A stretch of DNA of 57,075 bases from Rhodoferax sp. OV413 (GTDB lineage Bacteria > Pseudomonadota > Gammaproteobacteria > Burkholderiales > Burkholderiaceae_C). Under the pieces are notes generated by a model. That model worked only from the letters and a program-made list of their open reading frames with translations, was not told the origin of the DNA and did no database searches. The translations under genes and the position numbers were made by a program. Shown here piece by piece: positions 1-57,075 of this stretch (the stretch's first letter is position 1; every line of letters begins with the position of its first letter). The stretch lies in the NCBI RefSeq assembly GCF_945881795.1, contig NZ_CAMCVG010000003.1, forward strand, positions 1-57,075. Reading direction: 5' to 3'.

Positions 1-246
1 TCGTCGGTGGATTCGGAAACCGAAAAAGAAATCCAGAAGGCGCTGGAGAACCTGGTGCAAGGCCGCACCACGATTGCAATTGCGCACCGTCTCTCGACCC
101 TGCACCGGGCCGACCGTCTGGTGGTGCTGGACCGCGGGCGGGTGGTGGAAGAGGGCACCCACGACGCGCTGATGGCCAGCGAGGGCGCGTACTTCAACCT
201 GTACCAGGCCCAGGCCCGCAACAACCTCATCGAGGAGGCCGCATGA
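1..246 (+). CDS. ABC exporter ATP-binding subunit, C-terminal fragment
   Basis: The window opens inside this gene, so only the last 81 codons are visible. They hold the D-loop (SSVDSETE) and the H-loop/switch histidine (IAIAHRLST), followed by the usual VVLDRGRVVEEGTHDAL end of a type I ABC exporter nucleotide-binding domain of the MsbA/LapB kind. Walker A, signature and Walker B lie upstream and cannot be checked. The stop codon overlaps the ATG of the DUF1854 gene by 4 nt, so the two are translationally coupled. In Burkholderiales this ABC-DUF1854 pair is annotated next to cyanophycin genes. That link is family knowledge and nothing visible here confirms it. Confidence 0.85.
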   Translation, partial: SSVDSETEKEIQKALENLVQGRTTIAIAHRLSTLHRADRLVVLDRGRVVEEGTHDALMASEGAYFNLYQAQARNNLIEEAA

Positions 247-734
247 GCGCGCTCTACACCGTGACCGCCAGCCGATTCGAGCTCGAGAGCACGCCCTTCG
301 GCAAGCTGGTATTGACCAGCGCAGGGGGCGAACGATTTGAGGGCGTGGTGCCGGTGCGGGCGTTCCCGATCCAGTCGCCGGAGGACGGTATTTCGCTGGT
401 CAACACCGAGGGCCGTGAAGTGGCCTGGGTGGACCACCTGTCTGACGTGCCCCACCCGGCGCAGGACTTGATCCGTGCCGAGCTGGCTACCCGCGAGTTC
501 ATGCCGGTGATCGCGCGCATTGTGTCGGTCAGCAGCTATTCCACACCCTGCACCTGGGCGGTAGAGACCGACCGCGGTGACACCGAGTTTGTGCTGCGCG
601 GCGATGAAGACATACGCCGCATCGGCAAGGGCAACGCGCTGTTGATTGCAGACGCCCACGGCATCCAGTATCTGGTGCGCGACCAGTTTGCCCTTGACGC
701 CCACAGCAAGCGGGTGCTGGACCGCTTTCTGTAA
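243..734 (+). CDS. DUF1854 family protein, partner of the ABC exporter
   Basis: This 163-aa soluble protein has no signal peptide or membrane segment. The length and the motifs GVVPVRAFPIQSP and EVAWVDHLSDVP fit the DUF1854 family, which is almost always encoded directly after an ABC exporter. A 4-nt ATGA overlap with the ATPase fixes the start. Its molecular role is unknown; a regulatory or adaptor role for the exporter is an inference from context. Some members are named as associated with cyanophycin metabolism, but no cphA is visible here. Confidence 0.8.
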   Translation: MSALYTVTASRFELESTPFGKLVLTSAGGERFEGVVPVRAFPIQSPEDGISLVNTEGREVAWVDHLSDVPHPAQDLIRAELATREFMPVIARIVSVSSYSTPCTWAVETDRGDTEFVLRGDEDIRRIGKGNALLIADAHGIQYLVRDQFALDAHSKRVLDRFL

Positions 735-875
735 CCTTGAGATTTGTTGCACAAAAGCAGCATTTCACCAAAACTTCATTTGGCTTGCATGGGTACGTAG
801 CCCTGGTTTTTTATTGTCTTCATGTTGTGTCGATTCGGGCACAGCGCAATTCCGTAAATCCTTTTGGAGTTTGAA

Positions 876-1847
876 ATGATGAAGAAAACTTTGGTTGCTA
901 TCGCAGCCGCAAGCCTGGCACTTGGCGCTCAAGCCGCTGAACTGGCGACTGACAAAGACATGAAGTTCGAAATCAACGTGGACGTTGCGACTTACCACGT
1001 TAGCCAACGCAGTTCCACCGGTCGCGAAATTAGCCAAGTCTTGGGTAAGGGCCAGAACCAAGTCGAAATCAAAGCAACCAGGACTATCGACAGCGATATC
1101 TCCATCTTCGGCGAAATCGAAGTGGACTATGACCCAGTGGCTGACAACTCTGCTTTTACCTCTGACGACACCCGCATTGGCATCGCAAGCAAGAAGTTTG
1201 GCCGTATCGCTGCTGGTCAGTTTGACAGCTACCTCGAAGACAACGTGATGGAAGTGCTGGGCGTTGGCCACGGTGAAAACGGCTTCATGTCTGAACCAAC
1301 TTCTGCCAACAAAGGCCGTCATGTGCAATACAGCCACAAGCTGGGTGATCTGACATTGGCAGTGGATTACACATCTGCTATCGGACCTACCGCAAATGAA
1401 GAAAATTCGAACGGCTTTGCGGTGACTGCCGCTTACAAGTTGGGTGACCTGACAGCGGCATTGGGCTGGAGCGAACTTGCTAAATACAAGACTGATAGCT
1501 CCAAGACACAGGGTGCTCTCAACACCGACAAATACGCTATCGGTTTGGCCTTGTCCTACCAAATGGGCAATGTCGGTCTCCGTGCCTTGGCCGCGGAAAC
1601 AGAGGACACTTCCAAAGTGAAGACAACCTATGGTGGTGCTGCTTTGACTTACGTGATGGGCCAATATGACATCGGTGTGGCGATGCAAACTGTTCAAGTG
1701 GGTACCGCAAAAGCGACCAACGAATGGGCCCTCGGCTTCGGCTACACACCATTCAAGAATATGCAGGTCTATCTCGACTTCGCTGGCCTCGGCAAAACCA
1801 ACGGTGAAAAAGACGTCGCCGAACTCGGTTTCAAGTACACGTTTTAA
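876..1847 (+). CDS. Gram-negative general porin
   Basis: This outer-membrane beta-barrel protein of 323 aa starts with MMKKTLVAIAAASLALGAQA, a textbook Sec signal peptide cleaved after AQA. The mature chain shows alternating amphipathic strands and ends in LGFKYTF, with the C-terminal aromatic residue that the BAM machinery recognises. The start at 876 is preferred over an in-frame TTG at 864 because GGAG lies 6 nt upstream of it. It is shorter than typical 340-380-aa Burkholderiales porins. The gene is visibly richer in A/T than its neighbours, as is common for highly expressed porins. It is monocistronic, with a strong terminator downstream. Substrate preference cannot be read from the sequence. 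Confidence 0.85.
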   Translation: MMKKTLVAIAAASLALGAQAAELATDKDMKFEINVDVATYHVSQRSSTGREISQVLGKGQNQVEIKATRTIDSDISIFGEIEVDYDPVADNSAFTSDDTRIGIASKKFGRIAAGQFDSYLEDNVMEVLGVGHGENGFMSEPTSANKGRHVQYSHKLGDLTLAVDYTSAIGPTANEENSNGFAVTAAYKLGDLTAALGWSELAKYKTDSSKTQGALNTDKYAIGLALSYQMGNVGLRALAAETEDTSKVKTTYGGAALTYVMGQYDIGVAMQTVQVGTAKATNEWALGFGYTPFKNMQVYLDFAGLGKTNGEKDVAELGFKYTF

Positions 1848-1875
1848 TTTGTAAGCGGTATTCCAAAGTTTTTAT

Positions 1876-1901
1876 GCCCGGGCTTGCCCGGGCTTTTTTT
1901 T
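1876..1901 (+). terminator. Rho-independent terminator of the porin gene
   Basis: A perfect 7-bp stem (GCCCGGG / CCCGGGC) with a CTTG loop is followed directly by eight T residues. It lies 28 nt after the porin stop codon and separates this gene from the convergent pan operon. Confidence 0.9.
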
Positions 1902-1956
1902 GCTGAGTCGCTGCTGGGGCGACGTCGGGGGCTCCGCTCTCACCTTGCGACCTTTC

Positions 1957-2781
1957 TTAGATTTCCATGTTGTCAATCAAGCGCGTGCTGCCCAGCCGCG
2001 CTGCCGCGAGGACTACTTTGGCGTCTTGCGCCTGCGGGACTTGCAGGTCCGACTGGCGGCGCACTGCTACATAGTCCGGCACCCAGCCTGCCGCACGCAG
2101 GGCCTGCATGCCCTCTTGCTCGAGCTGTACAAAGTCGGTTGCGCCGGAGCGCACCGCGTCCACCATACGGCGCAGCACGCCTGACAACAGCAGGGCTTCT
2201 TCTCTTTGTGCGGGCGTCAGGTAGCCATTGCGGCTGCTCAGCGCCAGGCCCGCCGCGTTGCGCTGGGTTTCGCCGCCGATCACCTCAATGGGAAGCGCAA
2301 ACTGTTTGACCATGTTGCGAATCACCATGAGTTGCTGGTAATCCTTTTTGCCAAACAGCGCGGTACGGGCTTGCGTCACGGCCAGCAGCTTCATCACCAC
2401 GGTGCACACGCCGATGAAAAAGCCGGGCCGGAAGTGCCCCTCCAGAATGTCGGCCAGCTCGGTGGGCGGGTGGACCTTGAAGGTTTGCGCCTGCGGATAC
2501 AGCACCGACTCTTTGGGTGCGAAGACGATGTCACAACCCGCGGCCTCGAGCTGTTGGCAATCGGCCTCCAGCGTGCGGGGGTAGGTGTCAAAGTCTTCGT
2601 GCGGGGCAAATTGCAGCCGGTTCACAAAGATGGTCGAGATCGTTACATCGCCCAAAGGCTTGGCCTGACGTACCAGCGCCAGGTGTCCTGCGTGCAGGTT
2701 GCCCATGGTGGGCACGACGGCGGGGTGGCGGAACTTGTTCAGCGCTTCGCGCAGCGCGTCGATCGTGTGAATCAGTTGCAT
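1957..2781 (-). CDS. panC: Pantoate--beta-alanine ligase
   Basis: PanC joins pantoate and beta-alanine with ATP to make pantothenate, the last step of vitamin B5 synthesis, in the cytoplasm. The 274-aa chain has the nucleotidyltransferase HIGH-like motif MGNLHAGHLAL near residue 30, then ALFGKKDYQQLMVIRNM and LALSSRNGYL, all typical of PanC. The start at MQLIHTIDALR is chosen because upstream codons in the same frame do not resemble the family. It begins 13 nt after the panB stop, in one operon with panB. The stop lies close to the porin terminator, with transcription converging. Confidence 0.95.
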   Translation of the reverse strand: MQLIHTIDALREALNKFRHPAVVPTMGNLHAGHLALVRQAKPLGDVTISTIFVNRLQFAPHEDFDTYPRTLEADCQQLEAAGCDIVFAPKESVLYPQAQTFKVHPPTELADILEGHFRPGFFIGVCTVVMKLLAVTQARTALFGKKDYQQLMVIRNMVKQFALPIEVIGGETQRNAAGLALSSRNGYLTPAQREEALLLSGVLRRMVDAVRSGATDFVQLEQEGMQALRAAGWVPDYVAVRRQSDLQVPQAQDAKVVLAAARLGSTRLIDNMEI

Positions 2782-2794
2782 GAAAGGTGGGGTG

Positions 2795-3694
2795 TCACCA
2801 GGCGTGGATGGCGTCGTCAGGAAAGCTGCCGCTTTTGACAGCGGCCACGTAGGCTTCCATGGCGCCGCGGATGCTGCTGGCGTCCAGCATGAAGTTACGC
2901 ACAAACTTGGGGTTCTTGCCCAGGTTCACGCCCAGCATGTCGTGCAAGACCAGCACCTGCCCCGCCGTGCCCTTGCCCGCACCAATTCCAATGGTGGCGC
3001 AGTGCGGCAGCGCCTGGGTGAGCTCCGCCGACAAAGGCGCCGGCACCATCTCCAGCACCAGCATGGCCGCACCCGCCTGCTGCAGCGCTTGGGCTTGCTG
3101 CTTCATCACCTCGGCGGCATCGCCTCGGCCTTGTACCCGGTAGCCGCCCAGCGCGTGTACGGTCTGCGGGGTCAGGCCGAGGTGGGCGCAGACCGGAATG
3201 CCGCGCTCCACCAGAAAATGCACCACCTCGGTGGTCCAGCCACCGCCCTCCAACTTGACCATGTGGGCGCCGGCCTGCATCAGCACAGCAGCGCTGCGGA
3301 TAGCCTGTTCTTTGGATTCCTGGTAGCTCCCGAAGGGCAAATCGCCAATCAACCAGGCAGTGGCCTGAGAGCGGCGAAGCCCGCGCGCCACGCTTTCGGT
3401 GTGGTAAGCCATGTTCTCCAGATTGACGCCCACTGTGCTGTGACGGCCTTGGCAGACCATGCCCAGCGAGTCACCCACCAGAATGCATTCAACGCCGGCC
3501 GCATCGGCCACCGCGGCAAAGGTCGCGTCGTAGGCGGTGAGCATGGTGATTTTCTCGCCGCGGGTGTGCATCTCCTGCAGGCGGGGCAGGCTGATGGGTT
3601 TGCGGTTGGACGGGGGCGACACCGGCGGCAGCGTGCCGTAGGGAGTCGCGTTGGTCGCGCTGGCGGCTTGTTCACCGGTCGGGTTCAGGGCCAT
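2795..3694 (-). CDS. panB: 3-methyl-2-oxobutanoate hydroxymethyltransferase
   Basis: PanB transfers a hydroxymethyl group from methylene-tetrahydrofolate to ketoisovalerate, the first committed step to pantoate. The family motifs [13 protein letters not shown] and [13 protein letters not shown], which help bind Mg2+ and substrate, are present, as is the core [14 protein letters not shown] 40-residue low-complexity N-terminal extension precedes the barrel. The start at 3694 has a GGAG Shine-Dalgarno; a longer reading frame upstream has no family support. The gene lies between scpA and panC on the minus strand, so the four genes from DUF3460 to panC probably form one operon. The reductase panE is not in the window. 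Confidence 0.95.
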
Positions 3695-3784
3695 GGGGGA
3701 CTCCAAAAAACGGGATTTGCAGGGGCTGGCGAGAGTGGGGCGAATACTAACCGGATTGGCAGCCCGCCCCAAACGCAGCGCGCT

Positions 3785-4642
3785 TTAGCTGGGTGCGTAG
3801 GCCAGGCGCACGTAGATCGGTGCAAAAGCCTCGGCCTGCGTGATCTCAATCAGGGTTTCCTTGGCCAGCTCCAGCAGGGCAATAAAGGTCACCACCAGCA
3901 CCGGCGTGCCGCGCCGGGTGTCAAACAAATCTTCAAATCCCACAAACCGCTGGCCCTGCAGTTTTTTGAGCACGATGCTCATGTGCTCGCGGACCGAGAG
4001 TTCCTCGCGGCTGATTTTGTGGTGCTGCACCAGCTTGGCCCGCTTGAGGATGTCGCGCCAGGCGCTTTGCAGCTCGTCCACCGAGACGTCCGGAAATCGC
4101 GGCTTGAGGCTTTGCTCTATGTAAACGTTGGCCTTCAGGAAGTCGCGTCCGTATTGGGGCATGGCGTTGAGCCGCGCTGCGGCCAGCTTCATCTGCTCGT
4201 ACTCCAGCAGGCGGCGCACTAGCTCGGCGCGCGGGTCCTCGGCTTCTTCGCCGCCGGCCACTTTTTTAGGTGGCAGCAGCATGCGCGATTTGATCTCGAT
4301 CAGCATGGCCGCCATGAGCAGGTACTCAGCCGCCAGCTCCAGATTACGGTCGCGGATCTGGTCCACATAGACCAAGTATTGCTTGGTCACGCTGAGCATG
4401 GGGATGTCGAGGATGTTGAAGTTCTGCTTGCGGATCAGGTAGAGCAGCAAATCCAGCGGACCTTCGAATGCCTCGAGGAACACCTCCAGCGCATCCGGCG
4501 GGATGTAGAGGTCCTGCGGCATGGCAAACAGCGGCTCGCCATAGAGCCGCGCCAGCGCGACCTGATCGACCACCTCGGGCATTCGGCCGATCTCACTGAT
4601 CGCCGCCACTCCGGGGGCTTGGCCCAGGATGCTGGGAGTCAT
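3785..4642 (-). CDS. scpA: Segregation and condensation protein A
   Basis: ScpA is the kleisin subunit that bridges SMC heads and works with ScpB in chromosome condensation. The 285-aa protein has the N-terminal kleisin signature FEGPLDLLLYLIRKQNFNIL (about residues 59-78) and the central segment LVYVDQIRDRNLELAAEYLLM. It carries an N-terminal extension of about 50 residues compared with short homologues. It sits between DUF3460 and panB, an arrangement common in Burkholderiales. One copy of the 26-nt repeat lies just upstream of its start codon, so the repeat is in the 5' leader if the upstream gene is co-transcribed. Confidence 0.92.
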   Translation of the reverse strand: MTPSILGQAPGVAAISEIGRMPEVVDQVALARLYGEPLFAMPQDLYIPPDALEVFLEAFEGPLDLLLYLIRKQNFNILDIPMLSVTKQYLVYVDQIRDRNLELAAEYLLMAAMLIEIKSRMLLPPKKVAGGEEAEDPRAELVRRLLEYEQMKLAAARLNAMPQYGRDFLKANVYIEQSLKPRFPDVSVDELQSAWRDILKRAKLVQHHKISREELSVREHMSIVLKKLQGQRFVGFEDLFDTRRGTPVLVVTFIALLELAKETLIEITQAEAFAPIYVRLAYAPS

Positions 4643-4645
4643 GGT

Positions 4646-4671
4646 GCTATGAAATCAGGAGCTGCTTGCGC
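4646..4671 (+). repeat. 26-nt interspersed repeat, copy A
   Basis: This is a match to GCTAT-N9-AGCT-N5-CGC with the near-ideal ending AGCTGCTTGCGC. It lies in the gap between DUF3460 and scpA, 4 nt upstream of the scpA start codon. A tail continuing to about 4692 contains a second GTGCGCAAAAGCCC block. Confidence 0.75.
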
Positions 4672-4704
4672 AGGTTTGGCGTGCGCAAAAGCCCGAAACG
4701 ATGC

Positions 4705-4911
4705 TCAATTGCTCTTGGTCTGATAGACGTAGGGCTTTTGCGCAACCTGCGCGCTGCGAAAGCCTCGCCAGGCCATGCGGTCCACCACCTTGTCCCACAG
4801 CAAGGAGCGGCCCCGGCGCTGCTCGGCTTCCAAAGTCGGCTTAGCGACCTTGAGCTGGTCGATGAACTGGGTCGCGTCGGAGCGGTAGTCGGGGCGGCGG
4901 AAGATGTTCAT
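4705..4911 (-). CDS. DUF3460 family small protein
   Basis: This 68-aa basic cytoplasmic protein starts MNIFRRPDYRSDATQFI and contains RRGRSLLWDKVVDR, matching the DUF3460 family found almost only in Betaproteobacteria. An AGGA Shine-Dalgarno sits 7 nt before the ATG. Its function is unknown. The family is conserved next to scpA and panB/C in this group, so it probably heads that operon. Divergent nadC starts 113 bp away. Confidence 0.85.
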   Translation of the reverse strand: MNIFRRPDYRSDATQFIDQLKVAKPTLEAEQRRGRSLLWDKVVDRMAWRGFRSAQVAQKPYVYQTKSN

Positions 4912-5024
4912 GGCGATGTCCTGTTTGCAGGCATTTTAGCGTCCGCTTTTTGCAGCTGACCTCCAGCTGATTTGCCGCCGATTTGCAGCTTGCCGGGCGC
5001 TTTGGGCGGGTTATCCTTCTGCTT

Positions 5025-5894
5025 ATGACAGTTTTTGACTTTTCTACTGCTGCTGTGGCCGAACTCGCCCGCGCCGATGTGGCGCGCGCCTTGGCGGAGG
5101 ACGTTGGTGCCGGCGACCTGACAGCCTCGCTGGTTGATTCGAGCCGCCGCGCCCGTGCGCGGGTGCTGGCGCGCGAGTCGGCGGTCATTTGCGGGGAGCC
5201 CTGGGCCACTGCGGCGGTGCTGGCGCTGGATCCATCAGCCACCATGCACTGGCTTGTGGGCGAGGGGCATCGTTGTGCGCCCGACCAGGTGGTGCTGGAA
5301 ATCGAGGGCTTCGCCCAGGCGCTGCTGACCGCCGAGCGCACCGCGCTGAATTTTTTGCAGTTGCTGAGCGCCGTGGCTACCAAAACCGCCACCTTCGTTG
5401 ACGCGGTCAACGGCGTGCCCGGCAACCGCGCCGCCATTGTGGACACCCGCAAGACGATTCCCGGCTTGCGGCTGGCGCAAAAATACGCGGTCAAAACCGG
5501 CGGTGGCACCAACCACCGCATCGGCCTGCACGACGCAGTGCTTATCAAGGAAAACCACATAGCGGCCTCAGGCGGCGTGACCGCTGCCTTGCAACGCGCT
5601 GCCCGTTTTGCCTCCAGCGCCGCCTTTATTGAAGTCGAGGTCGAAACGCTGGACCAGCTGCGGGAGGCGCTGGAGTGTGGCGCGCGCATGGTGTTGCTGG
5701 ACAACATGACGCCGGCACAGCTGGAGCAAGCGGTGGCTCTGAACGCGGGCCGGGCAATTCTGGAAGTGTCCGGCGGAGTCAATCTGGATACGGTGTGTGC
5801 CATCGCCGCCACCGGCGTGGACCGCATTTCGATTGGCGCGCTGACCAAAGACGTGAAGGCCACCGACTTCTCTATGCGTTTTGAGGAACTGTAA
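5025..5894 (+). CDS. nadC: Nicotinate-nucleotide pyrophosphorylase (quinolinate phosphoribosyltransferase)
   Basis: NadC converts quinolinate and PRPP to nicotinic acid mononucleotide in de novo NAD synthesis. The 289-aa chain has the family features [10 protein letters not shown], the [17 protein letters not shown] segment, [17 protein letters not shown] with phosphate-binding Arg/Lys residues, and the C-terminal EVSGGVNL and DRISIGALT barrel motifs. The ATG at 5025 matches where family members begin; an in-frame TTG 42 nt upstream is not favoured. Its stop overlaps the nadA start (TAATG), so the pair is coupled. nadB lies separately about 11 kb away. Confidence 0.95.
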
Positions 5895-6997
5895 TGAGCG
5901 CCAGCGATGTGATTGACGTCGAATACGAGCAGCCCGCCTGCTCGACCCAGCACGCCTGGGCCCGTGTTCCAGTGGAGCCCGCGCCGGCCGAGAGAGCCGC
6001 ACTGAAAGACAAAATCCGCCGTCTGCTCCAAGAAAAGAACGCGGTCATGGTGTCGCACTATTACGTGCACCCCGACTTGCAGGATCTGGCCGAGGAAACC
6101 GGCGGCCTGGTGAGCGACTCGCTGGAGATGGCCCGCTTCGGGCGCGACCACAGCGCGCAGACGCTGGTGGTCTCCGGCGTGAAGTTCATGGGGGAGACCA
6201 GCAAGATTTTGTCGCCCCACAAAACCGTTCTGATGCCAGACCTGGACGCGACCTGCTCGCTCGATCTGGGCTGCCCGATCCGCGAGTTCAGCGCCTTCTG
6301 CGATCAGCACCCCGACCGCTCGGTGGTTGTCTATGCCAACACCAGCGCCGCCGTGAAGGCCCGCGCCGACTGGCTGGTGACCAGCAGCTGCGCGCTGGAC
6401 ATCGTGCGTGCGCTCAAGGACCAGGGGCAGAAAATTTTGTGGGCGCCGGATAAGCACCTGGGCGGCTATATCCAGCGCGAAACCGGCGCGGACATGGTGT
6501 TCTGGGAGGGCGCCTGCATCGTGCACGACGAGTTCAAGGCTTTTGAGCTCGAGGCGCTCATGGCCCAGCATCCGAAGGCCAAGGTGCTGGTGCACCCCGA
6601 GTCGCCGCAGGATGTGGTGGCACTGGCCGATGCGGTGGGCTCCACCAGCGCCATCCTGAAAGCGGCGCAAACCCTGGATGCCGACACTTTCATCGTCGCC
6701 ACTGACAGCGGAATGCTGCACAAGTTGCGCAGCCTGAATCCCGGCAAGACCTTCATCGAAGCGCCTACCGCCGGCAACAGCGCTACCTGCAAAAGCTGCG
6801 CCCATTGCCCCTGGATGGCGATGAACGGCTTGGCGGGCGTGGCGCGGGTGCTGGAGCACGGGCTGAACGAGATTCGGGTGGACAGCCGCCTCATCGACCG
6901 TGCGCGCGTGCCGATTGACCGCATGCTTGCCTTTACCGCGGCCCTGAAAAACGGGCAGCCGGTGGGCGGGTTGGTGCAGGGCATCGGAGCGGCTTGA
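5894..6997 (+). CDS. nadA: Quinolinate synthase A
   Basis: NadA condenses iminoaspartate with dihydroxyacetone phosphate to quinolinate using a 4Fe-4S cluster. Cluster cysteines are visible in [11 protein letters not shown], in TSSCALDIV, and in the C-terminal CKSCAHCPW block. The substrate-binding segments [18 protein letters not shown] and [18 protein letters not shown] are intact. At 367 aa it is of normal length for the longer proteobacterial type. The A of the nadC TAA stop is the first base of this ATG. A copy of the 26-nt repeat lies 38 nt after the stop. Confidence 0.95.
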
Positions 6998-7035
6998 ATT
7001 TATCGCCTTTTTGCAGCTTCGCGCCCGCTGCATAA

Positions 7036-7061
7036 GCGCGAGCAGCTATTTATTTGATAGC
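7036..7061 (-). repeat. 26-nt interspersed repeat, copy B
   Basis: On the minus strand this reads GCTATCAAAT-AAAT-AGCTGCT-CGCGC, at the same 26-nt spacing as the other copies. It fills the gap between the convergent nadA and phosphatase-like genes. The tail toward 7015 carries GCGGGCGCGAA, which resembles the tails of copies A, D and G. Confidence 0.75.
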
Positions 7062-7077
7062 AATCAGGTACGCGTTT

Positions 7078-7578
7078 TTAGAGGTGCGCCATGTCGCGCA
7101 GATCGTGGCGCAGTTCGGAGTGGTGCTTGACCTTGTTCCGCAGGCTGATCAGCAGCTCAATCCGGCGGCGCAGGGAGTGCAGCGCCTGGATGACCCGCAG
7201 GTCATGCGCGCTCTCACTCTCGCCTTTGCGCTTGTCCAGCGGGGCGTAGTCCCATAACGCGGTCTCTGGCTGCCCGGGCCAGATGGGGTGCTCCTCGGCG
7301 CTCTGCGCATCCAGTGCGATGACGATGTCCATGGGCTTGGCGCCCGAGCGGCTGAATTCTTTCCAGTCTTTGGGCGCAAGCTCGTTGGTTTTGAAGCCTG
7401 CGGTGCTCAGCGCGGCCATCGTTGTGCTGTCCGCCTTGGGGGCAATGCTGCCAGGTTCACCGCAGGAGTAAACCTGAAAGGTGGCCGCACCCAACTGCCC
7501 TAAGCAGGCCTGTGCCAGCAACGCGCGGGCTGCGCCGCTTTTTGAGACAAACAAGACCCGTGTGAGTGATTTTTGCAT
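7078..7578 (-). CDS. Low-molecular-weight phosphatase/ArsC-fold protein lacking the catalytic Cys
   Basis: The 166-aa sequence follows the low-molecular-weight tyrosine phosphatase / thioredoxin-type arsenate reductase fold: a strand, a P-loop, then VIALDAQSAEE and an acidic loop near WDYAPLD. In active members the P-loop is C-x5-R (VCxxNxxRS). Here it reads VSKSGAAR, so position 12 is Ser while Arg18 is kept. The canonical mechanism needs that Cys as nucleophile, so the protein is probably not an active phosphatase or arsenate reductase. It might bind phosphate or a phosphoprotein. It lies 54 nt downstream of a chemoreceptor gene on the same strand and could share its transcript. No other ars genes are nearby. 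Confidence 0.7.
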   Translation of the reverse strand: MQKSLTRVLFVSKSGAARALLAQACLGQLGAATFQVYSCGEPGSIAPKADSTTMAALSTAGFKTNELAPKDWKEFSRSGAKPMDIVIALDAQSAEEHPIWPGQPETALWDYAPLDKRKGESESAHDLRVIQALHSLRRRIELLISLRNKVKHHSELRHDLRDMAHL

Positions 7579-7632
7579 GCAGTCATTCTAGATTCCACCG
7601 AACCCTGACGCGCACACACGGCGCGCCGCCCG

Positions 7633-9249
7633 TCAGCTGGATTGCAAAGCGGGAAATCGCGACTGCGCGAGGCCGGGGATGGATGCGCGTTGTGGGCTGT
7701 GCCCGTCCTGTGCGAGCTTGAAGGTGGCGACCGAGGCCACAAGCTGATCGGCTTCGTGCTTGAGGCTGCCGGCCGCAGCGGCAATCTCTTCCACCATCGC
7801 CGCGTTCTGCTGGGTGGATTGATCCATACGCGAGATCGCGTGCCCCACCTGTTCTACGCTGTGCGCCTGGGTCTTGCTGGCCGCGCTGATCTCACTAATC
7901 ACCCGCGTGACCTGCTGGATGGAAGCCACCACCGTGGTCATGGAGTCGCCGGCCCTGCTAACCAGTTCGTTGCCGCGCTCGACGCGCTCCACGCTGGTGC
8001 CGATGAGGGACTTGATTTCCTTGGCGGCCTGCGCTGAGCGGCCGGCGAGCGACCGCACCTCCGAGGCTACCACCGCAAAACCCCGGCCCTGTTCGCCCGC
8101 GCGCGCCGCCTCCACGGCGGCATTGAGCGCCAAAATATTAGTTTGGAAGGCAATACCGTCGATCACGCTAATGATTTCCACGATCCGGCGCGAGCTTTCA
8201 TGAATGTCGTGCATGGTCTGCACCACCTCGGCCACCACTTCGCCGCTGTGCGCCGCCGCGTGCGAGGCGTCGCGCGCCAGATCGTCCGCGCTCATGGCCC
8301 GCTCTGCGTTGACCCGCACGGTGCCACCTAGGTCCAGCATAGAGGCGGCCGTTTCCTGCAAAGCGCTGGCTTGCTGTTCGGTGCGTTCCGATAGGCTCTG
8401 ATTGCCCGATGCGATTTCGGAGCTGGCGTTCGCCACTGCGACCGAGGCCTGCCGCACCCCGCGCACCACATCGGCCAGACTCTGCTGCATTTGTTGCAGC
8501 TGCCCCATCATGCTGCTTGCGTCGCCGTAGCCGATGGAAATTGCCGCACTCAGATCGCCCGCGCCCACACGCTGCGCGACTTCTTTAGCCTCTTGGGGTT
8601 CGCCACCGAGCTGCCCTGTGATGGTGCGCACTGTGCCAGTCCCAAACACCACCGCAAACCCCAAGCCCGCCACAATCAGGCCGATGCTGGTCCACAGCAG
8701 CGTCTGGTAGCGGGCAGAGGCGTTTTCAAAGGCCGCCCGTGCGCCGTCAATCTGCAGTTGCTTGAGGGCATCGATGCCCGTCTTCATCGGCTGCGCCAGG
8801 GGCGTCATCTTGTTGATCATGGCCGCTTGCGCTTCGGTGATGTCGTTGGCCTTCAGGGCCTCGACGGCCACCTGAATGCCCTTGTCGTTGAATTCGGCGT
8901 ACATCTTTTCCCAGCTGTCGGCTTGCGCTGACTCGGATGCTGCCAGAGGAATACTACGGAAATTCTTCCAGCGCTGCGCGATTTCTTGTTGATTGGCGGC
9001 GATGGCTTTCACACTGAAAGTAACTACATCCGGCACCGGATTCGACAAGGCCTGCGCCACATGCATGCGCGAGCTGATGGTGAGTGCATCAATTTGCCCC
9101 AACTCGACGGCGGGCACGGTCCGTTGCTGGTACACGACTTCCAGCGAGAGGTTCGATTGACGGGCGCCGTAGACCCCGAAACCACCGATGAGCACCAGCA
9201 ACGTGGCCAATGCTGCAATCAGAATCAGAAGTCGGGTCGATATACGCAT
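7633..9249 (-). CDS. Methyl-accepting chemotaxis protein
   Basis: This is a 538-aa inner-membrane chemoreceptor. It has TM1 at about residues 7-29, a periplasmic four-helix-bundle-type sensor of about 155 residues, TM2 near 188-210, a HAMP segment, and a long cytoplasmic signalling coiled coil. The conserved hairpin tip with [22 protein letters not shown] is intact, followed by [17 protein letters not shown]. Adaptation-type Gln/Glu-rich stretches flank the tip. The ATG at 9249 has GGGG 5 nt upstream and is preferred over a GTG two codons earlier. No CheR-tethering pentapeptide is seen at the C-terminus. The ligand cannot be predicted. It lies next to the chemosensory-like module but is separated from it by 211 bp. 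Confidence 0.9.
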
Positions 9250-9422
9250 GAACACCCCAATTTGTTAAAATTGATATAAATAGAGATATCTCACTGTATT
9301 TATTTGAGGTGACGTTTTGATGACAAATTCTTAGCCTGTCAAAGGCATGAAATTTGTAAACGTTTTGCGAAAAAAATGGGGAGGGCGCCGTGAAGAACTC
9401 ACTGCCCCAAAAGACACTGCGG

Positions 9423-9447
9423 GTTCCCCGAGCTGACGTCGGGGAAC
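9423..9447 (-). terminator. Hairpin after the cheY-like gene, possible terminator
   Basis: A perfect 9-bp inverted repeat (GTTCCCCGA / TCGGGGAAC) with a 7-nt loop lies 14 nt after the cheY-like stop on the minus strand. The T-run (TCTTTT) only comes about 9 nt after the stem, so termination efficiency is uncertain. The rest of the gap to 9250 is A/T-rich and probably holds the chemoreceptor promoter, but I cannot assign boxes with confidence. Confidence 0.5.
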
Positions 9448-9460
9448 ACACAGGGGCAAA

Positions 9461-9826
9461 TCAGCCGACCAGCTTTTTGAACGAGGCCAAGACCGCTGCG
9501 CCGTTGAATGGCTTCACGATCCAGCCCTTGATGCCGGCAGCCTTGCCGCGCTCTTTCATGGCGGGAGAGTTTTCGGTGGTGAGCATCACGATGTTGACCG
9601 CCGCATTACCCAACTCGCCACGCACTTTTTCAGCCATGGTCAGGCCGTCCATGTTGGGCATGTTCACGTCGCACACGATCAGCTTGATGGAGGGGTCCGC
9701 CTTCAGCTTGGCCAGGCCGTCGCGGCCGTCCACTGCAAACGAAACTTCGAAGTCGTTGCTCTTCAAGAAATCGCCAACTTCGTTGCGTACGGTGCTGGAG
9801 TCGTCAACCACAAGAATTTGTGCCAT
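9461..9826 (-). CDS. CheY-like single-domain response regulator
   Basis: This 121-aa stand-alone receiver domain has all key residues: acidic pair D8-D9 (VVDDS), phospho-acceptor D53 (VCDVNMPNMDG), a switch Thr in MLTTENS and the conserved Lys in WIVKPF. It has no output domain, so it signals by protein contact, as CheY does. It is the last gene of the five-gene minus-strand module. The two CheX-like proteins upstream are candidates to dephosphorylate it and the CheA-like protein to phosphorylate it; these roles are inferred from context and motifs. The small size and strong similarity to chemotaxis CheY leave open whether it contacts flagellar motors or another target. Confidence 0.9.
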   Translation of the reverse strand: MAQILVVDDSSTVRNEVGDFLKSNDFEVSFAVDGRDGLAKLKADPSIKLIVCDVNMPNMDGLTMAEKVRGELGNAAVNIVMLTTENSPAMKERGKAAGIKGWIVKPFNGAAVLASFKKLVG

Positions 9827-9846
9827 GTTATTTTCCTTTCAAAATA

Positions 9847-10821
9847 CTAGAAGAGTTCAAGTTCGCCCGAGGCTACCAGCGTATCCAAAGATTGATCGTT
9901 TTCGTGGAAATCTTCCGGCGACCAGTTCAGATTGAACACAAAACGTTGATAGATGACAAAAGGCGGAACGGCCGGATTATCTCTATCTGTTAAGACACAT
10001 TTGAAACACAGCTGCGGATTGATGGATCCGAACGAAATGTAACGGTGCATGTGGTTGATCACGATGGGCACCTGCGCCAAATGCGTTTGCACCGGCTTGA
10101 ATGCGCTGTAGCGGTTTTTGAACGCGCCCCAGATCAGGTTGGTGATTTCGCCCAAGATGCCGTTCAGGTTGCGGAAGTCATCTCCCTCGACCGAGGTGAT
10201 GTGGGTCTTGTTAGCCTTGACCAGGGTCAGCAGCGGGCCTTCTTCGGCTTGCAGCGTCATGTAACCGCGGCACCAGTCGCTCTCGATGGGGATCAGTGTG
10301 AAGATCTCACCGAAGATCAGACGGTCGCGCACGATGTAGGGCGTATCAATCTGCACGCTCAAGCCCTTGAATTGGCTCTCCAGAGATGCCTGAGTCATCT
10401 CTGCGATACCGCGCACCAGCTTAGGCGGGTAAACCAGGCTGAAGATGCTGGTTTCGATGACTTCCCTGAGGGTGTCGATGGTGTCGTTGGTGTAGATACC
10501 GGCAAAGGCTTCACGCTCGAACGCGTTCAGGTCATCAGCAGTGGTTTTCGATTCCCGGCGCAGAAAGATCGGCAGCTCTGGGCGGATGCGGTGTATCTGC
10601 AATCCGATTTGCAGTCCCTCACCGCGCCTTTCGCCCAGGTCTTCGGCAATCATGATGCCGCCCAAGTCAACATTGGAGCGCAAAACAGACAGCAGGTTCC
10701 CTTCCAGCACTTTCAGCGCCTTCAGGTTGTTGGATTCGCAAAAAGCGCGGATGTGCCTACGGCTTTCGGCGCTGTTATCAAGCACCAACACTTTACTTAC
10801 CAGGGATTTGTCGTCGGACAT
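9847..10821 (-). CDS. CheX/CheC-type protein with N-terminal degenerate receiver domain
   Basis: The 324-aa protein starts with a receiver-like domain (VSKVLVLDNSAESRRHI), but the phosphorylation region reads GGIMIAEDLGERRGEG rather than a clean DxxMPxMDG, so phosphorylation is doubtful. The C-terminal half carries LGEITNLIWG, which fits the E-x2-N active-site motif of CheC/CheX/FliY phosphatases. The chain ends LVASGELELF. A second CheX-like protein encoded just upstream ends TGELEFL, so the two share a tail. The likely role is to remove phosphate from the neighbouring CheY. The assignment comes from motif reading, not a search. Spacing is 17 nt to the preceding gene and 20 nt to cheY. Confidence 0.7.
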   Translation of the reverse strand: MSDDKSLVSKVLVLDNSAESRRHIRAFCESNNLKALKVLEGNLLSVLRSNVDLGGIMIAEDLGERRGEGLQIGLQIHRIRPELPIFLRRESKTTADDLNAFEREAFAGIYTNDTIDTLREVIETSIFSLVYPPKLVRGIAEMTQASLESQFKGLSVQIDTPYIVRDRLIFGEIFTLIPIESDWCRGYMTLQAEEGPLLTLVKANKTHITSVEGDDFRNLNGILGEITNLIWGAFKNRYSAFKPVQTHLAQVPIVINHMHRYISFGSINPQLCFKCVLTDRDNPAVPPFVIYQRFVFNLNWSPEDFHENDQSLDTLVASGELELF

Positions 10822-10838
10822 AGTGAGGACCCTAAAGG

Positions 10839-11393
10839 TTATAAAAATTCAAGTTCGCCGGTGGTTTCGGCGACGGCTGGCGTGTCTAGCTCAAAGTCGA
10901 GGTCTTTGTATTCACACACACACATACTCAAGCGGAAGCGAACGCCGGACTGCAGCAGAAGTTCAAAATGCTGCAAGTGCCCATACTTCAGCAGCGTCAG
11001 GTGCTCCGCACAACGGCTGTCAATAATGTTGGGGGTTGACATGCCGATGTGTGTAAATGCGCGCCCCAGTTCACGGTTGAACGTGCCACAGCAGAGGTTC
11101 CCGCATTCCGAGATGGCATCGTCAAACATTCGGTTGTCCATGGCCTCCGCACTCAATCGGGTCTTGCCGGCAAAGTGAGCCAAGGTGGCGGGGTCGCGAT
11201 CGAAATAAATCATGATCAGCAGCCGGAATTCGTACGAGGCAACGGACAGCATCACCATCTCTTTTTCAAAGACCGGTTCAATGTTCGCCACTTCACCCAA
11301 GCTTACGACTTCATCCTCCGGCCGCAACAAGGCGCTGCGCATGCCCTGAATGAGCATGGAGTTCATCAACGATTTTGCGCGCTCACTGATCAT
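10839..11393 (-). CDS. CheX/CheC-type small protein
   Basis: This 184-aa soluble protein has the sequence ISECGNLCCGTFNREL around residue 95, matching the E-x2-N-(x3)-G helix of CheC/CheX phosphatases. It lacks the receiver domain seen in the next gene. It is Cys-rich for its size, with two Cys near the motif, one in DSRCAEH and two in MCVCEY. The C-terminus TGELEFL resembles that of its neighbour. The start codon lies inside the last codons of the upstream MCP-like gene (11-nt overlap), so the two are likely translationally coupled. The phosphatase role is inferred; it might instead be a phosphate-sensing partner. Confidence 0.65.
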   Translation of the reverse strand: MISERAKSLMNSMLIQGMRSALLRPEDEVVSLGEVANIEPVFEKEMVMLSVASYEFRLLIMIYFDRDPATLAHFAGKTRLSAEAMDNRMFDDAISECGNLCCGTFNRELGRAFTHIGMSTPNIIDSRCAEHLTLLKYGHLQHFELLLQSGVRFRLSMCVCEYKDLDFELDTPAVAETTGELEFL

Positions 11394-12120
11394 GCTGGTT
11401 CGGCATGGAAAGAGTGGCTTGGGTCTTGCGGTTGATCAGGTCAAGACCTGTGACAGCACCAATGATCATCTTCCCGCCGGCCTGCATGTCCTGGAAGGTC
11501 GCGGTGGTGATGAGATCGTTTTCGTACAGGGCTCGGCGGTATTCCTTTGACAAGGCCTCGGCGCGGCTGGCAAGGCTTCGCATTTCCTCTGCCACCACCG
11601 CAAAACCGCGCCCCATCTCCCCGGCACGTGCGGCTTCGATGGAGGCGTTCAGTGTCACGATGATCATCTGCTGCACGATGCGTGCGAAATCATCGTTCTT
11701 GGAGTGCATGCCCTGGTTGTGGGTCAGCAGAATGCTCATGTCCGCGTGCCAGCGGTCGAAGGTCTTGCTGATGCCCAGAAGCTCAGTAATGGACTTAGCC
11801 AAGACTCCGCTTTGTTGATAGGCCTCGCCCTGCATGCCCTGGGTCTGGCTGAGCAGCTGATGAAAAGCACTCTGGTGGCTGCGATCTAGCTCTTGGCGCT
11901 GCAGCTCCAAGTCGGCCTGGGCGTTGCGAAGCGATTCGGCCAGTGAGTCCAACTCGCTTTGCAGGTTTTCGATGGTTGCTTGCTGTTCGTCGGACTGCGC
12001 CTGTGCTTCGGACGCGGGCACCATGGTGGCCAATTGGCGCTTCAAGCCGCGATTGAACCCCGCCCAAATGCCCCCACCGATCCCCAGTCCGGCAACAAAT
12101 GCAATCAATAGTTCTGCCAT
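11383..12120 (-). CDS. Short MCP-like signalling protein with one N-terminal membrane segment
   Basis: The protein is 245 aa. Residues 3-22 (ELLIAFVAGLGIGGGIWAGF) form a Gly-rich membrane helix, with no periplasmic sensor. A coiled coil (about 40-105) follows, then a shortened MCP hairpin with [28 protein letters not shown] (split about residues 170-197). The start at 12120 fits this; upstream in-frame residues look non-coding. It would sit at the membrane and offer a kinase-contact tip without its own sensor. That suggests it takes its signal from the neighbouring kinase or from the cytoplasm. It overlaps the small CheX-like gene by 11 nt and follows the kinase gene by 17 nt. Confidence 0.8.
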   Translation of the reverse strand: MAELLIAFVAGLGIGGGIWAGFNRGLKRQLATMVPASEAQAQSDEQQATIENLQSELDSLAESLRNAQADLELQRQELDRSHQSAFHQLLSQTQGMQGEAYQQSGVLAKSITELLGISKTFDRWHADMSILLTHNQGMHSKNDDFARIVQQMIIVTLNASIEAARAGEMGRGFAVVAEEMRSLASRAEALSKEYRRALYENDLITTATFQDMQAGGKMIIGAVTGLDLINRKTQATLSMPNQHDQ

Positions 12121-12137
12121 CGTTGTCACCGCCCCGC

Positions 12138-14477
12138 TCAGGCTGAGGTTGCTACTGCAAATTTTGCCGGAAGGGTAATGACTGTCTCGAACGGGCAATA
12201 GGTAGATGTCGTGTCATCGGATGTCAGCGCGAGGGCAATCTTTCCGCCCTCGGCTTCGATAAAGCCCCGCACCGCATCCATTCCCACGCCCCGGCCCGAG
12301 ACCTCGGTTACCTGGCTGGCGGTAGAGAAACCGGAAGCAAAAATCAACTGAGCGATGTCGCTGGCAGATTTTTCTTCGCCTTCGACCAGGATGCCTTGTT
12401 CCACTGCTTTTGCACGGATGCGTTGCAGGGGAAGACCACGGCCGTCGTCCTTCAGGCGAATGTTGAGGTGCTCAGAGTCGAGGCTAATGGTCAACTCGAT
12501 AGTTCCTGTTTCGAGCTTGCCGGCTTGTGCGCGCTCAGCAGCCGTTTCCAGACCGTGGTCCATGGCGTTGCGATACAGGTGCATAAACACATTGCGCAGA
12601 GTGTCGGCCAACTGCGAACGGACCAGAATGCCGCCTTGCTCCATGACGATCTTGGGCGAAGGCTTGCCCAACTCTTGTGCCAGAGAGGGGATAGATTCGG
12701 TCACGCCGCTCAGAATCCGCGACAGGGGTTCGCAGCCCAGGCGCTGCAGAGCGTTACGCGCAGCTTGCAGTGCTTCAGCTTGCTTTTTGGCGTCATTGCT
12801 GTTTGCTGCAGCGTCCAGCTGTTCAATCAAGCCCTTCACAGATTCCTGCGGCACCATCAACACGCTTTCACTGTTGACGCGGCGGCCGGCACCCTTGCGG
12901 CCGAGCTTGGTTTCGTTGATGTGTGCGTAGTACTCGACAGCTTCCACGGTTTGCTTGAGCTCCGCTTTGAGCAATTCGGTGTCCCACTCGCGGTTGCCGT
13001 GGCGGATGCCGTCGTAGGTTTCTTCGGCCTGGTGAACGACGTTGGTCAGGTTCAGGAGGCCGTAGGTGCGGGCGTTGCCCTTGATGGTGTGCATGTTGCG
13101 GAACAGCACGCCGATGGACTCCTTGCGTGCGGCCGCGTCCATGGCTGCGGCTGCGTCGATCAGCTTTTCGTTTTCTTGCAAGAACTGTTGCGCGCTGGAA
13201 ATGAATTCCTGGAACTTTTCCTGACGCACTGCCAAGATTTCGCCAATGATGGCCAGCTCTTTTTTCTGGGCATCGGCCGCGCGGGCCAGGGCTCGCAGTT
13301 CTGTCACGTCCCGCAAGCACAGCAGCAGGCGCAAGGTGGTGCCGTTTTCGTCGGTGATGGGTGACCAGTTCAGGTCCAGGACCTTGATCGTGCCATCAGG
13401 CATGGTCTTGGAGATTTCCTGGGGCAGCAAGTGCGCGTTGAACTCGAAGTTCATGTCGCTCTCGCCGATACAGGCGCTGATGGCGGTTTCCATCTGATTC
13501 AAGATGTCAACGCCCAGACCGGTTTCGTCGAACACCACATTCATCACGTCTTTGCCGGCAATTTCGTCAGACACCAGGACGGTGCGCAAATGGTCGGAGT
13601 ATTCGGGGTGAATCAAGCCGCCGGTTTCCAGAGTCAAGATGCCTTGGGGGATGTAATGCAACATCGCGTGAATGTCGGCGGTCTTTTGCTTGACTTCTTC
13701 GGTGCTTTGTTGAATTTTCTCGATCATCGCGTTAAACGCGACCACTGACCGGCCGATTTCATCCATGCGGGTCACCGGCACCCGGTGCGAAAAGTCCTGG
13801 CTGGTGGCGATTTCCGTCATCTTGGCTTCCATGTCGCCGATGGGGTGAATCACCTGCCGGTACAACAGCAATCCCATGAAGCCCAAGCCCAGCACAGCAG
13901 CCAAAGTCACAACGGCCAATGTGCTGGTCGTGGCGCGCAGGTTGGAGTTCACGGTGGAAATCGCATCGTCCTTGCTACGGCGTTTTTCCACTTGCACGGT
14001 CTCAATCACGCTGATTTGTTCACGCAGGTACTGGTCCACTGTGGCGGCCATGGTGGCTTCGGCCATTGGCTTTTGACCTTGGAGCATGAAGTTGGCGGTG
14101 TCATCAATGCCACCGAAGTAATTCAGCAGGCTTTCCTCGGCCTGCTTGATGAGGCCGCGCTGCGCATCGCTGTCCGCGGTGGCCATCTGGTCGGCCAGTG
14201 CGTTCTGCAGCTCGGCTTTCTTGAGCTTCACTTCTTCGTGGGTCTTGCTGATGGCGTCTTTGTCTGGCGCGTTCACCATGGCCAGCGTTGCGATTTGCAC
14301 GTCTTTCAGTTGCCCCATCAAGGCAACTGATTTCAAGCTGCTGGGCACCACGCCTTCGGTCACCATCTTCACTTCCTTGCTGCTGCTGGTGTTTTGAAAC
14401 ACTGCAAAACCACCGGTGAAGATCAAGGCCGCGAAACTGAGGGCGATGAGCAGAAGGATTCGTTGACGGATGTTCAT
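12138..14477 (-). CDS. Membrane CheA-like histidine kinase (HAMP, PAS-like, Hpt, HATPase; no CheW domain)
   Basis: This 779-aa protein combines a receptor and a CheA-like kinase. TM1 (about 7-29), a four-helix-type periplasmic part and TM2 (about 165-190) are followed by HAMP, a PAS-like domain (HYIPQGILTLETGGLIHPEY), and an Hpt domain whose NMHTIKGNARTYG motif puts the phospho-histidine at about residue 463. The ATPase has the N-box LYRNAMDHGLE and G-boxes DDGRGLPLQRI and SGRGVGMDAVRGF, closest to CheA. The chain ends soon after the ATPase, so the SH3-like P5 domain that binds CheW and receptors is missing. It heads the module. The start at 14477 is preferred because upstream residues are not family-like. 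Confidence 0.85.
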   Translation of the reverse strand: MNIRQRILLLIALSFAALIFTGGFAVFQNTSSSKEVKMVTEGVVPSSLKSVALMGQLKDVQIATLAMVNAPDKDAISKTHEEVKLKKAELQNALADQMATADSDAQRGLIKQAEESLLNYFGGIDDTANFMLQGQKPMAEATMAATVDQYLREQISVIETVQVEKRRSKDDAISTVNSNLRATTSTLAVVTLAAVLGLGFMGLLLYRQVIHPIGDMEAKMTEIATSQDFSHRVPVTRMDEIGRSVVAFNAMIEKIQQSTEEVKQKTADIHAMLHYIPQGILTLETGGLIHPEYSDHLRTVLVSDEIAGKDVMNVVFDETGLGVDILNQMETAISACIGESDMNFEFNAHLLPQEISKTMPDGTIKVLDLNWSPITDENGTTLRLLLCLRDVTELRALARAADAQKKELAIIGEILAVRQEKFQEFISSAQQFLQENEKLIDAAAAMDAAARKESIGVLFRNMHTIKGNARTYGLLNLTNVVHQAEETYDGIRHGNREWDTELLKAELKQTVEAVEYYAHINETKLGRKGAGRRVNSESVLMVPQESVKGLIEQLDAAANSNDAKKQAEALQAARNALQRLGCEPLSRILSGVTESIPSLAQELGKPSPKIVMEQGGILVRSQLADTLRNVFMHLYRNAMDHGLETAAERAQAGKLETGTIELTISLDSEHLNIRLKDDGRGLPLQRIRAKAVEQGILVEGEEKSASDIAQLIFASGFSTASQVTEVSGRGVGMDAVRGFIEAEGGKIALALTSDDTTSTYCPFETVITLPAKFAVATSA

Positions 14478-14694
14478 TTCGTACGGGCGCGTGGAGCGCA
14501 GTGTGTCAATGGGTTGCTGTGGCCGCAAGGCAAGCAAAGGCGAAAAAGTTTCAAATCGAATGATTAAATTAAATTGTTGCAAAAATATTTCAAGTCCTTG
14601 AAGGGGGCGTGAACTCTTGGTTTGCTGCGCTGCAATATAGCCAGGTATGCGGCCGCAGGGCTTGCCAGTATTGCGGCGAGTGCTATGAAAATAA
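14478..14694. other. Intergenic region upstream of the CheA-like gene
   Basis: With the terminator that follows, this makes the only gene-free stretch over 300 bases (14478-14809). The A/T-rich part at about 14548-14590 contains TTGAAA, 16 nt, then TAATTT on the minus strand, a plausible but weak sigma-70 promoter for the module. No sigma-28 flagellar promoter (TAAA-N15-GCCGATAA) is visible. I see no conserved gene here. Confidence 0.35.
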
Positions 14695-14722
14695 AAAAGA
14701 AAAAAACTGGGCGCCTCGCCCT
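14695..14722 (-). terminator. Rho-independent terminator of chrA
   Basis: On the minus strand GGGCG-AGG-CGCCC is followed by AG and a T-rich run (TTTTTTTCTTTTTT), about 90 nt after the chrA stop. This cleanly separates chrA from the chemosensory module. Confidence 0.8.
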
Positions 14723-14809
14723 AAATCCAGAGCGCGCTCAGAAGGACTCTCCAGTCCCGAAAATGCAGCTGCGATTTTCATGAATTTCGCAATTCCCGGG
14801 AGCACTCAT

Positions 14810-16180
14810 TCATGCCAACAGGCGCACCACAAGCCCCGTCAGAGCCGCGCCGGCGATGACCTGTATGACACTGCGCTTCCACACGAAAAGCGCCACGGCT
14901 GCGCTCAGGGCGATGGCGATGGCCATGAGGTCCATGGGTCCATCCGGGCCCAGCGGCCATAGGACGTGCTGGCCGAAAAACAGGGCCAGGTTCAGGATCA
15001 CGCCCACAACCGCAGCGGTAATGGCGGTCAGAGGCGCAGTGAACTGAAGTTGGTTGTGCGTACTTTCCACCACCGGGCCGCCTGCCAAGATGAACAAAAA
15101 TGACGGAAGAAAGGTGAACCAGGTTACCAATGCAGCGGCCGCGACTCCTGCAAGAAACATCTGGTCAGGCCCGAAAACAGCTGTGACGTAGCCTCCGACA
15201 AAACCCACAAATGCCACCACCATGATCAGCGGACCGGGGGTGCTTTCGCCCAGCGCCAAGCCGTCCATCATTTGCGCGGGGCTGAGCCAGCCGTAATGCC
15301 TGACAGCCCCTTGAAACACGTAGGGCAGCACCGCATAGGCGCCGCCAAAGGTCAATAAGGCCGCCTTGGTGAAAAACCAGGCCATCTGGGTCAGGGTGTG
15401 GTCCCAGCCGCAGTACACCGCCAGCAGGCCCATGGGTGCCGCCCACAAAAGGGCGCCAAAGGCCATCACCCGGGCCAGCCGGGGCCAGCGGAAGCGGGCG
15501 TGTTCAGGGGTCGGGGTCCGGTCGTCAATCAGTGCAGGGCCATACGAGGCCTGCCCCGCGCGGTGCCCGCCTCCCAGCGCGAACGCTGCGGGCGCAATAC
15601 GGCCACCCACCAGACCCGCCAGGGCAGCTGCGCCAACAATGAGTGGAAAAGGCAGCTGTAGACCGGACATGACCACAAAAGACACCGCAGCGATGCCCCA
15701 GAGCCACCTGTTCTTGAGGGTGCGCGCGCCCATGCGGTGCGCGGCCTGCAAGACGATGGCCGCGACCGCAGGTTTGATGCCATAAAAAAGACCTGCGACC
15801 CACACCACATCACCAAACGTGACGTAAACCCACGACAGCGCCACTAACAAGAAGAAGGACGGCAGCACAAACAACGCGCCGGCCACTATGCCGCCCCAGC
15901 TGCGGTGCATCAGCCAGCCGATGTAGGTCGCGAGTTGCTGCGCCTCCGGGCCGGGCAGCAGCATGCAGTAGTTCAGGGCATGCAAAAAGCGCTTTTCGGA
16001 AATCCAGCGGCGGCGCTCCACCAGTTCCTGGTGCATCAGGGCGATTTGGCCTGCAGGCCCGCCGAAGCTGACGCAGCCCAGCTTCAGCCAGAAGAGGAAG
16101 GCCTGCCTGCGGCTCACTTCCGGCGGTGCTGCTTCGCCGGACGTGCGTTCAGCATCGGAGGGTAAGGGCTGCTGGGGCAT
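14810..16180 (-). CDS. chrA: Chromate transporter
   Basis: ChrA exports chromate from the cytoplasm through the inner membrane. The 456-aa protein has the long bidomain form: a first CHR domain (FLFWLKLGCVSFGGPAGQIA ... LLPGPEAQQLATYIGWL) and a second (FFTKAALLTFGGAYAVLPYV ... LGESTPGPLIMVVAFVGFV), with about ten hydrophobic segments in total. Both FGGP/FGG and PGP motifs are intact. It stands downstream of nadB with 40 nt between, and no chrB regulator is visible. It might be read through from nadB. Homologues do not all confer chromate resistance, so the substrate is by family only. Confidence 0.9.
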   Translation of the reverse strand: MPQQPLPSDAERTSGEAAPPEVSRRQAFLFWLKLGCVSFGGPAGQIALMHQELVERRRWISEKRFLHALNYCMLLPGPEAQQLATYIGWLMHRSWGGIVAGALFVLPSFFLLVALSWVYVTFGDVVWVAGLFYGIKPAVAAIVLQAAHRMGARTLKNRWLWGIAAVSFVVMSGLQLPFPLIVGAAALAGLVGGRIAPAAFALGGGHRAGQASYGPALIDDRTPTPEHARFRWPRLARVMAFGALLWAAPMGLLAVYCGWDHTLTQMAWFFTKAALLTFGGAYAVLPYVFQGAVRHYGWLSPAQMMDGLALGESTPGPLIMVVAFVGFVGGYVTAVFGPDQMFLAGVAAAALVTWFTFLPSFLFILAGGPVVESTHNQLQFTAPLTAITAAVVGVILNLALFFGQHVLWPLGPDGPMDLMAIAIALSAAVALFVWKRSVIQVIAGAALTGLVVRLLA

Positions 16181-16220
16181 GGCGCGTCAGGAATGCAAAC
16201 TCGCGCTTCGCCCGTACCCG

Positions 16221-17843
16221 TCAGGGTGCGAGGGTCGTCGGCAGGGCCTGCGCCAGCGTGTCGGGGTAGTCTCGGCTGAAATGAAGGCCGCGGCTCTCGT
16301 GGCGGGCTTGGGCGCTCCTGACGACCAGGTCCGCCACCTGCACCAGGTTGCGCAGCTCCAGCAGGTCGCGGGTGATGTGAAAGTGCGTATAAAACTCGGC
16401 AATCTCGCCTTGCAACAGCGCGATCCGGTGGGCGGCGCGCTCCAGCCGTTTGTTGGTGCGTACGATGCCGACATAGTCCCACATGAAGCGGCGCAGCTCG
16501 TCCCAGTTATGGGAGATGACGACGCTTTCATCGGCGTCGGTCACGCGGCTGTCGTCCCAGGCGGGTAACCGCAAGAGAGCCGCGCTGGACTGCAAGGCCA
16601 GCTGCTCTGCTATCAAAGCAGTAGCTGACCGCGCAAACACCATGCACTCCACCAGCGAATTCGATGCCAAACGGTTGGCCCCGTGCAGGCCGGTGCAGGC
16701 GGTCTCTCCCACGGCAAAAAGGCCCTCTACATCGGTGCGTGCCGACAGGTCTGTGAGTACGCCGCCGCAGGTGTAGTGGGCCGCCGGCACCACGGGGATG
16801 GGCTGCTTGGCCATGTCGATACCAAGCTCCAGGCAGCGGGCATAGATGTTGGGAAAGTGCTCCTGGATGAAGCTCAGGGGCTGGTGCGAGATGTCGAGGT
16901 AGACGCAGTCAAAGCCGCCTTTTTTCATCTCGAAGTCGATAGCGCGGGCGACCACGTCGCGCGGGGCGAGTTCGGCGCGCTTGTCGTGACGTGTCATGAA
17001 CCGCTCGCCGGTGGGTAGCAGCAGGCGTCCGCCCTCGCCGCGCACGGCTTCCGTAATCAGGAAGCTCTTGGCGTGCGGGTGAAACAGGCAGGTGGGGTGG
17101 AACTGGATGAACTCCATGTTCTGCACGCGGCAGCCGGCGCGCCAGGCGGCGGCAATGCCGTCGCCGGTGGCGGTGTCGGGGTTGGTGGTGTAGAGGTAGA
17201 CCTTGCCCGCGCCGCCGGTGGCCAGAATGGTGTGGGAAGCCTGGAAGGTAAGAACCTCATCGGTGTCGTTGTCCAGCGCGTACAGGCCGACGCAGCGGTT
17301 GGGCCCGGCGGCTTTGGAGGGGCGGTTGAGCTTGTCGGTGGTGATCAGGTCGACCAGGGTGTGGTGCTCGAACAGTGTGACGTTGGCGCTGGCTTTTACC
17401 CTCTCAATCAGCGTTTGCTGCACGGCAGCGCCGGTGGCGTCGGTCACGTGGACAATGCGGCGCGCGCTGTGGCCGCCCTCCCGGGTGAGGTGCAGCTGCC
17501 CCGAGTGGCCGGTCTCCTCGGTGAAAGGCACGCCAAGCTTTTGCAGCCAGGCAATCGAATGGGGCGCGTTTTCGACGACAAACTGGGTGGCCGCCAGGTC
17601 GCACAGGCCCGCGCCTGCAATCAGCGTGTCGTCCACGTGGGCGGCAAAGCTGTCATCTTTGTCCCAAACGGCCGCAATTCCCCCTTGCGCCCAGCCGCTG
17701 CTGCCTTCGCGCACCGCCCGCTTGGTGAGGACGGCAACCCGGTATTGCTGCGACAGCAGCAGGGCCGCACTCAGGCCGGCCAGCCCGCTGCCCACGATCA
17801 GCACGTCAAAGTGCAGCGGCTTGGTTTTAGTGGTTTTCTTCAT
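16221..17843 (-). CDS. nadB: L-aspartate oxidase
   Basis: NadB oxidises L-aspartate to iminoaspartate with FAD, feeding NadA. The 540-aa chain has the Rossmann FAD motif VLIVGSGLAGLSAALLL, the active-site region REGSSGWAQGGIAAV, the HPTCLFHP segment, RGEGGRLL and the C-terminal HGANRLASNSLVE. It is separated from nadC-nadA by about 9 kb. A 26-nt repeat lies within codons 404-412, just after the conserved LVECMVFARSA segment, in a part of the family that varies. The reading frame is intact. SulP is encoded 55 nt upstream and chrA 40 nt downstream on the same strand. Confidence 0.95.
   Translation of the reverse strand: MKKTTKTKPLHFDVLIVGSGLAGLSAALLLSQQYRVAVLTKRAVREGSSGWAQGGIAAVWDKDDSFAAHVDDTLIAGAGLCDLAATQFVVENAPHSIAWLQKLGVPFTEETGHSGQLHLTREGGHSARRIVHVTDATGAAVQQTLIERVKASANVTLFEHHTLVDLITTDKLNRPSKAAGPNRCVGLYALDNDTDEVLTFQASHTILATGGAGKVYLYTTNPDTATGDGIAAAWRAGCRVQNMEFIQFHPTCLFHPHAKSFLITEAVRGEGGRLLLPTGERFMTRHDKRAELAPRDVVARAIDFEMKKGGFDCVYLDISHQPLSFIQEHFPNIYARCLELGIDMAKQPIPVVPAAHYTCGGVLTDLSARTDVEGLFAVGETACTGLHGANRLASNSLVECMVFARSATALIAEQLALQSSAALLRLPAWDDSRVTDADESVVISHNWDELRRFMWDYVGIVRTNKRLERAAHRIALLQGEIAEFYTHFHITRDLLELRNLVQVADLVVRSAQARHESRGLHFSRDYPDTLAQALPTTLAP
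16609..16634 (+). repeat. 26-nt interspersed repeat, copy C (inside nadB)
   Basis: This reads GCTATCAAAG, then CAGT, then AGCTGACCGCGC. It keeps GCTAT, AGCT and GCGC at the fixed positions, but differs at two bases of the AGCTGCT block. It is antisense to nadB and is read there as SATALIA. Confidence 0.6.
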
Positions 17844-17898
17844 GCGGTGGAGTCTAGGCGGCTTTCGTTGTTAGGGGCGCAGGGGTGGGGCTGCTGCC

Positions 17899-19572
17899 TC
17901 AGCTGGCCTGCGCGTCTTGCAGGGCGAGCCGCAGGGCGCTTGCCAGGTCAGAGCTTCGGTTGGCGGGGCCCAGAGCCCCGACCACGCCGCAGCGCGTCAA
18001 TATATCGAGCGGCTGGAATGCGAGGCCGCAAACAATCAAACGCACCCCGCGTTTGTGGCAGGTGCGCACCAGGTCCATCACGGTGTCTGCTCCGGAGGAG
18101 TCGATGTACATCACGTTCTTGAGGTCCAGCACCAGCACATGGCTTGGCAGCGAGTCCTCCAGATTTTCCACCAGCTTCACCGCGCCAAAGAACAGGGCGC
18201 CATAGAGCCGGTAAGCTGAAGTGTGCCCCGCCAGGCCGGACAGTGCGCTTGCGTCTGCGCCGCTCACAGGCTCACAGCGGGACAGGCTGGAGATGCGGTA
18301 GATGAAGGTCAGGCAGGCGGCGACCAGACCGACTTCCACCGCCACGGTCAGGTCCAGCACAACGGTCAGCAAGAAAACCGCCAGCAAAGTGGCGCGGTAG
18401 GGCAGCCGGTACTGCCGCAGCTGCACAAAAGCGCGCCACTCGCCCATGTTCCATGCCACAAACACCAGGATGGCTGCCATGGCTGCCAGCGGAATGTTTT
18501 TGGCCAAGGGCGCCGCCACCAGAACCACCAGGAGCAAGGTGAAGGCATGGACGATGCCGGCCACAGGGCTGTTGGCGCCGCTCTTGATGTTGGTGACGGT
18601 GCGGGCGATGGTGCCGGTGGCGGGCATACCGCCGAAAAACGGCGTGACGAAGTTGGCCACGCCCTGCGCCATCAGTTCCTGGTTGGGGTCGTGCCGGTCG
18701 CCAATCATGCCGTCGGCCACCCGGGCACACAAGAGAGATTCAATGGCCCCCAGCATCGCCAGTGTGCTGGCCGGAATCAGCAGAAAGCGCACGGTCTCCC
18801 AGCTGAAATCGGGCCACACCAGCCCGGGCAGGCTGGACGGCACACCGCCAAAACGGCTGCCAATGGTCTCCACCGGCAGGTCGGTGAGGCTGACCAACCC
18901 GGTGGCCGCCACCAGAGCCACCACAGCCCCCGGCACCAGCGCACAGCGGGCGGCCCAGGGCTGCTTGGTCGCCAAGCGCGCCCAACCATGCTGCCAAACC
19001 ACGATCAGCACCAGGCTGCCCAGCGCCAGCGCTGCGGCGTGCAGGTTGATCGTGCGCATCGCTCCGCCCAGGGTGTTCAGGATGCCGAAAAAGCTCCCCG
19101 GCATGGGGCCGGTGGTCAGGCCCAAAAAGTCTTTCACCTGCGACAGCGCAATCAAGACCGCAATACCGTTGGTAAATCCGATGACCACCGCAATCGGAAT
19201 AAAGCGCACCAGCGTGCCCAGCCTGAAGAAACCAAAGGCAAACAGCATCACGCCCGACATGGCGGTGGCAATCACCAGATTGGCGTAGCCGTAGCGCTCA
19301 ACGATGCCGTAGACGATGACGATGAACGCCCCCGCCGGCCCGCCGATTTGCACCCGGCTGCCACCCAGCAAAGAGATTAGGAAGCCGGCAATGATGGCGG
19401 TAAACAAGCCCGCCTCGGGTTTGAGCCCGCTGGCAATGGCAAAGGCCATGGCCAGCGGCAGCGCCACCACGCCTACCGTGAGTCCCGCGCCGACATCGCC
19501 CCAGAATTTTTCGCGGGAGTAGCCCCGCAGAGTCTGCAAGAGTTTGGGGCGAAATTCCAGGGAGACTTGCAT
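17899..19572 (-). CDS. SulP family anion transporter with STAS domain
   Basis: This 557-aa inner-membrane protein has about ten to twelve hydrophobic segments. The SulP motifs include VALPLAMAFAIASGLKPEAG and GGPAGAFIVIVYGIV in the N-terminal half. A C-terminal STAS domain (VLVLDLKNVMYIDSSGADTV) holds the usual conserved Ser in IDSSGA. SulP members carry sulfate, bicarbonate or dicarboxylates, and the substrate cannot be decided here. It lies between metG (27 nt) and nadB (55 nt) on the same strand. No sulfate-assimilation or carbonic anhydrase gene is nearby to point to a substrate. Confidence 0.9.
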   Translation of the reverse strand: MQVSLEFRPKLLQTLRGYSREKFWGDVGAGLTVGVVALPLAMAFAIASGLKPEAGLFTAIIAGFLISLLGGSRVQIGGPAGAFIVIVYGIVERYGYANLVIATAMSGVMLFAFGFFRLGTLVRFIPIAVVIGFTNGIAVLIALSQVKDFLGLTTGPMPGSFFGILNTLGGAMRTINLHAAALALGSLVLIVVWQHGWARLATKQPWAARCALVPGAVVALVAATGLVSLTDLPVETIGSRFGGVPSSLPGLVWPDFSWETVRFLLIPASTLAMLGAIESLLCARVADGMIGDRHDPNQELMAQGVANFVTPFFGGMPATGTIARTVTNIKSGANSPVAGIVHAFTLLLVVLVAAPLAKNIPLAAMAAILVFVAWNMGEWRAFVQLRQYRLPYRATLLAVFLLTVVLDLTVAVEVGLVAACLTFIYRISSLSRCEPVSGADASALSGLAGHTSAYRLYGALFFGAVKLVENLEDSLPSHVLVLDLKNVMYIDSSGADTVMDLVRTCHKRGVRLIVCGLAFQPLDILTRCGVVGALGPANRSSDLASALRLALQDAQAS

Positions 19573-19599
19573 CGGCTTTGCGGGGCGGCGGGCTCGTGC

Positions 19600-21780
19600 T
19601 TAGTGAATCCGCATGCCAGGCTGCGCGCCGGGCCATGGGTGCAGGATGTGGATGCCGGGGTGTGCGGCCTCGTCGGCATGGCTGGCGGCAAGCACCATGC
19701 CCTCGGACACGCCGAACTTCATCTTGCGCGGTGCCAGGTTGGCCACCAGCACAGTGAGCTGGCCCACCAGCTGCTCAGGTTGGTACATGCTGGCAATGCC
19801 GCTGAACACATTGCGGGTGGTGGGCTGGCCTTCGACGTTTTTCTCGCCCACATCGAGGGTGAGGCGCAGCAGTTTTGTGGAGCCTTCAACGGCTTCGCAG
19901 TTCACGATTTTTGCAATCCGCAGATCGATTTTTGCGAAATCGTCGATGCCAATGGTGGCGGCAAGCGCCTCGCCGCCGGGGGCATCGGGGTCTGCGGGTA
20001 CGGCTGCAGGTGCGGATTTTGCTACTTTTTTAGGAGCTATTGGCGCAGACTCCGCGGGCGCGAGAGGCTCTTTTGGCTCAAAAAGTGCGTCCAGTTGCTC
20101 GGGCGTGACCCGCTGCATCAGGTGCTGGTAGGGTGCGATGGCTTGCACGTCGCCCGCCACGCTCCAGCGTTGCATATCGGCCCCCACAAACGCCTGCACC
20201 GACCGGGCGAGCTCCGGCAGCACCGGAGCCAGATAACGCGTCAGGCTGGCAAACGCGTTGATCAGCACCGAGCACACCCGGTGCAGCGCCGCGTTGTTGG
20301 CCACGTCCTTGGCCAGGTCCCAGGGTTTGTTCTGGTCGACATAGGCGTTCACCTTGTCGGCCAGCAACATGATTTCGCGGGTGGCGCGGCCGGTGTCGCG
20401 GGCCTCGTACATCTGCGCCAATGCGTCGCCTGCGCCGCGAATCTCGGCCACGAGTGCCGCGCCGGCGGCGCCGAAGTCGCTGGTGAGCTTGCCGTCAAAT
20501 CGCTTGGTGATGAAGCCAGCCGCGCGGGACGCGATGTTCACGTACTTGCCGATCAGGTCGCTGTTGACCCGGGCCATGAAGTCGTCGGCGTTGAAGTCGA
20601 TGTCTTCATTGCGGTTGGAGAGTTTGGCAGCCAGGTAGTAGCGCAGCCACTCGGCGTTCATGCCCAGGCTCAGGTATTTCAGCGGGTCCAGGCCGGTGCC
20701 GCGGCTCTTGCTCATCTTTTCTCCGTTGTTTACCGTCAGGAAGCCGTGCACAAACACGTTGTCCGGCGTCTTGCGGCCGCTGAACTTCAGCATGGCCGGC
20801 CAGAACAGGGTGTGGAAGGTGACGATGTCTTTTCCGATGAAATGGTACTGCTCGGTGTCGGGTGCGGCCATGTACTCGTCGAAGCTGCGCGTGTCGCCAT
20901 GCTTGGCCTTGGGGCCGCCGCCGGTGGCCGATTGGGCGAACCAGTTCTTGAGCGAAGCAAGGTAGCCCACCGGAGCGTCCAGCCACACATAGAAATATTT
21001 GCCCGGCGCGTCCGGAATCTCGATGCCAAAGTAGGGCGCGTCGCGAGAGATGTCCCAGTCGCCCAGCCCTTCGCTGGTGCTGCCGTCCGGGTTGGTGCGC
21101 ACGCTGAACCACTCTTTGATCTTGTTGGCTACCTCGGGCTGCAACTTGCCGTCCTGGGTCCAGCGCTCCAGAAACTCGACGCAGCGCGGATCCGACAATC
21201 TGAAGAAATAGTGTTCGGAGTGCTTCAGCTCCGGCTTGGCGCCGGACAAGGCCGAGAAGGGGTTGATCAGGTCGGTGGGCGCATACACCGTGCCGCAGAC
21301 CTCGCAGTTATCGCCGTACTGGTCTTTGGCGTGGCACTTGGGGCACTCGCCTTTGATGTAGCGGTCGGGGAGGAACATGTTCTTCTCAGGATCAAAGAAC
21401 TGCTCGATGGTGCGCACCTCTATCAGCGAGCCATCCGCGCGGTCGCGCAGTGCGCGGTAAATGCTCTGGGCCAGCTCGGTGTTTTCGCTCGAGTGGGTGC
21501 TGTGCCAGTTATCGAAGCTGATGTGAAAGCCGTCCAGATACTGCTTGCGCCCGGCGGCAATGCCTGCCACGAACTGCTCCGGAGTCTGGCCGACCTTTTC
21601 GGCGGCAATCATGATGGGTGCGCCGTGGGTGTCGTCCGCGCCGCAGAAATTCACTGCGTGGCCCTGCATGCGCTGGAAGCGCACCCAGATGTCGGCCTGG
21701 ATGTATTCCATGATGTGGCCGATATGGAAGTTTCCGTTGGCATAGGGCAGGGCGGTGGTAACGAACAGTTGGCGCGGCAT
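19600..21780 (-). CDS. metG: Methionyl-tRNA synthetase
   Basis: MetG charges tRNA-Met. Domains in order: a Rossmann core with the HIGH-type motif [12 protein letters not shown], a zinc-binding insertion with CPKC and CEVC, the KMSKS loop ([11 protein letters not shown]), an alpha-helical anticodon domain, a Pro/Ala-rich linker (about 575-610), and a C-terminal EMAP/Trbp111-like tRNA-binding domain starting near [12 protein letters not shown]. The ATG at 21780 ([11 protein letters not shown]) matches family starts; a GTG six codons upstream is possible. A 26-nt repeat lies within codons 579-587, inside the linker. It is an intact, full-length long form. Confidence 0.95.
20021..20046 (+). repeat. 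26-nt interspersed repeat, copy D (inside metG linker)
   Basis: This is a degenerate copy: GCTAC, then TTTTTTAGG, AGCTATT, GGCGC, at the fixed 26-nt spacing. The tail GACTCCGCGGGCGCGAGAGGC resembles those of copies B and G. It is antisense to metG in the linker before the C-terminal tRNA-binding domain. Confidence 0.6.
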
Positions 21781-21827
21781 GGGGAAGGGGACTTTCACAG
21801 ACAGGGACGCGATTTTAGTCGCGCCCC

Positions 21828-23078
21828 TCAGTCGGCCAGTGCTGCGCTGGCTCGGGGCTGTTGCCCGGCGGGGGCTTCGTACCAGCCGAAGAAGTCGACC
21901 ACCTCGGCGCGCTGCTTTTGCGCGTCCGCGTAGCCCAGCGCCATCAGCTCGCTGGTGTAGCCGCTCTCAAACAACAAATAGCTGGCCAGCGCCGCCCCTT
22001 TGACATCGGCCTTGGCCGACGACACCCCCACGCCGCCCAGCATGGTTCGCACCGCATGGGGCAGGTCGCCCACATGGCGGGCTGCCACCGCATCGAGCCG
22101 CTGGCTGGGCGCAATCACCAAAAGCTCCACCGGGCGCAGCGCGCTCTCCTTGCGCACGTCCGCGGGTATCAGCCGCATGGTGTTGTTGATGCGCTGCACG
22201 CGCTCCACGTCGACCGCCAGCGCGTCCAGAAAGATGTTGGACAGCGCATGCCCCGCAATCTGCGCAATGCTGGGGTAGGTGTTGGTGGTGTGCAGGTGGG
22301 CTTCGCCTTTGGGCTCGTGCATACGGCCTGCGCCGATCACAAGAATGCGCTCCGCTCCTAAATGAATGGCGGGAGCCACAGGCGCGCTCTGACGCATCGA
22401 GCCATCGCCAAAGTATTCTTCCCGCCCGTTGATGTGCAGTGCCTGGGAAGGAAAGACAAAAGGAATAGCGCTGGAAGCCAGCAGGTGGTCGTGGGTAATG
22501 CGGTCGCGCACCGCAAAGCGCTGGCTGCGCACCCAGGGCATGAGGCGCTTATCGCCTTCAAAAAAAGTCACGTGGTCGCCGGTGCTGTAGCTCGACGCCG
22601 TTACGGCCAAAGCCTGCAGGTGGCCTTGGCGCACCAAGAGAGGCAGCCGCTCCAGCGGAACGAGGCTGTGCAAGAGTTCACGCAAGGGGGTGTTGTCGAG
22701 CAGCGAGCGGGGCTTCACCCGCCGCCATTTGGCAAGCACCCAGCCCAGCGACAGCAGGGTGAGCCAGGTGGCTCCAGATCGCAGCATGCCGAGGTGGTCG
22801 GCGCGGTACACATCGTGGGCGTGGAAGTTCTTCCAGGTGCGGGCAATGGTTCGCACCGTCCCGTCAAAGTCGTCGGCCCCGCAAGCGAGCGCCGAGGCGT
22901 TGATGGCGCCTGCCGATGTGCCGGCGATGATGGGGAAGGGGTTGCCTTGCGCGCCGGCGCCGCAGGCCAGCCGGATATCGGCAATCGCCTCCAGCACCCC
23001 CACCTGGTAGGCCGCACGCGCACCGCCGCCGGTCAGCAGCAGGCCGGTCATGGGGGTCGCAGGCGTGTCGGCAAGCAT
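21828..23078 (-). CDS. Patatin-like phospholipase
   Basis: The 416-aa protein is a bacterial patatin with a Ser-Asp dyad. The oxyanion loop is [13 protein letters not shown], the nucleophile elbow is AGTSAGAIN (G-x-S-x-G, Ser at about residue 54), and the Asp box is FGDGSM. No signal peptide is seen. The C-terminal third (from about residue 290) is not part of the core and has no motif I recognise. The likely activity is lipid acyl hydrolysis at the membrane surface; the substrate is unknown. metG follows 47 nt downstream. Start 23078 lacks a clear Shine-Dalgarno, and an ATG nine codons in is also possible. Confidence 0.85.
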
Positions 23079-23334
23079 CAGCTGATATTAAAAGGGGCAG
23101 GGACCTGCAAATCGCTAAATCGATGGGGTAAACCCTTGGCTGGCGCCACGCATGGCGCTGGCGGGCGCAGAGGGCCCGGTTGCTTGGGTAGAGTCGGTAG
23201 ACTAGCAACCCGGATGCCATTTACCGAAGCCGGCGCAACGCATGATGCATGAACACAAAGCCCAATCGGAGCCGCTGGCCAGGGCTGGGTAAGGTTTCTA
23301 CTTTTGCGACCCTTGCAGCAAGGGGAAGACCACC
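23079..23334. promoter_or_regulatory. Divergent intergenic region between the patatin gene and fdsGB
   Basis: This 256-bp region must hold the formate dehydrogenase promoter. It contains a perfect hairpin GCGCCA-CGCA-TGGCGC (23143-23158) and a small GGGTAAACCC inverted repeat at 23127-23136. No regulator gene is adjacent and no sigma-54 site is seen. I cannot place -35/-10 boxes reliably. Confidence 0.35.
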
Positions 23335-25137
23335 ATGACAACCAGCACCCTCGTCCCGCAACCCACCGAAGTGGCATTCGCCACGGTGGACGATATGCGG
23401 GACCGCATCCGACGCAAAAGCAAACTCAAAGGCCGGCAGGCCGATGACGCGGCGGTGCAAGAGGTCCGGGCCTTGGTGGGCGCAGCGCCTCACCGGCGTG
23501 ATCTGTTAATCGAGCACCTGCACAAGCTCAACGACGCCTTCCGCTGCCTGCACGACAGGCATCTGGTGGCGCTTGCCAAAGAAATGAATGTTCCCATGGC
23601 GGAGGTGTTTGAGGTCGCGACCTTCTACCACCACTTTGAGGTGGTTCGGGGTGACGAGACGGTGCCGCAGCTGACGGTGCGGGTGTGTGATGGGCTGAGC
23701 TGTGAAATGGCAGGCGCGCAGGATCTGCTTACGTGCCTGCCTGCGATTTTGGGTGATGACGATGTTCGCGTGATTCCGGCGCCGTGTATCGGCCGCTGCG
23801 AACAGGCGCCTGCTGCGGTGGTGCATCAGCATCCTGTGCCGCGGGCGACCTTGGAGTCCATCGCGCAACTGGTGAAAGACGCCAAAGGCGGCCACCCGTC
23901 TGCGGAAGTAGCTACTGAATTTATAGCGTCCGATTATGCGGAACGCGCAGTGTCCCCGGAACCCCATGCGGTGGAAGTAGCCCCTGGCTACACCGGATTC
24001 GACACCTACAAAGCCAAAGGCGGATACGCTCTCGCAGCAGCCCTGAGCCAGGGCACCCACGACGCAGAATCCGTCGTGAAGGCCATGGAAGACTCCGGCC
24101 TGCGCGGTTTGGGTGGCGCCGGTTTTCCGGCCGGGCGCAAGTGGCGCATCGTGCGCGACCAGCCCGCGCCCCGCCTGATGGCCGTCAACATCGACGAAGG
24201 CGAGCCTGGAACCTTCAAAGACCGCACCTACCTGGAGCGCGATCCTCACCGTTTCCTGGAGGGCATGCTGGTGGCTGCGCAAGTGGTGGGCACCGAGACC
24301 TGCTACATCTACCTGCGAGATGAATACCACGGTTGCCGCGCGATTTTGGAAACCGAAATCGCCAAGCTGCAAGCCAATCCGCCCTGCCCACTCCCCACCA
24401 TAGAGCTACGCCGCGGGGCAGGCGCCTACATCTGCGGTGAAGAGTCGGCCATGATTGAGAGCATCGAGGGCAAGCGGGGCGAGCCCCGTATGCGCCCGCC
24501 CTACATCGCCCAGGTGGGCCTGTTTGGCCGACCGACCTTGGAACACAACTTCGAGACCCTGTACTGGGTGCGCGATATTGTGGAGAAGGGCGCTTCCTGG
24601 TTCAGCAGTTTCGGCCGCAACGGTCGCAAAGGCCTGCGCTCATTCAGCGTGAGTGGTCGCGTCAGGTTCCCCGGTGTGAAGCTGGCTCCTGCGGGCATTT
24701 CTGTGGCTGAGCTGATTGACGAGTACTGCGGCGGCATGCTCGATGGCCACACGCTTTACGCCTACCTGCCCGGTGGCGCATCAGGCGGTATTTTTCCGGC
24801 CAGCCTGTCCCATGTGCCCTTGGACTTTGACACCTTGCAGCCGCACGGCGGCTTCATTGGTTCAGCGGCGGTGATCGTGTTGAGCCAGCACGACAAGGCG
24901 CGCGATGCGGCCCTGAACATGATGCGCTTCTATGCCCACGAGAGCTGTGGCCAGTGCACCCCCTGCCGGGTGGGCACCGCCAAGGCCGCCACGCTGATGG
25001 AAGCCCCCCAGTGGGACAACGAGACTCTGGAGGACCTGAACGTCGTCATGACCGATGCCTCGATTTGCGGGCTGGGCCAGGCTGCACCCAACCCTGTTCG
25101 CTGTGTCCAGAAGTATTTTGCCCACGAGGTTGCCTGA
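23335..25137 (+). CDS. fdsB: NAD-dependent formate dehydrogenase, fused gamma-beta subunit (FdsG-FdsB)
   Basis: This 600-aa diaphorase subunit passes electrons from the alpha subunit to NAD+. Residues 1 to about 170 are a NuoE/FdsG-like 2Fe-2S domain with cysteines in VCDGLSCEMAG and APCIGRCEQAP. A variable linker (about 170-220) follows. From about 220 it is NuoF/FdsB-like: FMN loop GLRGLGGAGFPAGRKW, NADH-binding IDEGEPGTFKDRTYLE, and the 4Fe-4S motif SCGQCTPCRVG. In Cupriavidus fdsG and fdsB are separate genes; here they are fused in frame. The linker holds a 26-nt repeat. A GGGGAA Shine-Dalgarno precedes the ATG. fdsA follows after 1 nt. Confidence 0.92.
   Translation: MTTSTLVPQPTEVAFATVDDMRDRIRRKSKLKGRQADDAAVQEVRALVGAAPHRRDLLIEHLHKLNDAFRCLHDRHLVALAKEMNVPMAEVFEVATFYHHFEVVRGDETVPQLTVRVCDGLSCEMAGAQDLLTCLPAILGDDDVRVIPAPCIGRCEQAPAAVVHQHPVPRATLESIAQLVKDAKGGHPSAEVATEFIASDYAERAVSPEPHAVEVAPGYTGFDTYKAKGGYALAAALSQGTHDAESVVKAMEDSGLRGLGGAGFPAGRKWRIVRDQPAPRLMAVNIDEGEPGTFKDRTYLERDPHRFLEGMLVAAQVVGTETCYIYLRDEYHGCRAILETEIAKLQANPPCPLPTIELRRGAGAYICGEESAMIESIEGKRGEPRMRPPYIAQVGLFGRPTLEHNFETLYWVRDIVEKGASWFSSFGRNGRKGLRSFSVSGRVRFPGVKLAPAGISVAELIDEYCGGMLDGHTLYAYLPGGASGGIFPASLSHVPLDFDTLQPHGGFIGSAAVIVLSQHDKARDAALNMMRFYAHESCGQCTPCRVGTAKAATLMEAPQWDNETLEDLNVVMTDASICGLGQAAPNPVRCVQKYFAHEVA
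23902..23927 (-). repeat. 26-nt interspersed repeat, copy E (in the FdsG-FdsB linker)
   Basis: On the minus strand this reads GCTATAAATT, CAGT, AGCTACTTCCGC. It keeps GCTAT, AGCT and CGC at the fixed positions. It codes for about residues 190-198, between the two fused subunit domains. Confidence 0.65.
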
Positions 25138-25138
25138 G

Positions 25139-28045
25139 ATGAATGCCATTGCCAAGCCCGCTGAGCTGATGCCGCAAACCGTTGAATTCAAACTTGACCA
25201 GCAAACCATCGTCGCGTTTGAAGGAGAGACCATTCTCAAGGCCGCCAAGCGACACGGAATCGATATTCCCCACCTTTGCTACAAAGATGGCCTGCGCGCC
25301 GACGGCAACTGCCGCGCCTGCGTGGTCGAAATCAAAGGTGAGCGCACCCTCGCGCCGAGCTGCTGCCGTAGCGCTACCGCCGGAATGGAAGTCCAGGCCA
25401 AGAGCGAGCGGGCCATCAAGAGCCAGAAGATGGTGCTGGAGATGCTGCTCTCCGACATGCCGGACCTCGGCTACAAATGGAACGACGAGGGCTGCGCCGC
25501 CCCGGACTCCAGCCAGCAACACGGCGAGCTGAGTGACTGGGCCGCGCGCATGGGCGTGGTCGTCCGCCCGGAGCTCAAGGCCCTGCGGCGCGAACAGCCT
25601 TCCGCTGACATTTCGCACCCTGCCATGGACGTCCATCTGGACGCCTGCATCCAGTGCAACCGCTGTGTGCGTGCCTGCCGCGAAGAGCAGGTGAATGACG
25701 TGATTGGCTACGCGAATCGCGGTGCGCATTCTGAGATCGTGTTCGACTTGAGCGACCCGATGGGAGACAGCACCTGCGTGGCCTGCGGCGAGTGTGTGCA
25801 GGCTTGCCCCACCGGCGCTTTGATGCCCAAGTCGCGTGTTGGCACCCAGGTGGTGGACAAAAAGGTGGACTCGGTGTGCCCGTTCTGCGGCGTGGGCTGC
25901 CTGGTCATCTACAACGTCAAAGACAATGTCATCGTGAGTGTGGACGGGCGTGATGGCCCCGCCAACCACAACCGCTTGTGCGTGAAGGGCCGCTTCGGCT
26001 TTGATTACGCCCACAGCCCTCAGCGCTTGACGGTCCCGCTCATCCGCAAGGAAGGCGTGCCGAAAGACCCCGAGCAGCTCGACGCGCTCAACCGCCGTTT
26101 TTCAGAGGGTGGAGCCGATTGGTCCGAGGTGTTCCGCGAAGCCACCTGGGAAGAAGCGCTGGCACTCTCGACCGGCAAACTGCGCGGCCTGCGCGACACT
26201 TTCGGCAACAAGGCCTTGGCGGGCTTTGGCTCCGCCAAGGGCAGCAATGAAGAAGCCTACCTGTTCCAGAAGCTGGTGCGTACCGGATTTGGCAGCAACA
26301 ACGTCGACCACTGCACCCGTCTGTGCCACGCCTCCAGCGTGGCTGCGCTGCTCGAAGGTGTGGGCTCCGGCGCGGTGAGCAACCAGGTCAACGACGTAGA
26401 GCACTCGGATCTGATCTTTGTGATCGGCTCCAATCCCGCATCCAACCATCCGGTGGCTGCCACCTGGATGAAGAACGCTGCCAAAAAGGGCGCCAAGATT
26501 GTGCTGGCCGACCCGCGCGTGACCGACATCGGTAAACACGCCTGGCGCACCCTGCAGTTCAAGGCCGACACCGATGTGGCCATGCTCAACGCCCTCATCC
26601 ACGTGGTCATCGAAGAAGGTCTGGCCGACCAGGACTTCATTGCCAGGCGCGCCAGCAACTACGAGGCCTTGCGTGAGAACGTGAAGGGCTATAGCCCTGA
26701 AGCCATGGAGCCGATTTGCGGCGTGCCTGCGCAAACCCTGCGCGAAGTCGCCCGCGAATTCGCCAAAGCCCGCGGTGCCATGATTTTGTGGGGCATGGGC
26801 ATCAGCCAGCACGTGCACGGCACCGACAACGCCCGTTGCCTGATTGCCTTGGTGACGGTAACCGGCCAGATCGGCAAGCCAGGCTCGGGCCTGCACCCTC
26901 TGCGCGGCCAGAACAACGTGCAGGGCGCGTCCGACGCGGGCCTGATTCCCATGATGTTCCCCAACTACCAGCGCGTCACCAATACCGCGGCGCACGCCTG
27001 GTTCGAGAATTTCTGGAACACCAAGCTCGATGACAAGCCCGGTTACACCGTGGTTGAAATCATGCACAAGGCGCTGGCTGACGACAGCGATCCCCATAAG
27101 GTGCGCGGCATGTACATCATGGGTGAAAACCCCGCGATGAGCGACCCCGACCTGAACCACGCACGCCACGCGCTGGCGTCCTTGGAGCACTTGGTGGTGC
27201 AGGATATTTTCATGACCGAGACCGCCTGGCTGGCCGATGTTGTGTTGCCCGCTACCGCCTGGCCGGAGAAGGACGGCACCGTCAGCAACACTGACCGCAT
27301 GGTGCAGCTTGGCAAGAAAGCGGTGAACCCGCCCGGCCAGGCCAAGCCCGATATGTGGATTCTTCAGCAAATCGCCAAGGGCATGGGCCTGAACTGGGAC
27401 TACCCCGGCGATAGCGACGGTGTGGCCGCGGTGTTTGAGGAAATGCGCCAGGCCATGCATGCCGCCATCTCCGGCATCACTTGGGAGCGGCTGCAGCGCG
27501 AATCTAGCGTCACCTACCCCTGCCTCAGCGCGGAAGACCCGGGCTCGCCCACCGTGTTCATCGAGAGATTTCCGACCGATGACGGCCGCGTGCACCTGGT
27601 GCCGGCCGACATCATTCCTGCCAATGAGCGTCCAGATGCTAAGTTCCCGTTTGTGTTGATCACCGGGCGCCAACTCGAACATTGGCACACCGGCAGCATG
27701 ACCCGCCGTGCCACCGTGCTCGATGCGATTGAGCCTATGGCAACCGCCTCCCTGTGCGGTGCCGACTTGCAGGCTCTGGGCTTGCAGCCCGGGGATGTGA
27801 TCACCATCGCTTCCCGCCGCGGCAATGTGGCCATTCACGCCCGTCGCGACGATGGCACGCCACGGGGCGCGGTGTTTGTGCCCTTCGCCTATTACGAGGC
27901 CGCGGCAAATCTGATGACCAACGCGGCGCTGGACCCTTTCGGCAAGATTCCGGAATTCAAGTACTGCGCGGTGGCTGTCCGCAAAGGAGGCACCCCGGCT
28001 GCCATGAGCGGCTACGGCACGAACCCGGCGCCGGCTTCGCTATGA
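25139..28045 (+). CDS. fdsA: NAD-dependent formate dehydrogenase, alpha subunit
   Basis: FdsA is the cytoplasmic Mo/W-bis-MGD subunit that oxidises formate to CO2. Over 968 aa it has an N-terminal 2Fe-2S ferredoxin-like domain (CYKDGLRADGNCRAC), then CIQCNRCVRACRE and CVACGECVQACPT ferredoxin motifs, a 4Fe-4S site CPFCGVGC, and the molybdopterin core. The active-site residue is Cys396 in DHCTRLCHASSVA, a TGC codon, so selenocysteine is not used. No Tat signal is present, in line with a soluble enzyme. The fdsC (sulfurtransferase) and fdsD genes usual in Fds operons are absent downstream. Its stop overlaps the convergent DUF6352 gene by 6 nt. Confidence 0.95.
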   Translation: MNAIAKPAELMPQTVEFKLDQQTIVAFEGETILKAAKRHGIDIPHLCYKDGLRADGNCRACVVEIKGERTLAPSCCRSATAGMEVQAKSERAIKSQKMVLEMLLSDMPDLGYKWNDEGCAAPDSSQQHGELSDWAARMGVVVRPELKALRREQPSADISHPAMDVHLDACIQCNRCVRACREEQVNDVIGYANRGAHSEIVFDLSDPMGDSTCVACGECVQACPTGALMPKSRVGTQVVDKKVDSVCPFCGVGCLVIYNVKDNVIVSVDGRDGPANHNRLCVKGRFGFDYAHSPQRLTVPLIRKEGVPKDPEQLDALNRRFSEGGADWSEVFREATWEEALALSTGKLRGLRDTFGNKALAGFGSAKGSNEEAYLFQKLVRTGFGSNNVDHCTRLCHASSVAALLEGVGSGAVSNQVNDVEHSDLIFVIGSNPASNHPVAATWMKNAAKKGAKIVLADPRVTDIGKHAWRTLQFKADTDVAMLNALIHVVIEEGLADQDFIARRASNYEALRENVKGYSPEAMEPICGVPAQTLREVAREFAKARGAMILWGMGISQHVHGTDNARCLIALVTVTGQIGKPGSGLHPLRGQNNVQGASDAGLIPMMFPNYQRVTNTAAHAWFENFWNTKLDDKPGYTVVEIMHKALADDSDPHKVRGMYIMGENPAMSDPDLNHARHALASLEHLVVQDIFMTETAWLADVVLPATAWPEKDGTVSNTDRMVQLGKKAVNPPGQAKPDMWILQQIAKGMGLNWDYPGDSDGVAAVFEEMRQAMHAAISGITWERLQRESSVTYPCLSAEDPGSPTVFIERFPTDDGRVHLVPADIIPANERPDAKFPFVLITGRQLEHWHTGSMTRRATVLDAIEPMATASLCGADLQALGLQPGDVITIASRRGNVAIHARRDDGTPRGAVFVPFAYYEAAANLMTNAALDPFGKIPEFKYCAVAVRKGGTPAAMSGYGTNPAPASL

Positions 28046-29071
28046 CCGTTGGGCGAGCGGCAGATTGAGCAACAGGTTTTGCGGCTTGAGTTTCAAGCGT
28101 TGATGGGCGTCCACTGCCATGGCCAAATACACCGGCTTGCCGCGGACTTCGGCGAGCATGTCGGTGGGCTCCACAAACTCTAGCTTGAACAGGCACAGCA
28201 GACGCTCCATACGATCGGTGTCCACCTCTTTGCCTTGGTAGAGGTCGTTCAACACGCCGCTGGCCTGTGCGTCCAGACCCACATGCCACACCCAGTGGTC
28301 GTCGTTGATTTCGCGCTCGGTTTGAATGCGCACCTGCACGCCCAGAAAGTGCTGCACCCATTTGGCCATGACCTCGCACAGTGCGTTCAATGCAGGCTGA
28401 CCGCGGTTCAGGCTAACCACCCAGTCAAAACTCTCGCTGCGGGGCCAATAGGCGTCTTGGTTGTCCTCATTGAGTACATCCAGGTCCACGCTGCGCAGCT
28501 TGATGCCGCCTTGCTTGAGCAGCTCGCCAATCGAGCCAAAGCCGCTTTGCGTGGCATGGCGCTCGACGGTTTCGTCGTCAGCCGCCATGACCGAGCCGTC
28601 CTCGAGCACGGTCACTTTCTGGGTGCGCATCAGCATCTCCGCTGCACGGACTTGCATGGAGGTGGGCGCTTCGCCCAACACATGGCGCAGCATGATGTGC
28701 GTGATGTTCTGCACGAGCAGCGGCGGCACGTCCACGCCCCCGCCTTGGAACAGGGCGAGGTAGCTGGCCTCCAACGTCGGCAGCATGGTGATGCGCTGGC
28801 GAAAGCGCAGCCACACGGCGTAGTTGTCAACGGCGTCCTTGTCCTGCAGCTGTGACAGCTCGTGCGCCGGCACCTCACGGCGCGGCTGCTCTACCAGGCT
28901 GTCGTGCAAAGCTACTTCGGCGGCACAGGAAGTGGCGATGGGGGCCAATTCCGGGCGCTCCAAAAGAAAGCGCAAAAAGTCGTCGGTCACCACCAGGTGG
29001 CCGGCGTCGTTGCGGGTCAGCAAGGTGTAGCCACAGGTGGGCCAAAAGGTTTGTGTCATCTTCAGTCGCAT
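28040..29071 (-). CDS. DUF6352 family protein
   Basis: This 343-aa soluble protein has no signal peptide and starts MRLKMTQTFWPTCGYTLLTR. The sequence fits DUF6352, which I recall beside formate dehydrogenase genes in Burkholderiales; the function is unknown. It contains no obvious cofactor motif. It lies 37 nt downstream of mobA on the same strand and ends tail-to-tail inside the last codon of fdsA. A role in FDH assembly or in measuring enzyme level is a guess from position only. An ATG at 29059 is an equally possible start. Confidence 0.65.
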   Translation of the reverse strand: MRLKMTQTFWPTCGYTLLTRNDAGHLVVTDDFLRFLLERPELAPIATSCAAEVALHDSLVEQPRREVPAHELSQLQDKDAVDNYAVWLRFRQRITMLPTLEASYLALFQGGGVDVPPLLVQNITHIMLRHVLGEAPTSMQVRAAEMLMRTQKVTVLEDGSVMAADDETVERHATQSGFGSIGELLKQGGIKLRSVDLDVLNEDNQDAYWPRSESFDWVVSLNRGQPALNALCEVMAKWVQHFLGVQVRIQTEREINDDHWVWHVGLDAQASGVLNDLYQGKEVDTDRMERLLCLFKLEFVEPTDMLAEVRGKPVYLAMAVDAHQRLKLKPQNLLLNLPLAQRS

Positions 29072-29108
29072 GGGTGGGTCGCCCGACAAGTGCCGACGCT
29101 GTGGCTTG

Positions 29109-29747
29109 TCAAACGGGCTGGGATTCGAGGGCCTGCAGCTCTTGCAAGGTGTTGACGTTGGCAAAGGCGAAGGTGTCGTCCTGGGCGGTATCAAAAGGCA
29201 CCATCACGGTCGAGTGTTGGCTGGTCCAGGCGTCAATCTTGCGGCCACCGCCATTGGTGAAACGCACCAGGCTCTCCATCAGGCCGACCTTTAAAAGGCA
29301 AAACACCGGCTGGCTGCGCAGCTCAGTGGTTCCGTCCGGGTTGATTTCAGGCGCCGCCGCCATCGCCATGTCGGCGTCTTCGCGCAACAAGGCTTGTGCC
29401 AGGCGCCCGGCCAGGTCCAGCGGCAACCGTGGTGTGTCGCATGGAACGGTCAGCAGATAAGGTGTTTCGCAACGCTCCAAGCCCACCAAAAAACCGGATA
29501 AGGGCCCGGCAAAGTCGGTCGAGGCGTCGGGCCAAACCGATGCGCCGAAGGACTCATAGGCAGACAGGTTGCGGTTTGCGTTGACCATCACCGTGCCGAC
29601 CTGGGGGCCCAGGCGCATCAATGCGTGCAATGCGAGCGGCATGCCGTTGAAGTTTTGCAGACCTTTGTCTACACCGCCCATGCGGCTTCCGCGTCCGCCG
29701 GCCAGGATCAGGCCGGTGATGTCTTGTGGGTCAATGGCTTCGGTCAT
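29109..29747 (-). CDS. mobA: Molybdenum cofactor guanylyltransferase
   Basis: MobA adds GMP to molybdopterin to make the MGD form needed by both formate dehydrogenases in this window. The 212-aa chain has the nucleotide-binding motif [19 protein letters not shown] at residues 11-29, then [18 protein letters not shown] and VPCDTPRLP, which match the family. The C-terminus is somewhat variable but full length. It lies between the Cys-less molybdopterin-like gene (184 nt) and DUF6352 (37 nt), all on the minus strand. I see nothing definite in the 184-nt gap upstream. Confidence 0.93.
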
Positions 29748-29931
29748 GGCAATGGCTTTGAAAACAGAGAGTCAACACGGCTTGGAAATTCGGGCAGTTG
29801 CAGCCAAGTATGGCACGGGCCATGGGCTTCGAAACACGCCTCCAACTTGCCCTCAAGACGCTGGCGGCCGCCTAGCCGCTTCCGAACCTACAACTGCCGT
29901 TCTGTCACAAGCGTCGTCAAAGCGATGGTTT

Positions 29932-30456
29932 TCAAGGCAAAACGACCTCAAGGCTTTGCAGCCAGCGCACATGACGGGGCCCGGAGCGGGTGTCTTGCAG
30001 TGATCGCAATGCGGGAAAACCATCTTTTTCCAGCAAGTCATCACTGCCCTCACGCAGCACAACAATCACGCCGTCACCCAGATGGCTGTTAAACAGTTCA
30101 CCCCAAGAAAAGCTGGCCTTGTAACCGTCCTGGGCCGTAGCGATGACCATGGCCCGACGAATCGCACGCCGATCTGGTTTCAGGCCAGCCTGATCGAGCA
30201 GTTGGCGCAGGGGCACGCCCTGGTAGCGGATCGAGAGGGTGACGTCCTTGCCGTCTTGTACCACGGTCCGGTTTTCTGCAAAGTCCTTGCGGGGCAAAGC
30301 AGATAGATCGTGCCGCGTCAACGACAAGACCGTGTGGACCTCGCCCGTGACCTGTAGCAACACCGCGGGTGCGGTTTGGGCGCAGGTGAGCTGGCAGCCC
30401 AGAGCGGCAAGGCCGAGTAGCAGCGACTTAAGGCTTACCAAAACCAAAGCGCTCAA
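29932..30456 (-). CDS. Small periplasmic oxidoreductase-molybdopterin-domain-like protein without Cys ligand
   Basis: After a signal peptide (VLVSLKSLLLGLAALGCQLTC is too long to be cytoplasmic; cleavage probably after CAQ), about 145 residues resemble the small SUOX-type molybdopterin fold: TGEVHTVLSLTRHDLSALP, YQGVPLRQLLDQAGL, and DGYKASFSWGELF. True sulfite-oxidase-fold enzymes bind Mo through a Cys. The mature part here has no Cys at all, so it may not hold a metal cofactor in the usual way. The start is uncertain: TTG at 30456 or 30441 overlaps the preceding gene, and an upstream in-frame extension is Arg-rich. It is the last gene of the tup cluster. Confidence 0.6.
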   Translation of the reverse strand: MSALVLVSLKSLLLGLAALGCQLTCAQTAPAVLLQVTGEVHTVLSLTRHDLSALPRKDFAENRTVVQDGKDVTLSIRYQGVPLRQLLDQAGLKPDRRAIRRAMVIATAQDGYKASFSWGELFNSHLGDGVIVVLREGSDDLLEKDGFPALRSLQDTRSGPRHVRWLQSLEVVLP

Positions 30457-31279
30457 AAACCGTCTGCGCCGGCGGTGACAAGAGGTAGTCGGCGAACTTC
30501 TGCGCCGCTCCATCTGCACCACTGCGGACCGTCAGCCCATAGGCAGCGCCGACCTGAAGCTCCGGCGGAATCTGAACAACTTTGAGGCTGGGAACTTCAC
30601 GCTGTGAGGCCACTGCGTTGGTGCAGTAAGTCAAAAACACATCTGCCTGGCGCTGGTCCATGACCCAGGCATAAGTGCCTCGTCCAGCTGGCGGTTTGGG
30701 CGAGTCGGCGCCGCCCGTGAGTTTGAGCGCTTTGGCATCGAGTAGCGCGAATGCGCCTGGCTTGACGATCTCTGCTTTGCGAAAAAGCGCCCAGGCGTAA
30801 TCGCCCGAGGGGTCGGCCACGGGTGTGGAGGTCCCAAGCCGGATATCAGGTCTCAAAAGCGTCTCCAGCAAGCCGCCGGGCTGGACTGACACCTCAGCTT
30901 GGGTGAGCAAACACAAGGCATTGCGCACAAAGACCACTGGCTTTTTCCAGTCGGCGTTCTTCGCCAAACGCTCAGGATGGTTGGTATCTGCTGAGGCAAA
31001 CACCTGGGCGGGAGCGCCCTGCTCAATGCGTTCCCGAAGCAGGCCGGATGCGCCGAAGGTCAGGTTGATTTTGGTCCCGCCCTGGGTTTGGCTTTGGGCG
31101 GCGATCTCGGTCATCACCTCGCGCAAACTGCCGGCTGCGAAAACCTCCAGCGCGCCGGATCCGGTCTGTGCGTAAGCACTGCTCATGCAGCAGCCGGCGA
31201 CCAGAACCCGGAGCACCTGTTTGTAGACATCGCCTGAGCGCCTGGCACTGTGCTTCGCCGTGTGGTTGACGTGGGCCAT
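30428..31279 (-). CDS. ModA-like periplasmic molybdate/oxyanion-binding protein
   Basis: This 283-aa solute-binding protein has a signal peptide ending in SSAYAQ (about residue 38). Family motifs include VFAAGSLREVMTEIA near the N-terminus, FGASGLLRERIEQGAPAQVF and FASADTNHP, typical of ModA-type binding of MoO4/WO4 through Ser and backbone contacts. No modB or modC is present. It starts 4 nt after tupA, so it belongs to the tungstate operon and may feed TupBC or act as a spare receptor. The Gly-Thr-Tyr segment AGRGTYAWVMDQRQADVFLT matches the second lobe. The specific anion is not decidable. Confidence 0.8.
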   Translation of the reverse strand: MAHVNHTAKHSARRSGDVYKQVLRVLVAGCCMSSAYAQTGSGALEVFAAGSLREVMTEIAAQSQTQGGTKINLTFGASGLLRERIEQGAPAQVFASADTNHPERLAKNADWKKPVVFVRNALCLLTQAEVSVQPGGLLETLLRPDIRLGTSTPVADPSGDYAWALFRKAEIVKPGAFALLDAKALKLTGGADSPKPPAGRGTYAWVMDQRQADVFLTYCTNAVASQREVPSLKVVQIPPELQVGAAYGLTVRSGADGAAQKFADYLLSPPAQTVFERFGFGKP

Positions 31280-31283
31280 CGGG

Positions 31284-32117
31284 TTACTTGCCAGCGTTCG
31301 GGAAAAACAGCTGCTCTCCGCCGATTTTGTAGCCGGCGATTACGGCCTGTCCGGGGGCAGAGATGATCCAGTCGACAAATTTCTGTGCATCGGCGACCTT
31401 CACATGGCCATGTTTAGCTGGGTTGACGCCCATCACGCCGTATTGGTTGAACAGTCGCTTGTCACCTTCGACCAAGATGGTCAGGTCGGCCCGGTTCTTG
31501 AAGTTGAGCCAGGTGCCACGGTCGGCCAGCACATACGCGCCGCTGCTGGCGGCAATGTTCAGCGCCGGGCCCATGCCGCAACCGCATTCCTTGTAGCCGC
31601 TGCCTTTCTTGTCGGCCAATGCGGCTGTATTCCAGTGGCGCAACTCGGCGGCGTGGGTGCCGCTCTTGTCACCGCGGGAGACAAAGTTGCCATTGCCGGC
31701 AGACAGTTTTTTGAAGGCCTCCACGATGTCGTTGCCTTTGAGCTTCAAGGGGTCTGCCGCCGGGCCGATCAGCACAAAGTCGTTGTACATGACGGGCAGG
31801 CGTTTGATGCCAAAGCCATCGGCCACAAATTTGTCCTCGGCTTCCTGGTCGTGCACAAACACCACATCGGCATCACCGCGGCGCGCCATGTCCAGCGCCT
31901 GTCCGGTACCCAGCGCCACGACCTTCACATCGACGCCCGAGGCCGCCTTAAACGCCGGCAGCAGATGAGCAAACAGCCCGGATTGCTCGGTGGAGGTGGT
32001 CGACGCCATCACAATCGACTGCGCGAAAGAGGTCATGCTTGCTATCGAAATAGAAGCAACGAGCGCATACCGGATAAGGGAAAAAGGCTTAAAAGTCACA
32101 AAATTCAAACGGTTCAT
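31284..32117 (-). CDS. tupA: Tungstate ABC transporter, substrate-binding protein
   Basis: TupA captures tungstate in the periplasm. After a signal peptide (cleaved near SFAQS, about residue 33), the mature 245-aa protein begins with the TupA hallmark MASTTSTEQSGLF. VVALGTGQALDMARRGDADVV follows, then FVSRGDKSGTHAAEL, with the Ser/Thr/Arg ligands typical of TupA rather than ModA. It overlaps tupC by 4 nt (ATGA). Order tupB-tupC-tupA is unusual compared with tupABC. The signal-peptide region contains a degenerate match to the 26-nt repeat. Tungsten uptake fits the presence of two Cys-type formate dehydrogenases. Confidence 0.93.
   Translation of the reverse strand: MNRLNFVTFKPFSLIRYALVASISIASMTSFAQSIVMASTTSTEQSGLFAHLLPAFKAASGVDVKVVALGTGQALDMARRGDADVVFVHDQEAEDKFVADGFGIKRLPVMYNDFVLIGPAADPLKLKGNDIVEAFKKLSAGNGNFVSRGDKSGTHAAELRHWNTAALADKKGSGYKECGCGMGPALNIAASSGAYVLADRGTWLNFKNRADLTILVEGDKRLFNQYGVMGVNPAKHGHVKVADAQKFVDWIISAPGQAVIAGYKIGGEQLFFPNAGK
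32041..32066 (+). repeat. Possible degenerate 26-nt repeat, copy H (inside tupA)
   Basis: This has GCTAT, AGCA in place of AGCT, and GCGC at exactly the spacing of the other copies. It is antisense to codons 18-26 of the tupA signal peptide. Chance similarity is possible. Confidence 0.3.
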
Positions 32118-32827
32118 ATAAGTTCTCCTTGGACAAAAAAGTGGGCAGCTGGGGACACAGCCTGCAGCCGTTGGGCATCGAAAAATTCTTTCACCGGCAA
32201 GTCAGCCTCCACCCTGCCTTGCTCCAGATAAACCACCCGTCGGGCGAGGCGCTTGACCTGCCCGAGGTTGTGGCTTGCAAAAATCAGGGTCATGGGCCGC
32301 GCACCAGTCCCCGTGGAAAAGTCGGCCATGAGCTGTTCCACCTCGCGTTTGGCGTGGGGGTCCAGACTGGCGGTAGGTTCATCCAGAAACAGCACGTCAG
32401 GGCTCTGCGCCCAGGCGCGGGCCATGGCAAGGCGCTGCTGCTGCCCGCCCGAGAGTTGCCGGGCATTGCGTTGGGCCAGATCGGCCAGTTCCACGCGCAC
32501 CAGCGCTTCCTGGGCCTTGACGCAGGCCCGGGCCCAAGGCACGCCTCGCAGCCACAAACCTAAAGCGACATTGCGCAAGACGGATGCGCGCATCAGGTAG
32601 GGGCGCTGGAACAGCATGGCCTGACGAGCCCTGAGGTCGGTGCGCAGGGTGCCGGCACTGACGCGCAAAAGACCGTGCAGCAGGCGCAGCAGGGTGCTTT
32701 TGCCCGAGCCGTTGGACCCCACCAGCGCGACCGACTCACCCGGCTCGATGGAGAGATTGATGTCCTTCAGGGCCTTGAGGGCGCCAAAGTTCACCTGAGC
32801 CTGGTGCAACTCAAAGAGGGGACTCAC
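32114..32827 (-). CDS. tupC: Tungstate ABC transporter, ATP-binding protein
   Basis: This 237-aa ABC ATPase has Walker A GSNGSGKST, Q-loop near LFQRPYLMR, signature LSGGQQQRLAMARA, Walker B VLFLDEPTASLD and H-loop FASHNLGQV. It drives import with TupB. It overlaps tupB and tupA by 4 nt each (ATGA), a tightly coupled operon. It has no C-terminal regulatory TOBE domain, unlike ModC. Confidence 0.92.
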   Translation of the reverse strand: MSPLFELHQAQVNFGALKALKDINLSIEPGESVALVGSNGSGKSTLLRLLHGLLRVSAGTLRTDLRARQAMLFQRPYLMRASVLRNVALGLWLRGVPWARACVKAQEALVRVELADLAQRNARQLSGGQQQRLAMARAWAQSPDVLFLDEPTASLDPHAKREVEQLMADFSTGTGARPMTLIFASHNLGQVKRLARRVVYLEQGRVEADLPVKEFFDAQRLQAVSPAAHFFVQGELI

Positions 32828-33564
32828 AGCGCCCCCTGCAGCGGCAATTGAATGCCCACATTTCCGTCGGCCCGCTCACGCCAGCGTTTGAGCAGGGACA
32901 CAACCGCATTGAGCAGCAGCACCACGCCCAGCAAAATCAGTCCCAGTGCCAGGGCTAACGGCAAGTCGCCCTTGCTGGTCTCCAGTGCGATAGCGGTGGT
33001 CATGACTCGGGTGAATCCGTCGATATTGCCGCCCACCACCATGACCGCGCCGACCTCGGAAATCGCCCGCCCGAAGGAGGCAATCAAGACGGTCAGCAGC
33101 GCATACCGCTCATCCCAGGCCAGCAAGAGACTGCGAAAGAGGGGGCTGGCGCCCAGAGAGCGCAACTGTTCGCCGTTGGAGCGCTCAGCGTCTTCGACGG
33201 CCTGGCGGGTCAGCGCGGTCACCACCGGCAGCACCAGCAAGGCCTGGGCCAGAACCATGGCCTTGAAGCTGAACAACCAGCCCAGGTGACCCAAAGGGCC
33301 CGTGCGCGACAGCAGCAGGTACACCACCAAGCCGACCACCACCGAGGGCACCGCCAAAAGCGTGTTCAGCACGGTGAGTACGGCATCACGTCCGGCAAAA
33401 CGCGCCACACCCAGCCAGGCGCCCAACACCAGACCCAGCCCGCACGCCAGAGCGCAGGCCGTGGCGCTGACGGAGAGCGAGCGCCCCACAATGCTGAGCA
33501 AGGCGGGTTCCAGGGAGGTGATGAGTTGCAGCGCGGTGTGGACGCTGTCGGTGAATGTCTGCAT
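32824..33564 (-). CDS. tupB: Tungstate ABC transporter, permease
   Basis: This 246-aa permease has about five to six hydrophobic segments and the binding-protein-dependent transport signature GRAISEVGAVMVVGGNI (EAA loop, with SEVG as in TupB). ATG 33564 (MQTFTDSVHTAL) is chosen because a predicted ModE-type operator (33584-33613) overlaps the alternative start at 33594. No strong Shine-Dalgarno is visible for either. It is the first gene of tupBCA and is divergent from the ModE-type regulator. Confidence 0.9.
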   Translation of the reverse strand: MQTFTDSVHTALQLITSLEPALLSIVGRSLSVSATACALACGLGLVLGAWLGVARFAGRDAVLTVLNTLLAVPSVVVGLVVYLLLSRTGPLGHLGWLFSFKAMVLAQALLVLPVVTALTRQAVEDAERSNGEQLRSLGASPLFRSLLLAWDERYALLTVLIASFGRAISEVGAVMVVGGNIDGFTRVMTTAIALETSKGDLPLALALGLILLGVVLLLNAVVSLLKRWRERADGNVGIQLPLQGAL

Positions 33565-33583
33565 GGCAAAAACTATGTCGGGT

Positions 33584-33613
33584 ATCGTATGCATCCGAAT
33601 AATCACCTGCGAT
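33584..33613. promoter_or_regulatory. Predicted ModE-type operator between tupB and the regulator gene
   Basis: An ATCG ... CGAT pair frames a 30-nt segment. This matches the outer ends and the overall width of ModE boxes (ATCG-TATATA half-sites in opposite orientation, total about 28-30 nt). The inner TATATA parts are degenerate (TATGCA on the left). It sits 10 nt before the regulator GTG and 20 nt before tupB, a suitable position for repression of both. Confidence 0.5.
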
Positions 33614-33623
33614 ATGAACCCCT

Positions 33624-34724
33624 GTGCATAGGCCCCAGCTTCACTACACCTTTGACCGGGAACTCCCCGGCCACACAGGTCGGATCCGCAATTCCTTGAT
33701 CGATTTGCTGTACGCGGTGCAAACATCGGGCTCCATCTCGGGCGCGTCACGGACCCTGGATCTCTCTTACCGGCATGTCTGGGGCGAGCTCAAACGCTGG
33801 GAAAACGAGCTTGGCAATGAGCTGCTCGTCTGGGAGAAAGGCCAGTCTGCGCGCTTGAGCGAATTCGGCAACAAGCTCCTGTGGGCCGAGCGTCAGGTGC
33901 AGGCCAGGCTGTCCCCCCAGATTGAGACATTGCAAGCTGATCTGGCGCGCGCGTTTGCCCTTGCCTTCGATGACCAGGTGCACGTGCTCACGCTGATGGC
34001 CAGCCATGACGATGCCCTGTCCGCACTGCGCCAATTCGCCGCCGCAGAGCACGCGCTGCAACTCGACATCCGGTTTACCGGCAGTGTGGATGCCATCCGG
34101 GCGCTGAACGAGGGGCGCTGTGTGATGGCGGGTTTTCATACCTTGAGCCAACCCGTGACCGGCTCCATCGCCCAAACCACGTACAAACCCCTGCTCAAAC
34201 CCGGCCTGCACAAAATCATTGGCTTTGCCAAGCGGACCCAGGGTCTGATGGTGCCCCAGGGGAATCCGCTCGGGTTCACCAGCCTTGCCGATGTGGTGCG
34301 CAAGCGTGCTGTCTATGTGAACCGGGCCCTGGGCACGGGCACCCGTGTTCTGCTCGATGATTTGCTGGCCGAGGAAGGTCTGCTGCCACACGACCTGGTG
34401 GGCTACGACCAGGCCGAGCCCTCGCATTTGGCGGTGGCGCACGCGGTGGCCAGCGGTCAGGCCATGACCGGCATGGGTATTGAAGCGGCGGCGCGCGCGC
34501 GCGGGCTGGATTTTGTTCCGCTCGTTGTGGAGGACTACCACCTGGTGTGCCTGAAATCTGCTTTGAACGAGCCCGCAGTGCAGGCGCTTTGTGCGGTGCT
34601 TCAAAGCACGCTCTGGCATGAAGAGCTACGCAAGCTGCCGGGCTACCAACTCGACACCACGCCGGTCAGTGGCCAGGTTTTGTCGCTGCGGCAAACACTG
34701 CCCTGGTGGCAATTTCGCACCTGA
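33624..34724 (+). CDS. ModE-type HTH regulator fused to a periplasmic-binding-protein-like domain
   Basis: The 366-aa protein has an N-terminal ModE-like winged helix (RIRNSLIDLLYAVQTSGSIS then LSYRHVWGELKRWENELGNE, about residues 20-65), which in ModE binds operator DNA. In place of the molybdate-binding Di-Mop domain, residues about 110-340 form a PBP-type domain with LMASHDDALSALRQF, AGFHTLSQPVTG, RTQGLMVPQGNPLGF and RALGTGTRVLLDDLLAEEG. Such PBP-type fusions sense cofactor or oxyanion status; here the ligand is likely tungstate or a Mo/W-cofactor intermediate. GTG start. It is divergent from tupBCA, which it probably controls. Confidence 0.85.
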   Translation: MHRPQLHYTFDRELPGHTGRIRNSLIDLLYAVQTSGSISGASRTLDLSYRHVWGELKRWENELGNELLVWEKGQSARLSEFGNKLLWAERQVQARLSPQIETLQADLARAFALAFDDQVHVLTLMASHDDALSALRQFAAAEHALQLDIRFTGSVDAIRALNEGRCVMAGFHTLSQPVTGSIAQTTYKPLLKPGLHKIIGFAKRTQGLMVPQGNPLGFTSLADVVRKRAVYVNRALGTGTRVLLDDLLAEEGLLPHDLVGYDQAEPSHLAVAHAVASGQAMTGMGIEAAARARGLDFVPLVVEDYHLVCLKSALNEPAVQALCAVLQSTLWHEELRKLPGYQLDTTPVSGQVLSLRQTLPWWQFRT

Positions 34725-34833
34725 AAAACCAATTCGCACAGGAGCGAAAGGGGGACAAAATGCCGACTCCCCCGAACGAGGGTGAGCCCCGCGCTAGACT
34801 TGCCACCCTCTCTCCCTATGTAAAAGCATTCTT

Positions 34834-35925
34834 ATGGCCCTGACCGAACAAGCCCTCCACGCTGCCCTGCAAACCGTGATTGACCCCAACACGGGTAAAG
34901 ACTTCGTCAGCACCAAAGCCCTGAGAAACCTGCAGATCAACGGCAGCGAGGTGTCGTTTGACGTGGTACTGGGCTACCCCGCCAAGAGCCAAATTGCGGG
35001 CTTCCGCAAGGACTTGATAGCCGCCGCCAAAAGTGTCGAAGGGGTGAGCAATGTGTCTGCCAACATCAGCATGAACATCGTGGCTCACGCTGCGCAGCGC
35101 GGCGTGGCTTTGCTTCCGCAGGTCAAAAATATCATTGCTGTGGCCTCAGGCAAGGGCGGCGTGGGAAAAAGCACCACCGCTGTCAATCTGGCCCTGGCCT
35201 TGGCGGCCGAGGGTGCAAGCGTAGGTCTGCTGGACGCCGACATTTACGGCCCCAGTCAGCCCATGATGATGGGCATTGAGGGGCGGCCCGAGAGTAGCGA
35301 CGGCCAAACCATGGACCCGATGGAGAACTATGGCGTGCAGGTCATGTCCATCGGTTTCCTGGTAGACCAGGACGAAGCCATGATCTGGCGCGGCCCGATG
35401 GCCACCCAGGCGCTGGAGCAGCTGCTGCGCCAAACCAATTGGAAAGCACTGGATTATTTGATCGTCGACATGCCGCCCGGCACCGGCGACATCCAGCTCA
35501 CGCTCAGCCAGCGCGTGCCGATGACCGGCGCGGTCATCGTCACCACGCCGCAGGACATTGCCCTGCTCGATGCCAAAAAAGGCATCAAGATGTTTGAGAA
35601 AGTGGGCGTTCCCATCCTCGGTCTGGTGGAAAACATGGCCGTTCACATTTGTACCAACTGCGGCCACATTGAACACATCTTCGGCGCAGACGGCGGCAAG
35701 AAAATGGCCGCTCAATATGGCATGGATTACCTCGGCTCTTTACCCCTCAACATGCAGATCCGCCTGCAGGCCGACAGCGGCAAGCCCACTGTGGTGTCCG
35801 ACCCGGACGGCGAAGTGGCCGGCATCTACAAGGCGGTAGCCCGCCAGGTGGCGGTGAAGATTGCGGCCAAGGCCAAGGATTTCTCGAGCAAGTTCCCGAG
35901 CATCAAGATCTCTAAAGATACCTAA
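34834..35925 (+). CDS. apbC: Fe-S cluster carrier ATPase, Mrp/ApbC/NBP35 type
   Basis: The 363-aa protein has an N-terminal MIP18/DUF59 domain (about 1-90) and a deviant P-loop ATPase: SGKGGVGKSTTAVNLALAL, LLDADIYGPSQP, VDMPPGTGDIQLTL. A C-terminal CTNCGH pair (C-x2-C) binds a bridging 4Fe-4S cluster between two subunits. It delivers clusters to apo-proteins. It lies 7 nt before DUF3305 at the head of the accessory gene group of the second formate dehydrogenase. That group encodes a protein with many ferredoxin motifs. The fit is functional but not unique, because apbC is a housekeeping gene. Confidence 0.92.
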   Translation: MALTEQALHAALQTVIDPNTGKDFVSTKALRNLQINGSEVSFDVVLGYPAKSQIAGFRKDLIAAAKSVEGVSNVSANISMNIVAHAAQRGVALLPQVKNIIAVASGKGGVGKSTTAVNLALALAAEGASVGLLDADIYGPSQPMMMGIEGRPESSDGQTMDPMENYGVQVMSIGFLVDQDEAMIWRGPMATQALEQLLRQTNWKALDYLIVDMPPGTGDIQLTLSQRVPMTGAVIVTTPQDIALLDAKKGIKMFEKVGVPILGLVENMAVHICTNCGHIEHIFGADGGKKMAAQYGMDYLGSLPLNMQIRLQADSGKPTVVSDPDGEVAGIYKAVARQVAVKIAAKAKDFSSKFPSIKISKDT

Positions 35926-35932
35926 TCCCCGT

Positions 35933-36523
35933 ATGACGCAACGCCCAAGTTTGCAAGTCGCAGTGGTCATGCGCCGTGAGCGCGTGCCCGGCGACATGAG
36001 CCGCTGGCAGCCGTGGCGCTGGGTGCTCCACGACGTCACAGGCCACGACGTGCTGCCGCATGCGGAGCACTTCGGCAGCGTGCCGCGCTGCATGCGCCAA
36101 ACCGACGACGAGCAAATGTGGCTGCACCCGGGTTTCACGGTGGAGCTCTTTAAAGACGACGCCGAGGGCTACGAGCTGAATGCCTCGTCACCCGCACCGT
36201 GCTGGTTTGTGCTGTGGCGCATGGAAGAAGAGCCTGGCATCAGCTCTGAGCGGATGGCCGTGCCGACTATGGTGAGCCTGAGTTACCACGACGCCGGCCG
36301 CTGGCTGGACGCCCAGGAAAATGTGGACCAGGTACCTGCCCCCGCCGAGGTGGTGGCTTGGATGAAGGCGTTCATTGACGAACACTTGGTCGTCGAAGCC
36401 AAGCGCCGTCGTCGCCCTGAGAGCTTCAGAACTTTGCAGGACCGCTTCGGCAACCCAGCCTCGGTAAGCACTGAAAAAAATCGTGGCGGCGGCCAGCACA
36501 ACGGAGGCGGCGATGGCCAATGA
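35933..36523 (+). CDS. DUF3305 domain-containing protein
   Basis: This 196-aa soluble protein is found with DUF3306 and membrane formate dehydrogenases in Proteobacteria. Family-like segments are VVMRRERVPGDMSRWQPWRW and WFVLWRMEEE. The C-terminal 20 residues (GGGQHNGGGDGQ) are low complexity and overlap the next gene by 11 nt. The function is unknown; a role in FDH assembly is inferred from conserved neighbourhood. The start at 35933 is 5 nt after the apbC stop codon. Confidence 0.8.
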   Translation: MTQRPSLQVAVVMRRERVPGDMSRWQPWRWVLHDVTGHDVLPHAEHFGSVPRCMRQTDDEQMWLHPGFTVELFKDDAEGYELNASSPAPCWFVLWRMEEEPGISSERMAVPTMVSLSYHDAGRWLDAQENVDQVPAPAEVVAWMKAFIDEHLVVEAKRRRRPESFRTLQDRFGNPASVSTEKNRGGGQHNGGGDGQ

Positions 36524-37139
36524 CGATGACAGCCCCGCCGACTTTTTAAGCCGCTGGTCGCGCCGAAAAATTGACATCCGCCAGGGGCGTCCGCTGGATG
36601 ATCCCCAATCTGCGGCGGTGGCAGACGGAAAAAATTCGCCCCCGACTTTACGCGCCGAGGATCAACCAGCAGGCGCCGTGTCAGCTACTACGGCGCGGGG
36701 CCTGAAATCTGCGGCGCCAAGTCCTGTGGCGGAGGCCCAGGCTGTCAAGCCGGCCCCGACTCTGGCCGATACGCAGCAGCTCACCCCTGAGTCTGACTTT
36801 ACCGGCTTCATGGTCCGGGGGGTCGCGCCCGACGTGAAAAACGCAGCCATGAAAAAGCTGTTCGCCGACCCCCACTTCAATGTGATGGACCGTTTGGACA
36901 TTTACATCGATGACTACGGAATCCCCGACCCCTTGCCCTTGGCTATGCTGCGCCAAATGACCAGTGCTAAAGCCTTGAATTTGTTCGAGGACGAGCCCGA
37001 CGATGCCAAAGTCGTGGCACAGTCTCCCCCCGCCGAAATACCCTCTAACCCCGAGGCCAACACGCATGACCACGCTGATTTGCGACTGCAACCAGACACA
37101 ACCCCTGGATTCGAAGGCGCTGAGCCAAAGCCTGTCTGA
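36513..37139 (+). CDS. DUF3306 domain-containing protein
   Basis: This 208-aa acidic protein starts MANDDDSPADFLSRWSRRK, the conserved beginning of DUF3306. A low-complexity stretch precedes a conserved block (SDFTGFMVRGVAPDVKNAAM, then LFADPHFNVMDRLDIYIDDYG). The start has a GGAGG sequence 5-9 nt upstream. It overlaps DUF3305 by 11 nt and the following ferredoxin-like gene by 74 nt, which suggests coupled translation. Function unknown, associated with formate dehydrogenase. Confidence 0.82.
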   Translation: MANDDDSPADFLSRWSRRKIDIRQGRPLDDPQSAAVADGKNSPPTLRAEDQPAGAVSATTARGLKSAAPSPVAEAQAVKPAPTLADTQQLTPESDFTGFMVRGVAPDVKNAAMKKLFADPHFNVMDRLDIYIDDYGIPDPLPLAMLRQMTSAKALNLFEDEPDDAKVVAQSPPAEIPSNPEANTHDHADLRLQPDTTPGFEGAEPKPV

Positions 37140-39165
37140 GCCGCTCACGCTGCACACCGCGTTGTGCCGTCGTGAAGCCGGCGCTTTCATCCAAGCCGTA
37201 CGAGGCACCGACGAGGTGGTGGTGGCTTGCACCCAAGAGCAACGTCTGTTCGGCGATTTGGCGGTGGAGGCGCAAGCCAAAGCGTCTGTCATCAAGTTCG
37301 TCAACATCCGCGAAACCGGTGGCTGGAGTGCTGACGCCAAAAACGCTTCGCCCAAAATTGCTGCGCTGTTGGCGGCCGCGCACATGCCCGACCCTGAGCC
37401 GGTGCCCACGGTCACCTTTAAAAGTGCGGGGCGCCTGCTCATTATTGGAACCATCGACGAAGCCGAACAAGCTGCTGCCTTGGTGGCCGACACCCTGAAC
37501 GTGACCATCTTCACCCAAGGTGCAGGCGCTGCAGGGGGCGCACAAAGCCGCCGTTTTCCTGTGTTGGGTGGCCAGTTGCTGCGCGTGGACGGCTGGTTGG
37601 GCGCGTTCAAGCTGAGTTGGCAAAACAACAACCCGATCGACCTGGACCTGTGCACACGCTGTAACGCCTGCGTGGCCGCTTGCCCCGAGCAAGCCATTGG
37701 GTTGGACTACCAGATCGACCTCAGCAAGTGCAGCTCGCACCGCGATTGCGTGAAGGCATGCGGCGCGGTGGGGGCCATCAACTTCCAACGCGCGGCCGCC
37801 GAGGAAACTGCCGATTTCGATGTGGTGCTCGATTTGCGCGAACAAGCCGCCTTCGATCGCCACGCGCTGCCACAAGGCTACTTCCGAGGTGCAAGCGCCG
37901 CTCATTTGCTGCGTTTGCGGGACCTGGTGGGCGAGTTCGAAAAGCCCAAATTCTTTGACTACAAGCAAAAGCTGTGCGCGCACAGCCGCAATGAGCAGGT
38001 CGGCTGCAATGCTTGCGTGGACATTTGCTCTGCCGAAGCGGTGAGCTCTGACAAGTCGCGCCAGCAAATCAAGGTCAATCCCAACCTGTGCGTGGGCTGC
38101 GGTGCCTGCACCACGGTGTGCCCTACTGGGGCTCTGAGCTACGCCTACCCGCGAGCCAGTGACCAGGGCAGCAAGCTCAAAACCTTGCTGAACACCTACC
38201 AAAAAGCAGGCGGTAAAGACGCCGTCATCCTGCTGCACAGCCAAGAGGGGGGCCTTTCCTTGGTCAACGAGCTGGGCCGTGCGGCCCAACTCAAAGCGGC
38301 AAAGGGTTTGCCAGCCCATGTGATTCCGGTGTCTCTGTGGCACACCGCTAGTCTTGGCTTGGACGTGTGGCTCACCGCCTTAGCCTATGGCGCAGCGCAA
38401 GTGTTGGTGCTCCACACTGCCGAGGAGGCGCCGCAGTACACGGCCGGATTACAAGCGCAGATGGCGCAGGCGCAAGCCATTCTCGAAGGACTGGGCTACG
38501 CCAAACCCGGCCAGATGCCTGTGCAGCTCTTGCACGCTACCCAAGCCTCTGAACTCGATGCTGGACTGCAACGCATTACCACAGGCAAACAGCGCCTGAG
38601 CACCACCGTGCCGGCAGCCACCTTTGCCGTGATGGCAGAAAAGCGCAGCACGCTGAGCATGGTGATGGACCACTTGCTGGAACACGCGCCGGTATTGAAA
38701 GGCGCCACGGCACCCGAAGCATTGGCGCTCCCAAAAGACGGTTCGCCGTTCGGCACGGTGGAGGTCAACAAAGACAGCTGTACTTTGTGCATGAGCTGCG
38801 TCAGTGCGTGCCCTGCCAACGCGCTGCAAGACAACCAGCAAGCACCGCAACTGCGTTTCTTCGAAAAGAACTGCGTGCAATGCGGCTTGTGCGTGAGCAC
38901 CTGCCCCGAAAAGGCGCTCAGCCTGGTGCCGCGCTTGTTGCTCACGCCCCAGCGCAAAGAAGTGCGTGTGCTCACCGAAACCCAGCCCTACGGCTGCGTG
39001 CGCTGCCGCAAACCCTTCGGCACGCTCAAAGGCATCGAGGCCATGATTGGCAAGTTGTCCGGTCACTCGATGTTCCAAGGCCAGGCGCTGGAGCGCCTCA
39101 AGATGTGCGGCGACTGCCGTGTGATTGACATTTACTCTGCTGGCGACGAGCAGAAAATCGTTTAA
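37066..39165 (+). CDS. Multi-cluster 4Fe-4S protein of the formate dehydrogenase operon
   Basis: This 699-aa soluble protein has several ferredoxin-type sites: CTRCNACVAACPE, CVGCGACTTVCPT, CTLCMSCVSACPA, CVQCGLCVSTCPE, a partial CNACVDIC site, and C-terminal CVRCRKPFG and CGDCRVID. It begins MTTLICDCNQTQPLD with an early Cys pair. Family relatives occur with DUF3305/3306 and torD near periplasmic formate dehydrogenases and may carry electrons or assist maturation. The role is not established. A start inside DUF3306 (74-nt overlap) is kept because the CDCN and LCRREAGAF segments are conserved. Confidence 0.8.
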   Translation: MTTLICDCNQTQPLDSKALSQSLSEPLTLHTALCRREAGAFIQAVRGTDEVVVACTQEQRLFGDLAVEAQAKASVIKFVNIRETGGWSADAKNASPKIAALLAAAHMPDPEPVPTVTFKSAGRLLIIGTIDEAEQAAALVADTLNVTIFTQGAGAAGGAQSRRFPVLGGQLLRVDGWLGAFKLSWQNNNPIDLDLCTRCNACVAACPEQAIGLDYQIDLSKCSSHRDCVKACGAVGAINFQRAAAEETADFDVVLDLREQAAFDRHALPQGYFRGASAAHLLRLRDLVGEFEKPKFFDYKQKLCAHSRNEQVGCNACVDICSAEAVSSDKSRQQIKVNPNLCVGCGACTTVCPTGALSYAYPRASDQGSKLKTLLNTYQKAGGKDAVILLHSQEGGLSLVNELGRAAQLKAAKGLPAHVIPVSLWHTASLGLDVWLTALAYGAAQVLVLHTAEEAPQYTAGLQAQMAQAQAILEGLGYAKPGQMPVQLLHATQASELDAGLQRITTGKQRLSTTVPAATFAVMAEKRSTLSMVMDHLLEHAPVLKGATAPEALALPKDGSPFGTVEVNKDSCTLCMSCVSACPANALQDNQQAPQLRFFEKNCVQCGLCVSTCPEKALSLVPRLLLTPQRKEVRVLTETQPYGCVRCRKPFGTLKGIEAMIGKLSGHSMFQGQALERLKMCGDCRVIDIYSAGDEQKIV

Positions 39166-39173
39166 GCATTTGT

Positions 39174-39791
39174 ATGACCCAACCCCATTTGTCCTCCGCC
39201 CTCGACGAAGAAACCGCACGCGCCGAGTTGTACGGTTTAATTTCCGAGTTGTTCTACGCGCCCGCGCGCCCCGAGCTGCTTGAGCAATTGCGCGTGGCCG
39301 CCACCGAAGCGCCCGCCGCAGGTGGCTTCTTGGAAGAGCCTTGGCGCCAGCTGGTGGGCGTTGCCCGCGAGATGGACGACCGCAGCATTCAAAACGAGCA
39401 CGACGCCCTGTTTGGCGGTGTGGGCAAGCCCGAGGTGTATGCGTTTGCCTCGCACTTCTTGACCGGCTTCTTGAACGAAAAGCCTTTGGCCCAGATGCGT
39501 ACCGACCTGGCTGCGTTGGGTTTGGGCCGTGACGAGACCACCATGTCTGAGACCGAGGACCATGTGTCTTATGTCTTCGAGGTGATGCGCTTTTTGGTGG
39601 CAGGTGAGGACGTAGCCGTGTCCAACCTTACGCAACAGGCCAAGTTCTTTGCCGCGCACGTGCAAACCTGGCTACCCGCGTTTTGCGACGCGGTGCAAGC
39701 CACGCCGCGTGCGCGCTTTTATGCCGCCTTGGCCGAGCTGACCCGCGCGTTTGTCAACGTCGAAGCGCAAGGCTTTGACATGCTGGCTTAG
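39174..39791 (+). CDS. TorD/DmsD-family chaperone
   Basis: The 205-aa all-helical protein matches the TorD/DmsD/NarJ chaperone fold: RAELYGLISELFYAPARPEL at the N-terminus, NEHDALFGGVGKPEVYAFAS (the Y/F-rich NEY-type segment), and EDHVSYVFEVMRFL. These chaperones bind Tat signal peptides and hold Mo-enzymes ready for cofactor insertion. The obvious client is the Tat-dependent formate dehydrogenase alpha subunit encoded about 430 nt downstream. It follows the ferredoxin-like gene by 8 nt. Confidence 0.85.
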   Translation: MTQPHLSSALDEETARAELYGLISELFYAPARPELLEQLRVAATEAPAAGGFLEEPWRQLVGVAREMDDRSIQNEHDALFGGVGKPEVYAFASHFLTGFLNEKPLAQMRTDLAALGLGRDETTMSETEDHVSYVFEVMRFLVAGEDVAVSNLTQQAKFFAAHVQTWLPAFCDAVQATPRARFYAALAELTRAFVNVEAQGFDMLA

Positions 39792-39893
39792 GGCCCGTTT
39801 CGCAACACGCTTCTTTTCTTGGCGCATTTGCCTGTCGCATAGGCGTCAAGAGATTGGTTTTAAAAGTACCTTTTTGTACGAATCTTTGCGCAA

Positions 39894-39909
39894 TCAGTAG
39901 TTCTACTGA
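39894..39909. promoter_or_regulatory. 16-nt perfect palindrome upstream of the Tat-type formate dehydrogenase
   Basis: TCAGTAG-TT-CTACTGA is a perfect inverted repeat with 7-bp arms in the 188-nt gap between torD and the FDH structural genes. Two GTAC blocks 10 nt apart (39866 and 39876) lie just upstream. The position suits an operator, but no known regulator consensus is recognised. Confidence 0.4.
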
Positions 39910-39979
39910 GGAGGCCTGCCTTTTAGGTGAGTACATTATGCAAAGTCGTGCATATCCACGGCATCCTGAGGACCCACAT

Positions 39980-40210
39980 ATGCAAAAAGCACAAGTCAAA
40001 GACCAAGCCAACAGCGACGCTACACCGTCGCGCCGGGGCTTTTTCATGGGCGCTGCCGCCGCAGGCGCTGCTGCCGCAGCCGTCACGGCATTGCCCGGCC
40101 TCAGCGTCCCAGCCGCTGAAGCAAACCTACTTCCCCCCGCGCCTGAAAACGGTGGCGGCTACAGCTTGAGCGAGCACGTCAAGCGTTACTACGAGACCGC
40201 CCGCGTCTGA
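39980..40210 (+). CDS. Small Tat-signal protein of the formate dehydrogenase operon
   Basis: This 76-aa protein is mostly a twin-arginine signal: SRRGFFMGAAAAGAAAAAV around residues 16-34, then a short tail ending LSEHVKRYYETARV. Homologues are called formate dehydrogenase region Tat targets and have no known activity. It may be a structural subunit or may help export FDH. A GAGG Shine-Dalgarno 8 nt upstream favours ATG 39980; an ATG at 39938 would add 14 residues. It lies 11 nt before fdhA. Confidence 0.75.
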   Translation: MQKAQVKDQANSDATPSRRGFFMGAAAAGAAAAAVTALPGLSVPAAEANLLPPAPENGGGYSLSEHVKRYYETARV

Positions 40211-40221
40211 AGGAGCACACC

Positions 40222-43185
40222 ATGCTGTTGACACGTAAAACTGACACTGCTGCCCACGCTAACGGCAGCTCCGCATTTGTCGGCCGCTTGCAACGCGGCC
40301 TGTCGCATGCATTGCCCACCATTGATCGCCGGGGATTTTTGCGCCGGTCCGGTTTGGGCATTGGCGTCGGCTTGGCCGCCACGCAACTGAGCTTGGTCAA
40401 GAAGGCCAATGCTGCTGGCGCAGCCTCTGCCGGTGGCACCGGAAAAATTGAGGTCAAGCGCACCGTGTGTACCCACTGCTCCGTAGGTTGCGCTGTGGAC
40501 GCTGTGGTTGAAAACGGCGTGTGGGTGCGCCAAGAAGCCGTGTTTGACTCCCCCATCAACCTCGGCGCGCATTGCGCCAAGGGTGCCGCTCTGCGCGAGC
40601 ACGGTCATGGCGAGTTCCGCCTGCGTTACCCCATGAAGCTGGTCAACGGAAAATATGAGCGCATCAGCTGGGACACGGCCTTGGACGAAATCAGCGCCAG
40701 GCTGATTGAGTTGCGCAAGACATCGGGCCCGGACAGCGTGTATTGGATTGGCTCCTCGAAGAGCAACAACGAACAAGCCTACTTGCTCCGCAAGTTCGTG
40801 AGCTATTTCGGTAGCAACAACTGCGACCACCAGGCCCGTATTTGCCACTCCACCACGGTGGCCGGTGTAGCCAACACCTGGGGATACGGTGCGATGACCA
40901 ACTCGTACAACGACATGCAAAACAGCAAGGTCGCCATGTACATCGGCTCCAACGCCGCGGAAGCCCACCCCGTGTCGATGCTGCACATGCTCAACGCCAA
41001 AGAAAACGGCTGCAAGATGATCGTGGTCGACCCGCGCTTCACCCGCACAGCCGCCAGGGCTGACGAGTACGTTCGTATCCGTTCCGGCTCTGACATCGCT
41101 TTCTTGTTCGGCCTGATGCATGTCATCTTCAAAAATGGCTGGGAAGACAAAAAGTACATCAACGACCGCGTGTTCGGCATGGACAAGGTCAAAGAAGAAG
41201 TCATGGCCAAGTGGACGCTCGACAAGGTCGAGGAGGTCTGCGGTGTGTCGCCTGAACAAGTCACGCTCGTCGCCAAGATGCTGCATGAAAACAACCCCGG
41301 CACCATTGTTTGGTGCATGGGCCAAACCCAGCACACCACGGGTAACGCCATCGTGCGTGCCTCTTGTCTTCTGCAGTTGGCCCTGGGTAACGTCGGCAAG
41401 ACCGGCGGCGGCACCAACATCTTCCGCGGACACGACAACGTGCAAGGCGCGACCGACGTCGGCCCTAACCCCGATTCGCTGCCTGGCTATTACGGCTTGG
41501 TGGAAGGCTCTTGGAAGCACTTCGCCAAAGCATGGGGCGTAGAGTTCGATTGGATCAAAGGCCGCTTTGCGTCGCCAGCCATGATGAGCAAGCCGGGAAT
41601 TACCCTGTCACGCTGGATTGACGGCGTGATGGAGAACAACGAACTCATCGACCAAGACAGTAACCTCAAGGCCGTGTTCTATTGGGGTCATGCACCGAAC
41701 TCTCAAACCCGTGGTTTGGAGATGAAGCGTGCCATGGATAAGCTCGATTTGCTGGTGGTGGTCGATCCTTATCCATCGGCTACAGCCGCTATGGCTGCGA
41801 TGCCAGGCAAAGCCGAAGACCTAAACCCTAACCGCGCGGTCTACTTGCTGCCTGCTGCCACGCAGTTTGAAACCAGTGGCTCCTGCACTGCATCGAACCG
41901 TTCGCTGCAGTGGCGCGAAAAGGTTATCGAGCCATTGTGGGAAAGCCGTTCTGACCACATGATCATGTATCAGTTGGCGCAAAAGCTGGGCTTCGGTCCT
42001 GAGCTTGTGAAGAACTACAAGCTGCACAAAGTCAAAGGCATGGATGAACCCATGGTCGAAGACATCCTGCGCGAAATCAATAAATCGGTCTGGACCATCG
42101 GTTACACCGGCCAAAGCCCAGAGCGCTTGAAGGCTCACATGAAGAACATGCACTTGTTCGATGTGAAGACTCTGAAGTCCAAGGGCGGCAAAGACAAAGA
42201 AACCGGTTACGACTTTGGTGGCGACTACTTCGGCCTTCCTTGGCCTTGCTATGGCACGCCCGAACTCAAGCACCCAGGCTCCCCCAACCTGTACGACACC
42301 TCCAAGCATGTCATGGAAGGCGGCGGTAACTTCCGAGCCAACTTCGGCGTCGAACGAGACGGAAAGAGTCTGTTGGCAGAAGATGGTTCGCACTCCAAGG
42401 GCGCCGACATCACCACGGGTTATCCTGAGCTCGACCACGTTTTGCTCAAGAAACTTGGCTGGTGGGATGAGCTCACTGATGCCGAAAAACCATTGGCCGA
42501 AGGCAAAAACTGGAAGACCGACAACTCGGGCGGCATGATTCGAGTGTTCATGCAAAACCATGGCTGCCATCCCTTTGGTAACGCGAAAGCGCGCGCCGTG
42601 GTGTGGAACTTTCCGGATCCGATTCCGCAGCACCGTGAGCCTTTGTATGGCACCCGCCCTGACTTGATGGAGAAGTATCCTTCGCACGCCGACAGAAAAG
42701 CGTTCTGGCGTCTTCCTACCTTGTTCAAAACTATCCAGGACAAGAACCTTGCCGACAAGGTGCACGAGAAGTTCCCGCTCATCCTTACCTCCGGCCGTTT
42801 GGTCGAGTACGAAGGTGGCGGCGAAGAAACCCGTTCCAACCCTTGGCTGGCCGAGTTGCAACAAGAAGCCTATGTTGAAATCAACCCCAAGACCGCTGCC
42901 AGCCGTGGCATTCGCAACGGCGAGCGCGTATGGCTGAAGAGCCCTACAGGTGCGCGTTTGAATGTTCAGGCCCTGGTGACCGAGCGTGTGGATTCAGAGA
43001 CCGTCTGGATGCCTTTCCACTTCTCAGGACGCTGGCAGGGTGAAGATATGCTGAAGTACTACCCCAAGGGTGCAGCCCCCGTGGTGCGTGGTGAAGCAGT
43101 CAACACCGCTACTACGTACGGATACGACAGCGTCACCATGATGCAAGAGTCCAAAACCACAGTTTGCGACATCGAACGCGCCTAA
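40222..43185 (+). CDS. fdhA: Tat-exported formate dehydrogenase, alpha (catalytic) subunit
   Basis: This 987-aa Mo/W-bis-MGD enzyme oxidises formate in the periplasm. Its Tat signal is DRRGFLRRSGLGIGVGLAA at about residues 35-53. The 4Fe-4S site is CTHCSVGC with a later Cys in LGAHCAKG. The active-site residue is Cys208 in DHQARICHSTTVAG, in place of the Sec found in E. coli FdnG. The core has NNEQAYLLRKFVSYFGSNNCD and C-terminal HFSGRWQGEDM cofactor segments. With tungstate uptake genes nearby, tungsten is a possible metal. An AGGAG precedes the ATG. It is followed by beta, lipoprotein and cytochrome b genes. Confidence 0.95.
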   Translation: MLLTRKTDTAAHANGSSAFVGRLQRGLSHALPTIDRRGFLRRSGLGIGVGLAATQLSLVKKANAAGAASAGGTGKIEVKRTVCTHCSVGCAVDAVVENGVWVRQEAVFDSPINLGAHCAKGAALREHGHGEFRLRYPMKLVNGKYERISWDTALDEISARLIELRKTSGPDSVYWIGSSKSNNEQAYLLRKFVSYFGSNNCDHQARICHSTTVAGVANTWGYGAMTNSYNDMQNSKVAMYIGSNAAEAHPVSMLHMLNAKENGCKMIVVDPRFTRTAARADEYVRIRSGSDIAFLFGLMHVIFKNGWEDKKYINDRVFGMDKVKEEVMAKWTLDKVEEVCGVSPEQVTLVAKMLHENNPGTIVWCMGQTQHTTGNAIVRASCLLQLALGNVGKTGGGTNIFRGHDNVQGATDVGPNPDSLPGYYGLVEGSWKHFAKAWGVEFDWIKGRFASPAMMSKPGITLSRWIDGVMENNELIDQDSNLKAVFYWGHAPNSQTRGLEMKRAMDKLDLLVVVDPYPSATAAMAAMPGKAEDLNPNRAVYLLPAATQFETSGSCTASNRSLQWREKVIEPLWESRSDHMIMYQLAQKLGFGPELVKNYKLHKVKGMDEPMVEDILREINKSVWTIGYTGQSPERLKAHMKNMHLFDVKTLKSKGGKDKETGYDFGGDYFGLPWPCYGTPELKHPGSPNLYDTSKHVMEGGGNFRANFGVERDGKSLLAEDGSHSKGADITTGYPELDHVLLKKLGWWDELTDAEKPLAEGKNWKTDNSGGMIRVFMQNHGCHPFGNAKARAVVWNFPDPIPQHREPLYGTRPDLMEKYPSHADRKAFWRLPTLFKTIQDKNLADKVHEKFPLILTSGRLVEYEGGGEETRSNPWLAELQQEAYVEINPKTAASRGIRNGERVWLKSPTGARLNVQALVTERVDSETVWMPFHFSGRWQGEDMLKYYPKGAAPVVRGEAVNTATTYGYDSVTMMQESKTTVCDIERA

Positions 43186-43195
43186 GGAGAATTAA

Positions 43196-43828
43196 ATGGC
43201 ACGCATGAAATTTATTTGCGACTCAGAGCGCTGTATCGAGTGCAACGGTTGCGTTACCGCTTGTAAAAATGAACATGAAGTCCCATGGGGTGTGAACCGC
43301 CGCCGTGTGGTCACCCTGAATGATGGCGTTCCCGGCGAGAGATCCATCTCTGTCGCGTGTATGCATTGTTCTGACGCGCCTTGCATGGCCGTTTGCCCGG
43401 TGAACTGCTTCTACAAGACCGACGAGGGCGTGGTTTTGCACGACAAGGACATTTGCATTGGCTGCGGCTACTGCTCTTATGCTTGCCCATTCGGTGCGCC
43501 TCAGTTCCCGAGCCAAGGCACCTTCGGTGTGCGCGGCAAAATGGACAAGTGCACCTTCTGCGCCGGCGGTCCCGAAGCCAACGGCACCCAGGCCGAGTTT
43601 GAAAAATACGGCCGCAACCGTTTGGCCGAAGGTAAGTTGCCGGCTTGCGCCGAAATGTGCTCAACCAAGGCTCTGCTCGCTGGCGATGGCGACATGGTGG
43701 CCGACATCTTCCGCCACCGCGTGCTCAAGCGCAGCAAGGGTGCTGAGGTGTGGGGCTGGGGAACAGCTTATGGTTCCAAGCAAGCCGGTCAAGCACCTGC
43801 CAATGTCGAAGGAGCGAAGAAGTCATGA
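43196..43828 (+). CDS. fdhB: Formate dehydrogenase, beta (4Fe-4S) subunit
   Basis: The 210-aa ferredoxin-type subunit carries electrons from FdhA to the cytochrome b. Four cluster sites are visible: CIECNGCVTACKN, CMHCSDAPCMAVCPV, CIGCGYCSYACPF and a last one starting CTFC with Cys further on in LPACAEMC. It has no signal peptide and must be exported with the Tat-bearing alpha subunit. It begins 10 nt after fdhA. Its stop overlaps the lipoprotein gene by 4 nt. Confidence 0.93.
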   Translation: MARMKFICDSERCIECNGCVTACKNEHEVPWGVNRRRVVTLNDGVPGERSISVACMHCSDAPCMAVCPVNCFYKTDEGVVLHDKDICIGCGYCSYACPFGAPQFPSQGTFGVRGKMDKCTFCAGGPEANGTQAEFEKYGRNRLAEGKLPACAEMCSTKALLAGDGDMVADIFRHRVLKRSKGAEVWGWGTAYGSKQAGQAPANVEGAKKS

Positions 43829-44046
43829 AACGTTTTTCACTCATCGTACTGAGCGTGGTCGCCCTGACTGCTTGTGGTGAAAGAGCACAAGGCCTCGGCA
43901 CCAAAAACGACGCCACCGCTTACAGCGGTGCCACCAACAGCTTTGTCGAGGCAGGTTGGACTGCCGGCAACAAAACAAGCTGGGAACAACACCTGCGTGC
44001 ACGTGGCCAATACGGCCAAGACGACCACAGTCGTGCACCGAAATAA
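43825..44046 (+). CDS. Small predicted lipoprotein within the formate dehydrogenase operon
   Basis: This 73-aa protein has a lipoprotein signal (SLIVLSVVALTAC, lipobox LTAC, Cys17) and a polar 56-residue tail with NSFVEAGWTAGNKTSWEQHL. The ATG overlaps the fdhB stop (ATGA), so it is co-translated. I do not recognise a family with known function. Position between the beta and gamma subunit genes suggests an accessory or anchoring role at the periplasmic face, which is inference. The 11-nt gap to the cytochrome gene confirms operon membership. Confidence 0.75.
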   Translation: MKRFSLIVLSVVALTACGERAQGLGTKNDATAYSGATNSFVEAGWTAGNKTSWEQHLRARGQYGQDDHSRAPK

Positions 44047-44057
44047 AGGGGCACACC

Positions 44058-45194
44058 ATGTACCGCTCTTTTCAATCGGTGTTGTGTGCAGCGATGACGG
44101 TCTTCGCACTGTCGGCTGTAGCGCAAGACAAAGCGCCTGCGGCGGCTCCGGCCGTGCAGAGCGTCAACATCCAAGACGTCAAGCCTGACGCGAGCGATGC
44201 TCCCGGCTACGCCGCGCAAACCAACGCCGAACGCGGCAAAGTTCAGCCAGGCAACAACGCGCCCGTGTGGCGTGCTGTGGGCGCGGGCGCCGAGGGCTAT
44301 AACAGCCTGCCAAAGTCGGAGGCGCCTGAGGCTGGAGTGCTGATTCAACCCTTTGTGCAGTACCCCGGTTCACGCCTGACGACAGCGGGAGAAGCCTGGC
44401 GACAAGTGCGCAACAACTGGATCATTCCTTACGGCGGTGCCTTGCTGTTGATCGCTTTAGGAGCTGTGGGCATTTTCTACTGGCGCAAGGGCATGATCAT
44501 GTTGCATGGAAAGCCCTCCGGCGTCGTGATTGAGCGATTCACACCGTTTGAGCGGTCGGCTCACTGGACCAACGCCATCGCGTTTGTGACTCTGGCCATC
44601 TCTGGCACGGTGATGGCGTTCGGCACCTATTTCATGCAGCCGATTCTTGGCGGCACGCTGTTTGGATGGCTGACTTATTTGCTGAAAAACGTTCACAACT
44701 TCGTGGGCCCGCTGTTTGCAGTGTCCTTGGCGGTAGTGTTTTTCACTTTCCTCAAAGACAACTGGCCCAGCAAAGAAGATTGGACTTGGATCATCAAAGC
44801 CGGTGGATTGTTTGGTGGTTCCGAAGTTCCTTCTCATCGCTTCAATGCTGGTGAAAAAGTGGTTTTCTGGGGTGGCGTGTTTGGCCTCGGTTTGGTGGTG
44901 GTGGCTTCAGGGTTTGTGCTCGACAAAATCGTGCCCTTCCTTATCTACGAACGCGGCACCATGCAGATTGCGCACATGATTCACGGCGTGGCGACCTTGT
45001 TGATGATGGCCATGTTCATCGGTCACATCTACATGGGAACAGTCGGTATGGAAGGCGCCTACAAAGCCATGCGTACAGGCTATGTTGATGAAACTTGGGC
45101 CAAAGAGCACCACGAACTCTGGCACGACGACATCAAGGCCGGAAAGATTCCCGCCCACCGCACCGAAAGCTCGGGCAACCCAGCGCGCGCTTGA
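44058..45194 (+). CDS. fdhC: Formate dehydrogenase, gamma subunit (cytochrome b)
   Basis: This 378-aa membrane subunit takes electrons to quinone. It has a signal peptide (cleaved near AVAQD), an approximately 100-residue periplasmic part, a first TM at about 118-138, and a four-helix di-haem core with His in ERSAHWTNAI, NVHNFVGP, AHMIHGVATL and GHIYMG. E. coli FdnI is shorter (217 aa), and the extra N-terminal periplasmic section is common in the betaproteobacterial type. It closes the catalytic alpha-beta-gamma set. Confidence 0.92.
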   Translation: MYRSFQSVLCAAMTVFALSAVAQDKAPAAAPAVQSVNIQDVKPDASDAPGYAAQTNAERGKVQPGNNAPVWRAVGAGAEGYNSLPKSEAPEAGVLIQPFVQYPGSRLTTAGEAWRQVRNNWIIPYGGALLLIALGAVGIFYWRKGMIMLHGKPSGVVIERFTPFERSAHWTNAIAFVTLAISGTVMAFGTYFMQPILGGTLFGWLTYLLKNVHNFVGPLFAVSLAVVFFTFLKDNWPSKEDWTWIIKAGGLFGGSEVPSHRFNAGEKVVFWGGVFGLGLVVVASGFVLDKIVPFLIYERGTMQIAHMIHGVATLLMMAMFIGHIYMGTVGMEGAYKAMRTGYVDETWAKEHHELWHDDIKAGKIPAHRTESSGNPARA

Positions 45195-45218
45195 GCGGGC
45201 TGTCACTGGAGAATGACT

Positions 45219-45575
45219 ATGAATAAAGCTCTGATTGCATTGGTATTGACTGCCGCTAGCGCTGCTGTATTTGCCAAGCTGCCGCCGCTCAACGATGAGG
45301 CCAAAGCCAAAGCCGAAGAAGCCAAAGCGAAAACTGCCCACACAGGCAAGGTAGATGCCTACTTGCTGTGCAAGTCGCAGGACAAGGTCGCGGCCCATGT
45401 GCAAAAGACCAACAAGGCTCAAGCGGGCAAGCCGGTGACTACCCCGCCCTGTGCTGATCCTGGCAAGTTTGTGTACACGCCCCCGGAAGCAGCGCCTGCC
45501 GTCGCTGCAGCTGCACCTGCACCTGCGGCTCCCGCACCTGCGCCCGCAGTGGCAGTGGCTCCTGCTAAAAAGTAA
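45219..45575 (+). CDS. Small secreted Lys/Ala/Pro-rich protein of the formate dehydrogenase operon
   Basis: This 118-aa protein has a signal peptide (IALVLTAASAAVFA) and a Lys/Ala-rich helix. Two Cys follow, in LLCKSQD and PPCADPG, possibly a disulfide, then a 35-residue Ala/Pro tail ending VAVAPAKK. The GGAG at 45208 supports ATG 45219 over one at 45213. It lies 24 nt after the cytochrome gene and before fdhD. I do not know a function. The tail could span the periplasm or be disordered. Confidence 0.75.
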   Translation: MNKALIALVLTAASAAVFAKLPPLNDEAKAKAEEAKAKTAHTGKVDAYLLCKSQDKVAAHVQKTNKAQAGKPVTTPPCADPGKFVYTPPEAAPAVAAAAPAPAAPAPAPAVAVAPAKK

Positions 45576-45601
45576 GCCCCACGTTGAATTCACCGCACTG
45601 G

Positions 45602-46450
45602 ATGCACGCTGAACCGCCCCGGCTCACTGAGGCGCGTGCGCCACTGACGCACCGCATTGAGGTGTTGAACCAGCACGGTGAGCAGCAGGTGCTGGACATT
45701 CCGGCCGAGCGTCCGCTCACCGTTTACGTAGACAAGCGTGAGTTAGTTACCTTGATGACCCTTGGCGAAAGGCCCGAGTGGCTGGTCTTGGGTTACCTGA
45801 TGAACCAGCGATTGATTGCGGGTGCGCAAGACGTAGAGTCCATCACGGTGGATTGGGAAGTGGGCGCTGCCGCCGTTAAAACCCGTCAGGGTATTGCCGA
45901 TGTGGAAGCCAAAACTGCCAAGCGCGTAGTTACTACCGGCTGCGGGCAGGGCAGTTTGTTTGGCGAGGTCATGGCCCATATCGAGGAAATTGCGCTGCCT
46001 CCGACCGTGGTGACGCAGGCTCAGGTCCTGTCCATCGTCAACACCATCCGCTTGCAAGACAGTACCTACAAGTCCGCCGGTTCGGTGCATGGCTGTGCAC
46101 TCTTCCGAGGCCACGAGCGGCTCTTGTTCGTAGAAGACGTGGGCCGCCATAACGCTATTGACACCATTGCGGGCTGGAAGGCCCTGCAGGCCTTGGGAGA
46201 GGCGCCACTGGATGCCAATGGCCTGGTGTTTTACACCACCGGGCGCCTCACCAGCGAAATGGTCATGAAAGCTGCGCAGATGGGGGTCGCGGTGTTGATC
46301 TCGCGCAGCGGCATGACGCAAATGGGCCACGCCATGGCCAGCGACCTCGGCCTCTGTGCCATAGGTCGCGCGCTGAACACACGCTTCTTGTGCTTCAGCG
46401 GCGCGCACCGCCTGCTGCTCGAACCAGCGCCGGTAGAAGCTGACGTTTAG
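45602..46450 (+). CDS. fdhD: Formate dehydrogenase sulfurtransferase
   Basis: FdhD moves sulfur from the cysteine desulfurase IscS to the Mo/W cofactor, without which formate dehydrogenase is inactive. The 282-aa protein has LVLGYLMNQRLI, the Cys loop TTGCGQGS, GSVHGCALF, and LFVEDVGRHNAIDTI for cofactor binding. E. coli FdhD has a C-x2-C in its loop; here only one Cys is in that place. As no fdsC is present, it probably serves both formate dehydrogenases. The start is uncertain: ATG 45602 or TTG at 45584. Confidence 0.9.
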   Translation: MHAEPPRLTEARAPLTHRIEVLNQHGEQQVLDIPAERPLTVYVDKRELVTLMTLGERPEWLVLGYLMNQRLIAGAQDVESITVDWEVGAAAVKTRQGIADVEAKTAKRVVTTGCGQGSLFGEVMAHIEEIALPPTVVTQAQVLSIVNTIRLQDSTYKSAGSVHGCALFRGHERLLFVEDVGRHNAIDTIAGWKALQALGEAPLDANGLVFYTTGRLTSEMVMKAAQMGVAVLISRSGMTQMGHAMASDLGLCAIGRALNTRFLCFSGAHRLLLEPAPVEADV

Positions 46451-46549
46451 GCGGCTTGGCGGGGATTCCCGTCCAGACCCTGCCCAGCGGGCGTAGTAAG
46501 CTTTCTCCAATCCCAACAACCCGGACGAGCTTCAGCAGTTCGACGCCTC

Positions 46550-47815
46550 ATGAAAACGCTGGACGACATTGCCCGGTCCTTGCAGGGCTACGACCCACAG
46601 GCCCTGCGCATGGCCGATGCCAATGCGTTCATTTCCGAACTCGTGGCTCCGGTGCAAGGCACCGAGACGCTGCCCCTGAGGCAGTGCGCGGGGCGGGTGT
46701 TGGCGCAAGACGTGATCTCCGGCATGGCAGTGCCCGCCAACGACAACTCCGCCATGGATGGATACGCATTCCATGGCGCCGCCCTGTCGGGGCAAACCAC
46801 CTTGTGTCTGCACGTGGTCGGGACTGCATTGGCCGGCAAGGCCTGGTCCGGGAGCGTCGGTGCGGGCGAGTGCTTGCGGGTGATGACTGGCGCCATATTG
46901 CCGGCAGGCTTGGACACGGTCGTGCCGCATGAGATGGTGCGACTCGACGGCGACACGGTGCACATTCCCGCAGACCGCCTGCGTTCCGGAGACAACCGCC
47001 GGCTGCGCGGCGAAGACCTGCAGTCGGGCGCAATTGCGCTATCAAAAGGAGAGCTGCTTGCGCCCGCTGCTATTGGCATGGCGGCTAGTTTGGGTCTGAA
47101 AATGCTGCCGGTGATGCGCCGCCTCAAGGTGGCGTATTTGTCGACCGGAGATGAAGTGCAATCCCCCGGCGAGTTGTTGCGCGAGGGTGCCGTCTTTGAC
47201 AGCAACCGCTACACCGTCACCAGCCTGCTCGACCGCCTGGGCTGCGAGGTGTTGGAGATGGGCGTGGTACGCGACGAGCCGGTGGCGCTGGAGGCGGCCT
47301 TCCGCGCTGCAGCGGCGCAGGCGGACGTGATCATCAGCAGCGGCGGCGTGAGCGTGGGAGAGGCTGATTTCACCAAGGGCATGATGGCTAAGTTGGGTGA
47401 TGTGGCGTTTTGGCGCATCGCTATGCGCCCGGGGAGGCCGTTTGCCCTGGGTCGCATCGGCACCACGGTGCTGTTCGGCCTGCCGGGCAACCCGGTGGCT
47501 GTGATGGTGACCTTTTTGTCGCTGGTGCGCCCCGCACTGCTGCAGATGATGGGCGCCACCCCCAAAGCGCTGCCCTTGTTACAGGCCCACAGCGAGGAGC
47601 CCATGCGCAAAAAGGCAGGCCGCACCGAATACCAGCGGGGCGTCGTGAGCATCGGCCCCCAAGGGCGACTTCAGGTTCGCACCACCGGCAACCAGGGCTC
47701 GGGCGTGCTCAGCTCCATGGTGCAGGCCAACGGTCTCATCGTGTTGAGCCATGACCAGGGCGACGTGGAAGTGGGGGATATGGTGAGCGTGATGATGTTC
47801 GACGGGGCGCTCTGA
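46550..47815 (+). CDS. moeA: Molybdopterin molybdotransferase
   Basis: MoeA inserts molybdate (or tungstate) into adenylylated molybdopterin. The 421-aa protein has the N-terminal NDNSAMDGYAFHGAA, VMTGAILPAGLDTVVPHE, the STGDEVQSPGEL segment, DSNRYTVTSLLDR and the MogA-like SSGGVSVGEADF, then RPGRPFALGRIG and GLPGNPVAVMV. All match functional MoeA. A copy of the 26-nt repeat lies over codons 163-171. It follows fdhD by 99 nt. The partner mogA or moaB is not in the window. Confidence 0.95.
   Translation: MKTLDDIARSLQGYDPQALRMADANAFISELVAPVQGTETLPLRQCAGRVLAQDVISGMAVPANDNSAMDGYAFHGAALSGQTTLCLHVVGTALAGKAWSGSVGAGECLRVMTGAILPAGLDTVVPHEMVRLDGDTVHIPADRLRSGDNRRLRGEDLQSGAIALSKGELLAPAAIGMAASLGLKMLPVMRRLKVAYLSTGDEVQSPGELLREGAVFDSNRYTVTSLLDRLGCEVLEMGVVRDEPVALEAAFRAAAAQADVIISSGGVSVGEADFTKGMMAKLGDVAFWRIAMRPGRPFALGRIGTTVLFGLPGNPVAVMVTFLSLVRPALLQMMGATPKALPLLQAHSEEPMRKKAGRTEYQRGVVSIGPQGRLQVRTTGNQGSGVLSSMVQANGLIVLSHDQGDVEVGDMVSVMMFDGAL
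47038..47063 (+). repeat. 26-nt interspersed repeat, copy F (inside moeA)
   Basis: This reads GCTATCAAAA-GGAG-AGCTGCT-TGCGC, one of the best matches. It is in sense orientation with moeA and codes for a segment next to the conserved GELLAPAAIGMAASLG. Here the family spacing looks normal, so the overlap might be chance or selection rather than an insertion. Confidence 0.6.
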
Positions 47816-47906
47816 TACGGCGGTGAAAGCGGAGGGGCCGATGAAGTCCCTCTCCCCATTCCGGTCATGCCGTCTGGGGGTTATTCCAAGCTGCTAAGGT
47901 TCGGCC

Positions 47907-50423
47907 ATGAGTCATTCTTTCTTGCGCCTAGGTTGGCGTACTTTGTGGCGCGACCTGCGCTCCGGCGAACTGCGTTTGCTGATCGTGGCGGTCACTCTGG
48001 CAGTGGCAGCCCTGACCGCGGTCGGTTTTTTTGCGGACCGGCTGCAGGGCGGCCTGCAGCGCGATGCGCGCCAACTCCTGGGTGGTGATGCGGTCATCAG
48101 CAGCGACAATCCGGCGCCTGCCGAGTTTGTTGCCGAAGCGCGCGCGCGCGGCCTGCAGGTGGCGCGTACCCTGGGTTTTCCGACCATGGCGCGCGCCACT
48201 GACGCGCAGGGTGGTCAGACCAAGTTGGTCGCCCTGAAGGCTGTCGAGGCCGGCTACCCTCTGAGGGGAAATCTGACCATCCGCAGCGCGGCAGATGCGC
48301 CCGGCGTCCGCACCCGTGCGGTGCCGGAGCCAGGGCAGGCCTGGGTAGACGCACCGCTACTGGAGGCGCTCGGCATCGCTTTGGGCGACTCGCTGCTTCT
48401 AGGCAACCGGACCTTTGTTGTGAGCGCGATTTTGCTGGTCGAGCCTGACCGTGGTGGCGGCTTCATGAATTTCGCACCACGGGTCATGATCCACCAGTCG
48501 GATGTCGCAGCCACCGGGCTGATTCAGCCGGCCAGCCGCATCAATTACCGTTTGGCGGTAGCGGGTCCGGATGCGGCGTACCAGGGCTACGTGCAGTGGG
48601 CCGAGGCGAAGACCAAGGCCGGCTTGCGCGGGTTGCGGGTGGAATCCTTGCAGAGCGGCCGCCCCGAGATGAGCCAGACACTGGACCGTGCCAACAAGTT
48701 CCTGAGTCTGGTGGCCTTGCTGGCCGCCTTGCTGAGTGCGGTTGCGGTGGCGCTGGCAGCGCGTGCGTTTGCGGCCAATCATCTGGACGACTGCGCGATG
48801 CTGCGGGTGCTGGGCCTGTCGCAGCGTTCGATTGCAGGGGCTTACGCTCTGGAGTTTGCGCTTGTGGGATTGTTTGCCAGTGGGCTGGGGGTGGCGCTGG
48901 GCTTTGGCGTGCATTACCTGTTTGTGGCGCTGCTGGCGGGGCTGGTTGATTCCGCTTTGCCTGCGGCTTCGCTGTGGCCGGCGTTTTTGGGCTTGGGCAT
49001 GGGCCTGACCCTGCTGATGGCCTTCGGACTGCCGCCGGTGCTGCAGCTGGCGCAGGTGCCGGCGCTGCGGGTCATCAGACGCGACGTAGGTAATTTGCGG
49101 CCGGCGTCACTGGGAGTGTTGGCGGTGGGGGTGGCCGGCTTTGCCGCCTTGTTGCTGGCAGTCAGCAGCGATCTCACCCTGGGCCTGATTGCGGTGGGCG
49201 GCTTTGCCGGAGCGGTGTTGGTGTTTGCAGCACTGAGCTGGGCGGCGGTCAAGCTGCTGCGCCGCAGCGTCAACGAGAACACCGCGCCCCGATGGCTGGT
49301 GCTGGCCACCAGGCAAATTTCAGCGCGGCCTGCCTACACCGTGGTGCAGGTAAGCGCCTTGTCGGTGGGTCTGTTGGCGCTGGTCTTGCTGGTGCTGCTG
49401 CGCACCGACCTCATCAGCAGCTGGCGCAAGGCCACGCCGCCCGATGCGCCCAACCGTATCGTCCTCAACATCATGCCCGAGCAAGGTGAATCATTTCGCG
49501 CGGCCCTGACCGATAAAGGTGTGGCGCGCTTTGACTGGTATCCGATGGTGCGCGGACGCCTTCTCACGGTGAACGGTAAGCCTGTTTCTCCCGAAAACTA
49601 CACCGATGAGCGGGCCAAGCGCCTGGTTGACCGCGAGTTCAACCTCTCTTTTGCGTCCAAGCGCCCAGAGAACAACCTGGTGACTGCCGGCAGCTGGCAA
49701 GAAGAAGAGCCAGGCGCCATCAGCATGGAGGAGGGCATTGCCAAGACCCTCGACCTCAAGTTGGGCGATACCTTGCGGTTTGAGATTGGCGGTGTGCAAA
49801 CCGAATCCACCATCACCTCGCTGCGCAAGGTGGATTGGGGCTCCATGCGGGCCAATTTCTTCGCGATTTACCCGGTCAGCAGCCTGCCCGGCGTGCCGGG
49901 GACTTACCTTGCAGCCTTCAAAGCGCCCGAGGCCACTGGTTTTGACAATGCGCTGGTGCGCCAGTTCCCCAACATCACCAATGTGGACATGAGCAGCACC
50001 ATCGGCCAAGTGCAACGCGTGCTCGACCAGGTGATACGCGCCGTGGAGTTTTTGTTTGGTTTCACCCTCGCGGCCGGGCTGGTGGTGCTGTTTGCGGCGG
50101 TGTCTGCCACCCGCGAAGACAGGGTACGCGAATTTGCCATCATGCGGGCGGTGGGTGCAGGCAGCGGCCTGTTGCGCCAGGTGCAGCGCGCTGAATTGGC
50201 CGGAGTCGGCTTGCTGGCGGGGTTTCTGGCCTCGGTGGTGGCGGCAGGCGTGGGTTGGGCGCTGGCGCGTTTTGTGTTTGAATTCGAGTGGACGGTGCAG
50301 CTCTGGGTTCCCCTGGCGGGTGCGCTGGCAGGTGCCGTGTTGGCGCTGGCGGCCGGTTGGTGGGGCCTGCGCGATGTTTTGCGTCGCCCGGTGGTCGAAA
50401 CCTTGCGCCGGGCGTCGGCCTGA
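47907..50423 (+). CDS. FtsX-family ABC transporter permease (YbbP-like)
   Basis: This 838-aa membrane protein has an N-terminal TM (about 20-42), a large periplasmic domain, and repeated FtsX-type TM clusters: about 255-440 and the C-terminal FLFGFTLAAGLVVLFAAV and AGVGLLAGFLASVVAAG segments near 715-830. It resembles E. coli YbbP, the large permease paired with ATPase YbbA. No ATPase gene lies next to it, so its partner is elsewhere. The substrate is unknown. It is followed after 23 nt by a PilZ-type gene on the same strand. Confidence 0.85.
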   Translation: MSHSFLRLGWRTLWRDLRSGELRLLIVAVTLAVAALTAVGFFADRLQGGLQRDARQLLGGDAVISSDNPAPAEFVAEARARGLQVARTLGFPTMARATDAQGGQTKLVALKAVEAGYPLRGNLTIRSAADAPGVRTRAVPEPGQAWVDAPLLEALGIALGDSLLLGNRTFVVSAILLVEPDRGGGFMNFAPRVMIHQSDVAATGLIQPASRINYRLAVAGPDAAYQGYVQWAEAKTKAGLRGLRVESLQSGRPEMSQTLDRANKFLSLVALLAALLSAVAVALAARAFAANHLDDCAMLRVLGLSQRSIAGAYALEFALVGLFASGLGVALGFGVHYLFVALLAGLVDSALPAASLWPAFLGLGMGLTLLMAFGLPPVLQLAQVPALRVIRRDVGNLRPASLGVLAVGVAGFAALLLAVSSDLTLGLIAVGGFAGAVLVFAALSWAAVKLLRRSVNENTAPRWLVLATRQISARPAYTVVQVSALSVGLLALVLLVLLRTDLISSWRKATPPDAPNRIVLNIMPEQGESFRAALTDKGVARFDWYPMVRGRLLTVNGKPVSPENYTDERAKRLVDREFNLSFASKRPENNLVTAGSWQEEEPGAISMEEGIAKTLDLKLGDTLRFEIGGVQTESTITSLRKVDWGSMRANFFAIYPVSSLPGVPGTYLAAFKAPEATGFDNALVRQFPNITNVDMSSTIGQVQRVLDQVIRAVEFLFGFTLAAGLVVLFAAVSATREDRVREFAIMRAVGAGSGLLRQVQRAELAGVGLLAGFLASVVAAGVGWALARFVFEFEWTVQLWVPLAGALAGAVLALAAGWWGLRDVLRRPVVETLRRASA

Positions 50424-50446
50424 CAATAACGTAGACGGAGGTTAAG

Positions 50447-50947
50447 GTGTCAAACGACTTTGAGGATTTGAACAGCCTGTTGACGGAAAGCGCCGGTGGC
50501 AGCGAGGCTGCCAGGGCATTCCGCAAGCAGTTGATTCTTGAGGGGCAGACCCTGGATGTTGACGCGCCCATTTCCACCTTGCGCCAGCGCGGCGAGCCCC
50601 GCGAGGAAGGGAATATCAGCAGCGTTGCCGAGGCGCGTTCGGCCGAGCGCCGCATCGTCTCGGGCCGGGCCAAACTGGGCATCAGAGGTTTGCCGGTGAG
50701 CGCCGGCAAGATGGTTGATATTTCTTCCAGCGGCGCCTGCGTGTTGATGGACAACATGGTGTCCGGCGGCAAGTCGGCGACGCTGGAATGCGACATTTTT
50801 TACGAAGGAAAGCGGTACCTTTTCAGCCTCGAAGTCGCTACCGTCTACAGCACGCTGGTCAGCGGCAAGGGCTTCAAAATCGGCCTACGGTTCGGCCCCC
50901 ACAGCCACGAGGTGGCCGCCAAAATCGAAGCGCTACTGCGGACTTGA
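50447..50947 (+). CDS. PilZ-like domain protein
   Basis: The 166-aa soluble protein has a C-terminal beta-barrel-like part with VDISSSGACVLMDN, which fits the D/N-x-S-x-x-G motif of PilZ (c-di-GMP binding). The upstream RxxxR motif is only approximate (ERRIVSGRAKLG). The N-terminal 75 residues are polar and helical. Start is GTG with an AGGTTAAG stretch upstream. Likely a c-di-GMP-responsive or degenerate PilZ protein; binding is not certain. It lies between the permease and the truncated haemoglobin. Confidence 0.65.
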   Translation: MSNDFEDLNSLLTESAGGSEAARAFRKQLILEGQTLDVDAPISTLRQRGEPREEGNISSVAEARSAERRIVSGRAKLGIRGLPVSAGKMVDISSSGACVLMDNMVSGGKSATLECDIFYEGKRYLFSLEVATVYSTLVSGKGFKIGLRFGPHSHEVAAKIEALLRT

Positions 50948-50959
50948 ACGACCGCATCC

Positions 50960-51361
50960 ATGGAGCCCACCGAGCCATCCTCCGCCACACCCTTTGCCTG
51001 GATCGGCGGCGAGCCCAGGCTTCGCGCGGTGGTGGACAAGTTTTACGACCTGATGGACCTGGAGCCCGGATTTGCGGCGCTTCGAGCCGTGCACGGAAGC
51101 GACCTGGACAAGGCGCGCGACCACCTGTTCTGGTTTCTATGTGGCTGGATGGGTGGCCCTGACTATTTTGTGGAGCGCTTCGGCCACCCGCGCCTGCGCG
51201 CGCGGCACATGCCATTCAAAATCGGCATTCTGGAGCGCGATCAGTGGCTGGCCTGCATGGACCAGGCCATGGCCGACACCGGTGTGGATGCTGCACTGCG
51301 CGAGCGGCTGAACACTTCATTCTTCCAGACTGCCGACTGGATGCGCAACGTCGCCGCTTAA
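50960..51361 (+). CDS. Group II truncated haemoglobin
   Basis: The 133-aa protein has the trHbO-type pattern VVDKFYDLMDLEPGF, FLCGWMGGPDYFVERFGHP and RARHMPFKIG, with the proximal His in the latter region and the Trp of the G helix in DQWLAC. Such proteins bind O2 or NO and may protect against nitrosative or oxidative stress. It starts 12 nt after the PilZ stop and overlaps the convergent regulator by 4 nt at the end. Confidence 0.88.
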   Translation: MEPTEPSSATPFAWIGGEPRLRAVVDKFYDLMDLEPGFAALRAVHGSDLDKARDHLFWFLCGWMGGPDYFVERFGHPRLRARHMPFKIGILERDQWLACMDQAMADTGVDAALRERLNTSFFQTADWMRNVAA

Positions 51362-52476
51362 GACGGCCGGCCCAGCTTGCGGTATACCGTGGCGCGGCTG
51401 ATGCCCAGGCTCTTGGCAGCCACCGACACGTTGCCGCGGCTCTGCTCCACCGCCTTGCGGATCAACGCGGTTTCCATATCCTTCAAAGCCAGCGGAGTGC
51501 CTGCGCGGTTACTACGCGCGCTCGAGGTCAGCAACTCATCGGCGCTGTACACCGGCATCGCCTGCACATGCAGGCCGCTGCGCAGGGGCACGTCGGGCAG
51601 TGTTTCTGCCCGCTTGGCGGCGTCAAACAGCAGGTGGTGGCTAAAGCCGAACACATCGTTTGCATGCAGCGGCATGTCCCGCAGGGAAGCAGGGTTCGCC
51701 AGCATGGTCGTGGCAGTCGTGTTGGCGGCGGTGACCCAACCATCGCCGTCCAGACAGAGCATGCCGTCCCCCTCGCTGCCCAGGGCGTAACCTGGCCAGT
51801 TCAGCCGTACCAGCAGGCAATGCGGCTTGGCCATCACTAGGGCGTTCTCGATCTTGCTGGCGGTGCGCGCTACCAGATGCCGCAGCTCGGGCCGCTCCAT
51901 CGCGTCTACCCCGGTCAGGTCGAGCATGCCGACACAGGCACCATCCGGTCCGAAGAGCGGGGCGCCAGCGCAGCTGTAGGCCGAATTGGCGTCAAAAAAG
52001 TGTTCCCCGCGGTGCAGCCACACCGGCCGCAGCTCGGTCAGCGCCGCGCCAATGGCGGTGGTGCCCACACGCCGCTCGGACAGGTCGACCCCCACCCGCG
52101 CAATCACGTCGGCGCGCGGGTCGCTGCGGTCAATATTGCCGCTCACATCGACCACGATGCCTTCTGCATTGGTCAGGATGGCGAAATACCGCGTGTCAGC
52201 AATCGCCTGCCCCAGCCGCCCGAGCAAGGGCCTTGCCACGCTCAACAGGGTGTGGTTGGCCTCTTCAATGCGTTGCAGTGCCTCTTTGGCCACCATGTCA
52301 AAGCTCGGGTGTTCCTGGGGACGAAATCCCATGGTCAGGCAGCGTTGCCAGCTGCCCTGTATCCACGGGGCCGACAGCGGCGCATTCAGCGCCCGGCCCT
52401 CCACCAGCATGGCTTGCCGCGCCGCTCCGATGTGGCTCAGGCGCTGTTCAGAGCTGCTGGAGGGCGGTGGGCGCAT
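51358..52476 (-). CDS. GAF-Fis transcriptional regulator (AcoR-like without AAA+ domain)
   Basis: The 372-aa protein has the AcoR-type N-terminus (WQRCLTMGFRPQEHP), a GAF-like sensor (VVDVSGNIDR, RVGTTAIGAALTELRPVWLHRGEHF, GMLDLTGVDAMERPEL), and a C-terminal Fis-type HTH (KDMETALIRKAVEQSRGNVS, then AAKSLGISRATVYRKLG). The sigma-54-activating AAA+ domain (GAFTGA) is missing, so it must act with another sigma factor or as a repressor. It is divergent from coxSLM, which it probably controls. ATG 52476 lacks a clear Shine-Dalgarno; a TTG seven codons earlier is possible. Confidence 0.85.
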   Translation of the reverse strand: MRPPPSSSSEQRLSHIGAARQAMLVEGRALNAPLSAPWIQGSWQRCLTMGFRPQEHPSFDMVAKEALQRIEEANHTLLSVARPLLGRLGQAIADTRYFAILTNAEGIVVDVSGNIDRSDPRADVIARVGVDLSERRVGTTAIGAALTELRPVWLHRGEHFFDANSAYSCAGAPLFGPDGACVGMLDLTGVDAMERPELRHLVARTASKIENALVMAKPHCLLVRLNWPGYALGSEGDGMLCLDGDGWVTAANTTATTMLANPASLRDMPLHANDVFGFSHHLLFDAAKRAETLPDVPLRSGLHVQAMPVYSADELLTSSARSNRAGTPLALKDMETALIRKAVEQSRGNVSVAAKSLGISRATVYRKLGRPS

Positions 52477-52542
52477 AGGGAGAATCTGAAGAGGCAATAG
52501 GGAGGGTTGGAATGCGCCGATGGCTCACAGGGGAATGCCGCG

Positions 52543-52565
52543 AGTGTTTCAAAGCAAGTGTTTCA
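52543..52565. promoter_or_regulatory. Direct repeat upstream of coxS, possible operator
   Basis: AGTGTTTCA occurs twice, at 52543-52551 and 52557-52565 (14-nt period), in the gap between the GAF-Fis regulator and coxS. It is followed by TTTTGAGAA, which makes an imperfect inverted repeat with the second copy. Location and size suit binding by the adjacent regulator, but no published site is matched. Confidence 0.4.
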
Positions 52566-52684
52566 TTTTGAGAATTTCTAGCAGAAGTGGCAAGTGATCA
52601 AGGGTTTCTCCTGAGTCGTATCCGGGGCGCCACTTCAATAATTTGCTTCGGTACCCTACATCCATCACAACGGAGACTTATTCC

Positions 52685-53155
52685 ATGCAGGTTCAGCTCA
52701 AGGTCAACGGCAAGCCCACTTCGGTGGATGTTGCTCCCCACACATTGCTCGTGCAGTTGCTGCGCGAACACCTCCACCTCACCGGCACCCATGTGGGTTG
52801 CGACACGGCCCAGTGCGGTGCCTGCACCGTCATCAAAGACGGCCGCAGCATCAAGTCCTGCCACGTGTTGGCCGCGCAGGCCAACGGGTCGGAGATCACC
52901 ACCATTGAAGGTCTGGCCCAACCCGACGGCACCATGCACCCGATGCAAGCCGCATTCAAAGAGTGCCACGGCCTGCAGTGCGGTTATTGCACCACCGGCA
53001 TGGTGATGAGCGCAGTGGACCTGTGCAACCACCATCCCAAAGCCGATGCCGGCGAAATCCGCGAACTGTTGGAGGGCAACATCTGCCGCTGCACCGGTTA
53101 CCAAAACATCGTCAAAGCCGTGCAGCAGGGTCAAGCTGCTATGGCCAATTCTTAA
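52685..53155 (+). CDS. coxS: Xanthine oxidase-family 2Fe-2S subunit (CoxS-like)
   Basis: The 156-aa small subunit carries two 2Fe-2S clusters. The N-terminal plant-type site is [11 protein letters not shown] with a later Cys in IKSCH; the C-terminal one is CGYCTTGM and ICRCTGYQN. The start at 52685 (MQVQLKVNG) is preceded by GGAG 9 nt away. It leads the operon coxS-coxL-coxM, the order typical of form II (S-L-M). Confidence 0.92.
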
Positions 53156-53167
53156 GGAGACAATGCC

Positions 53168-55540
53168 ATGGGTGCATCAGATTTTTCCAAGCTTCCGCAT
53201 ATCGGTGAGTCCGTCCGCCGCAAGGAAGACTACCGTTTCCTCACCGGCGCCGGTCAATACACCGACGACATCACCATGGACCGTCAGGCCTATGCGGTGT
53301 TCGTCCGCAGCCCGCACGCCCACGCCATCATCAAGAGCATCGACGTTGCTGCCGCCAAGGCCATGCCCGGTGTGGTGGAAGTGTTTATCGGCAAAGACCT
53401 CGAAGGCAAGATGGGCGGACTGCCCTGCGGCTGGCTGATCACCGACGTGAACGGCCAACCCATGAAAGAGCCGCCCCACCCCGTGCTGGCGCTGGGCAGG
53501 GCCCGCCACGTGGGCGATCAGGTAGCCATGGTTATTGCGGATTCGCTCGAAGAAGCCAAGAACGCGGCCGAAGCCGTGGAGGTTGATTACGACCCGCTGC
53601 CAGCCGTGGTGGACGTGCGTGATGCAGCCGCCGGCCCCCAGCTGCATGAGCAAGCGCCCAACAACCACTGCTACAAGTGGGGCCTGGGCGACAAGGCTGC
53701 TGTGGACGCAGCGTTTGCAAGCGCTGCCCACATCACCAAGCTCGACCTGACCAACAACCGCCTGGTGCCCAACGCCATGGAGCCGCGCGCAGCCATCGGC
53801 ACCTACAACCGCGCCACGGAAGAGTACGTGCTCCACGTCTCCAACCAGAACCCGCACGTAGAGCGCTTGCTCATGACCGCCTTTGTGTTGGGCCTGCCCG
53901 AGCACAAAGTGCGCGTGATTGCGCCCGATGTGGGTGGCGGCTTCGGCTCCAAAATCTACCTGTACGCAGAAGACGTCGCACTGACCTGGGCCTCCAAGCA
54001 AACCAACCGCAGCATCAAGTGGACCTGCGAGCGCAGCGAATCCTTCCTGACCGATGCCCACGGCCGCGACCACGTGAGCCACGCCGAAATGGCCATGGAC
54101 AAGGACGGCAAGTTCCTGGCCATGCGGGTGCAGACCGACGCCAACCTCGGCGCCTATCTGTCCACCTTTGCCACCGCGGTTCCCACCATCCTCTACGCCA
54201 CATTGCTCGCCGGCCAGTACACCTGCCCGCTGATCCATGTCGAAGTGGACGCCTGGTTCACCAACACTGCACCCGTGGATGCCTACCGTGGCGCCGGTCG
54301 CCCCGAGGCGACCTACCTGGTCGAGCGTCTGGTGACCCGCTGCGGCTGGGAGCTGGGCTTGTCGCAAGACGAGATCCGCAAGCGCAACTTCATCAACAGC
54401 TGGCCCTACCAGACCCCTGTGGCCCTGACATACGACGCCGGCGACTACCTCGGCTGCCTGACCAAGGCGCAAACGCTGGGCGACACCGCCGGCTTCGAAG
54501 CCCGCAAGGCGGCCAGCAAGTCCAAGGGCATGCTGCGCGGCATCGGCTACTCGAGCTACATCGAAGCTTGCGGTTTGGCCCCCAGCAACATCGCTGGCGC
54601 TTTGGGAGCACGTGCCGGTTTGTTTGAGTGCGGCGAAGTTCGCGTGCACCCCACCGGCAGCGTGACCGTGTTTACCGGTTCGCACAGCCATGGCCAAGGC
54701 CACGAAACCACCTTTGCGCAGGTTGTGGCAGCACGCCTGGGCATTGCGGTGGATTCAGTGGACGTGGTGCACGGAGACACCGGCCGCGTTCCCTTCGGCA
54801 TGGGCACTTACGGCTCACGCTCCATCTCGGTGGGCGGTGCGGCCATCATGAAAGCGCTCGACAAAATCGAGACCAAGGCCAAGAAAATTGCAGCCCACCT
54901 GATGGAAGCCAGCGACGCTGACGTGGAGTTCGCCAATGGTGAGTTCACTGTCAAGGGCACCGATAAGAAGGTGACCTTTGGTCAGGTGGCGCTTACCGCC
55001 TATGTGCCCCACAACTATCCGCTCGACAAGCTGGAGCCCGGCCTGAACGAAACCGCGTTCTACGACCCCACCAACTTCACTTTCCCCAGCGGAACCTACA
55101 TCTGCGAAGTGGAAATTGACCCCATGACCGGCAAGACCCGTGTGGACAAGTTCACCGCGGTCGACGACTTCGGCACCATCATCAACCCGATGATTGTGGA
55201 AGGCCAGGTTCACGGCGGTCTGGTGCAAGGTATCGGTCAGGCGCTGCTCGAGAACTGCGTCTACGACAAGGAAACCGGCCAGCTGCTGACCGGCTCCTTC
55301 ATGGACTACACCATGCCCCGCGCGGATGACTTCCCCGAATTCAAGATCGAAAACATCTGCACCCCTTGCACCCACAACCCTCTGGGCACCAAGGGCTGCG
55401 GAGAAGCGGGCGCAATCGGCTCGCCACCGGCCGTCATCAACGCGGTGCTGGACGCACTGCGCGAAGTCGGCGTGAGCGATTTCGACATGCCCGCATCCCC
55501 GCACCGCGTGTGGGAAGCCATTCAAGCCGCCAAGGCATAA
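53168..55540 (+). CDS. coxL: Molybdenum hydroxylase large subunit, CoxL form II type
   Basis: The 790-aa MCD-molybdenum subunit contains [36 protein letters not shown] and the C-terminal [17 protein letters not shown] (active-site Glu in GEAGAI). The motif near the active site reads AYRGAGR (54281-54301), the form II (BMS) signature, whereas proven CO dehydrogenases have AYxCSFR. The enzyme is therefore probably not a high-affinity CO dehydrogenase, and its substrate is unknown. It is 12 nt after coxS and 18 nt before coxM. The MCD cofactor needs mocA, which is not in the window. Confidence 0.9.
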
Positions 55541-55558
55541 GCACAGGAGAACAAGACC

Positions 55559-56350
55559 ATGTACGCATTTACTCTCGAGCGTCCCTCGACCGTGCAGGCA
55601 GCCGCTGAGCTGGCTGCGGGCGGAGCCAAGGTGCTGGCCGGCGGGCAAACCATGCTCGCTTCCATGAAGCTGCGCCTGTCGCAGCCCGGCGCGGTGGCCG
55701 ACCTGAGCGGCATCCCCGAGCTGGCTGGCATCAAGAAGGAAGGCAATGCCATCGTCATCGGTGCCATGACCCGTCACATCGACGTGGCCAACAGCGCCGA
55801 GGTCAAGGCCTCCATCCCCGGCCTGGCTGAACTGGCCGCCCACATCGGGGACAAGCAAGTTCGCGCCATGGGCACTCTGGGCGGCTCGGTGGCTAACAGC
55901 GACCCCGCTGCCTGCTACCCCAGCGCGGTGCTGGCTTTGGGCGCCACGATCCACACCAACAAGCGCACCATCGCTGCAGACGACTTCTTTGTCGGCATGT
56001 TCACCACCGCCCTGCAGGACGGCGAACTGATCACCGCGATCAGCTTCCCCATCCCGCAGCGCAGCGTGTACATGAAGTTCAACCAGCCTGCCTCCCGCTT
56101 TGCCTTGGTGGGCGTGTATCTGGCGCAAACCGGCAACGGCGTGCGTGTCGCAGTGACCGCCGCCGCTACCTGCGTGTTTCGCCACAAGGGCCTGGAAGAC
56201 GCTCTGAACAAGAGCTTCAGTGTGGAGTCCGCCGCGTCGGTGAAGATCGATGACAGCGAACTCAACGCCGACATCCACGCAACGGCCGCCTACCGCGCCA
56301 ACCTGATCAGCGTGCAAACCCAGCGCGCTGTGGCAAAGCTCCTGGGCTAA
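55559..56350 (+). CDS. coxM: FAD-binding medium subunit (CoxM-like)
   Basis: The 263-aa FAD subunit accepts electrons from the 2Fe-2S subunit. FAD motifs are AGGQTMLASM (AGGxS-like, about residue 28) and TLGGSVANSDPAA (TxGGNxAxxDPAA-like, about residue 106), followed by RFALVGVYLAQTG. Length is near the usual 280-290. It closes the coxSLM set and is followed by a terminator. Confidence 0.92.
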   Translation: MYAFTLERPSTVQAAAELAAGGAKVLAGGQTMLASMKLRLSQPGAVADLSGIPELAGIKKEGNAIVIGAMTRHIDVANSAEVKASIPGLAELAAHIGDKQVRAMGTLGGSVANSDPAACYPSAVLALGATIHTNKRTIAADDFFVGMFTTALQDGELITAISFPIPQRSVYMKFNQPASRFALVGVYLAQTGNGVRVAVTAAATCVFRHKGLEDALNKSFSVESAASVKIDDSELNADIHATAAYRANLISVQTQRAVAKLLG

Positions 56351-56365
56351 AGCCGGTACGCAATA

Positions 56366-56401
56366 AAGCCCCGCAGTCCTCTGGACGCGGGGCTTTTTTT
56401 G
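56366..56401 (+). terminator. Rho-independent terminator after coxM
   Basis: A 7-bp stem GCCCCGC / GCGGGGC with a 12-nt loop is followed by a run of T starting at 56394. It lies 16 nt after the coxM stop. The downstream coxD-like gene would therefore need its own promoter or read-through. Confidence 0.85.
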
Positions 56402-56422
56402 CCCTTTTCGCTGGTGGATACT

Positions 56423-56448
56423 GCGCCAGCAGCTCCTAAAAATATAGC
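56423..56448 (-). repeat. 26-nt interspersed repeat, copy G
   Basis: On the minus strand this reads GCTATATTTT-TAGG-AGCTGCT-GGCGC. It lies between the coxM terminator and the coxD-like start. The tail CAGTATCCACCAGCGAAAAG resembles the tail of copy A. Confidence 0.75.
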
Positions 56449-56460
56449 AACAAGGCTTCC

Positions 56461-57075
56461 ATGATGGTGTTTTCTTCGGTCGACGCGCTGATCGACGCGC
56501 TGCGGGCCGCGGGTTACTACGCAGACCGCCGCTTGGCTACCGCCGTGTTTCTGGCCCTCAAATTGCAACGCCCGCTGTTGCTCGAAGGCGAGCCCGGCGT
56601 GGGAAAAACCGAGCTTGCCAAGGCGCTGGCCACCGCGCTTAAGCGCGCCCTCATCCGCCTGCAGTGCTACGACGGGCTGGAGCAGCGCGAGGCCCTGTAT
56701 GAGTGGAACTATGCGGCCCAGCTGCTGCACATGCGCGCCGCAGAGTTGGCCCCCAAGAGCGGCACCGGCGTGGCCGACGTGGAGCGCGAGGTGTACCAGG
56801 ACCGCTACCTCATACGCCGCCCCTTGCTGCAGGCGCTGCAGGCCCCCGCGCCCGGCGCCGTGCTGTTGATTGATGAGGTAGACCGTGCCGACGAGCCCTT
56901 TGAGGCCTTCTTGCTCGAATACCTGGGCGAATACCAGATCAGCATTCCCGAAATGGGCACGGTGCGTGCCCAGGTTCCGCCGGTGACCCTGCTCACCAGC
57001 AACCGCACCCGCGAACTCAACGACGCGGTCAAGCGCCGCTGCCTCTACCACTGGCTGGACTACCCCGAGCGTGAG
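56461..57075 (+). CDS. MoxR/CoxD-like AAA+ ATPase, N-terminal part
   Basis: The first 205 codons of an AAA+ ATPase run off the window. Visible motifs are Walker A GEPGVGKTE (about residue 44), Walker B LLIDEVDRAD and sensor-type TSNRTREL. CoxD-like MoxR ATPases help maturate or assemble the Mo-Cu or Mo-S active site of CO dehydrogenase-like enzymes and follow coxSLM in many genomes. ATG 56461 or 56464 is possible. The end of the gene is not in the window. Confidence 0.85.
   Translation, partial: MMVFSSVDALIDALRAAGYYADRRLATAVFLALKLQRPLLLEGEPGVGKTELAKALATALKRALIRLQCYDGLEQREALYEWNYAAQLLHMRAAELAPKSGTGVADVEREVYQDRYLIRRPLLQALQAPAPGAVLLIDEVDRADEPFEAFLLEYLGEYQISIPEMGTVRAQVPPVTLLTSNRTRELNDAVKRRCLYHWLDYPERE

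Follow-up and report, generated by a model that had tools for sequence, protein, structure and literature searches.

A chemosensory operon without CheW whose two predicted CheX-type proteins share a C-terminal tail

In the canonical chemosensory systems (the F, Tfp and ACF classes), the parts are CheA, CheW, MCPs and CheY, with the kinase having no sensor of its own and being driven by receptors. CheW is described as one of four core proteins of every system, and a CheW domain is reported in 100% of 13,673 CheA proteins (PMC10782961). Nonclassical kinases do exist: CheA3 and CheA4 of R. sphaeroides are missing domains, but they keep P5 and work in a receptor cluster (PMC2829493, PMC10782961). 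In sensor histidine kinase two-component systems, by contrast, a membrane sensor, HAMP and PAS-like regions feed a kinase within a single protein that has a single receiver partner. CheY-P is removed by CheX/CheC phosphatases (structures are available from T. maritima, B. burgdorferi, V. vulnificus and Shewanella) or, in E. coli, by CheZ, which is a helical protein and not a CheX.

Here, we describe a locus that shares features with each of these systems, found in a 57,075-nucleotide stretch ("the window") of Rhodoferax sp. OV413 (GCF_945881795.1, contig NZ_CAMCVG010000003.1, positions 1 to 57,075). An earlier note, made from the sequence alone, had claimed that positions 9461 to 14477 carry a compact five-gene unit encoding a membrane CheA-like kinase without P5, a sensorless MCP, two CheX-type proteins (one with a degenerate receiver) and a CheY, and this observation is confirmed. 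The genes all lie on the minus strand in the order KIN (14477-12138), a gap of 17 nt, MCP (12120-11383), an overlap of 11 nt, CHX1 (11393-10839), a gap of 17 nt, RECX (10821-9847), a gap of 20 nt and CHEY (9826-9461). All five reading frames are open and the catalytic residues are invariant, and on this basis chance or decay was rejected. The note further proposed a self-contained pathway in which receptor and kinase are one protein, and this interpretation is only partly supported, as discussed below. A literature search found no description of the module.

KIN (779 amino acids) has 4HB_MCP_1, HAMP, Hpt and HATPase_c matches above the Pfam cut-off, with PAS only below the cut-off, consistent with a periplasmic four-helix-bundle sensor, HAMP, a PAS-like region, P1/Hpt with H463, P3 and a CheA-type P4 ATPase, without P2. 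Among 34 KIN proteins, HAMP is found in 26, the four-helix bundle in 19 and H463 in all 34. A KIN profile matches CheA P1 and residues 282 to 494 of a 654-residue CheA chain (P3-P4) and ends before P5, and CheW is not among the families found in the 34 proteins. HisKA is likewise not among the Pfam families of KIN; unlike a sensor histidine kinase, it has an Hpt/P1 phosphoacceptor and an ATPase of the CheA type. The MCP (245 amino acids) has one N-terminal membrane helix, a long coiled coil and a hairpin tip, with no sensor and no periplasmic domain. MCPsignal is found in 37 of 37 members, although in the window protein it matches only positions 44 to 95 of 172. The tip residues N158, E162, G167, G172 and F173 are kept in 37 of 37 and align with receptor tips of solved arrays, whereas the residues before the turn differ from those of ordinary receptors (QTN becomes QVV or similar).

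CHX1 (184 amino acids, E96-x2-N99) scores 23.6 bits against Pfam CheX, below the 27-bit cut-off, but it is predicted to fold as CheX: the model has a pLDDT of 91.4, a Foldseek search gives an E value of 2.8e-8, and the best aligned chain is B. burgdorferi CheX from the CheX-CheY complex (Z of 15.8, 147 residues, 2.6 A). RECX (324 amino acids) is a degenerate receiver fused to a CheX domain (E225-x2-N228; 37.6 bits), and Pfam CheX is found in 44 of 44 members. Its receiver has no Pfam Response_reg match, but the N-terminal part of the model matches receivers. The phospho-Asp position (Glu60 here) is Glu in 39, Asp in 3 and Ala in 2 of 44. E-x2-N is invariant in CHX1 (40 of 40) and RECX (44 of 44). 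Two CheX-type proteins per operon, one fused to a degenerate receiver and both sharing a tail, set the locus apart from the described CheX/CheC phosphatases. CHEY (121 amino acids; Response_reg) is a stand-alone receiver with D8, D9, D53, T83 and K105 in 36 of 36 and Trp102 at the Tyr106 position of E. coli CheY.

Is the operon a local oddity? We searched for the same genes in other genomes, and 68 of 86 homologous loci scored hold all five across beta- and gammaproteobacteria: 51 in the window's order, 8 as KIN-RECX-CHEY-MCP-CHX1 and 9 with KIN last (2 of these on the other strand). Thus, the set is reshuffled but kept. These counts rest on the best 80 of 263 relatives, such that the sample leans to close kin; of 89 loci read, L012 to L014 were dropped as copies of loci L027, L032 and L038. 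Score thresholds were our own, L059 and L085 hold a KIN below threshold, several partial loci lie at contig ends, and ORFs were called mechanically, such that 6020 ORFs are not 6020 genes. The conditions set beforehand as refuting the note were not observed: no P5 domain and no cheW/cheR/cheB set was found in the unit (CheZ is also absent from it), and CHX1 has the CheX fold by prediction. A BLAST scan of 107 stretches with host proteins as queries found no CheW, CheR or CheD hit at 1e-10 beside the module. However, the absence of CheW, CheR and CheB is true of the operon only; the genome has 9 CheW matches, FliM and a canonical cluster with CheY, CheA, CheW, CheR, CheD and CheB. Given this complete cluster, together with the RECX-CHEY pairs and the shared tails described below, the term "self-contained" is not supported as stated.

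In one lineage only the RECX-CHEY pair is kept, so that pair does not need KIN. Thirteen loci of one clade hold RECX-CHEY only, and in 17 RECX genomes KIN and CHX1 are present together in 3 and absent together in 14, the latter lacking full-length KIN and CHX1. The pair-only clade has a long stem (1.41) in the RECX tree, from which L020 was dropped and whose root is arbitrary. Every RECX-bearing genome checked encodes FliM: 42 of 42 genomes reached through loci, 9 of 9 in the genus sample, and 26 of 26 in a family sample against 142 of 194 genomes without RECX (p 0.0005). Because FliM is common in the group (168 of 220) and RECX genomes are mostly large, this association is confounded by the size of the genomes and by kinship. 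Flagellar genes do not adjoin the module as a rule; in one genome only, the module lies about 3 kb from flhA.

CHX1 and RECX also share a disordered C-terminal tail with the consensus GELELF (RECX, 9850-9867, minus strand); in the window, the CHX1 tail (10842-10859, minus strand) reads GELEFL and so ends in Leu. A loose pattern is found in 81 of 86 RECX and 65 of 74 CHX1, the rest being near variants, and the last 6 residues are 0.88 and 0.85 identical pairwise, against 0.32 and 0.24 for the 12 before. A strict DNA pattern searched in 7 genomes gave 10 hits, 9 in RECX and 1 in CHX1, with 0 in the reversed control. Similar tails end two proteins of the canonical cluster, read in 19 stretches of related genomes only: CheD (GGSVDLF, 4 of 4) and a CheZ-like protein beside cheY that ends TQ(D/A)EMD(A/V)GS[IV]ELF in 18 of 18. 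The latter resembles the CheY-binding peptides of CheZ and FliM (E. coli CheZ ends SQDQVDDLLDSLGF, and the host FliM begins MSESFLSQEEVDALL). E. coli CheZ has an acidic-hydrophobic tail ending in Phe, and the host's CheZ-like protein links the two (FQDMASQ against FQDLTGQ), although the match is strongest in the first half of the tail, which RECX shares only loosely. The CheZ-like protein has no Pfam match even at E 10 and only chance PDB matches; its name rests on its place, the FQDxxxQ motif and the tail. The sharing points to a common partner, which is not module-specific, given that RECX keeps its tail in genomes without KIN, CHX1 or module CHEY (genome G468, and also loci L041, L061 and L062, of unknown completeness). 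On sequence likeness alone, the tail may be a CheZ-type docking peptide for the alpha4-beta5-alpha5 face of CheY; it could instead be an NWETF-like peptide for CheR or CheB.

In total, these observations are consistent with a dedicated chemosensory branch built without CheW, a model to which we assign a probability of roughly 0.55. In this model, KIN senses with its own periplasmic bundle, HAMP and PAS-like region, autophosphorylates H463 through P4 and passes the phosphoryl group to D53 of CHEY. We speculate that the MCP does not sense but, anchored by its membrane helix, acts through its hairpin tip as a scaffold or regulator that clusters KIN or couples it to the host's CheW-containing arrays; this is the weakest step. 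CHX1 and RECX would be CHEY-P phosphatases that hold their target through the tail, with the receiver of RECX as a fixed, nonphosphorylatable module. The output would go to the flagellar system, either as CHEY-P on the motor or as CHEY competing with or draining canonical CheY signaling. Whereas gene content, order, conservation, domain makeup, the shared tail and the strict presence of FliM in the genomes checked come directly from the analysis, phosphotransfer is inferred from intact, invariant residues, dephosphorylation from the predicted fold and the invariant E-x2-N, and binding from the likeness of the tail. Direct motor binding by CHEY is doubtful. The nearest solved CheY (4h60, 4hnr), V. 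cholerae CheY4, is reported not to bind FliM (PMC3774744), and the Lys119 position of E. coli CheY is Thr, Ser, Ala or Pro in 36 CHEY proteins; the host's canonical CheY also lacks that Lys. If the model is right, CheA's kinase core can run under a direct sensor without CheW or P5, which are taken as core parts of every chemosensory system (PMC10782961), receptor-kinase coupling and CheY-P turnover could be rebuilt from the five proteins of a natural minimal system, and a short tail motif becomes directly testable as a docking code between parallel chemotaxis pathways.

Could CHEY and RECX instead serve as a phosphate sink for canonical CheA, with fast hydrolysis by tail-docked CheX proteins and with KIN, MCP and CHX1 as a later addition that tunes the drain by a second stimulus? 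The CHEY of genomes lacking KIN must be phosphorylated by another kinase, and a sink role has been proposed for CheY4 (PMC3774744). However, a dedicated kinase is encoded with CHEY in 68 of 86 loci, and the pair-only clade may have changed function; we consider this reading unlikely. Somewhat less likely still, the MCP may join the host's CheW/CheA arrays, with KIN, CHEY and the CheX proteins modulating canonical CheY-P rather than forming a pathway of their own. The conserved tip, the host's CheW proteins and canonical cluster, and the shared tails would fit such an accessory input, but the altered residues before the turn and the absence of CheW, CheR and CheD beside the module in the stretches scanned do not.

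Least likely, in our view, is a nonflagellar output to pili, biofilm or second messengers, as in the ACF class. CHEY is a bare receiver with no output domain, and GGDEF/EAL genes lie in the flanks of some loci, but at varied distances and on both strands, and the FliM counts argue against this idea. A broader reading, possible though less likely than not, is that of a separate, undescribed class of chemosensory system in beta- and gammaproteobacteria, in which receptor and CheA are fused, the MCP is reduced to a sensorless tether and CheW is dispensed with, and in which a tail code, G-x-[LIV]-[ED]-[LMF]-F, lets unrelated CheY-handling proteins (CHX1, RECX, a mini-CheZ and CheD) dock on one shared surface and so couple two chemotaxis pathways in one cell.

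Two named systems were set aside: the Flm pathway of Comamonas, our first lead, is described as a full chemosensory pathway, and MotV/MotW of Vibrio is another system. As to the stimulus, five loci (L029, L037, L038, L039 and L085) have a small secreted protein and a porin-like protein near KIN, but the two small proteins and one porin-like protein scanned had no Pfam match. Sigma-28-like sites are enriched upstream of modules (10 of 71 against 18 of 570), although in the window only 7 of 12 positions match and no such promoter was found. Predicted promoters and terminators in the window are no commoner than in shuffles; among them, a terminator-like stem before KIN (14709-14721, minus strand) is probably the end of the upstream chrA-like gene. 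A 9-bp hairpin after CHEY (9423-9447, minus strand; GTTCCCCGA / TCGGGGAAC), read by eye and not called by the terminator scan, is a possible end of the transcript.

The window is contig C3 of a 2.35-Mb genome of 148 contigs, and the nearest named relatives of its RECX are a Comamonadaceae MAG and Curvibacter sp. CHRR-16. Five minus-strand genes are found between 14477 and 9461, separated in order by 17 nt, an 11-nt overlap, 17 nt, and 20 nt; we call their products KIN (the membrane sensor kinase), MCP, CHX1 (a protein with a predicted CheX fold), RECX (a CheX domain fused to a receiver-like domain), and CHEY (a stand-alone receiver). A chrA-like gene ends at 14810 upstream, and an ordinary TarH-type (TarH/4HB) MCP gene (7633-9255, minus strand) follows about 200 nt after CHEY. 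Of the module loci, an MCP follows close by on the same strand in the nearest relative (locus L021).

By Pfam search, KIN has a four-helix-bundle sensor, HAMP, Hpt, and HATPase_c above cut-off and PAS below it. A profile built from 34 KIN matches solved CheA over P3-P4 (E 1e-54) and P1 and stops before P5. All 34 members have Hpt and HATPase_c, 26 have HAMP, 19 have the four-helix bundle, and 3 have a 7TMR-DISM, while CheW is not among the families found; thus, the input varies and the kinase core stays. In one locus (L145, 4181-10213), a KIN homologue of 2010 aa is fused to a Ser/Thr protein kinase, AAA, and GAF domains, and another locus (L052) has one of 2011 aa (domains were scanned in L145 only). 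The MCP has MCPsignal in 37 of 37 members, one N-terminal membrane helix in 68 of 73 by a simple hydropathy test that allows an upstream start, and unusual conserved stretches (W124, N135, and N-D-L-x-T-T-x-T-F-Q near 201-210). CHX1 folds as CheX in structure prediction. RECX is CheX fused to a receiver-like domain with Glu in place of the phospho-Asp in 39 of 44 sequences, and CHEY has all receiver residues. A second RECX paralogue occurs in the host genome on contig C64 (locus L015, 1853-2815), with no CHEY beside it and with the tail GELEFF.

How widespread is this arrangement? A scan of 84,980 species genomes with a RECX profile found 263 relatives, of which the best 80 were kept. With six more loci from relatives of the host, 86 loci were scored: 68 hold all five genes, 51 of them in the window's order, 8 as KIN-RECX-CHEY-MCP-CHX1, and 9 with KIN last (2 on the other strand), and the other 18 are partial, some at contig ends. 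Hosts include Comamonadaceae, Aquabacterium, Herbaspirillum, Paraburkholderia, Pandoraea, Rhodocyclaceae, Methylococcaceae, and Pseudomonas. One record titled as an Akkermansia muciniphila MAG (locus L031) holds a betaproteobacterial module that groups with Rhodoferax in the RECX tree and is probably a mislabelled or mixed bin. In a spread of 299 genomes of the phylum, full-length RECX was in 3, the host's own genome included; the same sample held short stand-alone CheX proteins (about 156 aa) in one gammaproteobacterial family (L104-L109 and others). A tree of 103 RECX needs 18 changes of order class, against 43 in shuffles, and the 13 RECX-CHEY-only rows form one supported group on a long stem. 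The flanks (107 stretches, which include copies and RECX-only loci) hold no CheW, CheR, or CheD match, and flagellar genes appear there in one genome only, where flhA lies about 3 kb from CHEY.

The co-occurrence data link the module to flagella. FliM is present in 42 of 42 RECX-bearing genomes reached through loci. In a family sample of 220 genomes, FliM is in 26 of 26 with RECX and 142 of 194 without (P = 0.0005), and in the genus sample all 9 RECX genomes have it; they are 9 of 22 whose FliM match begins at position 1 and 0 of the other 15 (P = 0.004). Genome size and kinship confound these figures. Sigma-28-like sites of 10 or more of 12 positions lie upstream of 10 of 71 modules and 18 of 570 other genes of the same loci; three of the ten are one Pseudomonadaceae clade, and the window has none.

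The kinase is not always present. Of 17 RECX genomes searched, KIN (full length) and CHX1 are both present in 3 and both absent in 14; 13 of the 14 keep RECX next to CHEY, and one (G468) has RECX alone. Where the pair occurs without KIN, CHEY must be fed by another kinase. Thus, RECX-CHEY looks like the core and KIN-MCP-CHX1 like a dedicated input, a reading that implies no direction of change.

CHX1 and RECX, otherwise barely alike, end alike. The loose C-terminal pattern GE[LMIFV][EDQ][LFIMV][FLY] fits 81 of 86 RECX and 65 of 74 CHX1, and the others are near variants such as GALELF. The pattern fits no other ORF among 6020 mechanical ORFs of 89 loci, apart from copies of the same genes. In the window, RECX ends GELELF and CHX1 ends GELEFL. 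The last six residues are 0.88 (RECX) and 0.85 (CHX1) identical between pairs, whereas the twelve before are 0.32 and 0.24, and the predicted structures are disordered there. A DNA pattern for the strict tail, run against 7 genomes, hits 9 RECX and 1 CHX1 and nothing else, and the reversed control hits nothing.

A similar tail is seen in the host's canonical chemotaxis cluster, which holds a 149-residue protein just before cheY (12730-13179 of locus L163, on contig C38 of the host genome) without a Pfam match. This protein has FQDMASQ, like FQDLTGQ of Escherichia coli CheZ, and ends NPVTQDEMDAGSIELF; it is likely an unrecognised mini-CheZ. All 18 relatives read end GS[IV]ELF, and all 4 complete CheD in the same stretches end GGSVDLF. 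The tail of the 149-residue protein starts like the N terminus of FliM (SQEEVDA) and the tail of CheZ (SQDQVDD), and CheZ and FliM are said to share one face of CheY (PMC3774744). RECX keeps its tail in genomes without KIN and CHX1 and, in G468, also without module CHEY. Therefore, the partner is likely a CheY surface common to both pathways or another common chemotaxis part, although an NWETF-like peptide for CheR or CheB fits the register too.

In the mechanism that we consider most likely, KIN senses and phosphorylates CHEY; CHX1 and RECX, docked by their tails, remove the phosphate; the MCP tethers or regulates; and the output reaches the flagellar system. Our analysis establishes the gene set, its conservation, the domains, the tails, and the co-occurrence, whereas every biochemical step in this model is inferred. 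Two observations speak against motor binding by CHEY itself: its nearest solved relative is reported not to bind FliM (PMC3774744), and CHEY lacks the Lys119 equivalent, as does the host's canonical CheY. That solved relative is Vibrio cholerae CheY4.

How does this gene set compare with what is known? One survey finds the CheW domain in all CheA of its set and states that CheA lacks a sensor domain (PMC10782961), but that set was drawn from recognised CheA, so proteins like KIN may not have entered it. Literature searches over open-licence papers, which leave out most of the subscription literature, found no description of this gene set. The set fails defining features of canonical chemosensory systems but is built of their parts.

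With respect to the input, five loci (L029, L037, L038, L039, and L085) have a small secreted protein and a porin-like protein upstream of or near KIN, and these are possible sensing partners.
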